Positions 1 to 64,000 of a stretch of DNA of 64,000 nucleotides are shown here, piece by piece. The notes under the pieces are model-generated. The model was not told the origin of the DNA and did not search any database. It saw nothing but the letters and a program-made list of their open reading frames with translations. A program made the translations under genes and the position numbers. Source of the DNA: an uncultured Kangiella sp. (GTDB lineage: Bacteria; Pseudomonadota; Gammaproteobacteria; Enterobacterales; Kangiellaceae); contig CANNDL010000004.1 of assembly GCA_947503435.1 (NCBI GenBank), positions 62,001-126,000 of the forward strand, read 5' to 3'. Position 1 is the first letter of the stretch. Each line of letters begins with the position of its first letter.

Positions 1-388
1 TGGAATTTTAGTTTTGATTTTTGCCTATTTGATACGCTTTTTAAGGATCGCGCATGGCCCTGTGGCAAATTCAATGGAGCAAATTAAACCAAGCATTATA
101 GAAGCATCAATGAGTCTTGGAGCCAGTAAGAAAGAGCGTTTGTGGAGGGTTTACATTCCACTTTTAAGGCCTGGTGTTTTAACAGCTTTACTGATGGTAT
201 TTGTAGAAGTTATGAAAGAAATGCCCGCAACATTACTATTGCGGCCTTTTGGTTGGGATACGCTTTCGGTGCGTATTTATGAGCTCACGTCTGAAGGTGA
301 GTGGCAGTTGGCGGCGCTACCAGCAGTGATGCTAGTAGCGGTTGGTATTTTGCCAGTGATTTATTTGATACGAAAAAGTGAAAGCTAA
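1..388 (+). CDS. ABC transporter permease, iron(III)-type, C-terminal part (5' end outside window)
   Basis: This is the 3' part of an inner-membrane permease gene; the reading frame is open from base 2. What remains is rich in membrane helices and carries the cytoplasmic EAA loop (EASMSLGASKKERLWRVYIP), by which permeases dock on their ATPase. The pattern, including MKEMPATLLLRPFGWDTL, resembles FbpB/AfuB-type iron(III) or ThiP-type permeases with a duplicated permease domain. Its stop overlaps the end of the convergent VOC gene by 4 bases. The substrate is inferred from family resemblance only; the binding protein and ATPase are not in the window. Confidence 0.8.
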   Translation, partial: GILVLIFAYLIRFLRIAHGPVANSMEQIKPSIIEASMSLGASKKERLWRVYIPLLRPGVLTALLMVFVEVMKEMPATLLLRPFGWDTLSVRIYELTSEGEWQLAALPAVMLVAVGILPVIYLIRKSES

Positions 389-804
389 TTATCAGAATTT
401 CTTTCTGCGGGTACATCGCTTAAATACTCTACGAATTCAATTTCAAATCCATCAGGGTCAATAAAATAAACATTCTTGCGGAATTTATTTTCCGCTCCAT
501 TGCTAGCAATTTCATAACCAGCTGCCGTTAGTCGATTAACAACAGCTTCAAGATTGTTAGTCACATAACAAAAATGAGCCAAACCAATCGAATGACCTGC
601 TAAATCACGATTTAAGCCTTCGCCGTGATCACTCAACGCTAAGTAGTGATAATCATCACCAAAGTGTAGCCAGTGTCTGGCTTTACCGTACCAATCGCTA
701 TCTCCTTCGGCTCGAATCTTCCAATGCGGGAAAGCGATTTGATAGAAGTTGAGTGATTTCTTTAGATCTTTTACTACAAGGTTTAGGTGTTCCAAATACA
801 TCAT
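385..804 (-). CDS. VOC-superfamily (glyoxalase/bleomycin-resistance fold) protein
   Basis: A 139-residue protein with a vicinal-oxygen-chelate layout: an N-terminal beta strand with a metal-ligand type His (LEHLNLVVKD, His6), a second half starting near SIGLAHFCYV, and the closing strand FIDPDGFEIEFVEY, whose Glu residues are typical metal ligands. VOC proteins include glyoxalase I, dioxygenases and drug-binding proteins; the substrate cannot be read from sequence. It is divergent from soxR. A SoxR box with MerR-type promoter spacing lies upstream and faces this gene, so it is probably induced by redox-active compounds. Two adjacent ATG codons (804 and 801) are possible starts. Confidence 0.85.
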   Translation of the reverse strand: MMYLEHLNLVVKDLKKSLNFYQIAFPHWKIRAEGDSDWYGKARHWLHFGDDYHYLALSDHGEGLNRDLAGHSIGLAHFCYVTNNLEAVVNRLTAAGYEIASNGAENKFRKNVYFIDPDGFEIEFVEYLSDVPAERNSDN

Positions 805-833
805 ATTGAATCTCTGTTATAAGGTTTATAGCT

Positions 834-864
834 AGCTTAATACCTCAAGTCTGCTTGAGGTCAA
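834..864 (-). promoter_or_regulatory. Probable SoxR-activated promoter of the VOC gene
   Basis: On the minus strand a -35 TTGACC (859-864) and a weak -10 TAAGCT (834-839) are separated by 19 bases that hold the palindromic operator. This overlong spacer is the MerR-family signature, and the arrangement closely resembles the E. coli soxS promoter. The -10 hexamer is poor, so the exact start is uncertain. Confidence 0.55.
842..861. promoter_or_regulatory. SoxR box (operator)
   Basis: ACCTCAAG-TCTG-CTTGAGGT is a palindrome with perfect 8-base arms. It matches the well-known SoxR operator core CCTCAAGT...ACTTGAGG. It lies between the divergent VOC gene and soxR. The right arm also overlaps a good soxR promoter on the plus strand (-35 TTGAGG at 855-860, 16-base spacer, -10 TATACT at 877-882), which predicts that SoxR represses itself while activating the VOC gene. 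Confidence 0.88.
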
Positions 865-909
865 GGCTGTATTTGATATACTCTATTTATTAATTGATTA
901 AAGAAATTA

Positions 910-1368
910 ATGATGAAGACAGATAACTCTTGGGGGGTTGGCAAAATAGCAGAGCGAGCTGGCGTTAAAATTTCCACCCTGCATTACTATGAACAACAAG
1001 GACTGATCAGTTCAGTTAGAAATTCAGGAAATCAACGTCGTTACAAGAAAGAAGTGCTTAGACGAATTGGCGTGATCAAAGCAGCTCAACAGTTAGGCAT
1101 AAGTTTAAAAGAAATAAAACAAGCGCTAGATTTACTGCCTAATAAAAGAACTCCAACGCAAGAGGATTGGAAAAAGCTTTCCAAACAGTGGAAGAAATCG
1201 TTAGATGGCAGAATTACAGCGATGACTAAACTACGAGATTCACTAGACGGCTGCATTGGTTGTGGTTGCTTATCTATGAAAAACTGCCCGATTTATAATC
1301 CGGAAGATAAGCTCGGCAAGAATAAGAAAGGTGCTGTGATCTTGAGCAGTTCTAATGACAATGAATAA
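910..1368 (+). CDS. soxR: Redox-sensitive transcriptional activator SoxR
   Basis: A MerR-family regulator of 152 residues. The N-terminal winged helix reads GKIAERAGVKISTLHYYEQQ; a dimerisation helix follows. The [2Fe-2S] site is Cys115, Cys118, Cys120 and Cys126 in the SoxR-specific spacing C-x2-C-x-C-x5-C. Oxidation of this cluster by redox-cycling compounds makes SoxR untwist and activate target promoters. No soxS is adjacent; the likely target is the divergent VOC gene through the box at 842-861. This one-target layout is common outside enteric bacteria. Two tandem ATG codons (910, 913) are possible starts. Confidence 0.95.
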   Translation: MMKTDNSWGVGKIAERAGVKISTLHYYEQQGLISSVRNSGNQRRYKKEVLRRIGVIKAAQQLGISLKEIKQALDLLPNKRTPTQEDWKKLSKQWKKSLDGRITAMTKLRDSLDGCIGCGCLSMKNCPIYNPEDKLGKNKKGAVILSSSNDNE

Positions 1369-1380
1369 GGTAGACTTTGC

Positions 1381-1409
1381 TTCTACAAACTATGAATCCC
1401 TTGTATAAT
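1381..1409 (+). promoter_or_regulatory. Candidate sigma-70 promoter of gcvT
   Basis: A consensus -10 TATAAT (1404-1409) lies 38 bases before gcvT, with a weak -35 TTCTAC (1381-1386) at 17-base spacing. The whole interval after soxR is only 78 bases, too short for a glycine riboswitch. Confidence 0.45.
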
Positions 1410-1446
1410 CTTTCCCCAATTTCTGATGGCTAATTTGGATTAATCA

Positions 1447-2535
1447 ATGGCAAGTAAAACTCCTTTATATCAAGCACACGTAGATGCTGATGCCCGTATT
1501 GTCGATTTCGGTGGCTGGGATATGCCGCTTAATTATGGCTCGCAAATTGATGAGCATCATGCGGTACGCCAAGACGCCGGCATGTTTGATGTTTCACATA
1601 TGACGGTAGTGGAAGTGACTGGTTCAGAGGCTAAGCCTTATTTGCAGTATTTATTAGCTAATGATGTGGATAAATTACAAGTGGCTGGTAAGGCGCTGTA
1701 TAGCGGTATGCTGAATGAATCTGCCGGTGTGATTGATGACTTGATTGTGTACTTTTTAACGGATACTCATTATCGCGTAGTAGTGAACGCCTCCACTCGC
1801 GATAAAGACTTGGCATGGATGGAAAATGTGGCGCAGCAGTTTGCGGTATCGGTTGAAGAAAAAACCGATGTGGCCATGATTGCAGTGCAAGGGCCGAATG
1901 CTATCGAGAAAGCCATTTCAGTGATGAGCGCTGAGCAGCAAGAACTAGTAGCAGGGTTAAAGCCATTCGTAGCGATTCAGGCAGATAGCTGGTTTGTTGC
2001 TCGTACCGGATACACTGGTGAAGATGGCTATGAAATTATGGTGCCAGATGAGGAAGGCATTGCTACTTGGAATAAATTTGTAGAAGCAGGTATTAAACCT
2101 GCCGGTTTGGCTGCGCGCGATACTTTGCGCCTAGAAGCCGGCATGAATCTGTATGGCCATGATATGGATGAAACCGTATCGCCATTAGAAGCCAATATGG
2201 GCTGGACCATTGCTTGGGAACCAGCTGAACGTGATTTTGTTGGTCGTAAAGTCTTGGCTGCTCAAAAAGAATCCGGCGCACCACGTAAAATGATAGGTTT
2301 AGTGCTTGAAGACAAAGGCGTAATGCGTGAAGGTCAAGAAGTGGTGGTTAATGAAGAAGTTGTTGGTGTTATTACTTCTGGAACCATGTCGCCAACGGTT
2401 GGTAAGTCGATTGCCATGGCTCGGGTAAACCGCGATGTTACTGCTGAGCAGGTGTTGGTGCAAGTGCGCAAAAAGCAGCTTAATGCTAAGGTGGTAAAGG
2501 CTTGTTTTGTCCGTAAGGGTGAAGCATTAGTATAG
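1447..2535 (+). CDS. gcvT: Glycine cleavage system T protein (aminomethyltransferase)
   Basis: 362 residues, the normal length for GcvT. It transfers the methylene group from the aminomethyl-lipoyl arm of GcvH to tetrahydrofolate and releases ammonia. Family hallmarks are the N-terminal [26 protein letters not shown]-type start, MFDVSHMT, the folate/active-site stretch [15 protein letters not shown] and the C-terminal [11 protein letters not shown]. It is first in a gcvT-gcvH-gcvP series on the same strand, in the common gammaproteobacterial order. A candidate promoter lies just upstream. Confidence 0.97.
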
Positions 2536-2643
2536 CTTGCTTAAAAGCATATTTTTGGTCGCTTTTTCTTGGGTAAAGAGCGACTTTCGGATAGAATATC
2601 GCCAATTATTGAAACATCTAAGGTCCAACGAGGGTTAAAGACC

Positions 2644-3033
2644 ATGAGCCAAATTCCAGCAGAATTAAAATATGTATCAAGTCACGAGTGGATTCGCCAT
2701 GAGGGTGACGGCGTTGTAACGGTTGGTATTACTGACCACGCACAGGAATTGTTAGGCGATGTGGTGTTCGTAGAAGCTCCAGAAACTGATGAAGAAGTTG
2801 CGGCTGATGACGAAATCGCAGTAGTTGAGTCGGTAAAAGCTGCTTCTGACATTTATGCGCCAATTGCCGGTACTATCACTGAAGTGAATGAAGAATTAGA
2901 AGAGTCGCCAGAATTGGTCAATAGCGATCCTTATGGTGATGGCTGGATGTTTAAAATGGAATTGGCAGATCAAGACGATTTAGATAAATTAATGTCGTCA
3001 GAAGAGTATGCCGAAGAAATCGCTGACGAGTAA
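2644..3033 (+). CDS. gcvH: Glycine cleavage system H protein (lipoyl carrier)
   Basis: 129 residues, the same length as E. coli GcvH. The frame is open further upstream, but the ATG at 2644 is chosen because [17 protein letters not shown] is the family's usual N-terminus. The lipoyl-attachment lysine is Lys65 in [14 protein letters not shown]. The lipoyl arm shuttles the aminomethyl group from GcvP to GcvT and is then reoxidised by dihydrolipoamide dehydrogenase, which is not encoded here. A terminator follows at 3079-3103, so gcvP may rely partly on readthrough or its own promoter. Confidence 0.97.
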
Positions 3034-3078
3034 TCGATTAGTCCTTTTCTAATCGTATTAAATACACAAAGATTTATG

Positions 3079-3103
3079 GCCTCGAGTTAACTCGGGGCTT
3101 TTT
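3079..3103 (+). terminator. Rho-independent terminator after gcvH
   Basis: An 8-bp stem (GCCTCGAG / CTCGGGGC, one G-U pair) closes a TTAA loop and is followed by five T. It separates gcvH from gcvP and could set different levels of the subunits. Confidence 0.8.
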
Positions 3104-3172
3104 CAGTTTTATAGATAAGCTAAGAATTTTATTTTTTAGACAAAATTTCAATTAGTTAAGGTAGTTTTAGCA

Positions 3173-6040
3173 ATGGCTGACCAAGCAAGTTTGAATGATT
3201 TACAGCAACATGATGATTTTATTCGCCGTCATTTAGGACCGCGTGAAGATGAAATTCAGGCAATGTTGCAAGAGTTAGGCTTAGAGTCACTGGAAGATTT
3301 AATCGATAAAGCGGTTCCTCACAAGATTCAAATTGATAAGCCGCTGGCTGTGGACTCTTCTTTATCAGAAGCGGAAACTTTGGCTTATTTAAAATCTTTA
3401 GCTAGTAAAAACACCGTTGCTAAATCTTATATCGGTATGGGTTACTACGATACGGTCACGCCAACAGTTATCTTGCGCAACGTGTTGGAAAACCCAGGTT
3501 GGTATACGGCCTATACGCCGTATCAGCCAGAAATTGCACAGGGCCGTTTGGAAGCGATTCTAAATTTCCAACAAATGACTTTAGATCTAACCGGAATGGA
3601 GTTGGCTAGTTCTTCTTTACTAGATGAAGCGACAGCCGCTGCAGAAGCAATGGCTTTGGCTAAACGCTCTTCTAAGAATAAAAAATGTAATTTATTCTTT
3701 ATTGATAAAAATGTATTCCCGCAAACCATTGATGTAGCAAAAACACGTGCCGAACATTATGGCTGGGATATTCATGTTGGCGATTTATCTGAGTTAGCTG
3801 ACTTAGATGTGTTTGGTGCTTTGTTGCAGTACACCGATATCCAAGGTCAGATTATTGATCTAGAGTCACACATCGAAAACTTACACGCCAAGAAAGCAAT
3901 AGCTTGTGTGGCTGCAGATATCATGAGTTTGGTACTGTTAAAATCGCCAGGCGACATGGGCGCGGATGTAGTGTTCGGTTCGGCGCAACGATTCGGTGTT
4001 CCTATGGGCTTTGGTGGTCCGCACGCAGCATTTTTTGCTACTCGTGATACTTTTAAGCGTTCGTTGCCGGGGCGTATTATTGGCGTTTCAAAAGATACTC
4101 GAGGCAACCAGGCCTTGCGTATGGCGATGCAAACGCGTGAGCAACATATTCGCCGCGAGAAAGCCACTTCTAATATTTGTACTGCGCAAGTTCTACTTGC
4201 CAACATTGCAGGCTTCTACGCGGTTTATCATGGCAAGAAAGGCTTAACTAATATTGCTAGTCGTATTAACCGTTATGCTTCAGTAGTTGCAGGCGCCGTT
4301 AAAAATTCTGGCATGGAATTATTAAATGAAACTTGGTTTGATACAGTTTCATTTATTGCCAATGATGTAGACGCTATAAAACATCGTGCCGAAGATGCGG
4401 AAATTAATTTGCGTATTCATGGCCAACAAATTGGTTTTTCAATTGATGAAGCTAAGACTCAAGCCGATATCGAAGCCTTGATACAAGTATTAACAGGCGA
4501 AACTTATAACTTGAATGAGTTGGATGCTGAAGCGGACTCTTCAATTCCAGCAACTCTAGTTCGCACTTCTGACTTTTTAACTCACCCAACCTTTAATAAT
4601 TATTATTCTGAAACTGACATGCTTCGTTATTTGAAGCGTTTGGAAAATAAAGATTTTTCATTGGCGCACGGCATGATTCCATTGGGCTCTTGTACCATGA
4701 AGTTAAATGCGACCACTGAGATGATCCCAGTGACCTGGCCTGAGTTTGCTAATATCCACCCGTTTGCTCCAGAAGATCAAACTGTTGGTTATTTAGATAT
4801 GATCAAAGAGCTAGAAGCTGACTTAGTTGAAATTACTGGTTATGACTTTGTTTCAATGCAGCCTAATTCTGGTGCGCAAGGCGAGTACGCTGGTTTATTA
4901 GCAATTAAAAAATATTACGAATCCATTGGCGAAGGCCATCGCAATATTTGTTTAATTCCAAGCTCAGCGCATGGCACTAATCCAGCGTCTGCACAGATGG
5001 CAGGCATGAAAGTAGTAGTCACTAAGTGTGATGATAACGGTAACGTGGATGTGGCGGATCTTGAAGCCAAAGCGACAGAGCTAAAAGATAATTTGGCCGC
5101 GTTAATGGTAACTTACCCTTCAACGCACGGCGTCTACGAAGAAGAAATTAAACATATTTGCGAGATCATTCATGACAATGGCGGTCAGGTGTATATGGAT
5201 GGCGCCAATATGAATGCACAGGTTGGTATTTCTAAGCCGGGTGAAATTGGCTCTGATGTATCGCACTTAAACTTGCACAAAACTTTTGCTATTCCACACG
5301 GTGGTGGTGGCCCAGGTATGGGTCCAATCGGTGTTAAGTCACACTTGGCTCCATTTGTATCTGGCCATAGCGTACGCAAAGTTCATTCAGTTGAAGCAGA
5401 GTCAGGTGCAGTTTCTGCGGCGCCTTATGGTTCTGGCATGATCTTGCCGATTTCTTGGGCTTATAACAAAATGCTTGGCCGCGAAGGTTTGCGTAAATCG
5501 ACCGAAGTAGCTTTGTTAAATGCAAATTACTTAAAGAATAAATTAGCAGAGCATTACCCTGTACTTTATGTTGGTCGTAATGACAAAGTTGCTCACGAAT
5601 GTATTATCGATTTACGTCCAATTAAAGCCGAAACCGGAATTAGCGAAGTGGATTTTGCAAAGCGCTTAATGGACTATGGTTTTCATGCACCGACTATGAG
5701 CTTCCCGGTAGCAGGCACTTTTATGATTGAGCCTACTGAGTCTGAGTCAAAGTACGAATTGGATCGCTTTATCGAAGCGATGGTTAATATTAAGCAAGAA
5801 GTTGAGAAAGTTCGCTCTGGTGAATGGGATGCAGAAAACAATCCGTTAACCAATGCGCCACATACTCAAGCCGATATTCGTCATTGGGATAAACCTTATT
5901 CGATCCAAGAAGGTGCTTACCCGTCGCAAGCCACTATGGACGGTAAATTCTGGCCAACGGTTAATCGAATTGATGATGTATTTGGTGACAGAAACTTAAT
6001 CTGTTCATGCCCAAGCATTGAGTCGTATCATCAAGAGTAA
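3173..6040 (+). CDS. gcvP: Glycine dehydrogenase (decarboxylating), P protein, single-chain form
   Basis: 955 residues, the full single-chain length, as opposed to the split GcvPA/GcvPB form. This PLP enzyme decarboxylates glycine and loads the aminomethyl group onto GcvH. The N-terminal half starts with [10 protein letters not shown]. The C-terminal half holds the PLP Schiff-base lysine, about Lys703, in [18 protein letters not shown], followed by the glycine-rich loop. It closes the gcvT-H-P series and is followed by a terminator. An AAGG about 10 bases before the ATG can serve as ribosome-binding site. Confidence 0.98.
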
Positions 6041-6049
6041 AACGTGATA

Positions 6050-6070
6050 AGCCAGCTTTTGCTGGCTTTT
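6050..6070 (+). terminator. Rho-independent terminator after gcvP
   Basis: A 7-bp stem (AGCCAGC / GCTGGCT) with a TTTT loop and a short T run, 10 bases after the gcvP stop. Confidence 0.75.
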
Positions 6071-6104
6071 ACATTTTTAATAGAAGGGTGTTTGTAAATA
6101 AACA

Positions 6105-7169
6105 ATGAAATACTGGCTACTAACAATTCTATTTTTTAGCACTTCAGTTGTTGCAAATAACTATGAAGAGCAATTGGATTATATCGAATCAATAAGATTT
6201 CATAATATTCATAAAGCAAAACAGTTATTAAATGAGTTTGAGAGCGAGTACTCAAATCTTAAAGCTATCGAAAAGGCTCGCTACTTAAACCTGCGTGCTC
6301 ACTCTTCATTAATCCAAGGCGAAATTAAGCAAGCCATAAAGTCTGCAAACCAAGTGGCTCTAGTTACCAACGACTTTGATCAATTGGCTAGAGCCAAATC
6401 TCTAGAAGCTTCTGCTTTTGCAATGTCGGGCAACTATAAAGATTTCTTTATAAACGTGTATGATTTATTAGACAGGTTAGATGAGGTTAAATCTGATGAT
6501 CTAAGGCAAGCGATTATTAGTAACGCACTCACTCGACACACTAGTGCAAGGGTTTTTGATAGAGCAAGAAATTTAGCCAATAAGATGTTAGCTTACGGCT
6601 ATCGCTCGGACACTAAAGTATTTATTTGTAACGGATATATAGAATTAACTCGCATAGAGATTCTTTCTAATAATTTGCACCAAGCAAATGCAGCATTTAA
6701 AAGAGCACAATCTGGATGTAAGAACGCTAAGACACCGTTAATTAAAAATTTGATTTTCTTTCTAGATGCACAAATTGATTCTTTAAATGGTAAATATGAG
6801 GTTGCTAAAAATAAAATAGAATTAGTGCAAAATGATATTAATGAAAATGGTTGGAAAGGACTAGTTGTAGTTACAGAAATATTAATGGCAAAGCTATACC
6901 TTGAGTTAGGCGCCTTAGACGAAGTTGAAGAATTTGCGATGTCTGCTTATTCTTATGCTAAATCCATTAATGATACCGAATCAATTAAAGATGCCAGTGA
7001 AGTCCTTGCTAAATACTACTCTAAAACTGGTAATGAAATAGAATCTAATAGATTTCATCAAGAGTTTTTAAAGACTTCTATAGAGTTCCACAATCAAGTT
7101 GAGAGTAAGCGGTTAGCTTATTATCAAGCGATGAATTATAGAAAGAGTAAAGCTGCCTACCCAAAATAA
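6105..7169 (+). CDS. Exported TPR-like helical protein, paralogue 1 (function unknown)
   Basis: 354 residues. It begins with a signal peptide (MKYWLLTILFFSTSVVANNY, cleavage probably after VVA). The rest is predicted alpha-helical with TPR-like repeats, e.g. KARYLNLRAHSSLIQGEIKQ. It shares the block (E)QLDYIxSIR at the N-terminus and KRLAYYQAMN at the C-terminus with the next gene, so the two are tandem duplicates. The KRLAYYQAMN block resembles the segment that, in TPR-containing periplasmic sensors, precedes a membrane helix and a GGDEF domain; here the protein stops there. Function is unknown; a periplasmic sensing or scaffolding role is inferred. AT-rich codon use compared with gcvP. Confidence 0.75.
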   Translation: MKYWLLTILFFSTSVVANNYEEQLDYIESIRFHNIHKAKQLLNEFESEYSNLKAIEKARYLNLRAHSSLIQGEIKQAIKSANQVALVTNDFDQLARAKSLEASAFAMSGNYKDFFINVYDLLDRLDEVKSDDLRQAIISNALTRHTSARVFDRARNLANKMLAYGYRSDTKVFICNGYIELTRIEILSNNLHQANAAFKRAQSGCKNAKTPLIKNLIFFLDAQIDSLNGKYEVAKNKIELVQNDINENGWKGLVVVTEILMAKLYLELGALDEVEEFAMSAYSYAKSINDTESIKDASEVLAKYYSKTGNEIESNRFHQEFLKTSIEFHNQVESKRLAYYQAMNYRKSKAAYPK

Positions 7170-7224
7170 ACAGCATATGAACAATATCACATGGAACATC
7201 TAGTAATTATGTTAGTATGGACTC

Positions 7225-8331
7225 ATGAAAATTTTAATTATTATTGCGTTATTAACTCTTAGTTCACCCGTATGGTCGGGTAGCTATCTTGAACAATTAG
7301 ATTATTTAGATTCTATTCGGACTACGAATATTTCTAAAGTTAAAAGCGAATTAATATCTTTAGAAAAAGAATTTGAAAATCTAAATAATAATGAAAAAGC
7401 TAAATATAACTTCTTAAGAGCTCATTCAGAATCTATGCGTGGAAATTATGCCCTAGCATACGATTACGCAAATAAAGTTGCAGGTACCACTAGAAACAAA
7501 GATTTGCTGGCTAGGACTGAATCGCTGAAAGTAATAATTTACAGCTATCAAGGTAAAGTCCAAAAAGCATTTTCAAAAATATATAAATTGGTTGATAACT
7601 TAAAGAACTTAAATAACAACCAGGTCAAGTTAGAGATTTTGCTTAACGCACAAACTCTGCATACGTATTCAGAAATTTTAGACAAAGCTCAAGAGCTTGG
7701 ATTGCAGGCTATGGCTTTGTCTAGTCAAATCGGACTTAAAGATAACCGCTGTAGAGTGAGCGTGGAGATGGCGTTATTACAGATTCGGTTAAAGGATTAT
7801 ATTCGGGCTCATGAATATTTGGAGCAGGCGAGTCAGGGGTGTGAGCAAGGTACAGATAAAACAACGTTATTAATTATTGAATCTCAAATCGCCAAATTGA
7901 ACATGATAAATGGAAATTTCGATTTGGCAGAACAGCAATACCTTGTTCTTATAACCAAATTGATTGATTTCGGATGGGATGGATTGTTGGTAGACACCCA
8001 AATTCGAATTGCTGAACTCTATTTGAAAATGGCCAGGCTTGAAAGATTAGAAGAGTTTGCAATTCCCGCATTTAAGTCTTCAAAGAAAGATAATGTGCTT
8101 AATGATTTAGCAGATATTAGCTTGGTTTTAGCAAAGTATTATAAGGCGTTAGACCAATCTAACGAGGCCATGCTTTATCGAAATGAGTTTATACGCTCTT
8201 CTAATGAGCTCAAACTACAACTGCAGAAAAAACGTTTAGCTTACTATCAGGCGATGAATGCTAGGGCTAAGCAGCAAGAGGTTGCTTTGCAAAGTGAGCA
8301 AGAGAAAGTACCAGTTAACTTACCTAAGTAA
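7225..8331 (+). CDS. Exported TPR-like helical protein, paralogue 2 (function unknown)
   Basis: 368 residues with a signal peptide (MKILIIIALLTLSSPVWSGS). It aligns from end to end with the preceding protein: LEQLDYLDSIR near the mature N-terminus, KAKYNFLRAHSESMRG in a TPR-like helix pair, AELYLKMARLERLEEFAIPA near residue 280, and KKRLAYYQAMNARA near the end. A short polar tail follows, with no membrane helix or catalytic domain. Its stop codon touches that of the convergent mutH (no gap). Like its neighbour it looks like the sensor half of a TPR-GGDEF-type protein without an output domain. Confidence 0.75.
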   Translation: MKILIIIALLTLSSPVWSGSYLEQLDYLDSIRTTNISKVKSELISLEKEFENLNNNEKAKYNFLRAHSESMRGNYALAYDYANKVAGTTRNKDLLARTESLKVIIYSYQGKVQKAFSKIYKLVDNLKNLNNNQVKLEILLNAQTLHTYSEILDKAQELGLQAMALSSQIGLKDNRCRVSVEMALLQIRLKDYIRAHEYLEQASQGCEQGTDKTTLLIIESQIAKLNMINGNFDLAEQQYLVLITKLIDFGWDGLLVDTQIRIAELYLKMARLERLEEFAIPAFKSSKKDNVLNDLADISLVLAKYYKALDQSNEAMLYRNEFIRSSNELKLQLQKKRLAYYQAMNARAKQQEVALQSEQEKVPVNLPK

Positions 8332-8988
8332 CTAAAACTTATTAGCTAGAATTTTTTTAGTAAATTGTGGCCTAATATAAAACCCCCTAGGTAAAGTCAT
8401 TATAGTTTCGCCACTCGGTCCAATGGTCTCTGTTAAAGCTTTATTATTTGCAGCTTTAGGTCTGACTTGCAGTATTTCACCAAAGCGAGCGTCAATGGTA
8501 TCAATACTTCCCATACTTATAGTTTCTATAACTTCTTCAAAATCATTTTTCAAAGTTTGCACTTCTGTTTCTGAGGGTTGCCATAAAAAAGGCGTAGCCA
8601 AAGTGCGCTCTTCTATAGGAATTTGCTTTTCTGAAATTATTGGAATCCATAGTATATGATCCAATTTCTGTTGGACCACGGATCCTTGCCATTGAACTTG
8701 ATGTAGATTGGTCAAGGGAACCACGCTGACATAGGTGGATTCTAGCGGCTTTCCATTGTAATCGATGGGCAGAGTCTTCAGCTCAACACCAATATCAGGA
8801 AAGTCGGGCTGTGCAAGAGAAGACGATTGAGCACCTAACAAGTATTCTAAAAATTGACCCACCCAGCCTTTTTCACGGAGTAAATTTTCTGGCACTAGTG
8901 TTTGATACTTCTTAGCTAATTCGCCTAAAGAAAAGCCAGCCAAGCTTTGTGCTGTTTCCAGAAGTTGTTGTGGAGAGTCGTAAGCCAT
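8332..8988 (-). CDS. mutH: DNA mismatch repair endonuclease MutH
   Basis: 218 residues, close to the E. coli length. MutH nicks the unmethylated strand at hemimethylated GATC sites when activated by MutS and MutL. The catalytic residues of its PD-(D/E)XK-type fold are present: Glu48 (GQFLEYLLGA), Asp62, and Glu69-x-Lys71 in DFPDIGVELKTL, with the same spacing as E. coli Glu56, Asp70, Glu77 and Lys79. Its presence implies Dam methylation in this organism. It is convergent with the TPR pair and divergent from rppH, an order also known from other gammaproteobacteria. Confidence 0.96.
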   Translation of the reverse strand: MAYDSPQQLLETAQSLAGFSLGELAKKYQTLVPENLLREKGWVGQFLEYLLGAQSSSLAQPDFPDIGVELKTLPIDYNGKPLESTYVSVVPLTNLHQVQWQGSVVQQKLDHILWIPIISEKQIPIEERTLATPFLWQPSETEVQTLKNDFEEVIETISMGSIDTIDARFGEILQVRPKAANNKALTETIGPSGETIMTLPRGFYIRPQFTKKILANKF

Positions 8989-9072
8989 TGATTAAACCAT
9001 TAGTTAAATAAAGATTGTCGAGATTTATTTCTAGTGGCACAATGATAACAAAGTTTTTTATTGGATAGATAG

Positions 9073-9735
9073 ATGATCGACGCAGAAGGCTTTCGAGCCA
9101 ACGTCGGCATCATCGTATGTAACAAGCAAGGCCAGTTATTATGGACCCGACGTTATGGACAGACGTCTTGGCAGTTCCCGCAAGGCGGTGTGCACCCAGG
9201 AGAAAGTGCCGAACAGACCATGTATCGGGAGCTATTTGAAGAGGTAGGCCTTGAAAAAGATGATGTCCGTATTCTAGGGAGTACGCAGCATTGGTATAAA
9301 TACCGATTGCCTCCAAAATTAATACGCCAAAACTCTAAGCCTCTGTGTATTGGGCAAAAACAAAAATGGTTCTTGCTAGAGCTTACAGCTGACGAAGATA
9401 AAATAGATTTTAATGCTACCGATCACCCAGAATTTGATGATTTTATTTGGGTGAATTATTGGTATCCAGTGCGTCATGTGGTGAATTTTAAGCGGGATGT
9501 TTATCGTCAGGCTTTAGGTGAATTGATACACTCCATGTTTAAGTATCAGTTACATGGCCAGGCTTCACATCAGCCGCGTAAACAGCATCATAAGAAACAT
9601 GGCCAGCAAAACAAAAGTGGTTATAAGCAAAACCAAAATGCTAATCATGGCCAAAATAGAAAGCCTAAGCGAAAGCCTAGACATCCTTATCGCTCACATG
9701 CGAGTCAGGATCAAAAACAAGATAATAATCAGTAA
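9073..9735 (+). CDS. rppH: RNA pyrophosphohydrolase RppH with long basic C-terminal tail
   Basis: 220 residues against about 160-176 in well-known homologues. RppH removes pyrophosphate from the 5' end of transcripts and so starts RNase E-dependent decay. The Nudix box is complete: Gly38-x5-Glu44-x7-Arg52-Glu53...Glu56-Glu57-x-Gly59. The first 155 or so residues are the conserved enzyme. The last 60 are a low-complexity tail rich in His, Gln, Asn, Lys and Arg (e.g. [18 protein letters not shown]), probably disordered and perhaps RNA-binding. It ends at a bidirectional terminator shared with the carbonic anhydrase gene. Confidence 0.95.
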
Positions 9736-9747
9736 AGCATAGACAGG

Positions 9748-9775
9748 AAAAACGGGCCCAAGGCCCGTTTTTTTT
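9748..9775. terminator. Bidirectional terminator between rppH and carbonic anhydrase
   Basis: An 8-bp perfect stem (AACGGGCC / GGCCCGTT) with a CAA loop, five A on the left and eight T on the right, so it can work on both strands. It overlaps the stop codon of the minus-strand gene. Confidence 0.9.
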
Positions 9776-10385
9776 AATCTTCGATAAATTCCACCTGGCC
9801 TGTTTCGAGTGAATATTCAGCGCCGACCACCGTAACTCTGCCTTCTTCGATTGCCTTGGCAATAACTGGCGACTCTTGAATCATATCGTTTGCTGAAACT
9901 GCCACATTAGCTAAAACAGCTTTTTGTTTTACTTCAGCATCGCTGTCTTCAGTGTCCAGTAATGGTTGAACCGCTGGCGCTATGCGTTTCACGATAGCTG
10001 TTAGGCTGTCACTTTCAAAAGGAACTTCGCCTTTATTCATAAAGTCGACCGTGGCGTTTACGGCGCCACAATTAGTATGGCCCATGACTACGATTAATGG
10101 TGTCCCGAAGGATTCAACCGCATATTCGATGCTACCAATCTGACTGGCTGCTGCGATATTACCTGCAACACGAATCACGAAAATTTCACCAAGTCCTTGA
10201 TCAAATATGATTTCGGCTGGAGTTCTTGAGTCAGCACAGCCTAATATAATAGCGAATGGTGCTTGTGCTGCTGCCAATTCATTACGCGATTCGGCATTAA
10301 ATTGGTTGATACCGTTTTGTTGGCAATCAATAAAGCGTTGGTTACCAGATTTAAGTTTTTTTAGGGCTTCTTGAGCTGAAATCAT
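9774..10385 (-). CDS. Beta-class carbonic anhydrase
   Basis: 203 residues. It interconverts CO2 and bicarbonate in the cytoplasm. The zinc ligands are visible: Cys50 in GCADSRTPAE, with the Asp52-Arg54 dyad, and His103 and Cys106 in GHTNCGAVNA. These are the defining motifs of the beta class. It is a single gene facing rppH across a shared terminator, and is 44 bases downstream of a methyltransferase gene on the same strand. Whether it corresponds to E. coli Can or CynT cannot be decided by eye. Confidence 0.95.
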   Translation of the reverse strand: MISAQEALKKLKSGNQRFIDCQQNGINQFNAESRNELAAAQAPFAIILGCADSRTPAEIIFDQGLGEIFVIRVAGNIAAASQIGSIEYAVESFGTPLIVVMGHTNCGAVNATVDFMNKGEVPFESDSLTAIVKRIAPAVQPLLDTEDSDAEVKQKAVLANVAVSANDMIQESPVIAKAIEEGRVTVVGAEYSLETGQVEFIED

Positions 10386-10429
10386 AATATTTAGTTAGCA
10401 GTGAAAGTGGCTGAATTTTATCATAGCCT

Positions 10430-11029
10430 TTAAAAGCTCGCATTTTTTTGGAAAGCTAGCAGCATATTATTGGCTGGCATTTGATGGCGTTGGACTAAGC
10501 TTAAGCCATTATGCCGCGCATGGCTCAAAATATCTTCATAGTCGCGGATAGCTGACTCAGGGTTTTGCTGTTTAAGCCATTCGTCAAACCGCTCATTCGA
10601 ATCAGAGGTGTAGTTTCCACCTACATTAAATGGGCCATAGATCAAGAAATGGCCACCTGGTTTTAAGTTTTTACCAACTCCTTGAAACATACTTTTAACT
10701 GACTCCCACGACATTATATGGGCGGTATTAGCAGTGAAAATTGCATCGACTGGCTCTATATCCCAGAAACGTTTGCTGACATCCAAGCTAAACGGTTTTC
10801 TAACATTGGGTAAGTCACTTTGTTCGACCCAAGCAATAATAGAAGGGTGGTTTTGTCTTAAATCACTGGTTTTCCAGATGAGGTGCGGTAAAGCGCCAGC
10901 AAAGTGCACGGCATGTTGTCCGGTGCCTGAGCCAATTTCAAGAACCGTTTTAGTGTGTCCTAAATAAGGCTTGATAGTGTTTAATATCGGGTCCTTGTTT
11001 CGCTCGCAAGCTTCACTCAGTTGGCGCAT
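10430..11029 (-). CDS. DUF938 family class I SAM-dependent methyltransferase
   Basis: 199 residues. The SAM-binding glycine loop is LEIGSGTGQHAVHFA (motif I), near residues 34-48. RQLSEACERNKDPIL at the start and FSLDVSKRFWDIE are typical of the DUF938 family. The substrate is unknown. The family is widespread in proteobacteria and often stands near housekeeping genes. It is 19 bases downstream of the NRDE gene and probably in one transcript with it. Confidence 0.88.
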   Translation of the reverse strand: MRQLSEACERNKDPILNTIKPYLGHTKTVLEIGSGTGQHAVHFAGALPHLIWKTSDLRQNHPSIIAWVEQSDLPNVRKPFSLDVSKRFWDIEPVDAIFTANTAHIMSWESVKSMFQGVGKNLKPGGHFLIYGPFNVGGNYTSDSNERFDEWLKQQNPESAIRDYEDILSHARHNGLSLVQRHQMPANNMLLAFQKNASF

Positions 11030-11048
11030 AATTTTTATCCTTAAGACT

Positions 11049-11840
11049 TTACGGCTTTAATTGCATCACAAATTGTTTTTCTGAAGTGATGTCTTGTTGA
11101 TCATTGAGTTGCACTTCGTAATAGGTACATTTTAGATCTTGATTGACTGTAATTAAAGCCTGACTGCGAGTGCCGTAAGTTTGCCCATTTAAATCAAAAG
11201 TTGGGATAAATGCGCTTGAAAGCTGTTGCTCAAAGGGCTTAGGAGCGCCAGTTTCTGGAAGGTGTTCATCCTCTAGTTTTTCATTGTGTCGCAAAACTTG
11301 TAATAAATTTTCACGTTTGAAAGGCTTTTGAATAGCTTCTAAAAAGCGCTTTTGAGTATGAGTAACTTTACGCCAGTTATCACTTAATAGGCCATTACTA
11401 ATGCCATGAATGCCAGCTCCAATAGCTTGGGGCTGAAAATATTGATTATTGGCATAGGCTAAATCCATATGTTTCGCATCCTTGATTTGCCCCACAAACA
11501 AATTAAAACCGCTATAATGTTCAGCAGTTGTTGCAAGTTGTTGTTGAAAAAAAAGTGGGCTTTGGGTCGATTCAAAATAATTTTTTAATAAATCGCCTCG
11601 AGACAGCTCTTTGGGCTGCATCGGAAACTGTCGAATATTGGTGACTGCAGAAAAACGCCCAGTTTTGGTAATACCTAGCCAGGTACCCCCAGCAACTTTA
11701 TCCCGTCCGGCAAGTATATTGGGGTTGTCAGGCCAATGATGCACTGCTTGAGTAGGGCGCGCGAAAAATTCATCGCGATTAGCTGCAATGATTAACGGGT
11801 ATTTTGGGTGCTGACCCAATGAAAAAACAACTAAGCACAT
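11049..11840 (-). CDS. NRDE/TANGO2-family protein
   Basis: 263 residues. The N-terminus MCLVVFSLGQHPKYPLIIAA followed by NRDEFFARPT is the signature of the NRDE (TANGO2) family, whose N-terminal Cys and Asn-Arg-Asp-Glu motif suggest an Ntn-hydrolase-like fold. GGTWLGI and AVTNIR are also conserved. The biochemical role is not settled; the eukaryotic member has been linked to haem handling and membrane traffic. It is divergent from the TauE-type permease, 30 bases apart. Confidence 0.9.
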   Translation of the reverse strand: MCLVVFSLGQHPKYPLIIAANRDEFFARPTQAVHHWPDNPNILAGRDKVAGGTWLGITKTGRFSAVTNIRQFPMQPKELSRGDLLKNYFESTQSPLFFQQQLATTAEHYSGFNLFVGQIKDAKHMDLAYANNQYFQPQAIGAGIHGISNGLLSDNWRKVTHTQKRFLEAIQKPFKRENLLQVLRHNEKLEDEHLPETGAPKPFEQQLSSAFIPTFDLNGQTYGTRSQALITVNQDLKCTYYEVQLNDQQDITSEKQFVMQLKP

Positions 11841-11870
11841 AAATATAAGCTACTGAAAATTAAAACAAAT

Positions 11871-12677
11871 ATGCCATTAGAGTTTCACCTTATCATTTTA
11901 TTACTGGCTTTAGGACTGCTAAATGGTGTTTTAGCGGGTTTGCTGGGTATTGGCGGTGGTTTAGTGATAGTGCCAGCCATGGTTTGGTTACTGCCGAAAG
12001 TTGGAGTTCCTCAAGAGCATCTGATGCATATGGCGTTAGCTACATCCATGGCGACCATTTGTTTTACTGCAATTTCATCGGCGTATGCTCATCATAAGCG
12101 CGGCTCAGTATCGACTCATCTGTTAAAGTTACTCGTACCAGCTATAGCCATTGGCGGGCTATTGGGTGCCTACATTGCTGATTTGATTAATTCAATTTGG
12201 CTTGGTCGTATTTTTGGCACGGGAGCTATATTGATGGGCTTGCAGATGGTTATAGGTAAGCAACCCACCGCTAAAGGCGATGAATTATCAGCTGGCAACG
12301 CTGCTCCATCTGGGGTGGCTATGGGTGCTATATCTTCACTCTTAGGCATTGGCGGCGGCTCTCTAGTAGTGCCATATTTGCTTTATCATAAAGAAAAGCT
12401 GGTCATGGCCATTGGAACCGCCGCAACATGCGGTTTGCCGCTAGCATTTATGGCGACAATCGGCTATGTTGTGCTTGGCTGGAATACGCAAGGTTTGCCC
12501 CCATATCATTTGGGCTATGTCTTCCTTCCCGCGGTGTTTGCCATAGCTATTGGTTCAGTGCTGAGTGCACCTTTTGGAGCCTATTTGGCACACAAGTTAC
12601 CGACAAAAATTATCAAACGTGTATTTGCGTTATTAATGGTAGTTATTGGCATAAAAATATTAATAAATAATTTATAG
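11871..12677 (+). CDS. TauE/SafE-family (sulfite exporter type) membrane permease
   Basis: 268 residues, about eight membrane helices, with the duplicated half motif of this family: GLLGIGGGLVIVPAM near residue 23 and SLLGIGGGSLVVPYL near residue 155. The family moves sulfoacetate, sulfite or related anions across the inner membrane; the substrate here is unknown. It ends 8 bases before lgt and is probably cotranscribed with lgt, thyA and folA, as in Pseudomonas. Confidence 0.92.
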   Translation: MPLEFHLIILLLALGLLNGVLAGLLGIGGGLVIVPAMVWLLPKVGVPQEHLMHMALATSMATICFTAISSAYAHHKRGSVSTHLLKLLVPAIAIGGLLGAYIADLINSIWLGRIFGTGAILMGLQMVIGKQPTAKGDELSAGNAAPSGVAMGAISSLLGIGGGSLVVPYLLYHKEKLVMAIGTAATCGLPLAFMATIGYVVLGWNTQGLPPYHLGYVFLPAVFAIAIGSVLSAPFGAYLAHKLPTKIIKRVFALLMVVIGIKILINNL

Positions 12678-12685
12678 AGATTTGC

Positions 12686-13510
12686 ATGATTGCTCCTAAA
12701 ATTGATCCGGTAATCTTTTCGATTGAGCCTTTTGAACTATTTGGCTATACCATTGGCCCAATTTCTTTGCATTGGTATGGCCTGATGTATCTGCTTGGGT
12801 TTATCGCGGCTTGGTTGTTGGGTAACTATCGAGCGAAACAAGAAAGCTCAGGTTGGAATAAAGATATGGTCGCCGACTTCTTATTTTATGCTTTTTTAGG
12901 TGTAATTATAGGCGGGCGAGCAGGCTATGTGATTTTCTATCACATGGATCTTTGGCTACAAGATTTCTGGTATCTATTTAAGATCAATGAAGGCGGTATG
13001 TCATTCCACGGCGGTTTGATTGGCGTTATCGCTGCATGTTTTTATTTTGCTCGTAAGAATAAAATGACATTCTTCCAGGTGACTGATTTTATTGCACCAT
13101 TAGCGCCGCTAGGTTTAATGTTTGGCCGCTTTGGTAATTTTATCAATGGCGAGCTTTGGGGTAGACAGGCTAGTGAAGACTTTATTTTTGGTATGAAATT
13201 TCATACCGACCCCGAGCAATTAACACGCCATCCATCGCAATTGTATGAGTCATTCTTTGAAGGCCTAGTGCTTTTTATAATCGTATGGTTCTATTCGGCC
13301 AAACCTAGACCTACTAAAGCGGTATCGGGACTATTCTTATTAGGCTACGGTTTCTTCAGATTTATGATAGAGTATTTCCGCGAGCCAGATGCTCATTTAG
13401 CGGCGGTGAGCCAAGTCATTACCCGTGGGCAGCTATTATGTTTGCCGATGATAGCGTTAGGATTGTACCTAATAGTTACAGCCTACAAAGCAAAGACAGC
13501 TAGCAAATAG
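12686..13510 (+). CDS. lgt: Prolipoprotein diacylglyceryl transferase
   Basis: 274 residues with seven predicted membrane helices. Lgt transfers diacylglycerol from phosphatidylglycerol to the lipobox Cys of prolipoproteins, the first step in lipoprotein maturation. Signatures are LHWYGLMYLLGF, GGRAGYVIFY, MSFHGGLIG, the Lgt signature GRFGNFINGELWGR and HPSQLYE. It sits 14 bases before thyA in a conserved lgt-thyA-folA order. Putative clients in this window are YnbE, the lipoprotein at 21696 and the spondin lipoprotein at 29467. Confidence 0.97.
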   Translation: MIAPKIDPVIFSIEPFELFGYTIGPISLHWYGLMYLLGFIAAWLLGNYRAKQESSGWNKDMVADFLFYAFLGVIIGGRAGYVIFYHMDLWLQDFWYLFKINEGGMSFHGGLIGVIAACFYFARKNKMTFFQVTDFIAPLAPLGLMFGRFGNFINGELWGRQASEDFIFGMKFHTDPEQLTRHPSQLYESFFEGLVLFIIVWFYSAKPRPTKAVSGLFLLGYGFFRFMIEYFREPDAHLAAVSQVITRGQLLCLPMIALGLYLIVTAYKAKTASK

Positions 13511-13524
13511 TATAAGCGAGAATT

Positions 13525-14319
13525 ATGAAACAGTATTTAGATATGATGCGCCATGTGCTTGAAAATGGCGAAGACAAAGGTGATAGAACCGGAACCGGTA
13601 CCCGCAGCGTATTTGGCCACCAGATGCGTTTTGATTTGCAAGAAGGCTTTCCACTCGTTACCACTAAAAAGCTTCATCTCAGATCGATTATTTATGAACT
13701 ATTATGGTTCTTAAATGGTGATACTAATATCAAATATTTAAAAGATAATGGCGTACGAATTTGGGATGAATGGGCTGATGAAGATGGTAACTTAGGTCCT
13801 GTGTATGGCGAGCAGTGGCGTTCTTGGAAAAAACCAGATGGCACTACTATTGATCAAATCTCAAACGTTTTAGAGCAGATTAAAAACAACCCTAACAGCC
13901 GTCGTTTAATGGTGGTTGCTTACAATCCTGGTGTAGCTGATGAGATGGCTTTACCGCCTTGTCATTCTTTATTTCAGTTCTATGTGGCGAATGGCAAATT
14001 ATCATGTCAGTTGTATCAACGTAGCGCGGATATATTTTTAGGCGTTCCCTTTAATATTGCTTCTTATGCTTTACTAACTCACATGATGGCTGAACAAGCT
14101 GGCTTAGATGTTGGCGAATTTATTTGGTCAGGTGGTGATGTGCATTTATATAGCAATCACTTTGAGCAGGCTAAAGAGCAACTGTCACGCGAAACTTTGC
14201 CGCTGCCGAAGCTAGACATTAAACGTAAGTCAGATTCATTGTTTGGTTACGAGTTTGAAGATTTTGAAATTGTTGGTTATGAGTCTCATCCGCATATTAA
14301 AGCGCCTGTGGCCGTTTAA
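13525..14319 (+). CDS. thyA: Thymidylate synthase
   Basis: 264 residues, identical in length to E. coli ThyA. It methylates dUMP to dTMP using methylene-tetrahydrofolate. The catalytic Cys146 lies in [12 protein letters not shown]; the phosphate-binding [10 protein letters not shown]-type loop near residue 20 and [12 protein letters not shown] are present. It is followed by folA, which recycles the dihydrofolate product. The dihydrofolate partner and lgt share the same transcript direction with short gaps. Confidence 0.98.
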
Positions 14320-14356
14320 GCTCTTTTTTAATGGAGCCGATCTTGAGGGTAGTAAA

Positions 14357-14857
14357 ATGCCGAAAATAAGTTTAATCGTGGCAATGGCCTCTAATCGTGT
14401 TATCGGCAAAGGCAATCAAATGCCTTGGCATTTACCGGCAGATCTAAAACATTTCAAAGCAGTAACTCTAGGTAAGCCAGTGGTTATGGGGCGTAAAACC
14501 CATGAATCAATTGGAATGGTTTTACCGGGTCGCGAAAATATTATTATCAGCCGTGATGAAAATTACGCCTCTGATTTTTATAACGATAAATGCCAAACGG
14601 TGACTAGTTTAGAGCAAGCATTACTAACTGCCGGTGAGGTTGAAGAAGTTATGATCATTGGTGGTGCAAATATCTATCAGCAAATGATCGATAAAGCCGA
14701 CACACTTTATTTAACTTTTATCGACTTTGAGACCGAAGGCGACGCACACTTCCCAGATTGGACGCATCTAGAATGGCAAGAAGTGTCTCGTGAACAGTAT
14801 AAAGCTGATGAGAAAAACCCCTACGATCTAGAATTTGTTACTTTGGCAAGGAAATAA
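14357..14857 (+). CDS. folA: Dihydrofolate reductase
   Basis: 166 residues. It reduces dihydrofolate to tetrahydrofolate with NADPH. The frame is open upstream into thyA, but the ATG at 14357 is chosen because MPKISLIVAMASNRVIGKGNQMPW is the normal DHFR start and a GAGGG ribosome-binding site precedes it by 7 bases. PWHLPADLKHFKAVTLGKPVVMGRKTHESIG and the IIGGANIYQQ loop are typical. Its 3' end overlaps the convergent hydrolase gene by 20 bases. Confidence 0.96.
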   Translation: MPKISLIVAMASNRVIGKGNQMPWHLPADLKHFKAVTLGKPVVMGRKTHESIGMVLPGRENIIISRDENYASDFYNDKCQTVTSLEQALLTAGEVEEVMIIGGANIYQQMIDKADTLYLTFIDFETEGDAHFPDWTHLEWQEVSREQYKADEKNPYDLEFVTLARK

Positions 14858-15866
14858 ACTTCTTAACAGCATTTGCAAATTCGTTTGGCGCGCACCAAGG
14901 ATCGCCATGACCACAGTCTTTATCAAGAACCAACAACTCTGCATTCGCTAGCTTTGCAAAATTCAATGCAGGCTCCGGTGTTACAACCCGGTCATCCGCC
15001 CCAATTATAATTAAAAACTTAGCTTTAATATGTTTAACGGCAAGCTCCATATTGTTATCGAAATCGCGTGCAATATTGTGGCTCAACATTGCTTCTGTTT
15101 GCCTTTGATGATCCCAGGTTGATAAATTGGATAAGCTCATGGATTTACTTCTAGTTACAATGGTTTCTAGAATTTTTTCTCTTGGAATATCTTCTTCGAG
15201 CTTTGTGGGTACTAGTACAGTCATTGACATTCCATTCAGCGCTTCGAGAGCTTCGGTACACTGACACTCTCTATATAAATGAAGTAATCGATTGCGGGAA
15301 TTCCATGCGGCGATATCAAAACTAGCAAACCTTGGACTTCCGATAGCAGCAACAATTTTGTTAGTAAAGTTAGGATATCTTACAGCCCATTCAAACGCCT
15401 GCATCGCTCCCATTGATAAACCGACAATGGCATATAAAGACTTAATATTTAGAGTTTCGGTAAGTAACCTATGCTGACTATCTACCATATCGGAAATAGT
15501 TATTTGCGGATAATTTTCACCAAGTTGTTTTTTATTATTGGAAGGGGAGCTGGAAACACTGTTAGCTAAGGAGTCGACAATGATTACAAAATATTCATCA
15601 GGATTAATTAGGTTCTCAGAAGCCATGCCAGATTGACTTTCAGAAGTTCCCCTGAACCAAGTAGGGATTAATATAGCATTTGATCTGTCGGCATTAAGTT
15701 TTCCAAATGTCCTGTATCCGATATGACATGGAGTTAAATTTTGGCCATTAGCTAATTTGCATTCGTCGAATTTAGCAAACTTCTGTTCAGACCCGAATAC
15801 AATGGCTGATAGGAATAATAGCCCTAAGATGAATATAGTCAGAAATGATTTTAAACGAGTATTCAT
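14838..15866 (-). CDS. Exported alpha/beta hydrolase, MetX (homoserine acetyltransferase)-like
   Basis: 342 residues. The N-terminus is a signal peptide or membrane anchor (KSFLTIFILGLLFLSAIVFGSE), unusual for MetX enzymes, which are cytoplasmic. The fold matches the homoserine O-acetyltransferase family: the nucleophile elbow GLSMGAMQAFEWAVRYP, the acid in IIGADDRVVTPEPA and the His in DKDCGHGDPWC. Four Cys residues in the mature part fit an oxidising periplasm. Because of the export signal it probably does not make O-acetylhomoserine; an envelope or secreted acyl hydrolase or transferase is more likely. Substrate unknown. Confidence 0.8.
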   Translation of the reverse strand: MNTRLKSFLTIFILGLLFLSAIVFGSEQKFAKFDECKLANGQNLTPCHIGYRTFGKLNADRSNAILIPTWFRGTSESQSGMASENLINPDEYFVIIVDSLANSVSSSPSNNKKQLGENYPQITISDMVDSQHRLLTETLNIKSLYAIVGLSMGAMQAFEWAVRYPNFTNKIVAAIGSPRFASFDIAAWNSRNRLLHLYRECQCTEALEALNGMSMTVLVPTKLEEDIPREKILETIVTRSKSMSLSNLSTWDHQRQTEAMLSHNIARDFDNNMELAVKHIKAKFLIIIGADDRVVTPEPALNFAKLANAELLVLDKDCGHGDPWCAPNEFANAVKKFISLPK

Positions 15867-15996
15867 ATCTTATCCTTAATATTAGATATCGCTGAATTAG
15901 AATATCAGTAAAATAGCTCAATAGGTAATCAATAGCTTGAATGAGAGGAAGGTGAAATAGTTGGTAACAGTTTCATTCCTTGAAAAATTTAGTAAA

Positions 15997-16025
15997 AGAG
16001 CCATGTTTATAGCATGGCTCTTTTT
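15997..16025. terminator. Orphan terminator-like hairpin between divergent genes
   Basis: A 9-bp perfect stem (AGAGCCATG / CATGGCTCT) with a 7-base loop, four more T on the plus strand and four A on the other side. It lies between the divergent hydrolase gene and ybjQ, so it ends no annotated gene. It could end a short RNA starting after about 15870, or act as a leader hairpin of ybjQ. Confidence 0.6.
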
Positions 16026-16057
16026 ATGCCAATAAGATTAATAAACAGGGGAACAGT

Positions 16058-16378
16058 ATGATCATAACTACAACACCAAATGTTGAAGGTCGCGAAATAC
16101 AAGATTATAAAGGCGTAGTTGTCGGTGAAGCAATTTTAGGCGCTAATATTATTAAAGATTTTTTTGCAGGAATTCGAGATATTGTCGGTGGCCGCTCTGG
16201 TGCTTATGAAGATGAGCTTGCCAAAGCTAGGAAGGTAGCTTTTGAAGAGTTAGAGCAGCATGCCCGAAGAGTAGGCGCCAACGCTATTGTCGGCGTCGAT
16301 CTAGATTACGAAGTAATCGGTCAAAATGGTTCAATGATGATGGTTAGTGTTTCGGGGACGGCTGTAAATATAATATAA
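16058..16378 (+). CDS. ybjQ: YbjQ family protein (UPF0145)
   Basis: 106 residues, the normal family length. Signatures are [25 protein letters not shown], the [15 protein letters not shown] loop and [15 protein letters not shown]. The family forms pentamers and was once described as heavy-metal-binding; its real role is not established. A GGGGAAC ribosome-binding site lies just before the ATG. Its stop codon TAA (16376-16378) coincides with the edge of the integron attC site that follows, so the cassette is inserted exactly at the end of this gene without harming it. Confidence 0.93.
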
Positions 16379-16444
16379 CGCCGCACTCTGCGGAAATTTG
16401 GGAACGTCAGCGAGCAAATTTTCCGTATCAGCGTCTTGTTATGT
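16373..16444 (-). other. Integron-type attC recombination site
   Basis: 72 bases. Read on the minus strand it starts with the R'' box ACATAAC followed by AAGACGC and ends with GCGGCG-TTATAT (R' box). TAACAA at the beginning and GCGTTA at the end are the canonical top-strand ends of attC sites. The interior is an imperfect palindrome: CGGAAAATTTG against CAAATTTCCG with one bulged base, the unpaired part being about 12 bases. The orientation assigns it to the minus-strand gene upstream, whose stop codon TAA (16441-16439) lies inside the R'' box, as is usual for gene cassettes. Confidence 0.85.
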
Positions 16445-17479
16445 TCTATCTTCATTTGCGCCGATTGACTTTAATGTGAATTCACTTTGGCTTTCGTCGA
16501 CTAATGCGTAAATTTTTTCAGTTGCTATATCCGCCAAAATTGCATCTTCTAGCCGCGAAAGAACATCATTAAGATATTTGTAATTAACTATCAGTACTCG
16601 CTCTGCACAATGCCCAAAACTTCTTTTTATTGTGTCTAAGTCTGGGGCGTATCGCCTTTCCCATTCTTTACCGACAAGCACTTCATCCAGAGCAACTAGT
16701 CTCTGAGAAAGCCCCGGATTGCTAGCCAAAAACTCTTCTGCTAAAGAATCGGCGAAACCTTGTAGTTGCGGCCCAGGGCTCTCATTCAGAATCACTGCTT
16801 CACATAAGTCAGAAACGTCATCTAAATCTTCTGCCTCTGTAAAATGATCTAATTGTAAGTCAGATTTTATTACTCTCAGGTCAGCCGTTGTTACCAATAT
16901 TGGACATACAAAATCAATATACCTGCCAGAAGACCATGTATACTCTAAGGCATGCTGATAAGCATTTTTAAGTAGAACGGGCATTCCATATCTTAGCTGG
17001 AAAACACCATGCCTTGCCCCATCAGTGTTTCCTCCACCATTATTCATAAGCTCAACACCAGATACACAATAGCCAATCTCCTTTTCAAACTCCCAAAGTT
17101 CGTGACCTTGAAGTCGTACAGGGGCGAGATCTTCTGTTGAGTGAACAAGTCCTATAGACATCGTGTCACTTGGAAATGGGGAGAATATCCAAGTTGTGCC
17201 TGCTTGACGAAATTTACATTCAATGAGTGCATCCAACACGAAAAGTCGATCACCCGAGTCTAAACATTTGTGAGCCCTTAGATCTATCGAAAACTCTTTA
17301 AAGTCTCCATTTTCGTTCGGTCTCAAATAGGGGTACTCACCAAATATTGAATAACCTTTCTTATTTAAGATATTTGAAGTTACATATTCTAGTGGCAGAC
17401 CAGTTTTAAGAAAGCCATTTTTCCATTTCGTATTAGACAATCTCTTTCCTTAATTTGAGGGAGGCACCGAAAACATAAC
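16379..17479 (-). mobile_element. Solitary integron gene cassette (one gene plus attC)
   Basis: A cassette of about 1.1 kb. The 3' boundary is the attC at 16373-16444. The 5' boundary is GTTATGT on the minus strand (plus-strand ACATAAC at 17473-17479, with an overlapping second copy at 17478-17484). If the cassette were excised and closed, G+TTATGT would restore an R' box fully complementary to its own R'' box ACATAAC, as the integron mechanism predicts. No integrase gene or further attC is in the window, so this looks like insertion at a secondary chromosomal site, precisely after ybjQ. Confidence 0.8.
16439..17440 (-). CDS. Cassette-borne PD-(D/E)XK nuclease-like protein, function unknown
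   Basis: 333 residues. The start is a TTG, supported by an excellent ribosome-binding site (AAGGA, 6 bases upstream); no in-frame ATG lies nearby. The N-terminal third has the layout of a PD-(D/E)XK nuclease fold: Glu18 in a helix (GLPLEYVTSNIL), Asp53 in FSIDLRAHK, and Glu74-x-Lys76 in DALIECKFRQ, followed by TWIFSPFP. The middle (VELMNNGGGNTDG, RHGVFQLRYGMPVLL) and the acidic helical C-terminus are not recognised. A role in defence or nucleic-acid processing is a guess based on the fold and the mobile context. Confidence 0.75.
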   Translation of the reverse strand: MSNTKWKNGFLKTGLPLEYVTSNILNKKGYSIFGEYPYLRPNENGDFKEFSIDLRAHKCLDSGDRLFVLDALIECKFRQAGTTWIFSPFPSDTMSIGLVHSTEDLAPVRLQGHELWEFEKEIGYCVSGVELMNNGGGNTDGARHGVFQLRYGMPVLLKNAYQHALEYTWSSGRYIDFVCPILVTTADLRVIKSDLQLDHFTEAEDLDDVSDLCEAVILNESPGPQLQGFADSLAEEFLASNPGLSQRLVALDEVLVGKEWERRYAPDLDTIKRSFGHCAERVLIVNYKYLNDVLSRLEDAILADIATEKIYALVDESQSEFTLKSIGANEDRT

Positions 17480-17537
17480 ATAACAATATTTGAAAACGAT
17501 TGTAATAGCCTAATTTATAAGAACAAATTTAAGACGG

Positions 17538-18104
17538 TTAAACTTTCTTAGCATGCACTAGATATCTTAATGGCCCACCGGTTTCTATTGTATTAAAAGG
17601 ATAGCAGGTAACTAGGGTCAATTGCTCTTCACCTCTATCATTAATTTGGTCTTGTTCAATGTTGTGCACTTCAGTTGAAGTGATTTCATATTGATGTTTA
17701 TTACCATGCTTATCTTCAACAACAATCGCTTCACCAATTTGTAGGTCTTGTAAGAATTCAAAGTGTGTATCACGGTGGCCGCCAATAATGGTGTAGCCTT
17801 GTTTTTCTGGTGAATCGCTGGAAAGTAATAACCCAGGACCAAAGGCTAGGTTTCGCCCTGAAGCACCAGATAAGACGAGTTGTTCAATATTTTGCGTAGG
17901 CACTGATAATTTGGCAATCGGGAAAGTATCAGCCCACGACCATGGCTTGTGCGGCTTTTGATCGACTAAGGTTTGTTGCCATGCATCTTCTAACATCATT
18001 TGAGCAACTTCTGCTTTAACATGAATATAAGCAGCCTTGCCAAAGGCAAAACTGCTAACGGTTAATAAAAGAATGATTAGGATATTTTTTTTTATAAATT
18101 TCAT
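17538..18104 (-). CDS. Class GN sortase
   Basis: 188 residues. An N-terminal hydrophobic segment (IKKNILIILLLTVSSFAFG) anchors or exports it. The sortase catalytic triad is His110 in IIGGHRDTHF, Cys167 in TLVTCYPF and Arg180 in GGPLRYLVH. Sortases are transpeptidases; in Gram-negative marine bacteria this class is encoded next to a single dedicated substrate, as here. It lies 27 bases downstream of the VIT/vWA protein and is clearly cotranscribed. What it joins its substrate to in a Gram-negative envelope is not established. Confidence 0.93.
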   Translation of the reverse strand: MKFIKKNILIILLLTVSSFAFGKAAYIHVKAEVAQMMLEDAWQQTLVDQKPHKPWSWADTFPIAKLSVPTQNIEQLVLSGASGRNLAFGPGLLLSSDSPEKQGYTIIGGHRDTHFEFLQDLQIGEAIVVEDKHGNKHQYEITSTEVHNIEQDQINDRGEEQLTLVTCYPFNTIETGGPLRYLVHAKKV

Positions 18105-18131
18105 GGCAATTACCTTGATAACTCCTTGAGC

Positions 18132-20138
18132 CTAACGGCGTCTAAACCAAATGAGACCACTTAAGAATAAGCTGATGACGCCAATGATGATCATTAATGG
18201 ACTATCAGTGCCACCTTGAGGGTAGCCATGAGTTTTGGCCTGTGGCGGTGTCCAACCAGCCGCTACGCGATTGGCTAATTGCAACTGCTTAATCTTTTCT
18301 GAAACATTGACAGGCGTTTTATCGACGGCGACTAGACTGGTGTAGTCACTGACTAAATGAAAATTAAGTGCTGTATCGGTAATTTGGAACTTGTAGGTTT
18401 CGCGATTGTTATAGTCCTGAGACATCTCATTTTTAAGTGATTCAATTTTCATACGTGCCCATAACTTAGCTACGCCCGAATCATTACCCTGAGTTACATG
18501 AGGTAGCTTAAAATCCCATTCATAGCCATCGGCATAACCTTTTAAATGCATAGCATCGGTTTTTAGCCTGGGTTGTTTATAAGTGGCGTAAAGCGGCTCA
18601 CCTAAATACAAGTCGCGCAAATATTTCGGTTGTAACTCCATTGCTGCCAAAGCAGATTTGGAAACGCCATTTTGATCAATACCAAGGTTACTTAATACGG
18701 GGTAGCGAAGCTTTTTGAATAACTTATTCAGTTCCGGTTCTACTTGATCTGTTTTATTGATATAGGTGAAAGTACCACGTCCTTCTTCGGCTGCCTTACT
18801 CATAAAGTAGCTATTCGGAGCAGAGCCAATACCGATGGTAAATAAGCGGTTATTGCCCAGCTTAGAGCGGATCAAACTAAAGATTTCTTGTTCGTTACCA
18901 ATGCTGCCGTCAGTTAAGAAAATTATTTGTCTTAATTTTGTACTGTCAGGTTTGTCTAGAGCTAAATCAACGGCACCAGAAATATTGGTACCGCCCTCGG
19001 CGTTCATGGTTTGAATAAACAATTCAGCACTGTCTAGCGAATCCTCAGTAATATTTTTAGCTTGGCTGAATAATTTTCTAGCGCTACTATCAAAATCGAT
19101 AATATTGAAACTATCATCAGAATTTAATTGCTTCAGAGCAAATCTTAAGCCTGCTTTAGCTTGGTGCATGGATTCACCAGACATTGACCCTGATGAATCT
19201 ACAACAAAGATGACTTCACGAGGTTTTACTTGCTGTTGAATTAGATCATGTGTTGGAGGCAGTATTACAAGTAAATGATAGGTATCCTCATTGAGTGTTT
19301 CACTCAGTAAAGTTGCTTTGGGTTTGTGCCCAAGTTGAGGCTGCCATTTTAGAATAAAGTCGCGTTCTGCTTGCGCGAGCTTATCGATAGTGATTATCTG
19401 ATTGGCACCATTCGGTTGAGTTCTAATATTATGATGAGGACTATCAATCTTGGCTAAATCAAAACCAGCATTGAGTTCGATTTCAAAAGTTACTGGACGC
19501 TCTGGAGCCGTTGACTGATTAAAAGTAGTGACTAGTTTAGGTAGAGCTCCCTCGGAAACAGAAGGGCTGAGTGATTGTTCAATGGTTTTTTTGTTTGGTA
19601 CGTAGCGAGGCGTTATTCCTAATGGCAATGTATAGCTGAACTCGGTTCCGTCTATATGAATTAGCTGCTGGAATTCGATTTGGACTTTAATCTGTTCATT
19701 AGGACCAATGTTGGCAAGCTTGGTGGTGAATAAGTTAGGTCTAACTTGCTTAACCAAGCTGGCGCGTTTTCCCGCTTTTTTTGCAGCTTGGTAAGTTTTT
19801 TCGGCTTGCTTTTTTTCTTGTATTTCACCCTCAATAATTTGCTCACCAATAATCATCTTTAAAGTGTCTACGGCGGAATTTTCTGGGAGTGGAAAGCGAT
19901 ATATACCCTCGAGCCATTCTTCAGTTTGATTTGAAAAGGTTTGAGTTATTTTAGTACGCGCGACTACTCCGTTAATAGTGACCTGAACATCTGTAGATAG
20001 TGGCATTTGCTCATAGTTCTTATCATGCTCAGTTGAATGAAAGCTCAAGCTTGCATAATCGTCATTTGAGTTGTTGGAAGCCCATAACAGATTGGGAAAT
20101 ATAAGAATTAAAAATAAACCGACAAGCGCCTTTTTCAT
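18132..20138 (-). CDS. Marine sortase target protein: VIT and vWA domains with C-terminal sorting signal
   Basis: 668 residues. Order: signal peptide (LVGLFLILIFPNLLWAS), a VIT domain (about 30-170; ARTKITQTFSNQTEEWLEGIYRFPLP), and a vWA domain whose MIDAS motif DSSGSMSGES starts near residue 311. The C-terminus has a sorting-like signal: YPQGGTDSP, a hydrophobic helix (MIIIGVISLFLSGLIWF) and RRR. This matches the marine proteobacterial sortase-target family. The adjacent sortase is its expected processing enzyme. VIT/vWA proteins bind ligands through metal; the partner is unknown. Confidence 0.92.
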   Translation of the reverse strand: MKKALVGLFLILIFPNLLWASNNSNDDYASLSFHSTEHDKNYEQMPLSTDVQVTINGVVARTKITQTFSNQTEEWLEGIYRFPLPENSAVDTLKMIIGEQIIEGEIQEKKQAEKTYQAAKKAGKRASLVKQVRPNLFTTKLANIGPNEQIKVQIEFQQLIHIDGTEFSYTLPLGITPRYVPNKKTIEQSLSPSVSEGALPKLVTTFNQSTAPERPVTFEIELNAGFDLAKIDSPHHNIRTQPNGANQIITIDKLAQAERDFILKWQPQLGHKPKATLLSETLNEDTYHLLVILPPTHDLIQQQVKPREVIFVVDSSGSMSGESMHQAKAGLRFALKQLNSDDSFNIIDFDSSARKLFSQAKNITEDSLDSAELFIQTMNAEGGTNISGAVDLALDKPDSTKLRQIIFLTDGSIGNEQEIFSLIRSKLGNNRLFTIGIGSAPNSYFMSKAAEEGRGTFTYINKTDQVEPELNKLFKKLRYPVLSNLGIDQNGVSKSALAAMELQPKYLRDLYLGEPLYATYKQPRLKTDAMHLKGYADGYEWDFKLPHVTQGNDSGVAKLWARMKIESLKNEMSQDYNNRETYKFQITDTALNFHLVSDYTSLVAVDKTPVNVSEKIKQLQLANRVAAGWTPPQAKTHGYPQGGTDSPLMIIIGVISLFLSGLIWFRRR

Positions 20139-20232
20139 AACTGCTCCTAATAATGAATTATTAACAGCTATTTAAAACGACAAATCTTTAGAGAGACTGA
20201 GTTAAAAGAGATGGAATCTAATTAATTGTGGC

Positions 20233-20267
20233 AAAAAAATGCGCTTGAGCAATTAAGCAAAAGCGCA
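20233..20267 (-). terminator. Terminator downstream of yccF
   Basis: On the minus strand TGCGCTT pairs with AAGCGCA around a 14-base loop and is followed by a run of T (seven A on the plus strand at 20233-20239). It separates yccF from the sortase-target gene. Confidence 0.7.
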
Positions 20268-20288
20268 AATGACTAACACAGTGATTGT

Positions 20289-20714
20289 TTAGGCAGCAGC
20301 TAACGCTCGAGATTCCTCTTTAGAAACGATAACCGCTCCAAATGGCCATATACCAAGCTTAACCATTTTGAAATGCTGAATTCCGAAAGGAATGCCGATA
20401 ATGGTTAAACATAACAGTAGACCCCAGAATAGGTGGTTAATGACCACAAAAATGCCGCCGAATAATAGCCAAACGATGTTCAACAATACATTAATTACGC
20501 CACCCATAGGTTGAGAACCACTCATACGTGTTTCTTGCCCAAAAGGGAAAATTGAGAATATGGCTAATTTAAAACATTGTACGCCCCAAGGTATTCCCAC
20601 AATAGTGAAGCAGAGGGCGATTCCGCCAGCGATATAACCGAAAAAGATAAATATACCGCCAAACAATAGCCATATAATATTAAGTAGTAGAGACAATGAT
20701 TTCCTCCAATGCAT
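20289..20714 (-). CDS. yccF: YccF domain inner-membrane protein
   Basis: 141 residues made of two copies of one unit: WLLFGGIFIFFGYIAGG with CFTIVGIPWGVQCFKLA, and WLLFGGIFVVINHLFWG with CLTIIGIPFGIQHFKMV. Each copy gives two membrane helices. This repeat defines the YccF family; its function is unknown. The gene has its own terminator and stands alone between divergent accessory genes. Confidence 0.92.
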   Translation of the reverse strand: MHWRKSLSLLLNIIWLLFGGIFIFFGYIAGGIALCFTIVGIPWGVQCFKLAIFSIFPFGQETRMSGSQPMGGVINVLLNIVWLLFGGIFVVINHLFWGLLLCLTIIGIPFGIQHFKMVKLGIWPFGAVIVSKEESRALAAA

Positions 20715-20827
20715 TCTTAGAATGTGTTGCCTAACTTTAGTTTAATCATAACTTTAATTAATCAGAACTAATAAAAAGCAACAAAATTGGCTAAACTGTT
20801 AACAGATGTAACAACGGGCTTTATGCA

Positions 20828-21694
20828 ATGATAAAAAATGTGGCAATCGTAGGCGGAACTCATGGCAATGAATTTACTGGCGTCTACCTAATTAAAAAGC
20901 TTGCGGCTGAATTAAAAGTTAACTCGTTTGAGGTGCAATATTTATTGGCTAACCCGGAAGCTAATAAGCGGGTTAAGCGCTACATCGATCGCGATTTGAA
21001 TCGTAGCTTCAAATTATCAGACTTGAATAATGATGCGCTGACCGGTTATGAAAACCAAAGAGCCAAAGAAATAAATCAACAGCTAGGTCTGAAAGGTAAT
21101 GCCAAAACTGACTTTATTATAGACCTACATACCTCGACGGCGCCGATGGGGATAAATTTGGTGATTACCAAAGCGGATCCTTTTCATTTGAAATTGGCGG
21201 ATTACGTACAGCAAAGTTTAGATAGTGTAACAATTACTTGGGAAGAAATTGAAGACCATCATTTTTTGATGAGTATCGCTGAGCGACATATCTTAGTAGA
21301 AGTTGGCGCCACTCCACAGGGAGTTTTAAGACAAGATGTTTTTGATAAAACTCAACAAACGGTTTTGAAGCTCCTTGAGTTTATAGAGGCCTACAATCAG
21401 GAGCAACTGCCCAAAAGCTCAAAGGAATTATCCGTATATAAATATTTTGATGTAGCTTATTTGCCGCAAAGTGAAGATGGCGAAATCATTGGAATGATCC
21501 ACCAAAATATACAAGATAGAGATTTTCAAACCTTAAAAAAGGGCGAGCCGATATTCAGACTCTTTACCGGCGAAGATATTTTATATGATGGCGAAAACTG
21601 TACTATAAGCTTTATTAATGAAGCCGCCTACTATGACGAGAAGAAAGCGTTTTCTATGTGTAGGAAAGAAACTTTGAAGATACAAGGAAGCTAA
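20828..21694 (+). CDS. Aspartoacylase-like zinc deacylase (AstE/AspA superfamily)
   Basis: 288 residues. Aspartoacylases hydrolyse N-acyl-aspartate to aspartate and a fatty acid. The zinc site is visible: His and Glu of GGTHGNEFTG (about residues 13-16) and a later His in DLHTST. DRDLNRSF is the substrate-binding arginine motif, and VEVGATPQG contains the catalytic glutamate region. Bacterial members act on N-acetyl-aspartate or other acyl-amino acids; the substrate cannot be fixed here. A small lipoprotein gene follows one base after its stop. Confidence 0.9.
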   Translation: MIKNVAIVGGTHGNEFTGVYLIKKLAAELKVNSFEVQYLLANPEANKRVKRYIDRDLNRSFKLSDLNNDALTGYENQRAKEINQQLGLKGNAKTDFIIDLHTSTAPMGINLVITKADPFHLKLADYVQQSLDSVTITWEEIEDHHFLMSIAERHILVEVGATPQGVLRQDVFDKTQQTVLKLLEFIEAYNQEQLPKSSKELSVYKYFDVAYLPQSEDGEIIGMIHQNIQDRDFQTLKKGEPIFRLFTGEDILYDGENCTISFINEAAYYDEKKAFSMCRKETLKIQGS

Positions 21695-21695
21695 A

Positions 21696-22097
21696 GTGAA
21701 AATAATAATTATATTGCTTTTATTAGTTTCATTGATTTCATGTAGTGAATCTAATAGCGATGAAATGTTTTCAAAAAGAATAATAGGAACATGGAGTGCT
21801 TCTTACCCTGCAAAATTTGAGGGAGATATTAGTTATTATGGAGAGGGCACATATTACCAAAATGGTAAGATGTTAGGATGGAATAAAATCTATTTGGGCA
21901 ATGGAGAAATTATTGAAAACAATTTTGATGACACTTGGCGAATAGAAAATGGAAGCTTAATCTTAACTCCAGCAATTAGATATGAGAAAGAGCATTTGAA
22001 TGTAGTGACAAAAGATTTAATAGAATCTATTTCTGAGAAAGAGATGATATTAATTAACCCACAGGGTAAGAGGTTGATCAGAAATCGAGTGCAATAA
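21696..22097 (+). CDS. Small lipoprotein, function unknown
   Basis: 133 residues. The start is a GTG at 21696, supported by an AAGGAAG ribosome-binding site 5 bases upstream; it begins one base after the aspartoacylase stop and so is translationally close to it. The N-terminus is a lipoprotein signal (KIIIILLLLVSLISCSES; lipobox LISC, Cys16). The mature part (RIIGTWSASYPAKFEG, GTYYQNGKML, WRIENGSLIL) looks like a small beta-sheet domain of the lipocalin-like type, but no family can be named. AT-rich, with few relatives expected. Confidence 0.7.
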   Translation: MKIIIILLLLVSLISCSESNSDEMFSKRIIGTWSASYPAKFEGDISYYGEGTYYQNGKMLGWNKIYLGNGEIIENNFDDTWRIENGSLILTPAIRYEKEHLNVVTKDLIESISEKEMILINPQGKRLIRNRVQ

Positions 22098-22128
22098 AAA
22101 AGCCCGACTCTTTCGAGTCAGGCTTTTT
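22096..22128. terminator. Terminator between lipoprotein gene and tRNA-Phe
   Basis: AAAAAGCC-C-GACTC pairs with GAGTC-A-GGCTTTTT around a TTTC loop. A and T runs on both sides allow function in both directions, for the lipoprotein gene and for the minus-strand tRNA. Confidence 0.85.
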
Positions 22129-22134
22129 AAATAA

Positions 22135-22210
22135 TGGTGGCCCGGGGCAGAATTGAACTGCCGACACAAGGATTTTCAATCCTCCGCTCTACCAACTGAG
22201 CTACCAGGCC
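22135..22210 (-). tRNA. tRNA-Phe (anticodon GAA)
   Basis: 76 bases including an encoded CCA. Acceptor stem GGCCTGG pairs with CCGGGCC (one G-U). D-arm AGCTCAGTTGGTAGAGC, anticodon loop TTGAAAA with GAA at positions 34-36, and T-loop GTTCAATTC are all in place. It lies downstream of yggX on the same strand and upstream of a terminator. Confidence 0.97.
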
Positions 22211-22278
22211 AAGGACGCGTATTAAACCGATTCAGAGGCTTTTAGTCAAGCCTAAAATCACAATTTAAACTAAAAAAT

Positions 22279-22548
22279 TTAGCTTTTTGGGGTATAGCCT
22301 TCAGGCTTTTCGTAATCACCGCCGAATAGGTACAATTCCATCTGCTCAGCTAGGTATTTCTGGGCTTCAGGGTCTATGAGGCTCAATCTTTTTTCATTAA
22401 TCATCATGGTTTGATGATTTAGCCACATCATCCAAGCTTCCTGCGAGACTTCCTGCATAATTCGTTCGCCTAATTCGCCAGGATAAGGCTGGAATGCTAG
22501 GGCAGGGGCTTCTTTTTGAAGTTTGCTACAAAAAATGGTTTCGGACAT
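22279..22548 (-). CDS. yggX: Probable Fe(2+)-trafficking protein YggX
   Basis: 89 residues, the usual length. Signatures are a single conserved Cys in TIFCSKLQKEAPAL, the PYPGELG loop and WMMWLNHQTMMINEKRL. YggX protects iron-sulfur clusters from oxidation and may move iron. It starts one base after the mutY stop; mutY-yggX is a conserved pair in gammaproteobacteria, which fits because MutY carries an iron-sulfur cluster. Confidence 0.96.
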   Translation of the reverse strand: MSETIFCSKLQKEAPALAFQPYPGELGERIMQEVSQEAWMMWLNHQTMMINEKRLSLIDPEAQKYLAEQMELYLFGGDYEKPEGYTPKS

Positions 22549-22549
22549 A

Positions 22550-23593
22550 TTATTCTAATGACTCTTTAAGTTTTGCGAGTAGGTTTTTCACTGGTGTCGG
22601 AACACCAAGGTTTAATGGCTCTTTTAAAGAGCACCAGTGTTGTAAATCGGGCTCCATAATACCCATATTTGACTGATTTTTCATGACCTTTTGTATGATT
22701 AATGGCTGAATATTAAGATCATAATGGCTAAATTTATGCAGAATTGGCTCAAGCTTTTGCTCGGTACTGACTTGATAGTTGTCGACTTCAATTTCAGGTA
22801 AAGACCACAATCCACCCCAAATACCTGTTGGTGGCCTTTTGTTTAACAAAATCTTACCCTGCTTAAGGTGTAAAAACCAATAAACACTTTTGCTTGGTCG
22901 CTGTTTTTTAGGTTTCTTATGGGGAAGTTCATCGACTCTATTTTGCTGCAAAGCCAAGCACTTTGCGCTTAATGGGCATTCTTGGCAATTAGGTTTGGAG
23001 CGTTTACAAACGATAGCGCCTAAGTCCATCATGGCTTGATTAAAAGCTGCGGCCTCCTGTTCGGGTGTTAATGTCTCTGCTAACTCCCAAAGTTGCTTAA
23101 GGACTTTTGACTGACCATACCAGCCCTCGATTGCAAAACATCGAGCCAAGACTCGTTTAACATTACCATCGAGAATGGCGGTTGACTTATCAAACGCGAA
23201 TGCAGCAATCGCTCCCGCCGTTGAGCGGCCAACTCCAGGTAAGCTTTCAAGTTCAGCTTGGGATTCGGGGAATTTGCCAGAAAACTCATCTCTAACCAGC
23301 TGTGCAGTTTTATGCAGATTACGTGCCCGACTGTAGTAACCCAAACCACTCCAAAGGTGAAGTACTTCATCTTGACTAGCATTAGCCAGAGAGATGACAT
23401 CGGGAAACTTTACTAAGAATTTTTGATAATAAGGAATGACGGTTTTGACTTGGGTTTGCTGCAGCATAATTTCTGAAAGCCAAATGCTGTAAACATCTTT
23501 TGTGTTATGCCAAGGTAAGTCTTTTCTGCCTTTATCATGATAGTAAGCAATAACTTTCTTGGCAAATGAACGTGGCTTCCAGGCCAAGGTCAT
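22550..23593 (-). CDS. mutY: A/G-specific adenine DNA glycosylase MutY
   Basis: 347 residues. It removes adenine mispaired with 8-oxoguanine. The catalytic acid is Glu41 in WLSEIMLQQTQV. The helix-hairpin-helix reads LESLPGVGRSTAGAI, followed by Asp142 in LDGNVKRVLAR. The [4Fe-4S] cluster is Cys196-x6-Cys203-x2-Cys206-x5-Cys212. The C-terminal 130 residues form the Nudix-like domain that reads 8-oxoG. It lies between an SLC13 permease (6-base gap) and yggX, in one probable operon. Confidence 0.97.
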   Translation of the reverse strand: MTLAWKPRSFAKKVIAYYHDKGRKDLPWHNTKDVYSIWLSEIMLQQTQVKTVIPYYQKFLVKFPDVISLANASQDEVLHLWSGLGYYSRARNLHKTAQLVRDEFSGKFPESQAELESLPGVGRSTAGAIAAFAFDKSTAILDGNVKRVLARCFAIEGWYGQSKVLKQLWELAETLTPEQEAAAFNQAMMDLGAIVCKRSKPNCQECPLSAKCLALQQNRVDELPHKKPKKQRPSKSVYWFLHLKQGKILLNKRPPTGIWGGLWSLPEIEVDNYQVSTEQKLEPILHKFSHYDLNIQPLIIQKVMKNQSNMGIMEPDLQHWCSLKEPLNLGVPTPVKNLLAKLKESLE

Positions 23594-23599
23594 AGCAAA

Positions 23600-25429
23600 C
23601 TAGAAGCCGTATAAGAGCGGTAGAATTATGGACAAACTAATCCACATGAGTAGCACTAGTGGTACGCCGATTTTAACGAAATCTGAGAATTTATAGCCAC
23701 CGGCATTCATCACTAAGAGGTTAGTTTTATAGGCCATTGGGGTCGCAAAACTCATATTGGCACCAAACAGAACGGCAATGATAAAAGGTTCTGGTGGCAG
23801 GTTAAGTTGTGTTGCAACACTATAGGCAATGGGAGTTCCAATGACCGCCGCAGCGTTATTGGAAACCACATTAGTCAATAAGGCTAATAGCAACATTAAT
23901 CCACTCAAGATGATCATTGGCGGTGTTCCGTCGGTAGCCCAAACAAAAATCTCAGCAATATATTCGGCACCATCGGTTTCGGTCATAGCCGTTCCGAGGG
24001 CTAAACTTGAGGCGACGATTAAAACGACTTGTGCAGATAGTGCATTTAAAGCATCTCGCCAGCTGATACAGCGAGTTAATATCATTAGTAAGGCGCCAGC
24101 TAGAGCACTGATGGCGATTGGCAATATGCCAACGGCTGCAAAGAAAACAACGCCCATCATAATCCAAAGCGCACGAGGAGCTCGATGTGAGCGTGGTAAG
24201 TCAGTGGTAGCATCTAGAATTAGAATTTCACCACGCTTTTTAAATTCGGCAATCTCAACTTGTCCACCTTGTACGAGTAAAACATCCCCGACGTGAAGTA
24301 CAACTTTGCCTAATCCTTTATTGTGCATATCGACCACTTTATCGGCGCGATGCAGCGCAATAGCAACTAAACCATACTCATTTATAAAGCTAACGTCCTT
24401 TAAGGTCTTGCCAGCCAATGGCGAACCAGGGGTAACAACCAACTCTGATAGTTGCTGATTTTCTGCGGTTAAAGGGTGATCTTCGCTAACCGCTTGGCCT
24501 GATTTAAATAGTTTAGCGCCTAAAACTTGCTCATATTCTTTGAGTTTATCGGGGTTATCAATAACCCTAAGCTTGTCGCCGGCTCTAATTTTGGCATCCG
24601 GCATTGGAACTATGGTCGCCTCTGAACCTCGCTGAATGCGGGCGACCTTCATTTGACCTTCCGTTTTATTAATAACTTCTGCCAATGTTTTACCATCTGC
24701 CCAGCTATTTTCTGAAATGTGTAACTGTGCTGTAAAAACACGAGGCGAGGTATTCTTCATTGCCGCTTGGCGCTCAGGAATGATCTTTGGCGCTACTAGC
24801 CAAAGGTATAAAATGGCTATCGAACCAGCCAGTGCTGCAGGTAAGAAAAAATCAAACATGCCAAATTTTTCCAACCCCAGGTCGGCTGCAACTGAGACTA
24901 CTAATAAGTTAGTAGAGGTGCCGATAGTCGTCGCCATGCCTCCTACTAAAGTGGCAAAGCCCATTGGCATTAAAAGGCTAGAAGGGCTGGTATTTGCTCT
25001 AAGAGCAACACTGATTAAGATCGGTAAAAGTAGCACAACGATCGGCGTATTGTTGACAAATGCGCTTAAAATCGCGGCAATTAGTAATGTAAGTAATAAA
25101 GAGAATAAGGGGGATACTTTCCATATTCGGCCTAAAAATCGGCCAATGGGTTCTAAGGCACCCGTTCTGACTAAGCCTTGACCAGCAACCATTAAAGCGC
25201 AAACAGCTATCAGAGCCTCATGACCGAATCCAGTAAAGAATTCCATCGGCTCGAGGTGGCCATTGTGGTTATAAAAGGGAACTAAAGTAAAACCAATGGT
25301 AAGTAAAAGCAGCACGATCACGCAGGATGTTTCCAGCGGAATATCGTCGCGACGGAATAAAAATAGTGCTACAACCGTTAAAACCAACACAAAAAGTGCG
25401 TGATAATTGGGTAAATCTGGAAACGGCAT
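23600..25429 (-). CDS. SLC13/DASS-family anion permease with two RCK_C (TrkA-C) domains
   Basis: 609 residues. Membrane helices occupy roughly 1-190 and 400-609. The signature NNTPIVVLLLPI near residue 130 and the mirrored NVVSNNAAAVIGTPIAYSVA near residue 525 are the anion-binding hairpins of this family. Two cytoplasmic RCK_C domains lie between (about 220-300, DKLRVIDNPDKL, and 320-390, GDVLLVQGG). Family members take up sulfate, dicarboxylates or other anions with sodium; the substrate is not decidable. It heads the group with mutY and yggX and is divergent from trmB. Confidence 0.93.
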   Translation of the reverse strand: MPFPDLPNYHALFVLVLTVVALFLFRRDDIPLETSCVIVLLLLTIGFTLVPFYNHNGHLEPMEFFTGFGHEALIAVCALMVAGQGLVRTGALEPIGRFLGRIWKVSPLFSLLLTLLIAAILSAFVNNTPIVVLLLPILISVALRANTSPSSLLMPMGFATLVGGMATTIGTSTNLLVVSVAADLGLEKFGMFDFFLPAALAGSIAILYLWLVAPKIIPERQAAMKNTSPRVFTAQLHISENSWADGKTLAEVINKTEGQMKVARIQRGSEATIVPMPDAKIRAGDKLRVIDNPDKLKEYEQVLGAKLFKSGQAVSEDHPLTAENQQLSELVVTPGSPLAGKTLKDVSFINEYGLVAIALHRADKVVDMHNKGLGKVVLHVGDVLLVQGGQVEIAEFKKRGEILILDATTDLPRSHRAPRALWIMMGVVFFAAVGILPIAISALAGALLMILTRCISWRDALNALSAQVVLIVASSLALGTAMTETDGAEYIAEIFVWATDGTPPMIILSGLMLLLALLTNVVSNNAAAVIGTPIAYSVATQLNLPPEPFIIAVLFGANMSFATPMAYKTNLLVMNAGGYKFSDFVKIGVPLVLLMWISLSIILPLLYGF

Positions 25430-25613
25430 CCCTAACTTACCCCCAAGTTACGAATCATTCGTTATTTTTAGAGTTTTTACACAGTCGAACTTCAAACTCT
25501 ACTGATTTTGCTAGCTCGAGGCAACGACTTTTATGTAAATTCAATTGCTTAGTGCTGGATAAAGCTCAACTTAGACTTATTGGCTATGGTAAAATCTCGC
25601 CAATTTCAATGCT

Positions 25614-26354
25614 ATGAGAAGCGATCCAGTGAGCGAAAAGTCGAACGTTGAAGCGGATGTTGAGTTTAACGAAGAAGGCAAGCGAGTCCGTAAAATCAAA
25701 AGCTTTGTGTTAAGAGAAGGGCGCCTGACTAAAGGTCAACAGCGTGCCATGGATGAACTATTCCCTAAACTTGGATTAGAATTTCAGCGCGAACCATATG
25801 ACTTGAATGCAGTATTTGAACGTGAATCAGATAAAGTCCTAGAAATTGGCTTTGGTATGGGCAAGTCTTTGGCCGAACAAGCTAATTGTGAGCGTGGTAA
25901 AGACTTTGTGGGTATTGAAGTGCATAAGCCTGGTGTTGGTGCTTGCCTACTATTAGCTGAAGAATATGGTATCAATAATATCCGTGTGATTCACCATGAC
26001 GCGGTGGAGATTATCGATTACGCCATTGCTGATCATTCTTTAGATAAAATCCAAATCTTCTTCCCCGATCCATGGCATAAGAAAAAACACCATAAAAGAC
26101 GCATTGTGCAAACCGAGTTTTGCCAAAAGCTACATAAAAAATTAAAGCCAGGCGGTGTTTTGCACCTAGCAACCGATTGGGCAAACTATGCAGAACATAT
26201 GCTCGAAGTGCTAGCACCAATGTCCGAATACGAAAATTTATCAGAAACTGGTGATTATGTGCCTCGCCCAGATTCAAGACCGCTTACTAAGTTTGAGCAG
26301 CGAGGGCATAGATTAGGCCATGGGGTTTGGGATCTGCAATTCAAAGCAATTTAG
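25614..26354 (+). CDS. trmB: tRNA (guanine-N7-)-methyltransferase
   Basis: 246 residues. It makes m7G46 in tRNA variable loops. [23 protein letters not shown] is the conserved N-terminal block, [16 protein letters not shown] is SAM motif [14 protein letters not shown] motif II, and [21 protein letters not shown] the tRNA-binding and catalytic block. ATG 25614 is used here; a GTG at 25629-25631 (VSEKSN) is a possible alternative, since neither has a clear ribosome-binding site. A 112-bp palindromic element begins right at its stop codon. Confidence 0.95.
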
Positions 26355-26465
26355 AGAGATAGATTTGTAGTATTTCTGCGTTATACGAGCTTTTGCGTGT
26401 GCTTATTGGCAAAAGCCAATTCCGCTACTCAAAGCTCGAAAGCCTTGAACTACAACAAATCTCTC
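26354..26465. repeat. 112-bp imperfect palindrome (candidate miniature dispersed repeat)
   Basis: The element starts GAGAGAT (26354-26360) and ends ATCTCTC (26459-26465). Paired inner blocks are TTTGTAGT against ACTACAACAAA, CGAGCTTTTG against CAAAGCTCG, and at the tip ATTGGC-AAAA-GCCAAT. The transcript could fold into one long hairpin. There is no T run, so it is not an ordinary terminator. Length, abutment on a stop codon and near full-length symmetry resemble ERIC/MITE-type elements. No second copy was seen in this window. Confidence 0.65.
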
Positions 26466-26486
26466 GGCTCAAATTAGTGTGAAGAA

Positions 26487-27005
26487 TTATTTGTATCTTG
26501 GAATTTTGGATTGATATAAGATTTTGATCTGATTGAAGTCAATATCTTCAATTAATAGCTCCGAACCAATATATACTGCGGCGTCACGTGCTCCAGCTCC
26601 TAATGCTAACTCTAATAGCGCTCTATATTCCACTTGAGATATATCTATTTCATTTATTTCCATAGGGTGAATTACAATGAATGGAGAAGGCTTAAAAAGT
26701 CGCCCAGTAGAATTAGTTTGAGAAAGCAATTTAGTCAGCAGGGCTTCAGCTGCATCAAAGTCGTTAATAAGGTGCTTGTTATTCTTAAAAGGATAGACGA
26801 GCTCGAAACCTTCAATATTTGAGTGAGTAATCGCTTCATTGCCTACACTCATTAATTGTTTTGTGTTGGTGAAAGTGTCTTTTGCAGCGATTACAGCTGG
26901 TTCTATCAAGGGTGTTTGAGAAGTAGAGCTAGTAACTTTAATTTGTTCTTTCCAAATTTGAACGTAAACAATCGCAGTAAAGTAGTCGTTTAATGTCTTT
27001 AGCAT
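26487..27005 (-). CDS. Half-length MreB-like (actin-fold) protein, function unknown
   Basis: 172 residues. The order of motifs follows the N-terminal half of MreB: a first strand YVQIWKEQIKV in place of the phosphate-1 loop, a PAVIAAKDT strand, SVGNEAI, the VYPFKNNKHLINDFDAAEALL stretch (MreB: RPLKDGVIADF), then PFIVIHPMEINEIDISQVEYRALLELALGAGARDAAVYIG. It ends where MreB would enter its second half. The nucleotide loop DxGT is missing, so it probably cannot hydrolyse ATP. A cytoskeletal regulator or degenerate paralogue are both possible. Confidence 0.65.
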   Translation of the reverse strand: MLKTLNDYFTAIVYVQIWKEQIKVTSSTSQTPLIEPAVIAAKDTFTNTKQLMSVGNEAITHSNIEGFELVYPFKNNKHLINDFDAAEALLTKLLSQTNSTGRLFKPSPFIVIHPMEINEIDISQVEYRALLELALGAGARDAAVYIGSELLIEDIDFNQIKILYQSKIPRYK

Positions 27006-27025
27006 TTATTTATTATTCTAATCAG

Positions 27026-27466
27026 TTAGCAATGATCAATCTGCACATCATTAGGAAAGGGTTGGCCTTGGCCTTTTTCAAGTAGATCTTTGAGGCTTAA
27101 TAAAAAGACTGCCCATTTTAAATTACAGTGAGCATAAAAAGGTGTTTGATCTTGCCAGTTGGAATGTTTCATATGTACCAACACTTGTTCATCAGTTACT
27201 TCAAAGCCAAAAGAAATCTCTGTTTCTGCCCACTCTGGCGGCATTTCGCCTAGGTGCTTCCAAACGACCTTTTTATTTTTAATAAGCTCTTTAACTCGAA
27301 ACTGCACCACTGCGTCATTAAATTTAAAGTCGATAATGGATCTAACATCGCCAGCACCTTCAGTGGCGCTAGTCCACCAGCCGCTTAGTCCTTTATCGGT
27401 AGTTAGCGCTTGATAAATCGCTTCAGGTGAAGCTTTAATTCCAACTTTATGATAGATAGTTGCCAT
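27026..27466 (-). CDS. SRPBCC/AHSA1-domain protein
   Basis: 146 residues. Starts with YHKVGIKASPEAIYQALTTDKGLSGWW, the typical opening of activator-of-Hsp90 homologue (AHSA1) domains of the START-like fold, and ends with WAVFLLSLKDLLEKGQGQP, the long C-terminal helix. The fold holds hydrophobic ligands; bacterial members mostly have no known role. It lies 24 bases downstream of hemW on the same strand and 20 bases upstream of the MreB-like gene. Confidence 0.9.
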   Translation of the reverse strand: MATIYHKVGIKASPEAIYQALTTDKGLSGWWTSATEGAGDVRSIIDFKFNDAVVQFRVKELIKNKKVVWKHLGEMPPEWAETEISFGFEVTDEQVLVHMKHSNWQDQTPFYAHCNLKWAVFLLSLKDLLEKGQGQPFPNDVQIDHC

Positions 27467-27490
27467 GATAATTCCTTTACCTTTAAGTGT

Positions 27491-28693
27491 TTATAGAGCT
27501 TTAAATGGAATGCCTTTTGTTTCCGTAGCCTGTTCCATAATAAACCTTTCTAATAGTTCATTCAAAAACAGGCTGCCTTTGGCTGAAGGTTTGATCCAAT
27601 TGTCTAAACTTTCTAAGAGGCCATCATTAATGGCTTCGGTTAAAGCAGGTTTTATATTCTGGAGAAGCAAGCCAGTTCTCTGAGAATAAATATTGGTCGG
27701 AACACCTTCGATCAAACGCAGCGCGTTCAACATAAATTCAAACGGTAATTCATGAGTTGGAATGGTTTTGGTTTCACTAACTTGTGACCAATCTTGAGTT
27801 AAATAATCTTTTGGATGGCGTTTTTTGGTTGTGCGATGAACTTCATTAAGATCCATCCGAGTGATTTTGCCATGGGCGCCCGCGCCAATTCCTAAGTAAT
27901 CTCCAAATTGCCAATAATTTAAATTATGACGAGACTGTACTTCTAATCCTTTAGCGTAAGCTGATATTTCATATTGATTAAAGCCATTTTCAGCAAGTAA
28001 TTTTTGACCTGCTTCTTGAATGTCCCATAAGGTTTCATCTTGTGGCAATTTTGGTGGTTTTTGATAGAAAAGGGTGTTGGGCTCTAGAGTTAATTGATAC
28101 CAAGAAATATGCTGAGGTTTTAAATCAATAGCGGTTTGTAAGTCACTTAGGGCTTGCTCAATAGTTTGATTCGGTAAACCATGCATCAGATCTAAGTTAA
28201 ACGATTTAAAGCCAGCTTCATGAGCAAATTTAGCAGCGGCAATTGCCTGTTCCGAATTATGGACTCTACCTAGTTTTTCTAAATGAGCAGCGTTAAAGCT
28301 TTGTACGCCTATGGACAAGCGATTAACTCCTGCTTGTCTGAAGCCTAAAAACTTTTCAGCTTCAAATGTTCCAGGGTTAGCTTCCATGGTGATTTCAATA
28401 TCACCTTCGAACGGAATTAGCGCGCGCACACCACTAAGTAATCTATCCATTGCTTGGGCTGAAAATAAACTAGGAGTACCGCCACCAATGAAAATGCTAT
28501 GCAAACGTCTTCCCCAAACACTGGGAATTTCTTGCGCTAAGTCTTCTAGTAATCGATCGACGTAAAGGGTTTCAGGGATATCTGAAAGTTCTTCACCTTT
28601 TTTGATCCCATGAGAATTAAAATCGCAATAAGGACATTTTTTTATACACCAAGGTATATGTATATAAAGTGATAGTGGCGGGTTCGTTAGCAT
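27491..28693 (-). CDS. hemW: Radical SAM haem chaperone HemW
   Basis: 400 residues. The radical SAM cluster motif is Cys16-x3-Cys20-x2-Cys23 (CIKKCPYCDF). HemW-type features follow: IFIGGGTPSL, MEANPGTF, GVNRLSIGVQSF, DLMHGLPNQT and the HemN_C domain with GAGAHGKI. HemW binds haem and delivers it to respiratory proteins; it is not the oxygen-independent coproporphyrinogen oxidase HemN. The gene follows rdgB by 16 bases, as in many gammaproteobacteria. Confidence 0.95.
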   Translation of the reverse strand: MLTNPPLSLYIHIPWCIKKCPYCDFNSHGIKKGEELSDIPETLYVDRLLEDLAQEIPSVWGRRLHSIFIGGGTPSLFSAQAMDRLLSGVRALIPFEGDIEITMEANPGTFEAEKFLGFRQAGVNRLSIGVQSFNAAHLEKLGRVHNSEQAIAAAKFAHEAGFKSFNLDLMHGLPNQTIEQALSDLQTAIDLKPQHISWYQLTLEPNTLFYQKPPKLPQDETLWDIQEAGQKLLAENGFNQYEISAYAKGLEVQSRHNLNYWQFGDYLGIGAGAHGKITRMDLNEVHRTTKKRHPKDYLTQDWSQVSETKTIPTHELPFEFMLNALRLIEGVPTNIYSQRTGLLLQNIKPALTEAINDGLLESLDNWIKPSAKGSLFLNELLERFIMEQATETKGIPFKAL

Positions 28694-28709
28694 AAATTAT
28701 AAGTGCAGG

Positions 28710-29321
28710 TTATAAATACTTGGGCAATTTGGCCATAAGTTCGCGCAAAGCTTTGCCTCTATGGCTAATCTCGGCTTTTTGTTCTGGAGTTAACTCTGCC
28801 GAAGCACATTGATGTTCTGGAGACCAAAATAATGGATCATAACCAAAACCGTTTGTTCCAACTTCTTCTTCAAGAATTTTTCCTTCCCAAGCGCCATGAC
28901 AAATTAGTGGTGTTGGATCTTCATCATGCCTCATAAAAACTAAAATGCATTGATAGCGTCCAGTTCTTTGGGAATCTTTTACATCTCGTAGCTTTTCAAC
29001 TAATAGATCATTATTGGCCTGATCCCAATCGTCGCTTTGAATTCCATTCATCTTGGCAAAACGAGCTGAATAAATACCTGGCTGTCCTTTTAAGAAGTCA
29101 ATTTCAATGCCTGAGTCATCCGCTATAGCAGGCAAGCCGGTTACTTTGGCGGCATGACGAGCTTTAATTATGGCATTTTCTACGAAGGTAGTTCCTGTTT
29201 CAGGAACGTCTTCTACGCCAAATTCTTTTTGTGGAATAATTTGATAATTAAAAGGTGTTAATAATTCGGTTAATTCTTTTACCTTTTTTTTATTGCCTGA
29301 AGCCAAGACGATTTTTTGCAT
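28710..29321 (-). CDS. rdgB: XTP/dITP diphosphatase (house-cleaning NTPase RdgB)
   Basis: 203 residues. It hydrolyses non-canonical purine triphosphates (dITP, XTP) and keeps them out of DNA. Motifs are the phosphate-binding VLASGNKKKVKEL at the start, AIADDSGIEID and GFGYDPLFW. It forms the conserved rdgB-hemW pair and would normally directly follow the DUF4426 gene; here two spondin-domain genes stand in between. Confidence 0.96.
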   Translation of the reverse strand: MQKIVLASGNKKKVKELTELLTPFNYQIIPQKEFGVEDVPETGTTFVENAIIKARHAAKVTGLPAIADDSGIEIDFLKGQPGIYSARFAKMNGIQSDDWDQANNDLLVEKLRDVKDSQRTGRYQCILVFMRHDEDPTPLICHGAWEGKILEEEVGTNGFGYDPLFWSPEHQCASAELTPEQKAEISHRGKALRELMAKLPKYL

Positions 29322-29404
29322 CTTCTAGTTTTAAATATCTGAATGGTTTTTATTAGTATAACCATGCTTGAATCTGAAACCTAGGAAGCTTTTGCGTTGA
29401 CCAT

Positions 29405-29425
29405 AAAAAAAGCGGCCGAAGCCGC
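29405..29425 (-). terminator. Terminator downstream of the spondin pair
   Basis: On the minus strand GCGGC-TTCG-GCCGC, a stem with the very stable TTCG tetraloop, followed by seven T. It insulates rdgB-hemW from the spondin genes. Confidence 0.9.
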
Positions 29426-29466
29426 CAAGGAGTAATTGTGCCATGAGGTTAGGAAGGGGGAAACAA

Positions 29467-30207
29467 TTACTCAGTACGGGTAATACGAATGGCTATGCTG
29501 GTATTGTCAAAACGATGGGCTTGGGATAACGCCGAATTGGTTAAACCATCGTCAACTGAAACAACGCCTGGATGCATAGTCACTTGATCAGCAATATCGT
29601 CACGAGCAGCATTGAAGCCTTCGCCACCATCAGCAGGTCCTGGAATAGTACCAACTGCTTCGGTGTTGCGTTCAGTGCCAGCGTCGTAAACTACGCCTCG
29701 AACCGACATAGAGTCGCCATTGGCTAGCTGGCTAATATCTATTCCAGCGCGACCAGTTATAGCGTCATTAGTATTTACAAGCATAGTGATTACCGATAAT
29801 TCCGAAACTTCTGAAGCTAGCATTTCAACTTCAATGGTTTCGTTAGCACCTGGAGCAATAATACCGCTACCTGACGCTTGGCTATTGGAATTACTGCTAT
29901 CAGTTGCTTCTTGTATAAAGTCAGCATTATTGCCGTCTTCCGCTAAAAGCTCTAAACCTGCGGTTGCTGCTTCGCCAATAGTAAAAGCACTATATTGATC
30001 ATTGTGACTAATAATCGCCACTGGTGAAAAAGGTTGATCATGAGTGATATTACTAACCGTTATTTCGAATTTAGCCATAGCTGGAGGTGGAGGTGGAGCT
30101 GGCGGCTCAACTTCAAGATTGTTATCGCTACTACAAGCTGAAAACAGCATAATCGTACTAGCAACTGCAAAAACTTTAAGCTTCTTATGATTCATAAGTG
30201 TGGTCAT
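29467..30207 (-). CDS. Spondin-domain lipoprotein
   Basis: 246 residues. Lipoprotein signal with lipobox FSAC (Cys25) and then a proline-rich linker (EPPAPPPPPAM). The spondin_N-type domain begins with FEITVSNITHDQPFSPVAIISHND and contains GSGIIAPGANETIEVE, MLVNTNDAITG and VYDAGTERNTE. Such domains in bacteria are extracellular beta-sandwich modules of unknown ligand. A GGAGG ribosome-binding site lies only 4 bases before ATG 30207; the later in-frame ATG at 30195 would be too far from it. It is 8 bases downstream of its paralogue. Confidence 0.85.
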   Translation of the reverse strand: MTTLMNHKKLKVFAVASTIMLFSACSSDNNLEVEPPAPPPPPAMAKFEITVSNITHDQPFSPVAIISHNDQYSAFTIGEAATAGLELLAEDGNNADFIQEATDSSNSNSQASGSGIIAPGANETIEVEMLASEVSELSVITMLVNTNDAITGRAGIDISQLANGDSMSVRGVVYDAGTERNTEAVGTIPGPADGGEGFNAARDDIADQVTMHPGVVSVDDGLTNSALSQAHRFDNTSIAIRITRTE

Positions 30208-30215
30208 AAGGCCTC

Positions 30216-30929
30216 CTATATTTCTACAGTAATAGTGGCTCTAACCACAGGATTCAACCAGCGGTGAACGGTATTATTTAGGTCGCTTTTACCGCCATTA
30301 GGATCATCATCACCTAAAGCACCGCGGTGGATATGCACATAGGTATTGGCATCAGTAGTGGCAACGCCAGTACCACCTGTTCCGGCAAAACCGCCGGGCG
30401 CTGCGGGGATTCCTGCTGCTCCAGGGGCACCGCCACCTGTTACGAGTTCATCATTAGCTTCAGTGCCAGCGTCATACGCATTAATATTGATCGTATAAGT
30501 TCCAGCTTCTGTAGGTATTTGCCAAGCGCTTAAGCCAGCAAAGGCATCATTGGTAGGTAATAGCATAGCGACAATAGATAAATAGTCATTGTTAGTACCG
30601 TCAGTATCGATAACTGTTGTAGTAGCAGATTCTCCAGGCGCTAATAAACCGCCTGCTGGATTTTCTACTACAAGTCCTGATGCTGCCTGTACATCTGCAG
30701 ATAGGCCTGAAATGTTACCGCCTTCTGCCATAGCTTGGAGATTGGCAGAAGCTGTCTGTCCAGTTGTGAATAAACGAGTATTATCATCATGGGCAGCAAC
30801 CAGGAATGGTGTGAAGTAGATACCGTGAGTTAAGTTTTGAATAGTGACGGTTACTCGTGCTGCATCGGCAGTTTGAGCAATAAATGGTAATGCGAATAAG
30901 CTACTTATAGCTAAAGTTTTTAATTTCAT
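30216..30929 (-). CDS. Spondin-domain exported protein
   Basis: 237 residues. Signal peptide with cleavage probably after TADA (LAISSLFALPFIAQTADAAR). The mature protein is one spondin_N-type domain: VTVTIQNLTHGIYFTPFLVAAHDD, GGLLAPGESATTTV, MLLPTNDAFAGLSAW, AYDAGTEANDE and the closing VHRWLNPVVRATITVEI. A Gly/Ala/Pro-rich loop (GGGAPGAAGIPAAPGG) interrupts the domain. It forms a tandem pair with the following lipoprotein: one soluble, one lipid-anchored. Ligand unknown; surface adhesion or matrix binding is a guess from the eukaryotic fold. Confidence 0.85.
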   Translation of the reverse strand: MKLKTLAISSLFALPFIAQTADAARVTVTIQNLTHGIYFTPFLVAAHDDNTRLFTTGQTASANLQAMAEGGNISGLSADVQAASGLVVENPAGGLLAPGESATTTVIDTDGTNNDYLSIVAMLLPTNDAFAGLSAWQIPTEAGTYTININAYDAGTEANDELVTGGGAPGAAGIPAAPGGFAGTGGTGVATTDANTYVHIHRGALGDDDPNGGKSDLNNTVHRWLNPVVRATITVEI

Positions 30930-31079
30930 TTTGACCCCTAAAGTTTGATTGTTAACTACCGATAGGAGCGAGTGAAAACTAGAAATGTTACCTTTGTTTT
31001 TATCTATTGAATGATAAGAAAATACAATTGAGCAATCTGTAATAAATAAGTATTTTAGCCATCTTATTTATTTTAATTG

Positions 31080-31102
31080 AAAAAAAGTCGCCAATTGGCG
31101 AC
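31080..31102 (-). terminator. Terminator downstream of the DUF4426 gene
   Basis: On the minus strand GTCGCC-AATT-GGCGAC followed by seven T. It ends the yggS-proC-yggT-DUF4426 series 20 bases after the last stop. Confidence 0.88.
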
Positions 31103-31121
31103 CTTTTAAAAAGTTAAGAAT

Positions 31122-31556
31122 CTAATCTTTATAAAATTTCTTATCCAGCTCAAGCTCTATTGGCTCCGATTCGCCAGGAATGCGAATACTGACTTTTAAC
31201 TCCATCTCCTCTTGATGTCTAAATTGAAAATCAGCTAAATAATAAATGGCGGCGTCTTCTTTGATTTCACGAAAGGCTAAGTCTTCATATTGCGAGATAT
31301 TATTTTTTGCTCTGCCTTGAACATTAGCACTTACAGCATCAGGTTGATTTTTGTCATTAGATTTATGCACAGCGATGTTTAATACGCCAGTCGAACCAGT
31401 TCGCGGTATATTGTAGGTTTTAGCAACGTTAGGCTGTAAAAAAGAACTATTAAACGCATTGTAATAGATGATGTAGTCACCTACTTTTTTCTCTTCAGCA
31501 TGCAGACTGCCAGTGAAAGCAAAACTCAATAGTAGAGTATATATAAGCTTTTTCAT
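31122..31556 (-). CDS. DUF4426 domain exported protein
   Basis: 144 residues from ATG 31556, chosen because a GGAG lies 6 bases upstream and the following sequence is a clean signal peptide (KKLIYTLLLSFAFTGSLHAEE). The open frame continues four codons further upstream. The mature protein has the family's KVGDYIIYYNAFNSSFLQPNVAKTYNIPRTG start. The same gene stands upstream of rdgB in Pseudomonas, so the context is conserved; the function is unknown. Confidence 0.88.
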   Translation of the reverse strand: MKKLIYTLLLSFAFTGSLHAEEKKVGDYIIYYNAFNSSFLQPNVAKTYNIPRTGSTGVLNIAVHKSNDKNQPDAVSANVQGRAKNNISQYEDLAFREIKEDAAIYYLADFQFRHQEEMELKVSIRIPGESEPIELELDKKFYKD

Positions 31557-31618
31557 AATTAACTCCATTTAGATTTATGAGGTAAATATTAGATGCTTGG
31601 TTATAGAAAAAGTTACTT

Positions 31619-32188
31619 CTATTGAACTAAGCTCATCGCAAATTCCAATAAAAATTTCTGTAAATAGATTAGCACAAATAGCAATATCATTGGCGTGATG
31701 TCTATCGCACCACCGATTGGCGGAATTATTTTTTGTAAAGGTCTTAGCAGTGGGCGGGTAACTTGATGGAAAAACATCATTGCTGGATTATATTGGCCGC
31801 CAGCTAGGAAGCTAGTCACCATGAGGCCAATAAATAAAACGGTTAGCAAAGTCACTAGATTCATTACTAAGCCAGCAAAGGATGGAAATCCAATTAATGA
31901 CCCGATTAATAAAACTTTGGAGCTTAGTCCTGATTTTAACAACAGACTTATTATAAAAAACTTTATCGCAAGTATTAATAGAATAACGACTAGAGAAGCA
32001 GTATTAAACTTACCCATATCTGGAATCATCGAACGGAGTGGGTTTATAACGGGATAAGTAAATTTATGCACAAACTGGGAGATGGGATTGTTAAAATCCG
32101 CTTGAGCAATTTGCAGTAGGATTCTTACCATAAAAATCATGCAAACTAGGTTAAATAGATGCTCAATTAGTTGGACAGTTAGGTTCAT
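31619..32188 (-). CDS. yggT: YggT family membrane protein
   Basis: 189 residues from ATG 32188, giving nearly the same length as E. coli YggT (188). The frame is open 19 codons further upstream into proC, but MNLTVQLIEHLFNLVCMIFMVRILLQ is the family start and a GAGAA lies just upstream. Two repeats each have a membrane helix pair and a PL-R motif (NPLRSMIPDMGKFN and RPLLRPLQKIIPPIGG). Linked to osmotic or ion homeostasis in some bacteria; exact role unknown. It follows proC in one operon. Confidence 0.92.
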   Translation of the reverse strand: MNLTVQLIEHLFNLVCMIFMVRILLQIAQADFNNPISQFVHKFTYPVINPLRSMIPDMGKFNTASLVVILLILAIKFFIISLLLKSGLSSKVLLIGSLIGFPSFAGLVMNLVTLLTVLFIGLMVTSFLAGGQYNPAMMFFHQVTRPLLRPLQKIIPPIGGAIDITPMILLFVLIYLQKFLLEFAMSLVQ

Positions 32189-32216
32189 AGTTTTCTCAAT
32201 GCTATAAGTTATTAGA

Positions 32217-33095
32217 TTATTTTTCTGAATTATCAGAATGTTCAATCATTGCTGATAGTTTCTTTCCCCGATTAACCGATGCCTTCAAGGCTTTTTCAAT
32301 TATCTCAGCAAAATGATTATTTTGGAATGATTCTATTGCCGCTGCGGTGGTACCACCTGGAGAGGTAACATTTTCTCTTAGTTGGCGGATGTCGTGCTTC
32401 GGATCCTGAGCAGCCATTGAGGCCGCACCGAGGGCAGTTTGTATGGCGAGTTTTTTTGCTGTCTCAGCAGCCATTCCTTGCTCTATAGCGCTTTGAATAA
32501 CCGATTCCAAGAATAAAAAATAATGCGCAGGCCCACTGCCTGATATAGCAGTAACTAAGTCCATTTGTGACTCATGCTCAATCCAAACACTGGTGCCTAC
32601 CGCATTGAATATGCATTCGGAGAAAGTTTTTTTAGTTGCGCAGACTTTTTCGTTGGCAAATAAACCGGTTGCACCCATACCAATGCTGGCTGGTGTATTG
32701 GGCATGGCTCTAACTAAAGAAATATCTTGTTGTAATAGCTGGCTGATTGACTGTGTTTCAACGCCAGCTGCCACTGAGATAATTAATTTATCGCTAAGGT
32801 CTAAAGCTGCAATAGAGTTAAGTGCTTGCGCTATGACTTGCGGTTTAACGGCTAACACTAAAATATCAGCTTGCTTAGCGATATCGCTATTTTTCTGACT
32901 GGTATTAATTCCAGGATAACTTACTTTAAGCTTATCAAGTTTAGTTAAGCCTGGATTTGAACAATAGAGACTGTTTGGCTTGATGCCTGACTCGATTAAG
33001 CCATTTATAATGGCTTGTGCCATATTTCCGGCGCCAATAAATGCAATTTTTTTGCCGTTTAGAGTCTCATTCAAGTGACAATTTTTGCTAGTCAT
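32217..33095 (-). CDS. proC: Pyrroline-5-carboxylate reductase
   Basis: 292 residues; last step of proline synthesis, NADPH-dependent. The Rossmann motif is IAFIGAGNMAQAIINGL near residue 17. VRAMPNTPASIGMGATG and the C-terminal AISGSGPAHYF and REnVTSPGGTTAAAI blocks are conserved. The N-terminus is about 15 residues longer than usual before the Rossmann motif; an internal start is possible but no better start codon is evident. It begins 3 bases after yggS ends. Confidence 0.96.
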   Translation of the reverse strand: MTSKNCHLNETLNGKKIAFIGAGNMAQAIINGLIESGIKPNSLYCSNPGLTKLDKLKVSYPGINTSQKNSDIAKQADILVLAVKPQVIAQALNSIAALDLSDKLIISVAAGVETQSISQLLQQDISLVRAMPNTPASIGMGATGLFANEKVCATKKTFSECIFNAVGTSVWIEHESQMDLVTAISGSGPAHYFLFLESVIQSAIEQGMAAETAKKLAIQTALGAASMAAQDPKHDIRQLRENVTSPGGTTAAAIESFQNNHFAEIIEKALKASVNRGKKLSAMIEHSDNSEK

Positions 33096-33098
33096 ATA

Positions 33099-33785
33099 TT
33101 AATCCTGTCGTGCACCGAATAAACTAGTCCCTACACGTATCATAGTAGAGCCTGATAAAATTGCCGCTTCAAAGTCACTCGACATGCCCATGGATAGAGT
33201 ATCCATCTGGGGGTAAGTTAGCTTTAAATTCTCGTAAAAGTCATTAATTTCGTCGAACTGTTGCTTTTGTTTGGAAAATTCGCTTTGTTTTGGTGGCAAC
33301 ACCATGATGCCTCTTAACTTTAGATTGGGCATATTTATAATGATATTGGCCAGCTTTTGAACTTCCAAAGGCTTGGCGCCCGATTTTTGTGGCTCATTAA
33401 AGTAATTCACCTGAATACATACATTTAATGGCGGTTGTTCACTGTTTCTTGCGTCATTAAGTTTGGCGATTAACTTTTCGCGATCGACCGATTGAACCCA
33501 GTCAAATTGCTGGGCTATAGCTTTACATTTGCGACTTTGAATAGCTCCAATAAAGTGCCATTTTGCTTTTAAATCAGTAAGTTGCGCCATTTTATCTTGG
33601 GCTTCTTGCAGCTGATTTTCAGCAAATTCAATTTGCCCTTGATTCGCTAATTGTCGAACTTTCTGTGCCGACTGACGTTTACTAACAGCGATTAAACGCA
33701 CATTTTCCTGAAAAATCTGACCTTTAGCGCAGGTTTTTGCGATTTCTAGTTGCAGATCTTCTAGTGTAAAGGCTATTCTATTCAT
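33099..33785 (-). CDS. yggS: PLP homeostasis protein (YggS/PLPBP)
   Basis: 228 residues. A TIM-barrel PLP carrier; the PLP lysine is in VRLIAVSKRQSAQKVRQ near residue 33. HFIGAIQSRKCK, VQSVDREKL, MGMSSDFEAAI and RVGTSLFG are conserved. It has no enzymatic activity known and buffers free pyridoxal phosphate. It heads the operon yggS-proC-yggT-DUF4426 and is divergent from pilT with 35 bases between. Confidence 0.96.
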   Translation of the reverse strand: MNRIAFTLEDLQLEIAKTCAKGQIFQENVRLIAVSKRQSAQKVRQLANQGQIEFAENQLQEAQDKMAQLTDLKAKWHFIGAIQSRKCKAIAQQFDWVQSVDREKLIAKLNDARNSEQPPLNVCIQVNYFNEPQKSGAKPLEVQKLANIIINMPNLKLRGIMVLPPKQSEFSKQKQQFDEINDFYENLKLTYPQMDTLSMGMSSDFEAAILSGSTMIRVGTSLFGARQD

Positions 33786-33820
33786 TAGTTATAAGAATTA
33801 TCAAATATGGGGTCTAACAT

Positions 33821-34855
33821 ATGGATATTACAGAACTTTTAGCATTTAGTGTTAAGAATAATGCTTCTGATTTACACATATCGGCTGGGATGCCTCCTCT
33901 GATCCGCGTTGATGGCGATATTCGAAAAATTAATTTGCCGCCTCTCGAGGATAAGGAAGTTCATTCATTAATTTATGACATTATGAATGATAAGCAACGT
34001 AAAGACTATGAAGAGTTTTTAGAAGCTGACTTCTCTTTCGAAATCAAAGACATTGCTCGTTTCCGGGTAAATGCTTTTGTACAAAATCGTGGTCGTGCTG
34101 CAGTATTTCGTACCATTCCATCAAGAGTATTAACATTAGAAGAAATTAATGCTCCAAAAATATTTCAAGACATCTCGTTGCAGCCACGTGGTTTGGTGCT
34201 AGTAACGGGCCCAACGGGTTCGGGTAAATCGACAACACTTGCTGCGATGATGGATTATGTGAATGAGCAGAAGCACGAGCATATCTTAACTATTGAAGAC
34301 CCAATCGAGTTTGTGCACGAATCTAAAAAATGTTTGGTCAACCAGCGTGAAGTACATCGTGATACTCATAGTTTCTCTAATGCATTGCGCTCAGCTTTAC
34401 GTGAAGATCCGGATATAATTCTAGTTGGTGAGATGCGTGACCTTGAGACTATTCGCTTAGCTTTAACCGCGGCGGAAACAGGTCACTTAGTATTTGGTAC
34501 TTTACATACCACTTCTGCAGCAAAAACTATTGACCGTATTATTGATGTTTTCCCCGCTGGCGAAAAATCAATGGTTCGCTCAATGTTATCTGAATCGCTA
34601 CAAGCGGTAATTGCACAAACCCTACTTAAGAAAAACGGTGGTGGTCGTTGTGCGGCGCACGAGATCATGATTGGTACTCCAGCGATACGTAACCTAATTC
34701 GAGAAGATAAAATTGCCCAGATGTATTCAGCGATGCAAACCGGTATGTCATTAGGAATGCAAACTTTAGATCACGGTCTGAAGCAGTTAGTGCAAAAAGG
34801 TATGGTTTCAAGAGCGGATGCTAGATTGAAAGCTAAAAATCCAGATGAGTTTTAA
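33821..34855 (+). CDS. pilT: Type IV pilus retraction ATPase PilT
   Basis: 344 residues, matching Pseudomonas PilT (344). A hexameric ATPase at the cell pole that depolymerises the pilus and powers twitching. Starts with MDITELLAFSVKNNASDLHIS. Walker A is GPTGSGKST (130-138). The Asp box, Walker B and the AIRNLIRE motif near residue 288, needed for retraction, are all present. It stands 12 bases before pilU and is divergent from yggS, as in Pseudomonas. Confidence 0.97.
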   Translation: MDITELLAFSVKNNASDLHISAGMPPLIRVDGDIRKINLPPLEDKEVHSLIYDIMNDKQRKDYEEFLEADFSFEIKDIARFRVNAFVQNRGRAAVFRTIPSRVLTLEEINAPKIFQDISLQPRGLVLVTGPTGSGKSTTLAAMMDYVNEQKHEHILTIEDPIEFVHESKKCLVNQREVHRDTHSFSNALRSALREDPDIILVGEMRDLETIRLALTAAETGHLVFGTLHTTSAAKTIDRIIDVFPAGEKSMVRSMLSESLQAVIAQTLLKKNGGGRCAAHEIMIGTPAIRNLIREDKIAQMYSAMQTGMSLGMQTLDHGLKQLVQKGMVSRADARLKAKNPDEF

Positions 34856-34867
34856 TAGGGAGTTATT

Positions 34868-36007
34868 ATGCTAATCGAACCTTTGCTAAAAGCATTGATG
34901 GATAATAAGGGATCGGATTTATTCATCACAGTGCACAGACCGCCATGTATTAAAATTAATGGTAAAATTCGTCCTGCTTCAAAATCAATGTTAACGCCAA
35001 AGCAAGTGATTGAACTGATTCATTCATCAATGACAGAGAAGCAAATTAAAGAGTTTGAAGAAACGAGCGAGTGTCAATACGCGATCAGCGTTGAAAACGT
35101 TGGTCGATTCCGTGCTTCGGCATTGATGCAAAGAAACCAGCCAGGTTTGGTTATTCGCCGTATTGAAACTAAAATTCCGACTACAGATGATTTGAAAATT
35201 CCATCAATTTTAAATGATCTGGTTATGCGCAAGCGCGGTATTATTATCTTTGTAGGCGCTACGGGTACTGGTAAATCTACTTCATTAGCGGCGATGATTG
35301 GTCATCGAAACAGAAATTCCCAAGGGCATATTATTTCGGTAGAAGATCCTATCGAGTATGTGCATCGCCATGACCAATGTATTATTACTCAGCGTGAAGT
35401 AGGAATTGACACTGAGTCTTTCGAAATCGCTTTAAAAAATACGCTGCGACAAGCTCCCGATGTCATCCTTATTGGTGAGGTGCGTTCGCATGAGACTATG
35501 TCGAATGCGATAACGTTCGCAGAAACAGGTCATTTATGTTTGTGTACCTTGCACGCCAATAATGCTAACCAAGCGATTGACCGTATATTGCACTTCTTCC
35601 CAAAAGAAGAACATTCTCGAGTGTTGATGGATTTATCTTTGAATCTTGAGGCTATTATTGCGCAGCAGTTAGTTCCAACTGTTGATGGCAAGGGGCGTCG
35701 TGCGGCAGTTGAAATTATGATTAATACTCCTTTAATGTCTGATCATGTGCGCAAAGGTGAAGTGCACTTGATGAAAGAATTAATGGCGCGTTCTCGAGAA
35801 GCTGGTATGCAAACTTTCGATCAAGCGCTTTTCGATCTTTACGTTGAAGGCTTTATTAGTTACGACGATGCACTTTTATATGCCGATTCTGCAAACGATT
35901 TGCGCTTGCGTATTAAGCTACATGAAAAAGATGCTTCAGCACTGGAAGACTCAACGGATGGGCTAACCATGCAGGCAGACGAAGATGTATCTGTAAATAT
36001 GTTTTAG
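34868..36007 (+). CDS. pilU: PilT-dependent retraction ATPase PilU
   Basis: 379 residues. A paralogue of PilT that boosts retraction force in a PilT-dependent way. Walker A is GATGTGKST (130-138); the region IIFVGATGTGKS is followed by ISVEDPIEYVHRHDQC and the Walker B PDVILIGEVR. The C-terminal acidic tail after residue 350 is typical of PilU and absent from PilT. Cotranscribed with pilT. Ends at a hairpin shared with ruvX. Confidence 0.96.
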   Translation: MLIEPLLKALMDNKGSDLFITVHRPPCIKINGKIRPASKSMLTPKQVIELIHSSMTEKQIKEFEETSECQYAISVENVGRFRASALMQRNQPGLVIRRIETKIPTTDDLKIPSILNDLVMRKRGIIIFVGATGTGKSTSLAAMIGHRNRNSQGHIISVEDPIEYVHRHDQCIITQREVGIDTESFEIALKNTLRQAPDVILIGEVRSHETMSNAITFAETGHLCLCTLHANNANQAIDRILHFFPKEEHSRVLMDLSLNLEAIIAQQLVPTVDGKGRRAAVEIMINTPLMSDHVRKGEVHLMKELMARSREAGMQTFDQALFDLYVEGFISYDDALLYADSANDLRLRIKLHEKDASALEDSTDGLTMQADEDVSVNMF

Positions 36008-36021
36008 TCTTGTACTAAACT

Positions 36022-36051
36022 AAAAAAGCCTAGCATTCGCTAGGCTTTTTT
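36022..36051. terminator. Bidirectional terminator between pilU and ruvX
   Basis: A 7-bp perfect stem (GCCTAGC / GCTAGGC) with an ATTC loop, flanked by six A and six T, so it works on both strands. The hairpin contains the ruvX stop codon and its last codons. Confidence 0.92.
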
Positions 36052-36485
36052 AGTGTTGAAGAATGCTCTTCAAAAAAACTTTGTAAAATCAATTCGGCTG
36101 CAAAAGCATCAATTTCTTGGTTCACTTTTTTATAGCCGCCCATATCAAATAAATATTCTCGAACTTCCACGGAGCTTAATCTTTCGTCATGGAAGAAAAT
36201 TGGCAAGCCAAATCTACCATGTAAGCGATTGCCAAATTTTTTCGCCTTTTTAGTAATGACTTGTTCAGTGGAGTCCATATTTAATGGCAAACCCACAACG
36301 AAAGCTTGGCATTGCCATTCATTAACAATGGCTTCAATTTGTGTCCAGTTTGGCTGGTCATTTTGGCAATTTAGAATGGTTAGGGCTTGTGTGTTGGTTG
36401 TGAGTGAATTACCGGTAGCAACGCCGATCCTTTTCTCACCATAATCGAAAGCTAGAAACCGAATATATTCTTGAGTGGAGCTCAT
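36030..36485 (-). CDS. ruvX: Holliday junction resolvase-like protein RuvX/YqgF
   Basis: 151 residues from ATG 36485, whose codon overlaps the yqgE stop (TAATG). The frame is open 12 codons further upstream, but this start gives MSSTQEYIRFLAFDYGEKRIGVATG, the normal opening of the RNase H-like fold. Catalytic acids are Asp in FDYGEKRIGVA, Glu in HDERLSSVEV and Asp in EIDAFAAELILQ. The family is linked to 16S rRNA 5'-end processing. The order yqgE-ruvX is conserved. Confidence 0.94.
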   Translation of the reverse strand: MSSTQEYIRFLAFDYGEKRIGVATGNSLTTNTQALTILNCQNDQPNWTQIEAIVNEWQCQAFVVGLPLNMDSTEQVITKKAKKFGNRLHGRFGLPIFFHDERLSSVEVREYLFDMGGYKKVNQEIDAFAAELILQSFFEEHSSTLKKPSEC

Positions 36486-37051
36486 TAAGCATGTCCTTCT
36501 TGCGGGCTTAGTTGAGTCCAATCAATACCCAAGAGCTGCATCGACTGTTGCCAAATTTCAGTTACAGGAGTATCAAATAATAATGACTCATTGGCTTTAA
36601 CAAATAACCAAGAGTTTTCTTCGATTTCTTTTTCTAATTGACCTTTTTCCCATCCGGCATAACCTAATGCAATGCTGGCTTTTTTAGGTCCTTGATTAAG
36701 AGCAATGGCAGTCAAAATATCTTCGGAAGTGGACAGTGCGATTTGATCGGTTACCGTTAAACTTGAGTCCCAATTGCCGATAGGACTGTGCAAAATAAAG
36801 CCTCGCTCTGGAGATACTGGTCCACCTGCGAGTAATTTTGTTTTAAGTTCAGGAGTGTCTAAAGTAGCAAACTCCAAATGTTCAAAGAGTTCACGATAGT
36901 TAGCTTCCAATGGCGCATTGAGAACTATTCCAAGCGCACCTTCTTCGCTATGCTCACATAGGTAAGTGACACTTCTGCCAAAGAAGGGATCTTCCAAGCT
37001 GGGCATTGCGATCAATAAATGATCGGCTAGGGAGTTTATATGTTGCATCAA
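36485..37051 (-). CDS. yqgE: UPF0301 protein YqgE/AlgH
   Basis: 188 residues. Opens with INSLADHLLIAMPSLEDPFFGRSVTYLCEHSEEGALGIVLN, a family hallmark; GGPVSPERGFILH and ALGYAGWEKGQLEKEI follow. Called AlgH in Pseudomonas; biochemical role unresolved. It overlaps the ruvX start and lies 36 bases downstream of the tonB-like gene. Confidence 0.95.
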   Translation of the reverse strand: MMQHINSLADHLLIAMPSLEDPFFGRSVTYLCEHSEEGALGIVLNAPLEANYRELFEHLEFATLDTPELKTKLLAGGPVSPERGFILHSPIGNWDSSLTVTDQIALSTSEDILTAIALNQGPKKASIALGYAGWEKGQLEKEIEENSWLFVKANESLLFDTPVTEIWQQSMQLLGIDWTQLSPQEGHA

Positions 37052-37087
37052 TAAATTATAACAGTAATTAGAATTAAGAAATAAAAT

Positions 37088-37996
37088 TTATTTGTTGGAG
37101 TGGCTAGTCACGCCAGCTCCCGGATCGAAGTCCATCCGGCGGACAAACTCTAATTGATTGCCTTTTTTTAGAATCGATTCAGGCAAAGAATCATAAGGCG
37201 CTGCTAATCGAATAAGTTCTTTAGCCGTTTCATCAATTAAGGTATTCCCTGAGCTTTTTTGGATGGAAACTAAAACCAGTTGACCTTCTCGGCCAATGAT
37301 AACTTTTATCGTTGGCGAGCCTTGACCTAGCTTGTGCGAAATTGGCACGTAATGTTGGTTACCTACATCCAAGACTTTATTCCTCCAAGCTTCCAAATAA
37401 GGGGCTTCATCTGGAGATGCTATCACTGAAGCTGAAATCCCTTTTTTATTTTCACCTCGGGTTGCAATATTGTCATTCAGCGATTGCTCTAGGTTCAATT
37501 GTTTAAGTAATTCAGGCTCAGGACTTTCTTGAGTTACTCGTTCAATGTCTTGTTGTATTTCTTTTGGCGTATCTTCTATGTTTTGTACTACTTTAAACTC
37601 ACTTTTCCCGCTCGAAGCAATGATAGTTTTATTCGCCTTCATTTGGGCTTGTTCCGGTGTGACTTCTAAACTTGGCGTGGTAGTTACACCTTCTGTTGAT
37701 TTAAAGTGTTCTAACTCAGTGGTCGGTCGCTCTGCTATTTGATTATCACCAGCACCGATTTGATTATTTTGGCCAATAAAATCGGCTTCCTTTGGTGGTT
37801 CAAGGCTAGAGCGATGCGCTAGAGTAACATCTAAAGATAACGGGATAGGACTAGACTCCGCGCTTGGTAATACAAAACGCACTCCAAAAATCACAATAAA
37901 GTGCAATGCAAGAGCAAAAAATATAGCAAATCTTAGCCGATCGGTTTCAGTCACCGGTGAGCTTTTGAGTTTGATCAGATCCTTGTTTTTGGCCAT
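37088..37996 (-). CDS. tonB: TonB-like energy transducer (TonB3 position in the pilus locus)
   Basis: 302 residues. One N-terminal membrane helix (RLRFAIFFALALHFIVIFGVRFVL, about 20-43), a periplasmic linker, and a TonB C-terminal domain (about 205-290: YLEAWRNKVLDVGNQHYVP, PTIKVIIGREGQLVLVSIQKSSGNTLID). It lacks the Pro-Glu/Pro-Lys-rich rod of classical TonB. In Pseudomonas the gene in this place (tonB3, between gshB and yqgE) is needed for twitching motility, so a link to pili rather than iron uptake is likely. No exbB or exbD is nearby. Confidence 0.88.
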   Translation of the reverse strand: MAKNKDLIKLKSSPVTETDRLRFAIFFALALHFIVIFGVRFVLPSAESSPIPLSLDVTLAHRSSLEPPKEADFIGQNNQIGAGDNQIAERPTTELEHFKSTEGVTTTPSLEVTPEQAQMKANKTIIASSGKSEFKVVQNIEDTPKEIQQDIERVTQESPEPELLKQLNLEQSLNDNIATRGENKKGISASVIASPDEAPYLEAWRNKVLDVGNQHYVPISHKLGQGSPTIKVIIGREGQLVLVSIQKSSGNTLIDETAKELIRLAAPYDSLPESILKKGNQLEFVRRMDFDPGAGVTSHSNK

Positions 37997-38002
37997 AAGA
38001 TT

Positions 38003-38953
38003 CTATGAAGCGATTTTTTCCTCAATGGCATCAAATAGTTTGCCGGCGATATTTATACCGAATTCATCCTCTAATTCTCGCATACAAGTTGGGCTAGTAA
38101 CGTTGATCTCAGTAACATATTCACCAATCATATCTAATCCGACAAAGTAGAGTCCGCGTTTTAATAAGTCAGGTGCTATTTTTTCAGCTATGGTTTTCTC
38201 TGCCTGGGTGATTGGCATAGGAATACCGCTGCCGCCAGCTGCCAAATTGCCCCGAGTTTCCCCTTTAGAGGGAATTCTTGCCAAGGTATAAGGGATAACT
38301 TCTCCGTTAACTATCAAAATGCGTTTGTCTCCATCAACAATTTGAGGAATAAAGGTTTGCGCCATGGACAGTTGCTGCCCATGCTGAGTTAAGGTTTCGA
38401 TTATTACTGAAACATTGGGGTCTTGGTCTTTTACCCTAAAAATAGAGGCTCCACCCATACCGTCGAGTGGTTTCAAAATGACATCTTTTTCTTGTGCCAC
38501 GAAGGCTTTTAGCTTGTCTTTGTTAGCGCTGACCAAGGTGCTAGGAGTAAACTGTGGGAACCATGCAGTAAATAGTTTTTCATTGCAATCTCTCAGACTT
38601 CTTGGATGGTTCAGCACTAAGGTGCCTGCTTCTTGAGCAAGTTCTAGTAAATAAGTACTGTAGATATAGTCCATATCAAAAGGAGGATCTTTACGCATAA
38701 AAACAGCATTGAAATCAGATAGAGTCCTTGATACTCTGCCTTTGGATTGATAGTGAGCGCCAACTTTATTTTCAACGTCAATCACTTCACAAGTCGCAAT
38801 TACAAGATTTTTTTCTAGGCTTAAGTCCTGCGGTTGGCAATAACAAAGTTCCCAGCCACGTTTTTTCGCTTCTAATAAAAAGCCAAAACTAGTGTCTTTC
38901 TTGATATTTATGGACTCGATTGGGTCCATGATCATTAATAATGAATGGCTCAT
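38003..38953 (-). CDS. gshB: Glutathione synthetase
   Basis: 316 residues from ATG 38953, the same length as E. coli GshB; the frame is open upstream to a TTG at 38977, which is less likely. An ATP-grasp enzyme joining gamma-glutamylcysteine and glycine. Signatures are IMDPIESINIKKDTSFGFLLEA, VLKPLDGMGGASIFRV and GLDMIGEYVTEINVTSPTC. It lies 6 bases before the tonB-like gene and is divergent from pilG; the same arrangement is known from Pseudomonas. Confidence 0.96.
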   Translation of the reverse strand: MSHSLLMIMDPIESINIKKDTSFGFLLEAKKRGWELCYCQPQDLSLEKNLVIATCEVIDVENKVGAHYQSKGRVSRTLSDFNAVFMRKDPPFDMDYIYSTYLLELAQEAGTLVLNHPRSLRDCNEKLFTAWFPQFTPSTLVSANKDKLKAFVAQEKDVILKPLDGMGGASIFRVKDQDPNVSVIIETLTQHGQQLSMAQTFIPQIVDGDKRILIVNGEVIPYTLARIPSKGETRGNLAAGGSGIPMPITQAEKTIAEKIAPDLLKRGLYFVGLDMIGEYVTEINVTSPTCMRELEDEFGINIAGKLFDAIEEKIAS

Positions 38954-39078
38954 TGTAAATGTCGTATAAGGAATCAATGGCTTAGGGTAACATTAAAGCC
39001 AAAATAGGATCTACGAATTATAAACAAACTGAATGTAAAAATTCCTGACGATGAACTAATAAAACAGTTGCAACGAAG

Positions 39079-39088
39079 GCGCTAGCGC
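39079..39088. promoter_or_regulatory. Palindrome in the gshB-pilG intergenic region
   Basis: The 268-base divergent interval (38954-39221) holds the perfect palindrome GCGCTAGCGC inside a 16-base near-palindrome (AAGGCGCT / AGCGCTTT). An AT-rich stretch with TATATTTAAATA lies 10 bases downstream. This could be an operator near a pilG promoter, but no regulator can be named. The rest of the interval shows no ORF or RNA gene. Confidence 0.3.
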
Positions 39089-39221
39089 TTTAGGCTATAT
39101 TTAAATAGGAGCTTTACTAGCTACAGAAAAGTATGTTAGAAAGGATAGGTTAGAAAGAAATTTAAGTTTTTAAGCTAACCTATTATTTAATCTAGTTATT
39201 TTTTATTTGGGTATCCCAACA

Positions 39222-39605
39222 ATGAGCGATTTATTTGCAGGACTAAAAGTCATGGTTGTGGACGATAGTAAAACCATTCGTCGTACCGCAGAGACTTTAT
39301 TGAAAAAACAAGGATGTGAAGTGGTTACTGGTGTTGATGGATATGACGCCTTATCCAAAATAGCCGATTATAAACCTGACATCATTTTTATTGATATTAT
39401 GATGCCGCGTTTAGATGGCTATCAAACCTGTGCTTTAGTAAAAAGTAATAAGGAATTTGGCAAGACTCCTATCATCATGCTGTCGAGTAAAGATGGCGTT
39501 TTCGATAAAGCGAAAGGTCGAGTGGTGGGTTCAGATAATTATCTGACCAAGCCTTTTAGCCGAGATGAGCTTTTAGATGCGATTAGTGGTCAATTAGACA
39601 AATAA
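39222..39605 (+). CDS. pilG: Twitching motility response regulator PilG
   Basis: 127 residues from ATG 39222; the frame is open five codons upstream to a TTG. A stand-alone CheY-like receiver: acidic pocket VVDDSKTIRR, phosphorylated Asp58 in FIDIMMPRLDG, and the Lys in YLTKPF. GLKVMVVDDSKTIRRTAETLLKKQG is nearly invariant in PilG. Phosphorylated by ChpA, it promotes pilus extension (through PilB and FimX/cAMP in Pseudomonas). First gene of the Pil-Chp cluster. Confidence 0.96.
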   Translation: MSDLFAGLKVMVVDDSKTIRRTAETLLKKQGCEVVTGVDGYDALSKIADYKPDIIFIDIMMPRLDGYQTCALVKSNKEFGKTPIIMLSSKDGVFDKAKGRVVGSDNYLTKPFSRDELLDAISGQLDK

Positions 39606-39671
39606 ACGCATTATGACTAATGGTTAGTGTTTTGCTAACTTCGATATACGAATTTAAGAGGTAAATTTGAT

Positions 39672-40037
39672 ATGGCGCGAGTATTAATTGTGGATGATTC
39701 TCCCACAGAAGCTCATATCCTGACTGGAATTTTAGAAAAGAATGGACATCAGGTAATTACAGCTCCAGACGGTGAGTCAGGAATTGTATCGGCAAAGGCG
39801 AATAATCCAGACGTAATTTTAATGGATGTGGTCATGCCAGGTCTTAATGGTTTTCAAGCTACAAGACAGCTTAAAAAGGATGGCACTACCTCTTCGATAC
39901 CAGTGATAATAGTATCCACCAAGTCTCAAGCAACTGATAGAGTTTGGGGTATGCGTCAAGGGGCTAACGATTACATCACCAAGCCTGTTGATGAAAAAGC
40001 CTTGATTGAGTCTTTGAATAACGTATTAGGTGGATAA
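39672..40037 (+). CDS. pilH: Twitching motility response regulator PilH
   Basis: 121 residues; a second CheY-like receiver with Asp52 in ILMDVVMPGLNGFQATRQL and the conserved Lys in DYITKPVD. PilH opposes PilG, acting as a phosphate sink or promoting retraction. It follows pilG by 66 bases and precedes pilI by 5. Confidence 0.96.
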   Translation: MARVLIVDDSPTEAHILTGILEKNGHQVITAPDGESGIVSAKANNPDVILMDVVMPGLNGFQATRQLKKDGTTSSIPVIIVSTKSQATDRVWGMRQGANDYITKPVDEKALIESLNNVLGG

Positions 40038-40042
40038 TCGAT

Positions 40043-40603
40043 ATGGCAAAACAAAACAGTAATACATCGATGGAATTGGTTGAACTGTTAACGACTATTG
40101 TCGATCGTAGTCGTAGCCATAAAGATTCATTACCCGAACATGATGTTCGTGGTACATCCTTTTGGAGTGGGGTAAGTTTTACTTTAAGTGGTGTCGACTA
40201 TTTGGCACCGCTTGATGAAATTACTGAAATTATTCCTGTTCCAGAAACAACCAAAGTTCCAGGGGTAAAACCTTGGTTGAAAGGTGTCACCAATGTTCGT
40301 GGTGTCCTTTTAACACTTATCGACCTGCAAGAATTCTTAGGTCGTTCTTCCTCCAGAAATGTTTTAAACCAGCGTGTTCTAGTTCTTGATCAACAAGGTT
40401 CTTATTTAGGGCTAGTGGTTGATGAAGTGACGGGTATGCAGCATTTCGACCAAAGTGATTTAAAAGAAGAAGGACTAACTGCAGATGCAGCAGTCGCGCC
40501 CTATGTAGTAGGTGCATTTGAGCGCGATCAGGGGTTATGGCGAATTTTTGGTATGAAAGAGCTGGCAGAAAGTGCGGCGATTCACCAAATTGCCATTGTA
40601 TAG
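40043..40603 (+). CDS. pilI: CheW-like adaptor PilI
   Basis: 186 residues. A CheW domain occupies about 30-175: FTLSGVDYLAPLDEITEIIPV, LKGVTNVRGVLLTLIDL and LGLVVDEVTGMQHF. PilI links the chemoreceptor PilJ to the kinase ChpA. Encoded between pilH and pilJ in the usual order. Confidence 0.95.
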   Translation: MAKQNSNTSMELVELLTTIVDRSRSHKDSLPEHDVRGTSFWSGVSFTLSGVDYLAPLDEITEIIPVPETTKVPGVKPWLKGVTNVRGVLLTLIDLQEFLGRSSSRNVLNQRVLVLDQQGSYLGLVVDEVTGMQHFDQSDLKEEGLTADAAVAPYVVGAFERDQGLWRIFGMKELAESAAIHQIAIV

Positions 40604-40653
40604 ATTTAAATAAAAACGAAATAGTTATTTGATTAACGTCTCGGGAGCAACTC

Positions 40654-43068
40654 ATGAGTGAGACCACTGTAAAAAAAGGCCGATCAGGCTCAAGTTTTAT
40701 CATCTTCCTATTGGTGCTAACGCTATTAGCATTCGCCGCCAACGCAATTTATGGCGCGATCCAATCAGGCAACGTAACCAAGCGAATTGCATTAGCTTCA
40801 GAAATGAAGGTATTGTCGCAGCAGATATCAACTAACGCCACCGAGGCGGCAAAAGGTACCCAAGCGGCCTTTAGCGAGTTGGATGAAGCTTCGAATAAGT
40901 TTAATGCCAATCTGCGGAACTTAATTGACGGTGATAATATTGCTGGCTTACCAGCAGCACCAGTGGCGATTAATAGCAATCAACTGGCTGCTTTGAACAC
41001 GCTTTGGCAAGACGTAAAAGCCAACGCAGACAGGATTTTGGAAAACCGAACTGTTGTTAATCAAATGTTCACCAACGCAAATGATTTGGATGGATTGATT
41101 CCAAATATGCAGCGTGAGTACGATAACGTGATTGATACTCTGCTGGACACTCGCTCAAATGGTGATGAAATTCACCAAGCGACGCGTCAAAAATGGTTAG
41201 CAGAACGTATTTCCTCGGGTTTACAGAAAGTACTTCGTGGCGGTGAAGAAGCTAAGTTAGCTTCTGAAGATTTTGGCCAAGACGTTGATACCTTTGGTGC
41301 TTATTTAGAAGGCCAGTTAAGTGGCGATGAAATTTTAGAAATTAGACGTGTTGCAAATGCTGGTGCTCGCTCCTCACTAGATGCAATCGTTGATGTTTAT
41401 CAAAACGTTTCTGATAAAGTTGACTACATTGTTTTCAGTACGCCTAAACTGTTCCAAGTACAAGAAGCATCCGATGCAATTTTTGCCAACTCAGAAGGCC
41501 TGCTTTCTTCTACTGAAGCGGTAGAAAATGCATTTAGTAGCACTACTACTAGTATCACCGATTTTGGTAGCACTACGATATCAGGTGCTCTGTTCGTATT
41601 GATTCTTTTAATGCTCGTATTACTTTATTTAAGTCAACGTAAAGCGGAAAAAGCGCGTTTAGCAGATTCAGAAGTTGCAGCGGAAAAAGAAAAAGAAGAA
41701 AACGCTCAGAACCAGGAAGCGATTATTCGATTACTGGATGAGATTGACGCCTTAGCAGATGGTGACTTAACCGTTAAAGCAACGGTAACAGAGGATTTCA
41801 CAGGTGCGATTGCTGACTCCTTTAACTTAACCATTGACCAACTACGTGGCGTGGTAGGAACCATTAACACGGCGGTTGAACAGGTAACAAAATCTACAGA
41901 AGATACCCAGCAAACTTCTGAGGCATTGGCTGAAGCTTCTCGCCAACAAGCGCAAGAGATTACAGGAGCATCGGCGGCAATTAACGAAATGGCCGTGTCG
42001 ATTGAGCAAGTATCTACTAACGCTGCGGAATCATCACAGGTTGCGGAAAAATCGGTAGAAATCGCGAAAAAAGGCGGTGAAGTTGTACGTAATACCATTA
42101 AAGGTATGGACACGATTCGTGAACAGATTCAAGAAACTTCGAAACGTATTAAGCGTCTTGGTGAGTCGTCTCAAGAGATTGGTAACATCGTATCGCTTAT
42201 TAATGATATTGCTGATCAAACGAACATTCTGGCACTAAACGCGGCGATTCAGGCATCGGCAGCTGGTGAGGCCGGTCGTGGTTTCGCGGTTGTTGCGGAT
42301 GAGGTACAGCGACTGGCGGAGCGTTCTGGTAACGCGACGAAGCAGATTGAAGCGCTGGTTAAAACGATTCAGAACGATACAAACGAAGCGGTAATCTCGA
42401 TGGAGGATACAACTTCTGAGGTTGTTCGTGGTGCTCGCTTAGCACAAGACGCGGGTGTATCGCTGGAAGAGATTGAAAACGTATCAACTAACTTAGCTGA
42501 CTTGATTCAGTCGATTTCGAATGCTGCGCGCCAACAGGCTGCATCAGCAGGTCACGTATCAAATACGATGACTATTATTCAGGAAATTACATCGCAAACT
42601 TCTGATGGTACTACTGAGACGGCTCGTTCGATTGGTGAGTTGGCCGAACTTTCTGAAGAGTTAGGTCGTTCAGTATCCGGTTTTAAACTGGATTCAAGTA
42701 ATGAAGATTACTTCTCAAGTGATACTGCGGCAGTTGCAATGGACGAAACTGGTTTCGATGATACTTCTTTTGAAGATACCGGCCTAGAAGAGTCTGGCTT
42801 TGATGGCGAAGAAATTGATGATTTATTAGAGCAATCTGAAGAAGAGTTGGAAAAAGCAGAAGAAGCTTTAGAGAACGCTGAAGAAGAGATTGAGGAAATA
42901 GAAGATCAATTAGAAGATTTGAATGATGATTTTTCTGAATTGGATATCGATAGTGAATTGGACGAAGCCGTTGAGGAACTTGAAGTTGAAGGTGGTGAGG
43001 AAATCGATTCAGCATTAGAAGAGCTGGATGATCTTTTGGAAGATTTTGAACCAGAGAAAAAAGACTAG
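40654..43068 (+). CDS. pilJ: Methyl-accepting chemotaxis protein PilJ with acidic C-terminal extension
   Basis: 804 residues against about 680 in Pseudomonas. Membrane helices near 11-33 and 306-327 bracket a periplasmic sensor region with PilJ-type content. A HAMP-like segment (about 355-410) and the MCP signalling coiled coil follow, with hairpin tip AIQASAAGEAGRGFAVVADE near 530-548. The last 120 residues are an unusual, strongly acidic helical tail (EEELEKAEEALENAEEEIEE) not seen in typical PilJ. PilJ senses pilin-linked surface contact and controls ChpA. In this cluster no pilK methyltransferase gene follows. Confidence 0.95.
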   Translation: MSETTVKKGRSGSSFIIFLLVLTLLAFAANAIYGAIQSGNVTKRIALASEMKVLSQQISTNATEAAKGTQAAFSELDEASNKFNANLRNLIDGDNIAGLPAAPVAINSNQLAALNTLWQDVKANADRILENRTVVNQMFTNANDLDGLIPNMQREYDNVIDTLLDTRSNGDEIHQATRQKWLAERISSGLQKVLRGGEEAKLASEDFGQDVDTFGAYLEGQLSGDEILEIRRVANAGARSSLDAIVDVYQNVSDKVDYIVFSTPKLFQVQEASDAIFANSEGLLSSTEAVENAFSSTTTSITDFGSTTISGALFVLILLMLVLLYLSQRKAEKARLADSEVAAEKEKEENAQNQEAIIRLLDEIDALADGDLTVKATVTEDFTGAIADSFNLTIDQLRGVVGTINTAVEQVTKSTEDTQQTSEALAEASRQQAQEITGASAAINEMAVSIEQVSTNAAESSQVAEKSVEIAKKGGEVVRNTIKGMDTIREQIQETSKRIKRLGESSQEIGNIVSLINDIADQTNILALNAAIQASAAGEAGRGFAVVADEVQRLAERSGNATKQIEALVKTIQNDTNEAVISMEDTTSEVVRGARLAQDAGVSLEEIENVSTNLADLIQSISNAARQQAASAGHVSNTMTIIQEITSQTSDGTTETARSIGELAELSEELGRSVSGFKLDSSNEDYFSSDTAAVAMDETGFDDTSFEDTGLEESGFDGEEIDDLLEQSEEELEKAEEALENAEEEIEEIEDQLEDLNDDFSELDIDSELDEAVEELEVEGGEEIDSALEELDDLLEDFEPEKKD

Positions 43069-43207
43069 TTTATAGAAGTTTATAAACGCTATGTAAAGCA
43101 TGGGGAAGGATAGTTCTTCCTCATGAAACTACAACAAGATTTAAAATTTATTGAAGGAATAACCAATAAAAAAGCAATAAATTTTAGATGGCGACAACGG
43201 TGTCAAG

Positions 43208-46200
43208 ATGAAAGATAGTCAAACCAAAGTAGCTTTAAATTGGGTCAGAGATGAAATTGAAAGTACGCTAGCGCAAGCGCAGGCGGCGATCAATGCTTTT
43301 GCTGAGAACGAATCAGATAAGACCCAGATCCATTTCTGTACTAACTGTATGCATCAAATTCGAGGCACTTTACAAATGCTTGAGTTTGATGGCGCTGCAA
43401 TGTTAGCCGAAGAAATGGAAGCTTTATCAGAAGATATTGGCGAAGATAAGGTCAGAGATAAAGGTACGGCCTATGAAGTATTTTTATCTGGGATTTTAAA
43501 GTTTAAGAGCTATCTGAATCGGTACGCAGAAGATAAATCAGATCTTCCTATCATTTTGATGCCAATCATTAATGAAATGCGTACTTGCCGCAGCCAAGAG
43601 CTTGTAGCAGTTGGAAATTTAATTAATGTTGATATTCATGCAGTTGAAGTAGTTCGAGCAAGTGAAATATTAGAATTATCCGGCGATATTAATCGCGAAG
43701 TTAAACGCATTCGTAGTGAGTATCAACAGGGATTGTTAGGTTTTATCCGCGACGCAAATTCTGTTGATGATCTACAAGTGATGACTGATGCTGTAAAGAA
43801 ACTATGGCAGTTAGGCGAACGAGTAATTTATAGTAATTTATGGTGGGTAGCACACGTATTTTTATCGCAATTTGCTAAACAAAATGAAGTTCCGGATGTA
43901 ACTGTTCAGGGCTTAGCGAGTAAAATTGATCGTCGCATAAAAGACTTAACGGAACAGCAACAAAATCAAGCCGAAGCAGATCTACTTCTTACCAATATTT
44001 TATTCTACATTGGTAAATTTAGTAGCGATGACGAAGATTTACGTGAAATACAAACACGATTTGATTTGAGTAATTTAATTGAATCGCTAGGAGATTACGA
44101 ACAAGAAGCCGAAGATTTAAGCGGTCCTGATACTGACAGCATTAAAGTTGCATTGGGCATTATACAAGAAGATTTAGATGATATTAAAGAGTCTTTAGAT
44201 TTGTATATCAGAACCCAGTCGGTGGAGGATGAGCCGTTAGAAGCATTGTTGCCAAATATGCAGAAGATTTCCGACACTATGGCAATTTTAAATTTAGGCC
44301 AGTCTAGAAGTTTAATTCAGGAGCAAATGACAGCTTTAAATGCTTTGCTGACAATGGACTTCGAAGAGCGTAGTCAAGGCTTGGTGTCAGTTGTTGAAGC
44401 AGTATTAAAGCTGGACGATTATATTAATACTCGTATGCATATGACGAGTCAGCAATTAGCACAAGATCAAACAGACCCAGCTGATGAAGATAGTTTGCAA
44501 GTAGTTAATGCGCGCTATCAACTAATTCAAGAGTCACGCACTAATTTGCAAAAAATAAAAGACTACATTGCCGACTATCTTGAGGAAGATTATAGAGTTG
44601 AACGTTTAGAAAACGTACCGGGCTTATTAAATGAAGTTGAAGGTGCGTTAGAATTTTCTAAGTTAGATACGTTAAAAGAAGTAATAGCTAAAACTGAAAA
44701 TTTCGTCAGTAAATTCTTGATGGAAAAGAAAGTAGTTTTAAGCGAACAGGAAGTTGTTAGTTTGGCAGATGCCATTAGTAGTGTTGATTATTACCTTGAG
44801 GGCTTACTTTCTTCTGGTTTGCATGGCTTACCCAAAGTATTGCAAAGAGCCATAGACAGCGTAGAAGAACTACAAAATCATTATTCGGATGTTGAGGAAG
44901 AAGCGCCGCTACTTGATGACTCCATCTTAATGCCAGAAATTGAATTGATTGAGACGGAAGATTCGGCAATAGAAGAAGATGATGACGATAGCTTAATTGA
45001 CGATGAAGTCCGTGAGATCTTTATTGAAGAAGCAGAAGAAGTACTAGAGGAACTGACTGAGCTGGTTCCAAGTTGGAAAAAAGATCAAAGCCAGACAGAA
45101 GTCTTGGCAACTATGCGCAGAAACTTCCATACTTTAAAGGGATCTGGCCGTATGGTTGAGGCTCAAGAAATTGGTGAGCTTGGCTGGGCTGTTGAGAATA
45201 TGCTTAACCGTTTGATTGATGGCAGCATTGATTTTAGTCCTGCGATAATAGTTACGATTGAAGAAGTCATCGAAAAACTTCCTGCAATGGTTGAAGATTT
45301 TGCAAACGGACGTCCTTCAGCTTATCCACAAGAGTTAGAAGACAGAGCGAAAAGAATTAGCCAAGGTGAGATTATTACGGATCTTGGTTCTGAATTAGAA
45401 GAAGAAACGGTAAGCCCAGAAGAAGAGCTGTTTGAAGTCTTCAAGCAAGAGGCGGAAGGGCACGTTACTAACCTTGAAATGTTTGCTAATCAAAGAGTTC
45501 AGGGAATTACCCAAAGTCATGTCAGTGATACCTTATTACGTTCACTTCATACTCTGAAAGGTGTTGCTCATATATCTAATATTGAGTCGCTTAAGAATGT
45601 AATCGTTCCAGTAGAAAGTTATTTTCAAGAGTTAAAATCTAGAGAATTAATGGCTGAGATTGGCGATATGGCTTTAGTCGCCCATGTCAAAGATTTGTTA
45701 CGTCATATTATCGAGCAACCTGGCGATGATTCGGTAATCGGTGCACATGAAGATGCAATCCTTGAGCAAGTATCTCAATTGCAGGTTCGCTTTGATGAAG
45801 AGTTGCAATCTGAAGATGATATGGGGCGTGATCCTGAGTTATTGAAAGATTTATTTAATGTGGCCGCGGATGTATTGAACGACCTGAAGTCGATTCGCTT
45901 AACAGAGATAGAGTCAGATTCACGTCGTGATCAAGTTTCATACTTAATGGCGTCAAGCGATCGTTTAGATGCATTATTAATGGCTGCTGATATTCCAGAA
46001 GCCTCTGATATTACTCAAGCTTTAGGTGGCGCATTACAACAAAATTTGGCTAGTACTAATGTTGATACATCTTTGGATGCTTTGCTGGCTCAAGCAAGTG
46101 AACAATTAGAGAATCAGTTTGACTGTTTAGCAGCAAACTTATCAATCCCTTCAGCGGGTGAATTGGTTGAGAACTTGCGTCAATGGTCTCCTGAAGAATT

Positions 46201-49200
46201 ACTAGTGGTTGATTCGACGGATGAATTGATTATTGAGCTAGACGAAGAATTCTTAGTAACAGAACCTGAAGACATCATTGAAGAAGTAGCTGTAGAAGTC
46301 ACTGAAGAAGTCACTGAAGAAGTAGCTGTAGAAGTCACTGAAGAAGTCACTGAAGAAGTCACTGAAGAAGTCACTGAAGAAGTCACTGAAGAAGTTGCTG
46401 AAGAAGTTGCTGAAGAAGTTGCTGAAGAAGTTGCTGAAGAAGTTGCTGAAGAAGTTGCTGAAGAAGTTGCTGAGATTGATGAAGAGATTCTTGAGATCTT
46501 TATCGAAGAAGGCGAGGAAATCTTTAGTAGTGACGCAGACTTGCTTGATAAGTGGGAACAAAATCCAGCTGATTTGGATGCAGTAGCTGAATTACAACGT
46601 AATCTGCATACCCTAAAAGGTAGCGCAAGAATGGCAAGCTTCTCCGAAATTGGGGATTTAGCGCACGAACTAGAAGAACTTTATACTGGACTTGCCGACA
46701 AGTTATTTACTGCAACTCCTGAGACAGTTGCTTTAGCGCAGCAATCAGAAGACCAATTAGTCAGCATGTTTAATGCTCGTAAAGACGGCAGAAAAGTTGC
46801 ACTAGATAGTAATTTATTAACTCAAATCATTGAACATATTGAGCTAGCTAAATCTCGCCCTGCAGATGAAGAGATTGAAGAGCACATTGAAGAAGCTCAA
46901 ATTGAAGATACTATTTGGGATCAAGAACTGGCCGAAATATTCTTGGTTGAAGCGAATGAGTTATTAGCAAATTATGACGAATCAATTGCTCAATGGTCGA
47001 AAGACATGCGTGACAATCAGGCATTGAAACCAGCTATAAGAAGTCTGCATACCTTGAAGGGCGGCGCTCGCTTATCCACCTTGTCGGCTATTGCTAATCT
47101 TGCTGAAGCGTCGGAAAATGTTGTTGAGTTATTAAGTCGTGATGCTCGCGTTGGCCAGTCGCGTTGGAAAGATTTATTATCCAAAACGCACGACCAAATG
47201 CACGCAATGGTAACAGAAGTTCGTACAGGTGTTTTACCGAAAGAAGCGAACAATCTTATTGCTGAACTAGTAAATGATGCCGAGACCATTAAGGCACAGC
47301 TGGATCAATTAGCAAAACGCCAAGAGCTAACACCCGATGAACAAGTTGATGTTAAAGTTGTTTCACTGCTTGATCGTCAGAAAGAAAAAGAAAATGCACT
47401 CAAAGAAGCTGAATCACGAGATGTTATTCGTGTTCGTTCAGAGGTATTGGATAATCTAGTAAACTTAGCGGGTGAGGCATCAATTCTTAGAGCACGTCTT
47501 GAGCAGCAAATTGGTGACTTGAACTTTAACTTGTCAGAAGTTGGTTCAACAGTTGAACGCTTGAAAGAACAGTTAAGAAATTTAGAAATAGAAACAGAAG
47601 CTCAAGTATTATATCGCCGAGAAATATCAGGTGTAGATTTTGACGAGTTTGATCCATTAGAAATGGATAGATATACCCGTCAGCAAGAATTAACCCGTTC
47701 CTTGCTCGAGGCCGCCAGTGATATGGTGTCGTTGCAGGAGGCTTTGCAGGTTCAAATTGGTGATACTGAGGCAGCATTATTGCAGCAATCACGTATTAAC
47801 ACTGAACTTCAAGACCGTTTGATGCGAACTCGTATGGTTCCATTTGATAGTATTGAAAGTCGATTGAATCGAATGGTTAAACAGATTGCTAAAGAGTTAG
47901 GTAAGGAAGTAAAACTTAATCTAAGCTCTGAAGGTGAAATGGATAGAACGGTAATTGAACGTATGGTAGCGCCACTCGACCATATGTTACGAAACGCGAT
48001 TGACCACGGTATTGAGTCTAAAGAAGAGCGTAAGAAGTCAGGTAAAGATGCAGTCGGTAGTATTAACCTTTCTCTACAGCGTCGTGGTAATGAAGTATTT
48101 ATCCAAATTGCAGATGATGGCGCGGGTATTAACAAAACTAAGGTTAAGAAGCGCGCTGTAGCGCAAGGTATGATTGATGAATCATATCAGCCGACCGATC
48201 GAGAATTATATCGTTTAATTTTACAAGCAGGTTTCTCCACCGCGGAAGAGGTTACTCAAATTTCGGGTCGTGGCGTAGGTATGGACGTTGTTCATAGTGA
48301 AATTTTGCAGCTAGGTGGTTCACTTGCAATTTCTTCTGATGAAGGGCAAGGCACTACTATGACCGTGAGATTGCCATTTACCTTATCATCTAACCAATCC
48401 TTGATGGTTAAAGTTAAAGGCGAGAATTACGCAGTACCACTTTCTAACATCACAACGGTTGCTCGGGTAAGTTCTGAAGATATTTTACGAATTTATCAGG
48501 ATGAAAATGCAAAATTTGAGCATTTGGGTGAAGAGTATGAGTTGCGTTACTTAGGCCAAATTTTAGATCGCAATTCGCAAATGGTAGCTCCAACCGATGA
48601 TATGGTTCCGGTTCTTATTATCCAAGGTGAAGATCAACCAATTGCTGTGCATGTGGATGAGTTACTAGGTTCCCGTGAGGTAGTGGTTAAATCAGTTGGT
48701 CGTCAATTAAGTACGGTACCAGGTATTTCTGGCGCTTCTATTTTAGGTGATGGTAGCGTTGTATTAATTCTTGATATGCAAACCTTAGTTGATAGATTCC
48801 ACGAGTGGGATTTTGCACACCATGCAGAATTTACACAAGAAATCGTGGAAGAAGAACATATTCCTACCGTTATGGTTGTGGATGACTCGATTACGGTACG
48901 TAAAGTAACTTCAAGATTACTGCAACGACATCAGTATAAAGTGGTTACGGCAAAAGATGGTGTGGACGCAGTTACACAATTGAATGAAATTGTTCCTGAT
49001 GTCATGCTGCTTGATATCGAGATGCCGCGTATGGATGGCTTTGAATTGGCGAGTTTAATTCGACATGATTCTCGATTAAAGCAAATTCCAATTATTATGA
49101 TTACTTCCCGTACAGGTGAGAAGCACCGTCAAAGAGCGGAAGAAATTGGCGTGAATGATTATCTTGGTAAGCCTTATAATGAAGATAATTTATTATCGAC

Positions 49201-49225
49201 TATTGAGAAAATGTTAGAGCTTTAA
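43208..49225 (+). CDS. chpA: Hybrid chemotaxis kinase ChpA with multiple Hpt domains
   Basis: 2005 residues (about 2470 in Pseudomonas). Candidate phosphotransfer histidines are His49 (CMHQIRG), His641 (NFHTLKGSGRM), His781 (SLHTLKGVAHI), His1134 (NLHTLKGSARM) and His1281 (SLHTLKGGARL). The CheA-type dimerisation region (about 1400-1570) contains two coiled-coil parts. The ATPase has N-box DHMLRNAIDHGIE near 1590 and G-box GRGVGMDV near 1687. A CheW-like domain (about 1745-1870) and a receiver with Asp1936 (LLDIEMPRMDG) finish it. Residues 1025-1088 are a 16-fold EEVT/EEVA repeat. ChpA phosphorylates PilG and PilH. Confidence 0.97.
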   Translation: MKDSQTKVALNWVRDEIESTLAQAQAAINAFAENESDKTQIHFCTNCMHQIRGTLQMLEFDGAAMLAEEMEALSEDIGEDKVRDKGTAYEVFLSGILKFKSYLNRYAEDKSDLPIILMPIINEMRTCRSQELVAVGNLINVDIHAVEVVRASEILELSGDINREVKRIRSEYQQGLLGFIRDANSVDDLQVMTDAVKKLWQLGERVIYSNLWWVAHVFLSQFAKQNEVPDVTVQGLASKIDRRIKDLTEQQQNQAEADLLLTNILFYIGKFSSDDEDLREIQTRFDLSNLIESLGDYEQEAEDLSGPDTDSIKVALGIIQEDLDDIKESLDLYIRTQSVEDEPLEALLPNMQKISDTMAILNLGQSRSLIQEQMTALNALLTMDFEERSQGLVSVVEAVLKLDDYINTRMHMTSQQLAQDQTDPADEDSLQVVNARYQLIQESRTNLQKIKDYIADYLEEDYRVERLENVPGLLNEVEGALEFSKLDTLKEVIAKTENFVSKFLMEKKVVLSEQEVVSLADAISSVDYYLEGLLSSGLHGLPKVLQRAIDSVEELQNHYSDVEEEAPLLDDSILMPEIELIETEDSAIEEDDDDSLIDDEVREIFIEEAEEVLEELTELVPSWKKDQSQTEVLATMRRNFHTLKGSGRMVEAQEIGELGWAVENMLNRLIDGSIDFSPAIIVTIEEVIEKLPAMVEDFANGRPSAYPQELEDRAKRISQGEIITDLGSELEEETVSPEEELFEVFKQEAEGHVTNLEMFANQRVQGITQSHVSDTLLRSLHTLKGVAHISNIESLKNVIVPVESYFQELKSRELMAEIGDMALVAHVKDLLRHIIEQPGDDSVIGAHEDAILEQVSQLQVRFDEELQSEDDMGRDPELLKDLFNVAADVLNDLKSIRLTEIESDSRRDQVSYLMASSDRLDALLMAADIPEASDITQALGGALQQNLASTNVDTSLDALLAQASEQLENQFDCLAANLSIPSAGELVENLRQWSPEELLVVDSTDELIIELDEEFLVTEPEDIIEEVAVEVTEEVTEEVAVEVTEEVTEEVTEEVTEEVTEEVAEEVAEEVAEEVAEEVAEEVAEEVAEIDEEILEIFIEEGEEIFSSDADLLDKWEQNPADLDAVAELQRNLHTLKGSARMASFSEIGDLAHELEELYTGLADKLFTATPETVALAQQSEDQLVSMFNARKDGRKVALDSNLLTQIIEHIELAKSRPADEEIEEHIEEAQIEDTIWDQELAEIFLVEANELLANYDESIAQWSKDMRDNQALKPAIRSLHTLKGGARLSTLSAIANLAEASENVVELLSRDARVGQSRWKDLLSKTHDQMHAMVTEVRTGVLPKEANNLIAELVNDAETIKAQLDQLAKRQELTPDEQVDVKVVSLLDRQKEKENALKEAESRDVIRVRSEVLDNLVNLAGEASILRARLEQQIGDLNFNLSEVGSTVERLKEQLRNLEIETEAQVLYRREISGVDFDEFDPLEMDRYTRQQELTRSLLEAASDMVSLQEALQVQIGDTEAALLQQSRINTELQDRLMRTRMVPFDSIESRLNRMVKQIAKELGKEVKLNLSSEGEMDRTVIERMVAPLDHMLRNAIDHGIESKEERKKSGKDAVGSINLSLQRRGNEVFIQIADDGAGINKTKVKKRAVAQGMIDESYQPTDRELYRLILQAGFSTAEEVTQISGRGVGMDVVHSEILQLGGSLAISSDEGQGTTMTVRLPFTLSSNQSLMVKVKGENYAVPLSNITTVARVSSEDILRIYQDENAKFEHLGEEYELRYLGQILDRNSQMVAPTDDMVPVLIIQGEDQPIAVHVDELLGSREVVVKSVGRQLSTVPGISGASILGDGSVVLILDMQTLVDRFHEWDFAHHAEFTQEIVEEEHIPTVMVVDDSITVRKVTSRLLQRHQYKVVTAKDGVDAVTQLNEIVPDVMLLDIEMPRMDGFELASLIRHDSRLKQIPIIMITSRTGEKHRQRAEEIGVNDYLGKPYNEDNLLSTIEKMLEL
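46280..46471 (+). repeat. 12-bp in-frame tandem repeat within chpA (16 units)
   Basis: Sixteen 12-base units encode EEVA, VEVT, EEVT and again EEVA blocks (typically GAAGAAGTCACT and GAAGAAGTTGCT). It forms an acidic linker between the third and fourth Hpt domains listed. Unit length is a multiple of three, so slippage would change the linker length without breaking the frame. The long opposite-strand ORFs over it are artefacts of the repeat. Confidence 0.95.
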
Positions 49226-49248
49226 TAGCTCCTAAATAGAGTTTAAAT

Positions 49249-49722
49249 ATGACAGATAATAAGCAAGGTTCTAAAGAAGTTTTCAGTTTTATGATTCCAA
49301 TGTTGGAAGATAATTTATTGGTTCCTAGTGAAACGGTAGCTGAAATTGTGCCCTTCATGAATGTAAACTTGTTCGATAGCGCTGAAGAGGGAGGCGATTG
49401 GCATATTGGAAACCTCGCATGGCGCAATATGAATATTCCAGTAATTTCGCTTGAGCGAGTCCAAGGTCAACAAGATTTGGGTGATATACGCCGTTCAAGA
49501 ATTGCCGTGGTTTATACCCTTAATGGTAATCAAGAGATCCCATATTTAGCATTTACCGTACAAGGTATCCCACGTATCATTCCGGTAGGCACTGAGAATA
49601 GTGAAATGCTCGATAGTAGCCCTAATGATAACGGAGTAGCTGCTTGGGTTAAAGTTGCTGGTAAGAAAGCGATGGTTCCCGATATGGATATGATGGAAAA
49701 TATGGCAAAGGAAATTCGCTAG
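49249..49722 (+). CDS. chpC: CheW-like protein ChpC
   Basis: 157 residues. A second CheW-type adaptor: EVFSFMIPMLEDNLLVPSETVAEIVPF, GNLAWRNMNIPVISLERV and ALNG-type central strands. In Pseudomonas ChpC connects other receptors to the Pil-Chp pathway. It follows chpA by 23 bases and ends the cluster, 14 bases from the convergent rsmE. Confidence 0.94.
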   Translation: MTDNKQGSKEVFSFMIPMLEDNLLVPSETVAEIVPFMNVNLFDSAEEGGDWHIGNLAWRNMNIPVISLERVQGQQDLGDIRRSRIAVVYTLNGNQEIPYLAFTVQGIPRIIPVGTENSEMLDSSPNDNGVAAWVKVAGKKAMVPDMDMMENMAKEIR

Positions 49723-49736
49723 ACATCTTATAAACT

Positions 49737-50468
49737 CTAGAAATCCCCCCATAAGGCATTAATTGATGCAACGGCAGCTAAGGCAGCCGTTTCTGTTCTA
49801 AGAACCCTAGGACCTAGAAATACCGGCTTTATGTTCGTATCTTCAATCTGGCAAATCTCAAGCTCGCTAAAGCCACCCTCTGGGCCTACCCATAATTGAA
49901 TTTCTTGCTTTGTTTTAGGTTGTGGTAGATCGCGAAAAGAATTTTTAGCATGCGGATCTAGAAAAAAGCTATTATTACTTAATTGGTGTAAAGCTTTTCC
50001 CCACTCAAGTACAGGGTTTATTTGTGGCAAGGTATCTCGTCCAGATTGTTCACAAGCACTAATAACTACTTTGTGCCAATGCTCTAATTTTTTAACCCAA
50101 CGCTTTTGGTCGAGCTTTACACCGCAACGTTCAGTGATTAACGGAGTGAAAGAATTGACTCCAAGTTCTACCCCTTTTTGTAGTGTCAGATCCATTTTAT
50201 CACCTCGAGAAACGCCCTGAAAAAGATGGAGGTTAAGAGGTGATTCAGTATCTACAGTAGATTGATTAAGAACCTTCACAGATACTTGATTCCGCTCAAT
50301 TTGAACCACAGCGGACTGATAACGATGACCATCACCGTTAAACAATTCGATAGTACTACCTATTTTTATACGCAGCACTTTTGCTAAATGCAAACTGGCA
50401 GCTTTATCTAAGACTATAGTTGCACCAACAGTGAAATTGTTGGATTGATAAACTCGGTTTATACGCAT
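49737..50468 (-). CDS. rsmE: 16S rRNA (uracil-1498-N3)-methyltransferase
   Basis: 243 residues from ATG 50468, equal to E. coli RsmE; the frame is open 12 codons upstream but MRINRVYQ is the family start. A SPOUT-fold enzyme with an N-terminal PUA-like domain (LDKAASLHLAKVLRIKIG) and the C-terminal knot region LWVGPEGGFSELE and GPRVLRTETAALAAV, where SAM binds. It methylates U1498 of 16S rRNA. No clear ribosome-binding site precedes the start. Confidence 0.95.
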   Translation of the reverse strand: MRINRVYQSNNFTVGATIVLDKAASLHLAKVLRIKIGSTIELFNGDGHRYQSAVVQIERNQVSVKVLNQSTVDTESPLNLHLFQGVSRGDKMDLTLQKGVELGVNSFTPLITERCGVKLDQKRWVKKLEHWHKVVISACEQSGRDTLPQINPVLEWGKALHQLSNNSFFLDPHAKNSFRDLPQPKTKQEIQLWVGPEGGFSELEICQIEDTNIKPVFLGPRVLRTETAALAAVASINALWGDF

Positions 50469-50506
50469 GACAATTAGGGTAAAAATTTTTGAAAAGTATA
50501 TCACAT

Positions 50507-50534
50507 AAAAAAAGCCAGCTAAGTGCTGGCTTTT
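50507..50534 (-). terminator. Terminator downstream of ahcY
   Basis: A 6-bp GCCAGC / GCTGGC stem with a TAAGT loop, with seven T on the minus strand and four T on the plus side. It lies between ahcY and the rsmE start, which is why rsmE needs its own start signal just after it. Confidence 0.85.
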
Positions 50535-50549
50535 GGGTAGTTGAGTTGA

Positions 50550-51947
50550 TTAATAACGGTAATGATCAGGCTTATAAGGGCCTTCAACTTCAACGTTAAT
50601 ATAATCTGCCTGTTCTTTTGAAAGTTCAGTCAAGCGGGCTCCAATTCGATCAAGGTGTAAGCGAGCCACTTTCTCATCAAGATGTTTAGGTAGTACGTAA
50701 ACATCTTTTTGATACTTGTCATTGTCGTGCCATAGTTCAATCTGCGCTAATACTTGGTTGGTGAATGAATTCGACATAACAAAGCTTGGGTGTCCAGTGG
50801 CACAGCCTAAATTTACTAAGCGGCCTTGGGCAAGTAAAATAATACGTTTACCATCTTCGAAGATAACGTGGTCAACCTGATCTTTAATGTTTTCCCACTG
50901 ACATTTTTCCAAGCCAGCTACATCAATTTCATTATCAAAATGGCCGATATTACATACGATTGCTTGATTTTTCATGCGTTGCATATGATCGAAGCGAATC
51001 ACGTCTTTGTTCCCAGTAGCAGTCACAAAGATATCCGCTTGCTCAATAACACCAGCATCTTCAATGTTAACAACTCGGTAGCCTTCCATTGATGCTTGTA
51101 ATGCGCAAATTGGGTCAACTTCAGTAACCCAAACGTTGGCACCTAATCCACGTAAAGATTGAGCAGAGCCCTTACCAACATCACCGAAGCCACAAACAAT
51201 CGCAACTTTACCAGCAACCATAACGTCAGTTGCACGCTTAATACCGTCTACTAAAGACTCACGGCAGCCGTATAAGTTGTCGAATTTAGATTTGGTTACT
51301 GAATCATTCACATTAATTGCAGGGAAAGGAAGCTCACCTTTATCGCGTAATTGATATAAACGAGCAACGCCAGTGGTAGTTTCTTCGGTGACACCTTGAA
51401 TGTTGGCTAGAGTGCGAGAATAGAAATTAGAGTCTTCTTTTAATTTTGCTTTGATAGAATTAAATAGAGAAACTTCTTCTTCACTACCAGGATTGTCTAG
51501 CACTGATAGATCAGATTCTGCTCGAGTACCTATAATCAACAGCATAGTTGCGTCGCCACCATCATCTAAAATCATGTTTGGTGTGCCGCCATCGTGCCAT
51601 GTCATTAGACGATGCGTATAGTCCCAATATTCATCAAGAGTTTCACCTTTATAGGCAAAAACTGGAATGCCTTGATCGGCAATCGCAGCTGCAGCGTGAT
51701 CTTGAGTTGAGAAAATATTACAAGAAACCCAGCGGACTTCAGCACCTAACTCTATTAGGGTTTCAATTAACATGGCGGTTTGAATGGTCATGTGTAATGA
51801 ACCAGCAATACGTGCACCTTTTAAAGGCTTTTCATTACCATATTCTTCGCGAATAGCCATTAAGCCAGGCATTTCAGTTTTCGCAATTTCTATTTCTTTA
51901 TGGCCCCAAGGAGCCAAGTTAATATCTTTAATAATGTAATCTGACAT
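50550..51947 (-). CDS. ahcY: Adenosylhomocysteinase
   Basis: 465 residues from ATG 51947. The frame is open 38 codons further upstream, but [29 protein letters not shown] is the normal start. It splits S-adenosylhomocysteine into adenosine and homocysteine, relieving methyltransferase inhibition. NAD-binding [18 protein letters not shown], the substrate part [13 protein letters not shown], and the C-terminal PDHYRY are hallmarks. It follows metK by 25 bases, so SAM synthesis and recycling are coupled. Confidence 0.97.
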
Positions 51948-51972
51948 GAGTATTCTCTTTAATGATTCTCTG

Positions 51973-53136
51973 TTACTTGATTGCAGCAGCGGCACGTAAT
52001 GCTTCTGCTTTATCGGTTTTTTCCCAACTGAAAGTATCTTCGGTGCGACCAAAGTGACCATAGGCTGCAGTTGGTAAATAAATAGGTCTTAATAGATCCA
52101 GCATCTTCAAGATACCTACTGGACGCAAATCGAAATGATTTCGGACTAGTTCGGTTAATCGCTCTTCTGAAACTTTGCCAGTGCCGAAAGTGTTAATACT
52201 GATTGACGTTGGCTCGGCAACACCAATGGCATAAGATACCTGAATTTCGCATCTATCGGCTAAACCTGCAGCAACGATATTCTTGGCAACATAACGGCCA
52301 GCATAAGCTGCACTACGATCTACTTTTGAAGGATCTTTACCTGAAAAAGCTCCGCCGCCGTGACGTGCCATGCCGCCATAAGTATCAACGATGATTTTTC
52401 GTCCGGTTAATCCGCAGTCACCCATTGGGCCGCCAATAACAAAGTTGCCAGTTGGATTAATGTAGAATTGAGTATCTTTAGATATCCATTTCTGAGGTAG
52501 CACCGGCTTGATAATTTCTTCCATTACCGCTTCTTGCAAATCACTGTGTTTCACACCAGCACTGTGCTGAGTTGATAAAACAACTGCGTCGATAGCGATA
52601 GGCTGATCATTCTCGTAACGGAAAGATAACTGACTCTTAGCGTCGGGACGTAACCAATCTAAAGTACCGGCCTTACGGACTTCAGCTTGACGTTGCACTA
52701 AGCGATGAGAGTAGGTGATAGGAGCTGGCATTAATACATCAGTTTCATTAGATGCATAACCAAACATAAGCCCTTGATCGCCAGCGCCTTGTTCTTCAGG
52801 ATTGTCTCGGTCTACGCCTTGCGCAATGTCAGGCGATTGTTTGCCAATGGCGTTGAGCACCGCACACGACTCCCAATCAAAGCCCATATCCGATCCGTTG
52901 TAACCGATTTGCTTTATGGTTTGGCGAGCAATATCTTCAATATCAACCCATGCTGAAGTGGTGACTTCACCGGCCACAACGACCATACCGGTTTTAACCA
53001 TGGTTTCAACCGCTACGCGTGCGTTAGGATCTTGAGCAATAATTGCATCTAAAACCGCATCAGAAATCTGATCGGATACTTTATCAGGATGGCCTTCTGA
53101 AACCGATTCAGAAGTAAAAACAGAGTTGGTTGTCAT
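51973..53136 (-). CDS. metK: S-adenosylmethionine synthetase
   Basis: 387 residues from ATG 53136; the frame is open 14 codons upstream, but the family start is [27 protein letters not shown]. Catalyses ATP plus methionine to [19 protein letters not shown], the flexible [18 protein letters not shown] loop and [14 protein letters not shown] are conserved. First gene of a metK-ahcY operon. A leader hairpin (53164-53180) and an inverted repeat at 53270-53287 lie upstream. Confidence 0.97.
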
Positions 53137-53269
53137 TAATTTCGATACCTGTCTATGATAGTCTCGGCGAACCGCCAAGATGTGAAATTACTTATATAAA
53201 GCACAAAAAGTGTGCAGATTTTACCTTGTTTAGACGCTTAAATCACGGATTATTACAATTGCATCTTTA

Positions 53270-53287
53270 TATAAGCGTTTGCTTATA
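53270..53287. promoter_or_regulatory. Inverted repeat upstream of metK
   Basis: TATAAGC-GTTT-GCTTATA, perfect 7-base arms, in the divergent interval between metK and the membrane-protein gene (53137-53337). The position suits an operator for metK-ahcY; no regulator can be assigned by eye, and it does not look like the MetJ box AGACGTCT. Confidence 0.35.
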
Positions 53288-53337
53288 AATGGTTTAGCTT
53301 GTAAGGTCGCATTTGAAATTATTTAGATATAAAAATC

Positions 53338-54105
53338 ATGGATTTACTTAAACTTTTTTTTGGAATTATTCTTCTAAGGGTCCTTTTCTGGTTTGTTAAG
53401 GGTTATGCAAAACAACCAGAAAAATTTAAGTTTTTGTCTTATGCGGTCAAGAAATTCCCCATACTTGCGATGGGTCCTATCCTTACTTTAATTATGATAA
53501 CTATGGCAATCTACCAAAACTGGAGTATTGATTCAGTTATTATTCTGGTGGTTTTTGGTTTAATCATAAATTTATCTGAAGATATCTTAATTATTTTAGG
53601 GGTAGAGAGCTTTAGAACAAAGGATTTTAAGATTGATGGTAAAGAAGTCAGCAGCGATTCTTCGAGTAAATTTAATGTCTGGCTGAGTATATTCTTTTCC
53701 ACTTTGATTAGCAGTGTAGTACTTTACTTTATTAATAGGGAAGTGGATTGGGGCTTTAAGGGTTTACTGGAAGAGTATAAGTTTATAATTACTTATATTG
53801 TTTTGCAGGCGCTCATTTCAGCGATTAAAGTCATAAGAACCACGGCCATGAGCAATGAGCCTTATGATGCCTCCATTATATTTACTAAGCTTACTTTAAG
53901 ACCTATCGGATTGTTCTTTCTTTTTATGATGGTATCTTTTTTAGAGCTTTTACCAGCAACTGTAGCAGTATGTATATTTTTATTGTTTTACGGCATTATA
54001 GGATTTTTTGGGCAAAGCTTTTCTTTGTTTATGTCATTACCTAAAGAGCAACAGATTATAATTGAAAATGAATTAAAGAAATTTAAAGATAATAAACACT
54101 CTTAG
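53338..54105 (+). CDS. Unknown multi-pass membrane protein
   Basis: 255 residues with about six to seven predicted membrane helices (e.g. LLKLFFGIILLRVLFWF, ILTLIMITMAIYQ, VIILVVFGLIINL, LSIFFSTLISSVVLYFI, PIGLFFLFMMVSFLELLPATVAV). A hydrophilic loop (ESFRTKDFKIDGKEVSSDSSSK) lies near residues 90-112, and a short Lys-rich tail follows. No family is recognised. The 3' end overlaps coq7 by 23 bases (convergent). Codon use is AT-rich. Divergent from metK. Confidence 0.7.
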   Translation: MDLLKLFFGIILLRVLFWFVKGYAKQPEKFKFLSYAVKKFPILAMGPILTLIMITMAIYQNWSIDSVIILVVFGLIINLSEDILIILGVESFRTKDFKIDGKEVSSDSSSKFNVWLSIFFSTLISSVVLYFINREVDWGFKGLLEEYKFIITYIVLQALISAIKVIRTTAMSNEPYDASIIFTKLTLRPIGLFFLFMMVSFLELLPATVAVCIFLLFYGIIGFFGQSFSLFMSLPKEQQIIIENELKKFKDNKHS

Positions 54106-54721
54106 TCATGACTTTTGACATTAGGCCCATTGCGGATTGAATGGGCTTAGGTAATTCTGCGGCACCGTGTGCTTTAGCATTAGCGGCATGTTGTAGTTCT
54201 TCATGATGCATTTGCTTTAAAATAGCGCGGCTTTTGGTGTCTTGTTCCGGTAGCGTTTCCAAATGTTCTTCAAGGTGCTTGCCTACTTGTTTTTCCGTTT
54301 CTGCAACGAAACCTAAACTCCATTTATCGCCAGCTATTCCGGCGACTGCACCAATAGCAAAAGAGCTGACATACCAAATGGGGTTTAATATGCTTTCTCG
54401 ACTATCTAGTTCATTTATACGTTCGCTACACCAAGCTAAATGATCGACTTCTTCTTTGGCAGCTTGTTCCATTTCTTGACGAATATTAGGTAATTTAGCA
54501 GTCAGTGCTTGTCCTTGGTATAACGCTTGCGCGCAGACTTCACCGGTGTGATTAATGCGCATAAGGCTCGCTGCATGAGACTTTTCCTCGTCAGATAACC
54601 CAACTTCTTCTATATCTTCCGCTGGATTAGCGCGTGTTTGTGAGTCATAAACACCAAAAGTGGTTTTTAAGGCAGAGTCTGCAACGTTGCAAAGGCGATC
54701 AAAATAGCTGAATTGGCGCAT
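54083..54721 (-). CDS. coq7: Demethoxyubiquinone hydroxylase (Coq7/UbiM-type di-iron)
   Basis: 212 residues. A di-iron carboxylate oxygenase for the last hydroxylation of ubiquinone synthesis. Iron ligands are in NHTGEVCAQALYQ, EEVDHLAWC (ExxH) and HHEELQHA (ExxH). The N-terminus SYFDRLCNVADSALKTTFG and the closing VYYL are characteristic. It replaces UbiF in many gammaproteobacteria. It overlaps the end of the unknown membrane protein gene. Confidence 0.95.
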   Translation of the reverse strand: MRQFSYFDRLCNVADSALKTTFGVYDSQTRANPAEDIEEVGLSDEEKSHAASLMRINHTGEVCAQALYQGQALTAKLPNIRQEMEQAAKEEVDHLAWCSERINELDSRESILNPIWYVSSFAIGAVAGIAGDKWSLGFVAETEKQVGKHLEEHLETLPEQDTKSRAILKQMHHEELQHAANAKAHGAAELPKPIQSAMGLMSKVMTKSVYYL

Positions 54722-54813
54722 TTTCTGGTAAGCTGTAAAAAACTATAAGCTTAATTTTGCCCCTTACGGCAAGAAATAACAAATAAAAATTTAGGATACG
54801 GTTTAAAAGAATA

Positions 54814-56313
54814 ATGGCTAGCAAGACTGAACAAAATGACTTAACTCTTCTAATCAAGTCAAAGAATCCCATCATTGTTATAGATACGCATGAAGAAGCG
54901 CGAGCGTTAGAATTATTGACACGGATTTCTATTAATTTGGGGCAACCACTTTTTGGCTGGCATTTAACGGAAGGGTTAAGGCGTTTAGAATTGAAGGGAG
55001 ATGAGTTAGCGGCTTTACCGAACACTAAAGATCACACAAAATGTTTACAGCATATTAAGAAGATGCAGCGTAAAGGTATTTATGTTCTTTGCGATTATCA
55101 TCCCTTTATGGATAAGGAACACCCAGAAAATGTTCGCTTAATTAAAGATATAGCGCTAGATTTTCAGAATTACCAACAAACATTGGTGTTTATTAGCCAC
55201 AAAACATCATTGCCTGCTGACATACGTCGATACGCTGCACGGTTCGAGCTAGAATTGCCCGACAATGAGCAGCTTAAGAAAATGATAAGACAAGAAGCCG
55301 CAAAATATTCGTTAAATAATGGCGGTGTGAAAGTACGCACGGATAAAGAAACGATGGAGCGGTTAGTGCAGAACTTAGCAGGTCTAACAAATGCTGATGC
55401 ACGTAAGATAATTCGGAATATTATTTATGATGATGGTGCCATTACCGAAGATGAAATGGAGTCGGTGAATAAAGCTCGGTACCAACTATTAGATCTTGAA
55501 GGTGCAGTGCATTATGAATATGAAACTGCTCATTTTAAAGAAGTTGGCGGGATGTTTAAATTGAAGCAATGGCTAGAGATACGAAAAAAGATCTTTTTAG
55601 AAAGTAATGACTTTGGCTTGGATAAACCAAAAGGAATTATGCTCGTTGGAGTGCAAGGCGGGGGTAAATCTTTGGCGGCTAAAGCGGTTGCCGGAATGTG
55701 GGGCGTCCCTTTATTGCGTCTTGATTTTGGTGCGCTGTACAGCAAATGGCATGGAGAGTCAGAAAAAAATCTACGTGAATCATTAAAATTAGCCGAAATG
55801 ATGTCGCCTTGCATACTATGGCTTGATGAAGTGGAAAAGGGAATTTCGACTGGCGATAATGATGGTGGGACCTCTAAGAGAGTATTAGGTACCTTATTGA
55901 CATTTATGCAGGAAAATACATTTCCAATATTTGTAGTGGCTACTGCCAATGACATTAGTGCATTGCCCCCCGAGTTTATTCGTAAAGGCCGTTTGGATGA
56001 AATTTTCTTTGTCGATTTGCCGGATAATGAAACACGCCAAGAAATTTTTAAGATTCATTTAAGTAAGCGAAAACAAGTTCATTTAGAATTTGATTTGCTT
56101 AAATTGGCCGAAGCAACTGAAGGTTTTAGTGGTGCAGAAATTGAGCAAGCGATTGTTGCAGGGCTGTATGCTTCGCTTTATTCCGATAAGCCATTAGTAA
56201 CGGAAACAGTATTGCAAGAAATTAAATCCACCAGTCCTTTATCACAAGTGATGGCCGAAAAAATGCAAGCTTTGCGAAGTTGGGCAGAAGGGCGTGCTGT
56301 GATCGCTAATTGA
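54814..56313 (+). CDS. Ycf46-like AAA-family ATPase
   Basis: 499 residues. The N-terminal part (about 1-240) is a Ycf46-type extension (LLIKSKNPIIVIDTHEEARAL). The AAA domain follows: Walker A GVQGGGKS near 280, Walker B ILWLDEVEKG near 335, arginine-finger region FIRKGRLDEIFFVDLP, sensor VVATANDIS, and the AAA lid FSGAEIEQAI. Classed with chloroplast Ycf46 and cyanobacterial CbbX-related proteins; in heterotrophic bacteria the substrate is unknown. It precedes a GST gene with 26 bases between. Confidence 0.9.
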   Translation: MASKTEQNDLTLLIKSKNPIIVIDTHEEARALELLTRISINLGQPLFGWHLTEGLRRLELKGDELAALPNTKDHTKCLQHIKKMQRKGIYVLCDYHPFMDKEHPENVRLIKDIALDFQNYQQTLVFISHKTSLPADIRRYAARFELELPDNEQLKKMIRQEAAKYSLNNGGVKVRTDKETMERLVQNLAGLTNADARKIIRNIIYDDGAITEDEMESVNKARYQLLDLEGAVHYEYETAHFKEVGGMFKLKQWLEIRKKIFLESNDFGLDKPKGIMLVGVQGGGKSLAAKAVAGMWGVPLLRLDFGALYSKWHGESEKNLRESLKLAEMMSPCILWLDEVEKGISTGDNDGGTSKRVLGTLLTFMQENTFPIFVVATANDISALPPEFIRKGRLDEIFFVDLPDNETRQEIFKIHLSKRKQVHLEFDLLKLAEATEGFSGAEIEQAIVAGLYASLYSDKPLVTETVLQEIKSTSPLSQVMAEKMQALRSWAEGRAVIAN

Positions 56314-56339
56314 AAACAGGGAAATTAAAGGAATTAAGT

Positions 56340-56933
56340 ATGAAACTTATATATTCGGATGCATCACCCTACGCAAGAACGGTAAGGATTGCGTTAAGGG
56401 AATTGGACTTAGAGTCACAAGTAGAAGAGATTTTTCAGCACCCATTTGAAAACCCTGCGCAGTTGATCAGTTTTAATCCTTTATGTAAGGTTCCCTGCTT
56501 AATTGATGAGCAGGACAATGGTATTTTTGACAGCCAGGTAATCTGCGAATATTTTGATCAAAAAGGAGGTCAGAAATTATTTAAGGAAATAAATAAGGAT
56601 TGGAATTTAAAAACCTTATATTCATTAACTCGAGGTATTCTTGATTCGTGCGTTGCTTGGCAGCAGGACAAAATGCGTGGCACAGAAAGCGAGTCAGAAT
56701 TTTGGCAAAAGCGTTTCATTTCCAGTATTGAGCGTGGGTTGAATCATTTGCAGAAAAACTTAGATTCTTTTCCAAAGCAATTTAGCGCCTTACACATTAA
56801 TTTAGTGACTGCCTTAGACTATTTGAATTTTAGACACCCAGAGTATGAGTGGCAAGAGCAACATTCGAAGTTAGCTGATTGGCATCAGAGTATTAAAGAT
56901 CGTGAGTCTATTACCGCTACTGCTCCCGAATAA
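56340..56933 (+). CDS. Glutathione S-transferase family protein
   Basis: 197 residues from ATG 56340, supported by AAAGGAA 8 bases upstream; an upstream TTG frame extension at 56310 is less likely. Thioredoxin-like N-terminal domain: YSDASPYARTVRIALRELDL, NPLCKVPCLIDE (cis-Pro), DSQVICEYFDQ. The C-terminal helical domain follows, with GTESESEFWQKRF. The pairing with a Ycf46-like ATPase is of unknown meaning. Ser in SDASPYAR is a candidate catalytic residue. Confidence 0.9.
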   Translation: MKLIYSDASPYARTVRIALRELDLESQVEEIFQHPFENPAQLISFNPLCKVPCLIDEQDNGIFDSQVICEYFDQKGGQKLFKEINKDWNLKTLYSLTRGILDSCVAWQQDKMRGTESESEFWQKRFISSIERGLNHLQKNLDSFPKQFSALHINLVTALDYLNFRHPEYEWQEQHSKLADWHQSIKDRESITATAPE

Positions 56934-56936
56934 ATA

Positions 56937-56956
56937 AAAGCCTCAAAAGAGGCTTT
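56937..56956. terminator. Terminator between GST and ydbL genes
   Basis: AAAGCCTC-AAAA-GAGGCTTT: 8-bp perfect stem between the two convergent genes. The T run is short (three) and the strand symmetry suggests bidirectional use. Confidence 0.6.
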
Positions 56957-56979
56957 ATATTAATTTGTGTGAGGATATA

Positions 56980-57300
56980 TTATTTTTTCACCCAGCTTCC
57001 ATTCAACTTGATATAGTTTCCAGCTCGAGTTTTCGAGAAATTTCGTTTAGCAGCAATTTTTTGTACTTCAGACAATGCAATGTCATTTTTGGCAGCTTGT
57101 TTTTGATAAATTGCTTTTCTTTTGGCATTTATATTGGCAACTAAATTTTTTGTATCAGCGCTAGCAGAGGAAGAGACAATACCAATATAGCCATTGGGTA
57201 ACTCGCCAATCACGCCTTGAGATTTTAGATCTCCAACAGAAGCGGCTAACAGGCTACTGCTGAACAGTAGTGCAATAAATAGGGTAATAGTTTTTTGCAT
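56980..57300 (-). CDS. ydbL: YdbL family exported protein (DUF1318)
   Basis: 106 residues from ATG 57300, chosen because AGGAGAA lies 5 bases upstream and a signal peptide follows directly (QKTITLFIALLFSSSLLAA). Mature part: VGDLKSQGVIGELPNGYIGIV, KAIYQKQAAKNDIALSEVQKIAAKR, and a closing YIKLNGSWVKK. YdbL acts with YdbH and YnbE; it is thought to tune the YdbH-YnbE phospholipid bridge. Last gene of the operon. Confidence 0.94.
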   Translation of the reverse strand: MQKTITLFIALLFSSSLLAASVGDLKSQGVIGELPNGYIGIVSSSASADTKNLVANINAKRKAIYQKQAAKNDIALSEVQKIAAKRNFSKTRAGNYIKLNGSWVKK

Positions 57301-57310
57301 AATAATTCTC

Positions 57311-57499
57311 CTAGAATAAGCCTGAGTCTTCACTGAGGGCTTCGTCTAATTCTTTCTCGACACGAACTACGATTTCATGTTGAATTTTAATATTGGCTTC
57401 AATTCTTATTGGTTCTTTAGGCGCTTCAATCCTTACAGTAGGATTGCATGCGCTCATCATAAAAGATGCCAAAATAATTAATGGTAGTGCAATTCTCAT
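57311..57499 (-). CDS. ynbE: YnbE outer-membrane lipoprotein
   Basis: 62 residues from ATG 57499, preceded by a GAGGAAAG ribosome-binding site. Lipoprotein signal with lipobox MSAC (IALPLIILASFMMSACNP), then VRIEAPKEPIRIEANIKIQHEI, which can add a strand to the YdbH beta-structure. In E. coli YnbE caps the YdbH conduit in the outer membrane. It lies between ydbH and ydbL, 10 bases before the latter. Confidence 0.93.
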   Translation of the reverse strand: MRIALPLIILASFMMSACNPTVRIEAPKEPIRIEANIKIQHEIVVRVEKELDEALSEDSGLF

Positions 57500-57574
57500 G
57501 CTTTCCTCGCAATCTGCTATCAAGTTAATAGTAGATTATCATAATTAACTGAATCTGTGCTGAATCTTTTAAAG

Positions 57575-60223
57575 TTACTGGTTAAGAGGTAAATCAAGTT
57601 CGCCACTTTGATATTTATCAATAATGGGCTTGGCCATATCGCCGCTGATAAGCATAGAGTAGAGCAAGTTAGGTAAATTACCTTCGACTTTCATTTTTAA
57701 CTCAATAGGAAAGCCATCGTATAAGTTTGGATTGGCACCTATTAGTAAAAAATCGAGCTGATAAATACCTTGATCAGAATAATTGATGGTTCCTGAAAAT
57801 TCTTGGTAATGGAAGTTTTTTAATGCCTGAAAAGCAATGTTACTGTCTGCAGACTCACCTGAATCAATTTTTAGAATCCCACTGCCAACACTCATAAAGT
57901 GACCATTAGAAATAGTTTGCGAATTTTCAGTTATAGATATAGGTAGTTTGAAATTAAATAGCCCTTGAATGGCTAAAGATTGTGCCTCTAAGGCTTCTAG
58001 CAATTGTCCGAAGTCAATCTCTTTGAGATTGGCGGTGAATGGCGCTACTTTATTGGGAGTAATTGTTAGTTCTGGGATATATAGAGAACCTTTTAAAAGC
58101 CGTCCATAGATATCACTAAAATTAAAATTATCGATTCCATGGGTTAAAAAGAACTGCAACTCTGTAATGTCTATACCTGTTGCCACTTTTATTGTTTCAA
58201 TATTGCCAGTGGTTGTGCCTTTTAAAGCCTCACTAGATTCAAGATGCTCATTCAATTGAAGGTTTATTACTTTTAACTTGTCGTAACTAAGATCTAAATT
58301 GCTAAGTTTTACCTTGCCGTCGAAAGCTAGATCGAAGGGGTTACCAGTAAGTCGGGGGCTAGTGATCTCACCTTGTTCTATGGTTAAAGAAGGGTAGTTA
58401 TGTAGTATTGGACTTAACCAATGACTAATTTGTACAGCACTTAAGTTTAGCGGGCTGATATTCAAATTATGTTGATCAGCTTTGAGGTTAATCCGGTAGT
58501 TAAAGGGTATCATTTTGCTTAAGTAGTATATTTTTCCATTAGCAGTAATTTGATTGGATATTTTTTCCCAATCAATAGCTGCGGAAAACGGATTAATAGC
58601 AACTTGCTCGTTAGAAAAACTGGCGTCGCTAAAATTTGCTGTGCCATTAATAGAGCTGTTAGCGAGATTAAGTCTTGTTTTTGCCTTTATTTGCGAGGCA
58701 TTAAGATCTTGTTGAGACAAATTTACACTATCAGCATCGGAGAGAATGGAGATATTCTGACCATCAAATTTAATTTGATTGCTTAGGTTTAATAACTTTA
58801 CAACTTCATTCGTTAGATATAGCGATATGCTTAATGGTTTACTTTGATTGAGAGCAATTGATTGCGAATTGGCATGATCGTCACCAACCAGGTTTTGGAA
58901 TATTTTTGCGTTACCTTGCCATTGAGTAGTTGGAAAATTGGTGCTGATATTAGCATCAACAAATTTTGCCTCACCTATATTGAGATGTAGTTCTTGTGTA
59001 AACAGTTCGAGGTTAGCATTGTTTATGATAAATGGTGCAGAAAAATTTACAGCTAACTGTTTGCTATTAAACTTTAGCTTGCCTTGCTGATATTGCAATT
59101 TTTGCAAGTGTAGTTGGGATTTAATATTGCCTGCAATTAATTGCACTGGATCAGAAAGCGCAAAATTGGGATTAAGTTTAAGCCGTTGGATTTTTATTTG
59201 ATGTTGGGTTACAGGATGAGAAATAGAAACTGGTAAACTGCCCTTGGTCAGACTTAGTAAATAAGAATGAGGCTCTAAAGATAGCTCTGAATCTTGAGTG
59301 GCTTGAATGTTTATAAGAATGGGTTTATTGATTTGGGATAAGTCTACATTTAAATTTTTATCATCAAGTAAGGTTTCCACAGTGTTTCTGACATTAAGTA
59401 CAGCTAAATCAACAGGCGCTTTAATTGAGAATTTGTTATGCAAGAGTAGCTTATAATTTTTGTCCTTTTCAAAAACTCCACTACCCAATACTTCGATACT
59501 TGAGAGCCCTTCAATAGGGTAATAATTGGCAGTATCTATAAGACCATCAACCGACCAGGCAAAAGCTGCGGATGACTCTAGCTGTGGCTTTATTGATAAT
59601 TTAAGGCGATCGGTGTTTTGAAGAATAGTTGCTTTAAATTCACTTAATATTTGGTTTGAGCTATTTATCTGAGAGTCGATAGCAAAATTTAAGCCAATAA
59701 ATGTTAATTGTGAATTTATTTGCAGGTATTGGTTGGAACTTTTGAAACTAAACTCTTCAAAATCTAAATCTTGAATAAACAAACCTGAGATTGTCAGTTG
59801 ATCTATTTCAATGGATTCAATGGGAATTTTAGGAATAGGGATTCTGTTAGAGAAGTTACTTGTTTGTGAAGAGTTTTCACTATCGACTTGAACGTATGCT
59901 TTTTCTGCTTTTATGCCTGTGAGTTTCTTTTGCAGCAGCGAGTAGCTAAGTTCTATATTTTCTAGCCTTACTTTTATCTCAGAATCAAGGCTGATGTCTA
60001 ATTCGAGTTGATTGACAAAAGCTGAACGTAAGCCAGGCCTTTCTAGTTTTAATTGATTAATTTTGAATTCATTAGGTAAAAAACTTTGTACTTGATTGGG
60101 AACCCAATAGGGTGCACTCCAATAAGCTAATGCTAGAATCGTAATGACTAGTAATAAAAAATAAAGAAACCATTTAATGGTTTTTTTGAAAAAGGATGCA
60201 GTCAATTGCGAATGGTTTGCCAT
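57575..60223 (-). CDS. ydbH: YdbH intermembrane phospholipid transport protein
   Basis: 882 residues. An N-terminal membrane helix (FLYFLLLVITILALAYWSAPYWV, about 16-38) is followed by a long periplasmic beta-rich AsmA-like (YdbH) structure expected to form a groove bridging inner and outer membranes. The C-terminal part has the family block GPFMSVGSGILKIDSG-type and SISITENSQTISNG. With TamB and YhdP it is one of the three AsmA-like phospholipid conduits of E. coli. The start codon directly follows the purD terminator T run; the only ribosome-binding site (AAGG) is inside that hairpin. Confidence 0.93.
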   Translation of the reverse strand: MANHSQLTASFFKKTIKWFLYFLLLVITILALAYWSAPYWVPNQVQSFLPNEFKINQLKLERPGLRSAFVNQLELDISLDSEIKVRLENIELSYSLLQKKLTGIKAEKAYVQVDSENSSQTSNFSNRIPIPKIPIESIEIDQLTISGLFIQDLDFEEFSFKSSNQYLQINSQLTFIGLNFAIDSQINSSNQILSEFKATILQNTDRLKLSIKPQLESSAAFAWSVDGLIDTANYYPIEGLSSIEVLGSGVFEKDKNYKLLLHNKFSIKAPVDLAVLNVRNTVETLLDDKNLNVDLSQINKPILINIQATQDSELSLEPHSYLLSLTKGSLPVSISHPVTQHQIKIQRLKLNPNFALSDPVQLIAGNIKSQLHLQKLQYQQGKLKFNSKQLAVNFSAPFIINNANLELFTQELHLNIGEAKFVDANISTNFPTTQWQGNAKIFQNLVGDDHANSQSIALNQSKPLSISLYLTNEVVKLLNLSNQIKFDGQNISILSDADSVNLSQQDLNASQIKAKTRLNLANSSINGTANFSDASFSNEQVAINPFSAAIDWEKISNQITANGKIYYLSKMIPFNYRINLKADQHNLNISPLNLSAVQISHWLSPILHNYPSLTIEQGEITSPRLTGNPFDLAFDGKVKLSNLDLSYDKLKVINLQLNEHLESSEALKGTTTGNIETIKVATGIDITELQFFLTHGIDNFNFSDIYGRLLKGSLYIPELTITPNKVAPFTANLKEIDFGQLLEALEAQSLAIQGLFNFKLPISITENSQTISNGHFMSVGSGILKIDSGESADSNIAFQALKNFHYQEFSGTINYSDQGIYQLDFLLIGANPNLYDGFPIELKMKVEGNLPNLLYSMLISGDMAKPIIDKYQSGELDLPLNQ

Positions 60224-60251
60224 AAAAAAAGCCTTACTTTAAGTGTAAGGC
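60224..60251 (-). terminator. Terminator of purH-purD overlapping the ydbH translation start
   Basis: On the minus strand GCCTTAC-ACTTAAA-GTAAGGC followed by seven T and then the ydbH ATG. The AAGG of the 3' arm is the likely ydbH ribosome-binding site. Confidence 0.85.
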
Positions 60252-60297
60252 TTTTCTATTAATGGTCAATGAATGACTCTTAATAATTTACATCAAA

Positions 60298-61578
60298 CTA
60301 GCTATTTTCACGAGTTATTGCTCTATGGCCAATATCAGTACGATAATAAACTTTATCCCACGATATTTTCTCAACTGCTTGATAAGCTTTTTTCTGTGCT
60401 TCTGTAACACTATCGCCAAGGGCAACTACGCAGATTACGCGCCCACCATTCGTTACCACATTGCCTTCTTTGATTTCAGTACCTGCATGAAAAACTTTGC
60501 CTTCGGATACATTTTCTATTCCAGAAATAACATCGCCTTTCGGGTAACTCTCTGGGTAACCGCCGGCCGCTAGTACAACACCTAAAGCAGCGCGCGAATC
60601 CCAATTAGCTTCAACAGTATCCAATTTGCCGTCAATAGCGGCTATGCAAAGTTCGCTTAAATCAGATTGTAATCGGCTCATGATAGGCTGAGTTTCTGGG
60701 TCACCGAAGCGGCAATTAAACTCTAATACTTTTGGAATGCCATCTTGGTCAATCATTACACCCGCATATAAAAAACCGGTATAGGGATGACCTTCTGACT
60801 CCATACCTTCAACAGTAGGAGTAATAACCTGCTGCATAATACGGTCATGCATTTCTGGAGTAACTACCGGAGCAGGAGAATAAGCACCCATGCCACCAGT
60901 ATTAGGTCCAAGGTCGCCGTTATCACGTGCTTTATGATCTTGTGAAGTTGCTAAAGGCAGTATGTTTTTACCATCTACCATCACAATAAAGCTAGCTTCT
61001 TCACCTTGTAAAAACTCTTCCACAACAACGCGGTGTCCCGCATCGCCAAATTTATTGCCGGCTAACATATCATCAATGGCTTCGTCAGCTTGTTGGAAGC
61101 TCTCAGCAATGATTACCCCTTTCCCGGCAGCCAGACCATCCGCTTTAATTACAATGGGTGTGCCCATTTCGCGAACGTAAGCTTTCGCAGGGGCAATCTC
61201 AGTAAAGTTCTGGTATGCCGCAGTAGGAATCTTATGGCGTGCTAAGAAATCTTTAGTGAATGCTTTTGAACCTTCAAGTTGTGCTGCACCTTGAGTTGGC
61301 CCGAAACACTTTAAATTTGCTTCGGTGAAAGCATCAACCACCCCAATAACAAGCGGTGCCTCAGGTCCAACAATGGTTAATTCGACATTGTTTTCTTTTG
61401 CAAAGGTAATTAGACCATCTATATCTTCTGAACCTACGGCTACGTTTTCAACTTTATTTTCTAGAGCTGTGCCCGCATTACCGGGTGCAACAAATACTTT
61501 AGTAACTTTTTCAGATTGTGCCGTTTTCCATGCCAATGCATGCTCACGACCACCACTTCCGATAATTAATACATTCAT
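60298..61578 (-). CDS. purD: Phosphoribosylamine-glycine ligase
   Basis: 426 residues. Second step of purine synthesis, an ATP-grasp enzyme joining phosphoribosylamine and glycine. The N-terminus MNVLIIGSGGREHALAWK, GPEAPLVIGVVDAF, IKADGLAAGKGVIIA (ATP-binding) and LEFNCRFGDPETQ are conserved. It follows purH by 12 bases on the same strand and ends at a strong terminator. Confidence 0.98.
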   Translation of the reverse strand: MNVLIIGSGGREHALAWKTAQSEKVTKVFVAPGNAGTALENKVENVAVGSEDIDGLITFAKENNVELTIVGPEAPLVIGVVDAFTEANLKCFGPTQGAAQLEGSKAFTKDFLARHKIPTAAYQNFTEIAPAKAYVREMGTPIVIKADGLAAGKGVIIAESFQQADEAIDDMLAGNKFGDAGHRVVVEEFLQGEEASFIVMVDGKNILPLATSQDHKARDNGDLGPNTGGMGAYSPAPVVTPEMHDRIMQQVITPTVEGMESEGHPYTGFLYAGVMIDQDGIPKVLEFNCRFGDPETQPIMSRLQSDLSELCIAAIDGKLDTVEANWDSRAALGVVLAAGGYPESYPKGDVISGIENVSEGKVFHAGTEIKEGNVVTNGGRVICVVALGDSVTEAQKKAYQAVEKISWDKVYYRTDIGHRAITRENS

Positions 61579-61590
61579 TATCTTTACCTA

Positions 61591-63156
61591 TTAATGTCTG
61601 AAATGACGCATACCAGTAAAGACCATAGCCATACCATGCTCATTGGCTGCTTCAATGATCTCATCATCTCGAATGGAACCACCTGGTTGAATAACTGCTG
61701 TAATTCCAGCTTCAGCGGCAGCATCAATACCATCGCGGAAAGGGAAGAAGGCATCAGAAGCCATAATTGACCCCTTCACTTCCAGATTTTCATCGGCTGC
61801 TTTAATGCCTGCAATTTTTGCAGAGTAAACACGGCTCATTTGGCCCGCGCCAACACCAATGGTTTGCCCATTGCGTGCATAAACAATGGCATTTGATTTT
61901 ACAAACTTAGCCACTTTCCAGCAGAATTTTAAATCACGCATTTCATCTTCGGATGGTTTGCGTTTAGAAACGATGCGTAAATCTTCATCGAATACTTGGC
62001 CTAAATCGCGGTCTTGTACTAACAAACCGCCGTTAACGCGCTTGTAGTCTAAGCTTGGCACAGCATTGTTCCATTGACCACACTCTAAAAGGCGAACATT
62101 TTTCTTTTCAGCGACTACTGTTTTAGCTTCGCTAGAAACGCTAGGCGCAATAATGACTTCCACGAATTGACGATCAACAATCTTCTTAGCCGTCGCGCCA
62201 TCCAATTCGCGGTTGAAAGCAATTATGCCACCAAACGCTGAAGTAGGATCAGTTTGAAATGCTAACTCATAGGCTAAGTCGATATTTTCAGCGATAGCAA
62301 CGCCACAAGGGTTAGCGTGTTTAACGATAACGCAAGCTGGTTCTTCGAAACTTTTAACGCATTCTAATGCCGCATCCGTATCGGCAACATTATTAAATGA
62401 AAGCTCTTTGCCTTGAATCTGAGTCGCAGTAGAAACGCTGGCTTCTTCTGGTTTATGCTCAACATAAAAAGCCGCATTCTGATGCGGATTTTCACCATAG
62501 CGCATATCTTGTGTCTTTTTGTATTGCACAGAATAGGTCGGAGAGAATTCACTAGAGTCTTCTGCTGCCTGTACGCCTAAATAGTTAGAAATAGCGGCAT
62601 CATAACGAGCAGTATGGGCAAAAGCTTTAGCGGCTAAACGGAAACGAGTCGGCATATCGACGCCACCGTTTTCAGCGATTTGTGCAGCTACGTTATTAAA
62701 GTCTTCATTTTCGACCACGATACAAACGTCTTGGTGATTCTTCGCTGAAGAGCGAACCATCGTTGGGCCGCCAATATCGATATTTTCGATTGCATCTTCT
62801 AGGCTTGAATCAGGACGCGCAATGGTGCTTTCGAAGGGATATAAATTGACCACGACTAAATCGATACCAATGATATCGTGTTCAGCCATAACCGCATCAT
62901 CCATTCCGCGACGACCTAATATAGCGCCGTGAACTTTAGGGTGTAGCGTCTTAACTCGACCATCCATCATTTCTGGAAAGCCAGTATAGTCCGATACGTC
63001 AGTTACGGTTAAACCATTATCGCGTAATAGTTTTGCAGTGCCGCCAGTTGATAAAATTTCGATATCTTTTTGCGCCAAAGCTTGGGCAAACTCAACGACA
63101 CCATTTTTATCAGAAACGCTGATTAAAGCACGTTTTATTGGGCGAAAATTAGACAT
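61591..63156 (-). CDS. purH: Bifunctional AICAR formyltransferase / IMP cyclohydrolase
   Basis: 521 residues, slightly shorter than E. coli PurH (529). The N-terminal IMP cyclohydrolase domain opens with [18 protein letters not shown] and contains [10 protein letters not shown]. The C-terminal formyltransferase domain carries [13 protein letters not shown], with the catalytic Lys-His pair, and ends in FTGMRHFRH. Last two steps of IMP synthesis. Precedes purD in a two-gene operon. Confidence 0.98.
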
Positions 63157-63189
63157 AAATAATCCTCAGAAGGTTTTGTACGTCAAAAA

Positions 63190-63489
63190 TTAAAGTAGGT
63201 TGTAACGCTTAAGCTTTTTGCGCAAAGTACCACGGTTCAAACCTAATACTTGTGCTGCTTTAGTTTGGTTGTTACGAGTGTGTTCCATAATGGCACGTAA
63301 CAATGGTTCTTCAACTTGAGTTAAAACTAAGTCATAAACCTCATTTAGAGGCTGACCATTCATTTGTTTTAAATAATTCTGCATTGAGATCGCAACATGC
63401 TCTCTTAATGTCGCGCTTGTAGTTTGTGAAGTGTTGAAGTTTGAACCTGTAGCAGATTCTTGTGTTGGGTTGTTGTCAAAAATTGTCAT
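63190..63489 (-). CDS. fis: DNA-binding protein Fis
   Basis: 99 residues, one longer than E. coli Fis (98). C-terminal helix-turn-helix NQTKAAQVLGLNRGTLRKKLKRYNLL is near-invariant; LRAIMEHTRNN precedes it. A nucleoid protein that bends DNA, activates stable-RNA promoters and controls growth-phase genes. Its ATG overlaps the dusB stop (ATGA), so it is translated with dusB, the standard dusB-fis operon. Confidence 0.98.
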   Translation of the reverse strand: MTIFDNNPTQESATGSNFNTSQTTSATLREHVAISMQNYLKQMNGQPLNEVYDLVLTQVEEPLLRAIMEHTRNNQTKAAQVLGLNRGTLRKKLKRYNLL

Positions 63490-64000
63490 GCTGCTCTAGC
63501 CTGTTGTTTTTGTTCAAAATAATGATTAAGTGTTTTTATCTGAGTGGTGCCGTCTTCTATTTTATTAAAAGTACGACGAAACTCTTTTCCGTCTGCTTGT
63601 TCTTGTAAATACCAAGAGACGTGTTTACGGGCTATCCGAGGCCCCATTACTTCACCATATAATTGGTATAAACCTTGTATATGTTGAAGCAAAATTTGCT
63701 GTATTTCTTGCCAGTCTGGAGCGGCAAGATATTCTCCTGTCTGCAGATAATGCCAGATTTCTCTAAAAATCCAGGGCTTCCCCTGCGCTGCGCGACCTAT
63801 CATCAAGCCATCTGCTCGGGTATAGTCGAGAACCTTTTTAGCTTTTTCTGGTGTATCAATATCGCCATTGGCAATAATAGGAATAGAAACGGATTGCTTA
63901 ATTTTAGCAATGGTTTCAAATTCCGCTTCGCCCATAAATTTATCGGCGCGAGTACGACCATGTATCGCTAAGGCCTTTACCCCAGATTCTTCGGCAATCT
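63486..64000 (-). CDS. dusB: tRNA-dihydrouridine synthase B, 3' part (5' end outside window)
   Basis: About 171 C-terminal residues of a TIM-barrel flavoenzyme that reduces uridine to dihydrouridine in tRNA. The frame is open to the end of the window: GVKALAIHGRTRADKFMGEAEF at the boundary includes the HGRT motif, and IIANGDIDTPEKAKKVLDYTRADGLMIGRAAQGKPWIF is the FMN phosphate site. Operon with fis, whose start overlaps its stop. Confidence 0.97.
   Translation of the reverse strand, partial: IAEESGVKALAIHGRTRADKFMGEAEFETIAKIKQSVSIPIIANGDIDTPEKAKKVLDYTRADGLMIGRAAQGKPWIFREIWHYLQTGEYLAAPDWQEIQQILLQHIQGLYQLYGEVMGPRIARKHVSWYLQEQADGKEFRRTFNKIEDGTTQIKTLNHYFEQKQQARAA

Follow-up and report, generated by a model that had tools for sequence, protein, structure and literature searches.

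An integron gene cassette on a probable attI site without a neighbouring integrase in an uncultured Kangiella

The usual picture of an integron has a single integrase, a single attI site and a single array of cassettes. Stray cassettes are usually viewed as off-target insertions or as the debris of intI loss and rearrangement. Loot et al. reportedly described in 2024 insertions at attG sites, which place cassettes outside the integron array. Clusters of attC sites lacking an integrase are known as CALINs, as defined in the accessible parts of two reports (PMC9024848, PMC8618304), the second of which proposes three origins for them (PMC8618304). In Xanthomonas, according to the accessible part of another study, CALINs occupy conserved chromosomal positions while intI stays at its own locus (PMC12444791). 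IntegronFinder, by its own account, leaves attI undetected outside class 1. Hence, an attI at loci of this kind would go unseen.

Here, we analyse a locus of an uncultured Kangiella that lies within a window of 64,000 nucleotides, by which we mean the whole stretch of DNA that was analysed. A sequence-only reading had described it as a solitary one-gene cassette parked at a secondary site. The reading we favour, with a probability of about 0.75, is that the locus is an integrase-less integron platform, in which, downstream of a sortase gene, an orphan attI holds one cassette ending at the stop codon of ybjQ. Like CALINs and single-attC elements, it is an attC cassette far from an intI that is encoded elsewhere in the genome, but it has one attC and retains a recognisable attI, which sets it apart from the elements described in the accessible literature on CALINs. 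Since R1, our attC model, finds one attC at the locus (in searches of the window and of the genome), it falls below the definition of a CALIN (at least two attC without intI), and it also lacks the intI beside attI that characterizes a complete integron. It shares with the attG insertions of Loot et al. (2024) a cassette outside the array and G^TT crossovers, whereas its target is attI-like, as judged with a profile of integrase-linked sites. It has in common with the Xanthomonas CALINs a fixed chromosomal address away from intI; no attI is noted in the accessible part of that report (PMC12444791), and what is new here is one attI address that is shared by unrelated genes. CALINs, attG insertion and conserved CALIN positions were thus known already, and orphan attI docks with varying cargo would be the new element. 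In the literature covered, from which subscription papers are mostly absent, we found no account of integrase-less docks that are anchored on attI, spread across a genus and occupied by different genes at a fixed address, which is weak evidence of novelty.

Structure of the cassette

The attC lies on the minus strand at 16373-16444. Read on that strand, it opens with ACATAAC at its 5' end (R'', 16444-16438) and closes with GCGTTATAT at its 3' end, where R' is GTTATAT (16373-16379). One minus-strand gene (16439-17440, TTG start) encodes a PD-(D/E)XK nuclease-like protein of 333 residues, and its stop codon falls within R''. The second boundary of the cassette is GTTATGT, at 17479-17473. The crossovers (G^TT) are placed at 17479/17478 at this end and at 16379/16378 at the other, such that the integrated cassette would span 1100 bp on the minus strand (16379-17478); these bounds follow from the R'/R'' geometry and from the end of an attI match at 17476. 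On circularisation, G16379 would join TTATGT (17478-17473) to give GTTATGT, the complement of R'' at 7/7 positions. The letters and coordinates of the attC-like site, the stop codon inside it, the upstream boundary and the exactly complementary R' restored on circularisation had all been pointed out in the sequence-only reading, and they proved correct when read again directly.

On the plus strand, the cassette is preceded by ybjQ (16058-16378; PF01906, 136.2 bits), whose stop codon (16376-16378) overlaps the outer R'. On the other side, next to the attI, lies a minus-strand sortase gene (17538-18104; PF04203, 88.7 bits), which is conserved as a neighbour of the slot. Between sortase gene and cassette is the orphan attI, of type A (17476-17531, minus strand), delimited by profile match and alignment; it ends in GTTATG^TTA and has no intI next to it. 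An Rfam search of the window retrieved tRNA alone.

We then asked if the attC is more than chance. A simple rule on the R''/R' pattern is non-discriminating, with 14 matches in the window versus 5-25 across 20 shuffled windows. Single-strand folding of 16373-16444, which had been suggested as a check, gives no significant support: the z-scores of the two strands are -0.96 and -1.25, and 38/200 and 22/200 shuffles fold equally well or better. We trained a covariance model (R1) on 21 attC from integron arrays of the genus, seven from the same genome and 14 from relatives, which were picked by pattern and by eye; the window attC and the attC of the corresponding slot in a relative (G011) were left out of the training. 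In the 64-kb window the sole match of R1 below E 1 is 16373-16443 (22.6 bits, E 0.0048), and the runner-up has 11.5 bits (E 2.1). The whole genome yields 10 matches at E ≤ 1: the seven array attC, which are training sites, two sites on contig C5, and the window attC, which ranks last (E 0.175). With R1 in place of the attC model proposed earlier (IntegronFinder/HattCI), the covariance check turns out well against the background of the window and weakly at the scale of the genome. Because the window attC is the weakest genome-wide match, taken alone it is moderate evidence for a cassette. The case is carried by the attI at the opposite end and by the cassette-borne homologues of the gene. At the level of sequence, the attC, the 333-residue gene and a homologue near an integron integrase (L133, below) confirm that the locus is a real integron cassette with one gene, as had been proposed.

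The entry point and its counterparts in sister species

By BLAST, the 56 bp from the sortase gene to the cassette resemble a region of relatives that lies upstream of intI, at a distance of about 200-260 bp. The identity is 82% over 57 bp with the integrase-linked region of G004 (E 8e-11) and 80% over 54 bp with that of G011 (E 1.5e-7). The likeness to G005 (79% over 33 bp) and to the site of the same genome (73% over 45 bp) is non-significant alone (E 0.14 each), the distance to intI being the same. We made an attI profile from these four integrase-linked sites, of which those of G005 and of the same genome were included on position and by eye, and none of which comes from the window. It matches the window at 17528-17476 with 22.7 bits (E 6.3e-6, with an nhmmer bias correction of -14.3 bits), the runner-up having E 1.8, and the match ends at 17476 in GTTA, i.e. 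at the crossover. The top score among 5000 composition-matched shuffled flanks is 8.2 bits. The earlier suggestion that the cassette was parked at an arbitrary secondary site is thus probably wrong. A putative sigma-70 promoter read by eye in the attI (TTGTTC-16-TACAAT) is not supported by a promoter scan, which flags nothing there.

The genome also has an integron of its own, which is missing from the sequence-only reading. Its sole integron integrase above the cut-off is at C3:584743-585687 (TIGR02249, 409 bits, an open frame of 324 aa) and adjoins a type A attI and seven attC (L038, C3:585885-589028). Contig C4, to which the window belongs, has no TIGR02249 match at E ≤ 0.001.

We compared the address of the cassette across the genus. 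Genes close to the ybjQ of the window (88-92% identity) occur in G004, G011, G013 and G016. The order folA-ybjQ-slot-sortase is conserved in the last three, and G008 has folA-slot-sortase without ybjQ; sortase orthologues flank the slot in G008, G011, G013 and G016. G004 was left out of the slot comparison, since it keeps ybjQ (89%) and its sortase gene was not found. The window adds one gene between folA and ybjQ (14838-15866), which encodes an alpha/beta-hydrolase and has no counterpart there in G011, G013 and G016.

The slots hold genes of 333 aa in the window, 149 aa in G016, 157 aa in G011, 159 aa in G008 and 147 aa in G013, and the genes of these five species are mutually unrelated (all-against-all blastp, best E 0.65). 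An empty site had been predicted in relatives. It was found in 0/4 comparable relatives, each of which has another gene there. The contrary expectation, an attC-less copy of the same gene at the same place, was not seen either: the slots hold other genes, and the gene is present in 1/369 genomes of the class, its own. The slot gene of G016 (L008 2081-2530) matches PDDEXK_5 with 28 bits (cut-off 26.1), and is thus a second nuclease-like cargo, unrelated by blastp to that of the window.

The attI profile matches the slots of G008 (E 1.1e-7), G011 (E 2.6e-4) and G016 (E 1.4e-3). It has no match in the slot of G013, and nothing below E 1 on 11 further sortase loci of the genus. The attI of the window and of G008 are 90.6% identical over 53 bp, the only stretch of the flank that BLAST aligns, and the core GTTATG^TTA is intact; in G011 the core is altered (GCT for GTT). 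The integron of G016 has a type B attI and its slot a type A one. Because the types differ, the slot attI of G016 is not a fresh copy of the site of its integron. The slot gene of G011 bears an attC (30.9 bits, E 6.5e-5) that ends at the ybjQ stop codon, like that of the window. In the three other slots (G008, G013, G016) no attC is detected with R1, which leaves a full attC in 2/5 species; inspection by eye shows an R'' in G008 that matches the start of the cassette, and in G013 neither attI (profile) nor attC (R1) is found. An integron integrase is retained in three of the five slot species, namely that of the window (genome G000), G011 and G016. We also considered CGTTTTC, found in the slot attI of the window, G008 and G011, versus CGAATTC in the four integrase-linked sites, as a mark of a slot lineage, and dropped it because an orphan attI of G017 (L145) also has CGTTTTC.

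Orphan attI and dispersed attC across the genus

The genus sample comprises 20 genomes, several of them fragmented (up to 330 contigs), such that some attI may only look orphan. The best 150 candidates per genome were scored, and the counts are therefore lower bounds. An integrase above the cut-off occurs in 9/20 genomes. R1 at E ≤ 0.2 finds at least 115 attC in 19/20 genomes, of which 30 are less than 20 kb from a full integrase, 41 are in clusters elsewhere and 44 are alone. Sequence models of the two attI types, R2 (built from 8 sites) and R3 (6 sites), match at least 58 and at least 28 places, respectively, in the 20 genomes at E ≤ 1e-3. All nine loci with a full integrase were recovered among these places. 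The others, at least 77, are away from integrases and spread across 20/20 genomes; eight of these 77 belonged to the training sets. The genome of the window has at least five orphan attI-like places, including the one described here.

Among the matches listed, 85 attC are more than 20 kb from an integrase, and for 52 of them an attI of the same strand lies upstream at no more than 4 kb. The other arrangements add up to 3 (a same-strand attI downstream in 2 cases, one of the opposite strand in 1 and 0), and random placement would put an attI upstream of 0.34 of the 85. With training attI dropped, the counts are 46 versus 2, 1 and 0. If the dispersed attC are counted as 61 loci, they become 36 versus 2, 1 and 0, and 30 versus 2, 1 and 0 with training sites dropped. 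This directional tie of stray cassettes to integrase-less attI-like sites, in the orientation that integrons require, is our strongest result. At the thresholds used and among the matches listed, 33/85 dispersed attC have no upstream attI and 40/77 attI places have no attC within 4 kb.

We compared the extent of homology to integrase-linked regions at 42 loci; 40 belong to the 77 places, and the E values of the other two (L199, L200) are just above the threshold. That 42/42 match is by construction, since they were found through the same likeness, and the informative part is where homology ends. On the cassette side it ends near the crossover (reference 1192-1210). On the other side it ends before intI in 39/42 loci and runs into intI in three (L176, L178, L191), one of which, in G010, also has a broken intI fragment. 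Judged from these sequences, the homology ends and the intI remnants favour decay of complete integrons.

Several places deserve separate mention. In G010 (C1:34733-35336) the intI fragment beside an attI contains an in-frame stop, which suggests a dock in the course of losing its integrase. In G004 (C1:47241-49329) two attI follow each other on one strand and enclose an attC, as if the array of one dock contained another dock. Orphan attI are most numerous in G008 (at least 15 places); the best integrase match of this genome (C40:3-305, 113.6 bits) is a fragment that lies at the end of a contig. In G018 (C5:45636-47224) a truncated integron integrase, which matches positions 1-151 of the profile (175 bits), is separated from an attC by about 1 kb, and no attI was found between the two. 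In the genome of the window, there are two orphan attI of type B (C5:10304-10411, L132, and C5:134046-134151, L131). A small ORF comes after each of them, and then an attC (33.1 and 41 bits); the attC of L131 has a gene of the VF530 family behind it (113.6 bits). For the attI at C5:10304, no orthologous second dock was established in G013.

These results bear unequally on the possible explanations of the locus. It is very improbable that there is no cassette and that a palindrome lies by chance beside a horizontally acquired gene. The weak fold and the weak genome-wide E of the attC are in line with such a coincidence, which is opposed by the attI likeness at one end and the attC at the other, the exact R'/R'' geometry, the stop codon in R'' and the homologues in cassette-like settings of two other phyla. 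We also regard as improbable, though less so, that IntI put the cassette into a chance G^TT beside ybjQ, as a secondary-site (attG) insertion. The cassette is solitary and far from IntI, and attG insertion is a route described in the accessible parts of two reports (PMC12901181, PMC12444791). Yet attG needs a target that is neither attI nor attC, and this target matches the profile of integrase-linked attI over 53 bp; besides, the profile matches at the same place in three sister species that carry other genes. A cassette on an orphan attI dock is thus most likely. The attI likeness, the attC, the cassette geometry, the local absence of an integrase and the unrelated cargo of the sister species are read from the DNA itself. 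The platform would descend from a complete integron after the loss of intI, and the cassette circle would have entered by attC × attI recombination, catalysed in trans by an IntI encoded elsewhere in the genome. The attI region may supply the promoter of the cassette.

The history of such docks might have been different. The locus could be a static relic: intI would have been lost in the distant past, the last cassette would have stayed in place with all exchange at an end, and the differences between species would predate the loss of intI. This is a serious contender, if somewhat doubtful: the homology that stops before intI in 39/42 loci and reaches it in L176, L178 and L191, the changed attI core in the slot of G011 (GCT for GTT) and the lack of a detected attI in G013 speak for it, against the intact GTTATG^TTA core of the window, the 90.6% identity over the 53 bp shared with G008 and the persistence of IntI in G000, G011 and G016 among the five slot species. 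Less likely, in our view, is that the attI module is itself mobile and was copied round the genome with or without a cassette, instead of being left behind by intI loss. The sheer number of places (at least 77 in 20 genomes), the left ends of homology, which recur near reference positions 1075-1079 and 1098, and the tandem attI pair of G004 C1 with an attC between would suit a mobile module, whereas the intI remnants at three loci favour loss. Tentatively, and with a little more confidence than we give the static relic, we suggest that the genus has a distributed integron, in which one integrase serves many scattered attI docks and unrelated genes are swapped at fixed addresses over species time. 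In that case, docks anchored on attI, for which current tools do not search, may account for many solitary cassettes and CALINs elsewhere. The origin of integrase-less cassettes, and a possible continued exchange of them, become directly testable within one genus.

The nuclease-like gene and its relatives

The 333-residue protein has no match in Pfam, PADLOC, NCBIfam or PHROGs (in PADLOC, 0 families at E ≤ 10), and its earlier description as a PD-(D/E)XK-like protein of an unnamed family stands. A search with the single protein found no relatives in collections of genome contigs and viral contigs, nor in the 368 other genomes of the class. We then seeded the search with the protein and a relative from a Leptospira plasmid (26.6% identity, E 1e-6). 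This seed (A2) retrieved eight loci (L133-L140), and no homologue was found with it in viral contigs, nor in phages.

The three closest homologues (58-70% identity) sit in cassette-like settings in other phyla. That of an Epsilonproteobacteria MAG (L133, 70%) is about 0.6 kb from an integron integrase (TIGR02249, 409.3 bits) and is flanked by two strong palindromes (fold z -4.5 and -6.4). The homologue of Winogradskyella (L134, 59%) has palindromes on both sides (fold z -6.6 and -3.3), and the start of that of a Dysgonamonadaceae MAG (L135, 58%) is preceded by GTTAGCCACAATTAA, common to L134. R1, which models the attC of our own genus, finds no attC in L133-L140, where the sites rest on palindromes and reading. 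As far as these sequences tell, one other integron has the gene in a cassette, and it is probably carried by cassettes in three phyla, its own included. The distant relatives are found in settings other than cassettes. The analysis thus adds a nuclease-like family, probably cassette-borne, which is seen in three phyla and is nameless in the four family libraries searched.

Residues E18, D53, E74-x-K76 and Q148 are invariant in 8/8 sequences (the protein and L133-L139); L140 was excluded from this homologue alignment (A3) because its match and its ORF are in different frames. In an AlphaFold model (pLDDT 80.2, pTM 0.83) the invariant residues are placed on H16-27, E47-61, E66-76 and H140-167, with D53 and the E-x-K motif on the core sheet. 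From about residue 220 on, conservation between close and distant homologues is poor. The sequence-only reading had called for a restriction-endonuclease-like core. The predicted fold would fit such a core, and its structural neighbours are weak matches. The closest known systems are PD-(D/E)XK nucleases, namely the Hjc resolvases, a repair endonuclease of P. abyssi, the cOA-activated nuclease of type III CRISPR (6sce), NucC and R.BspD6I; at the level of sequence, no link to a named family was found. Profile matches to PDB sequences comprise only a designed TIM barrel (E 9.8e-5) and an apolipoprotein, and were set aside as spurious. The model and the invariant residues make a metal-dependent nuclease of the PD-(D/E)XK superfamily the most likely cargo. 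A role of this protein in restricting phage or plasmid DNA is guesswork that starts from its family and its setting.

Two of the homologues have neighbours worth recording. Directly downstream of that of the Dysgonamonadaceae MAG lies a HARE-HTH gene with a weak GIY-YIG match (L135 1410-2219), and a distant homologue is followed by genes for TcmP (TIGR04474) and DUF5131 (L139 1246-2876).
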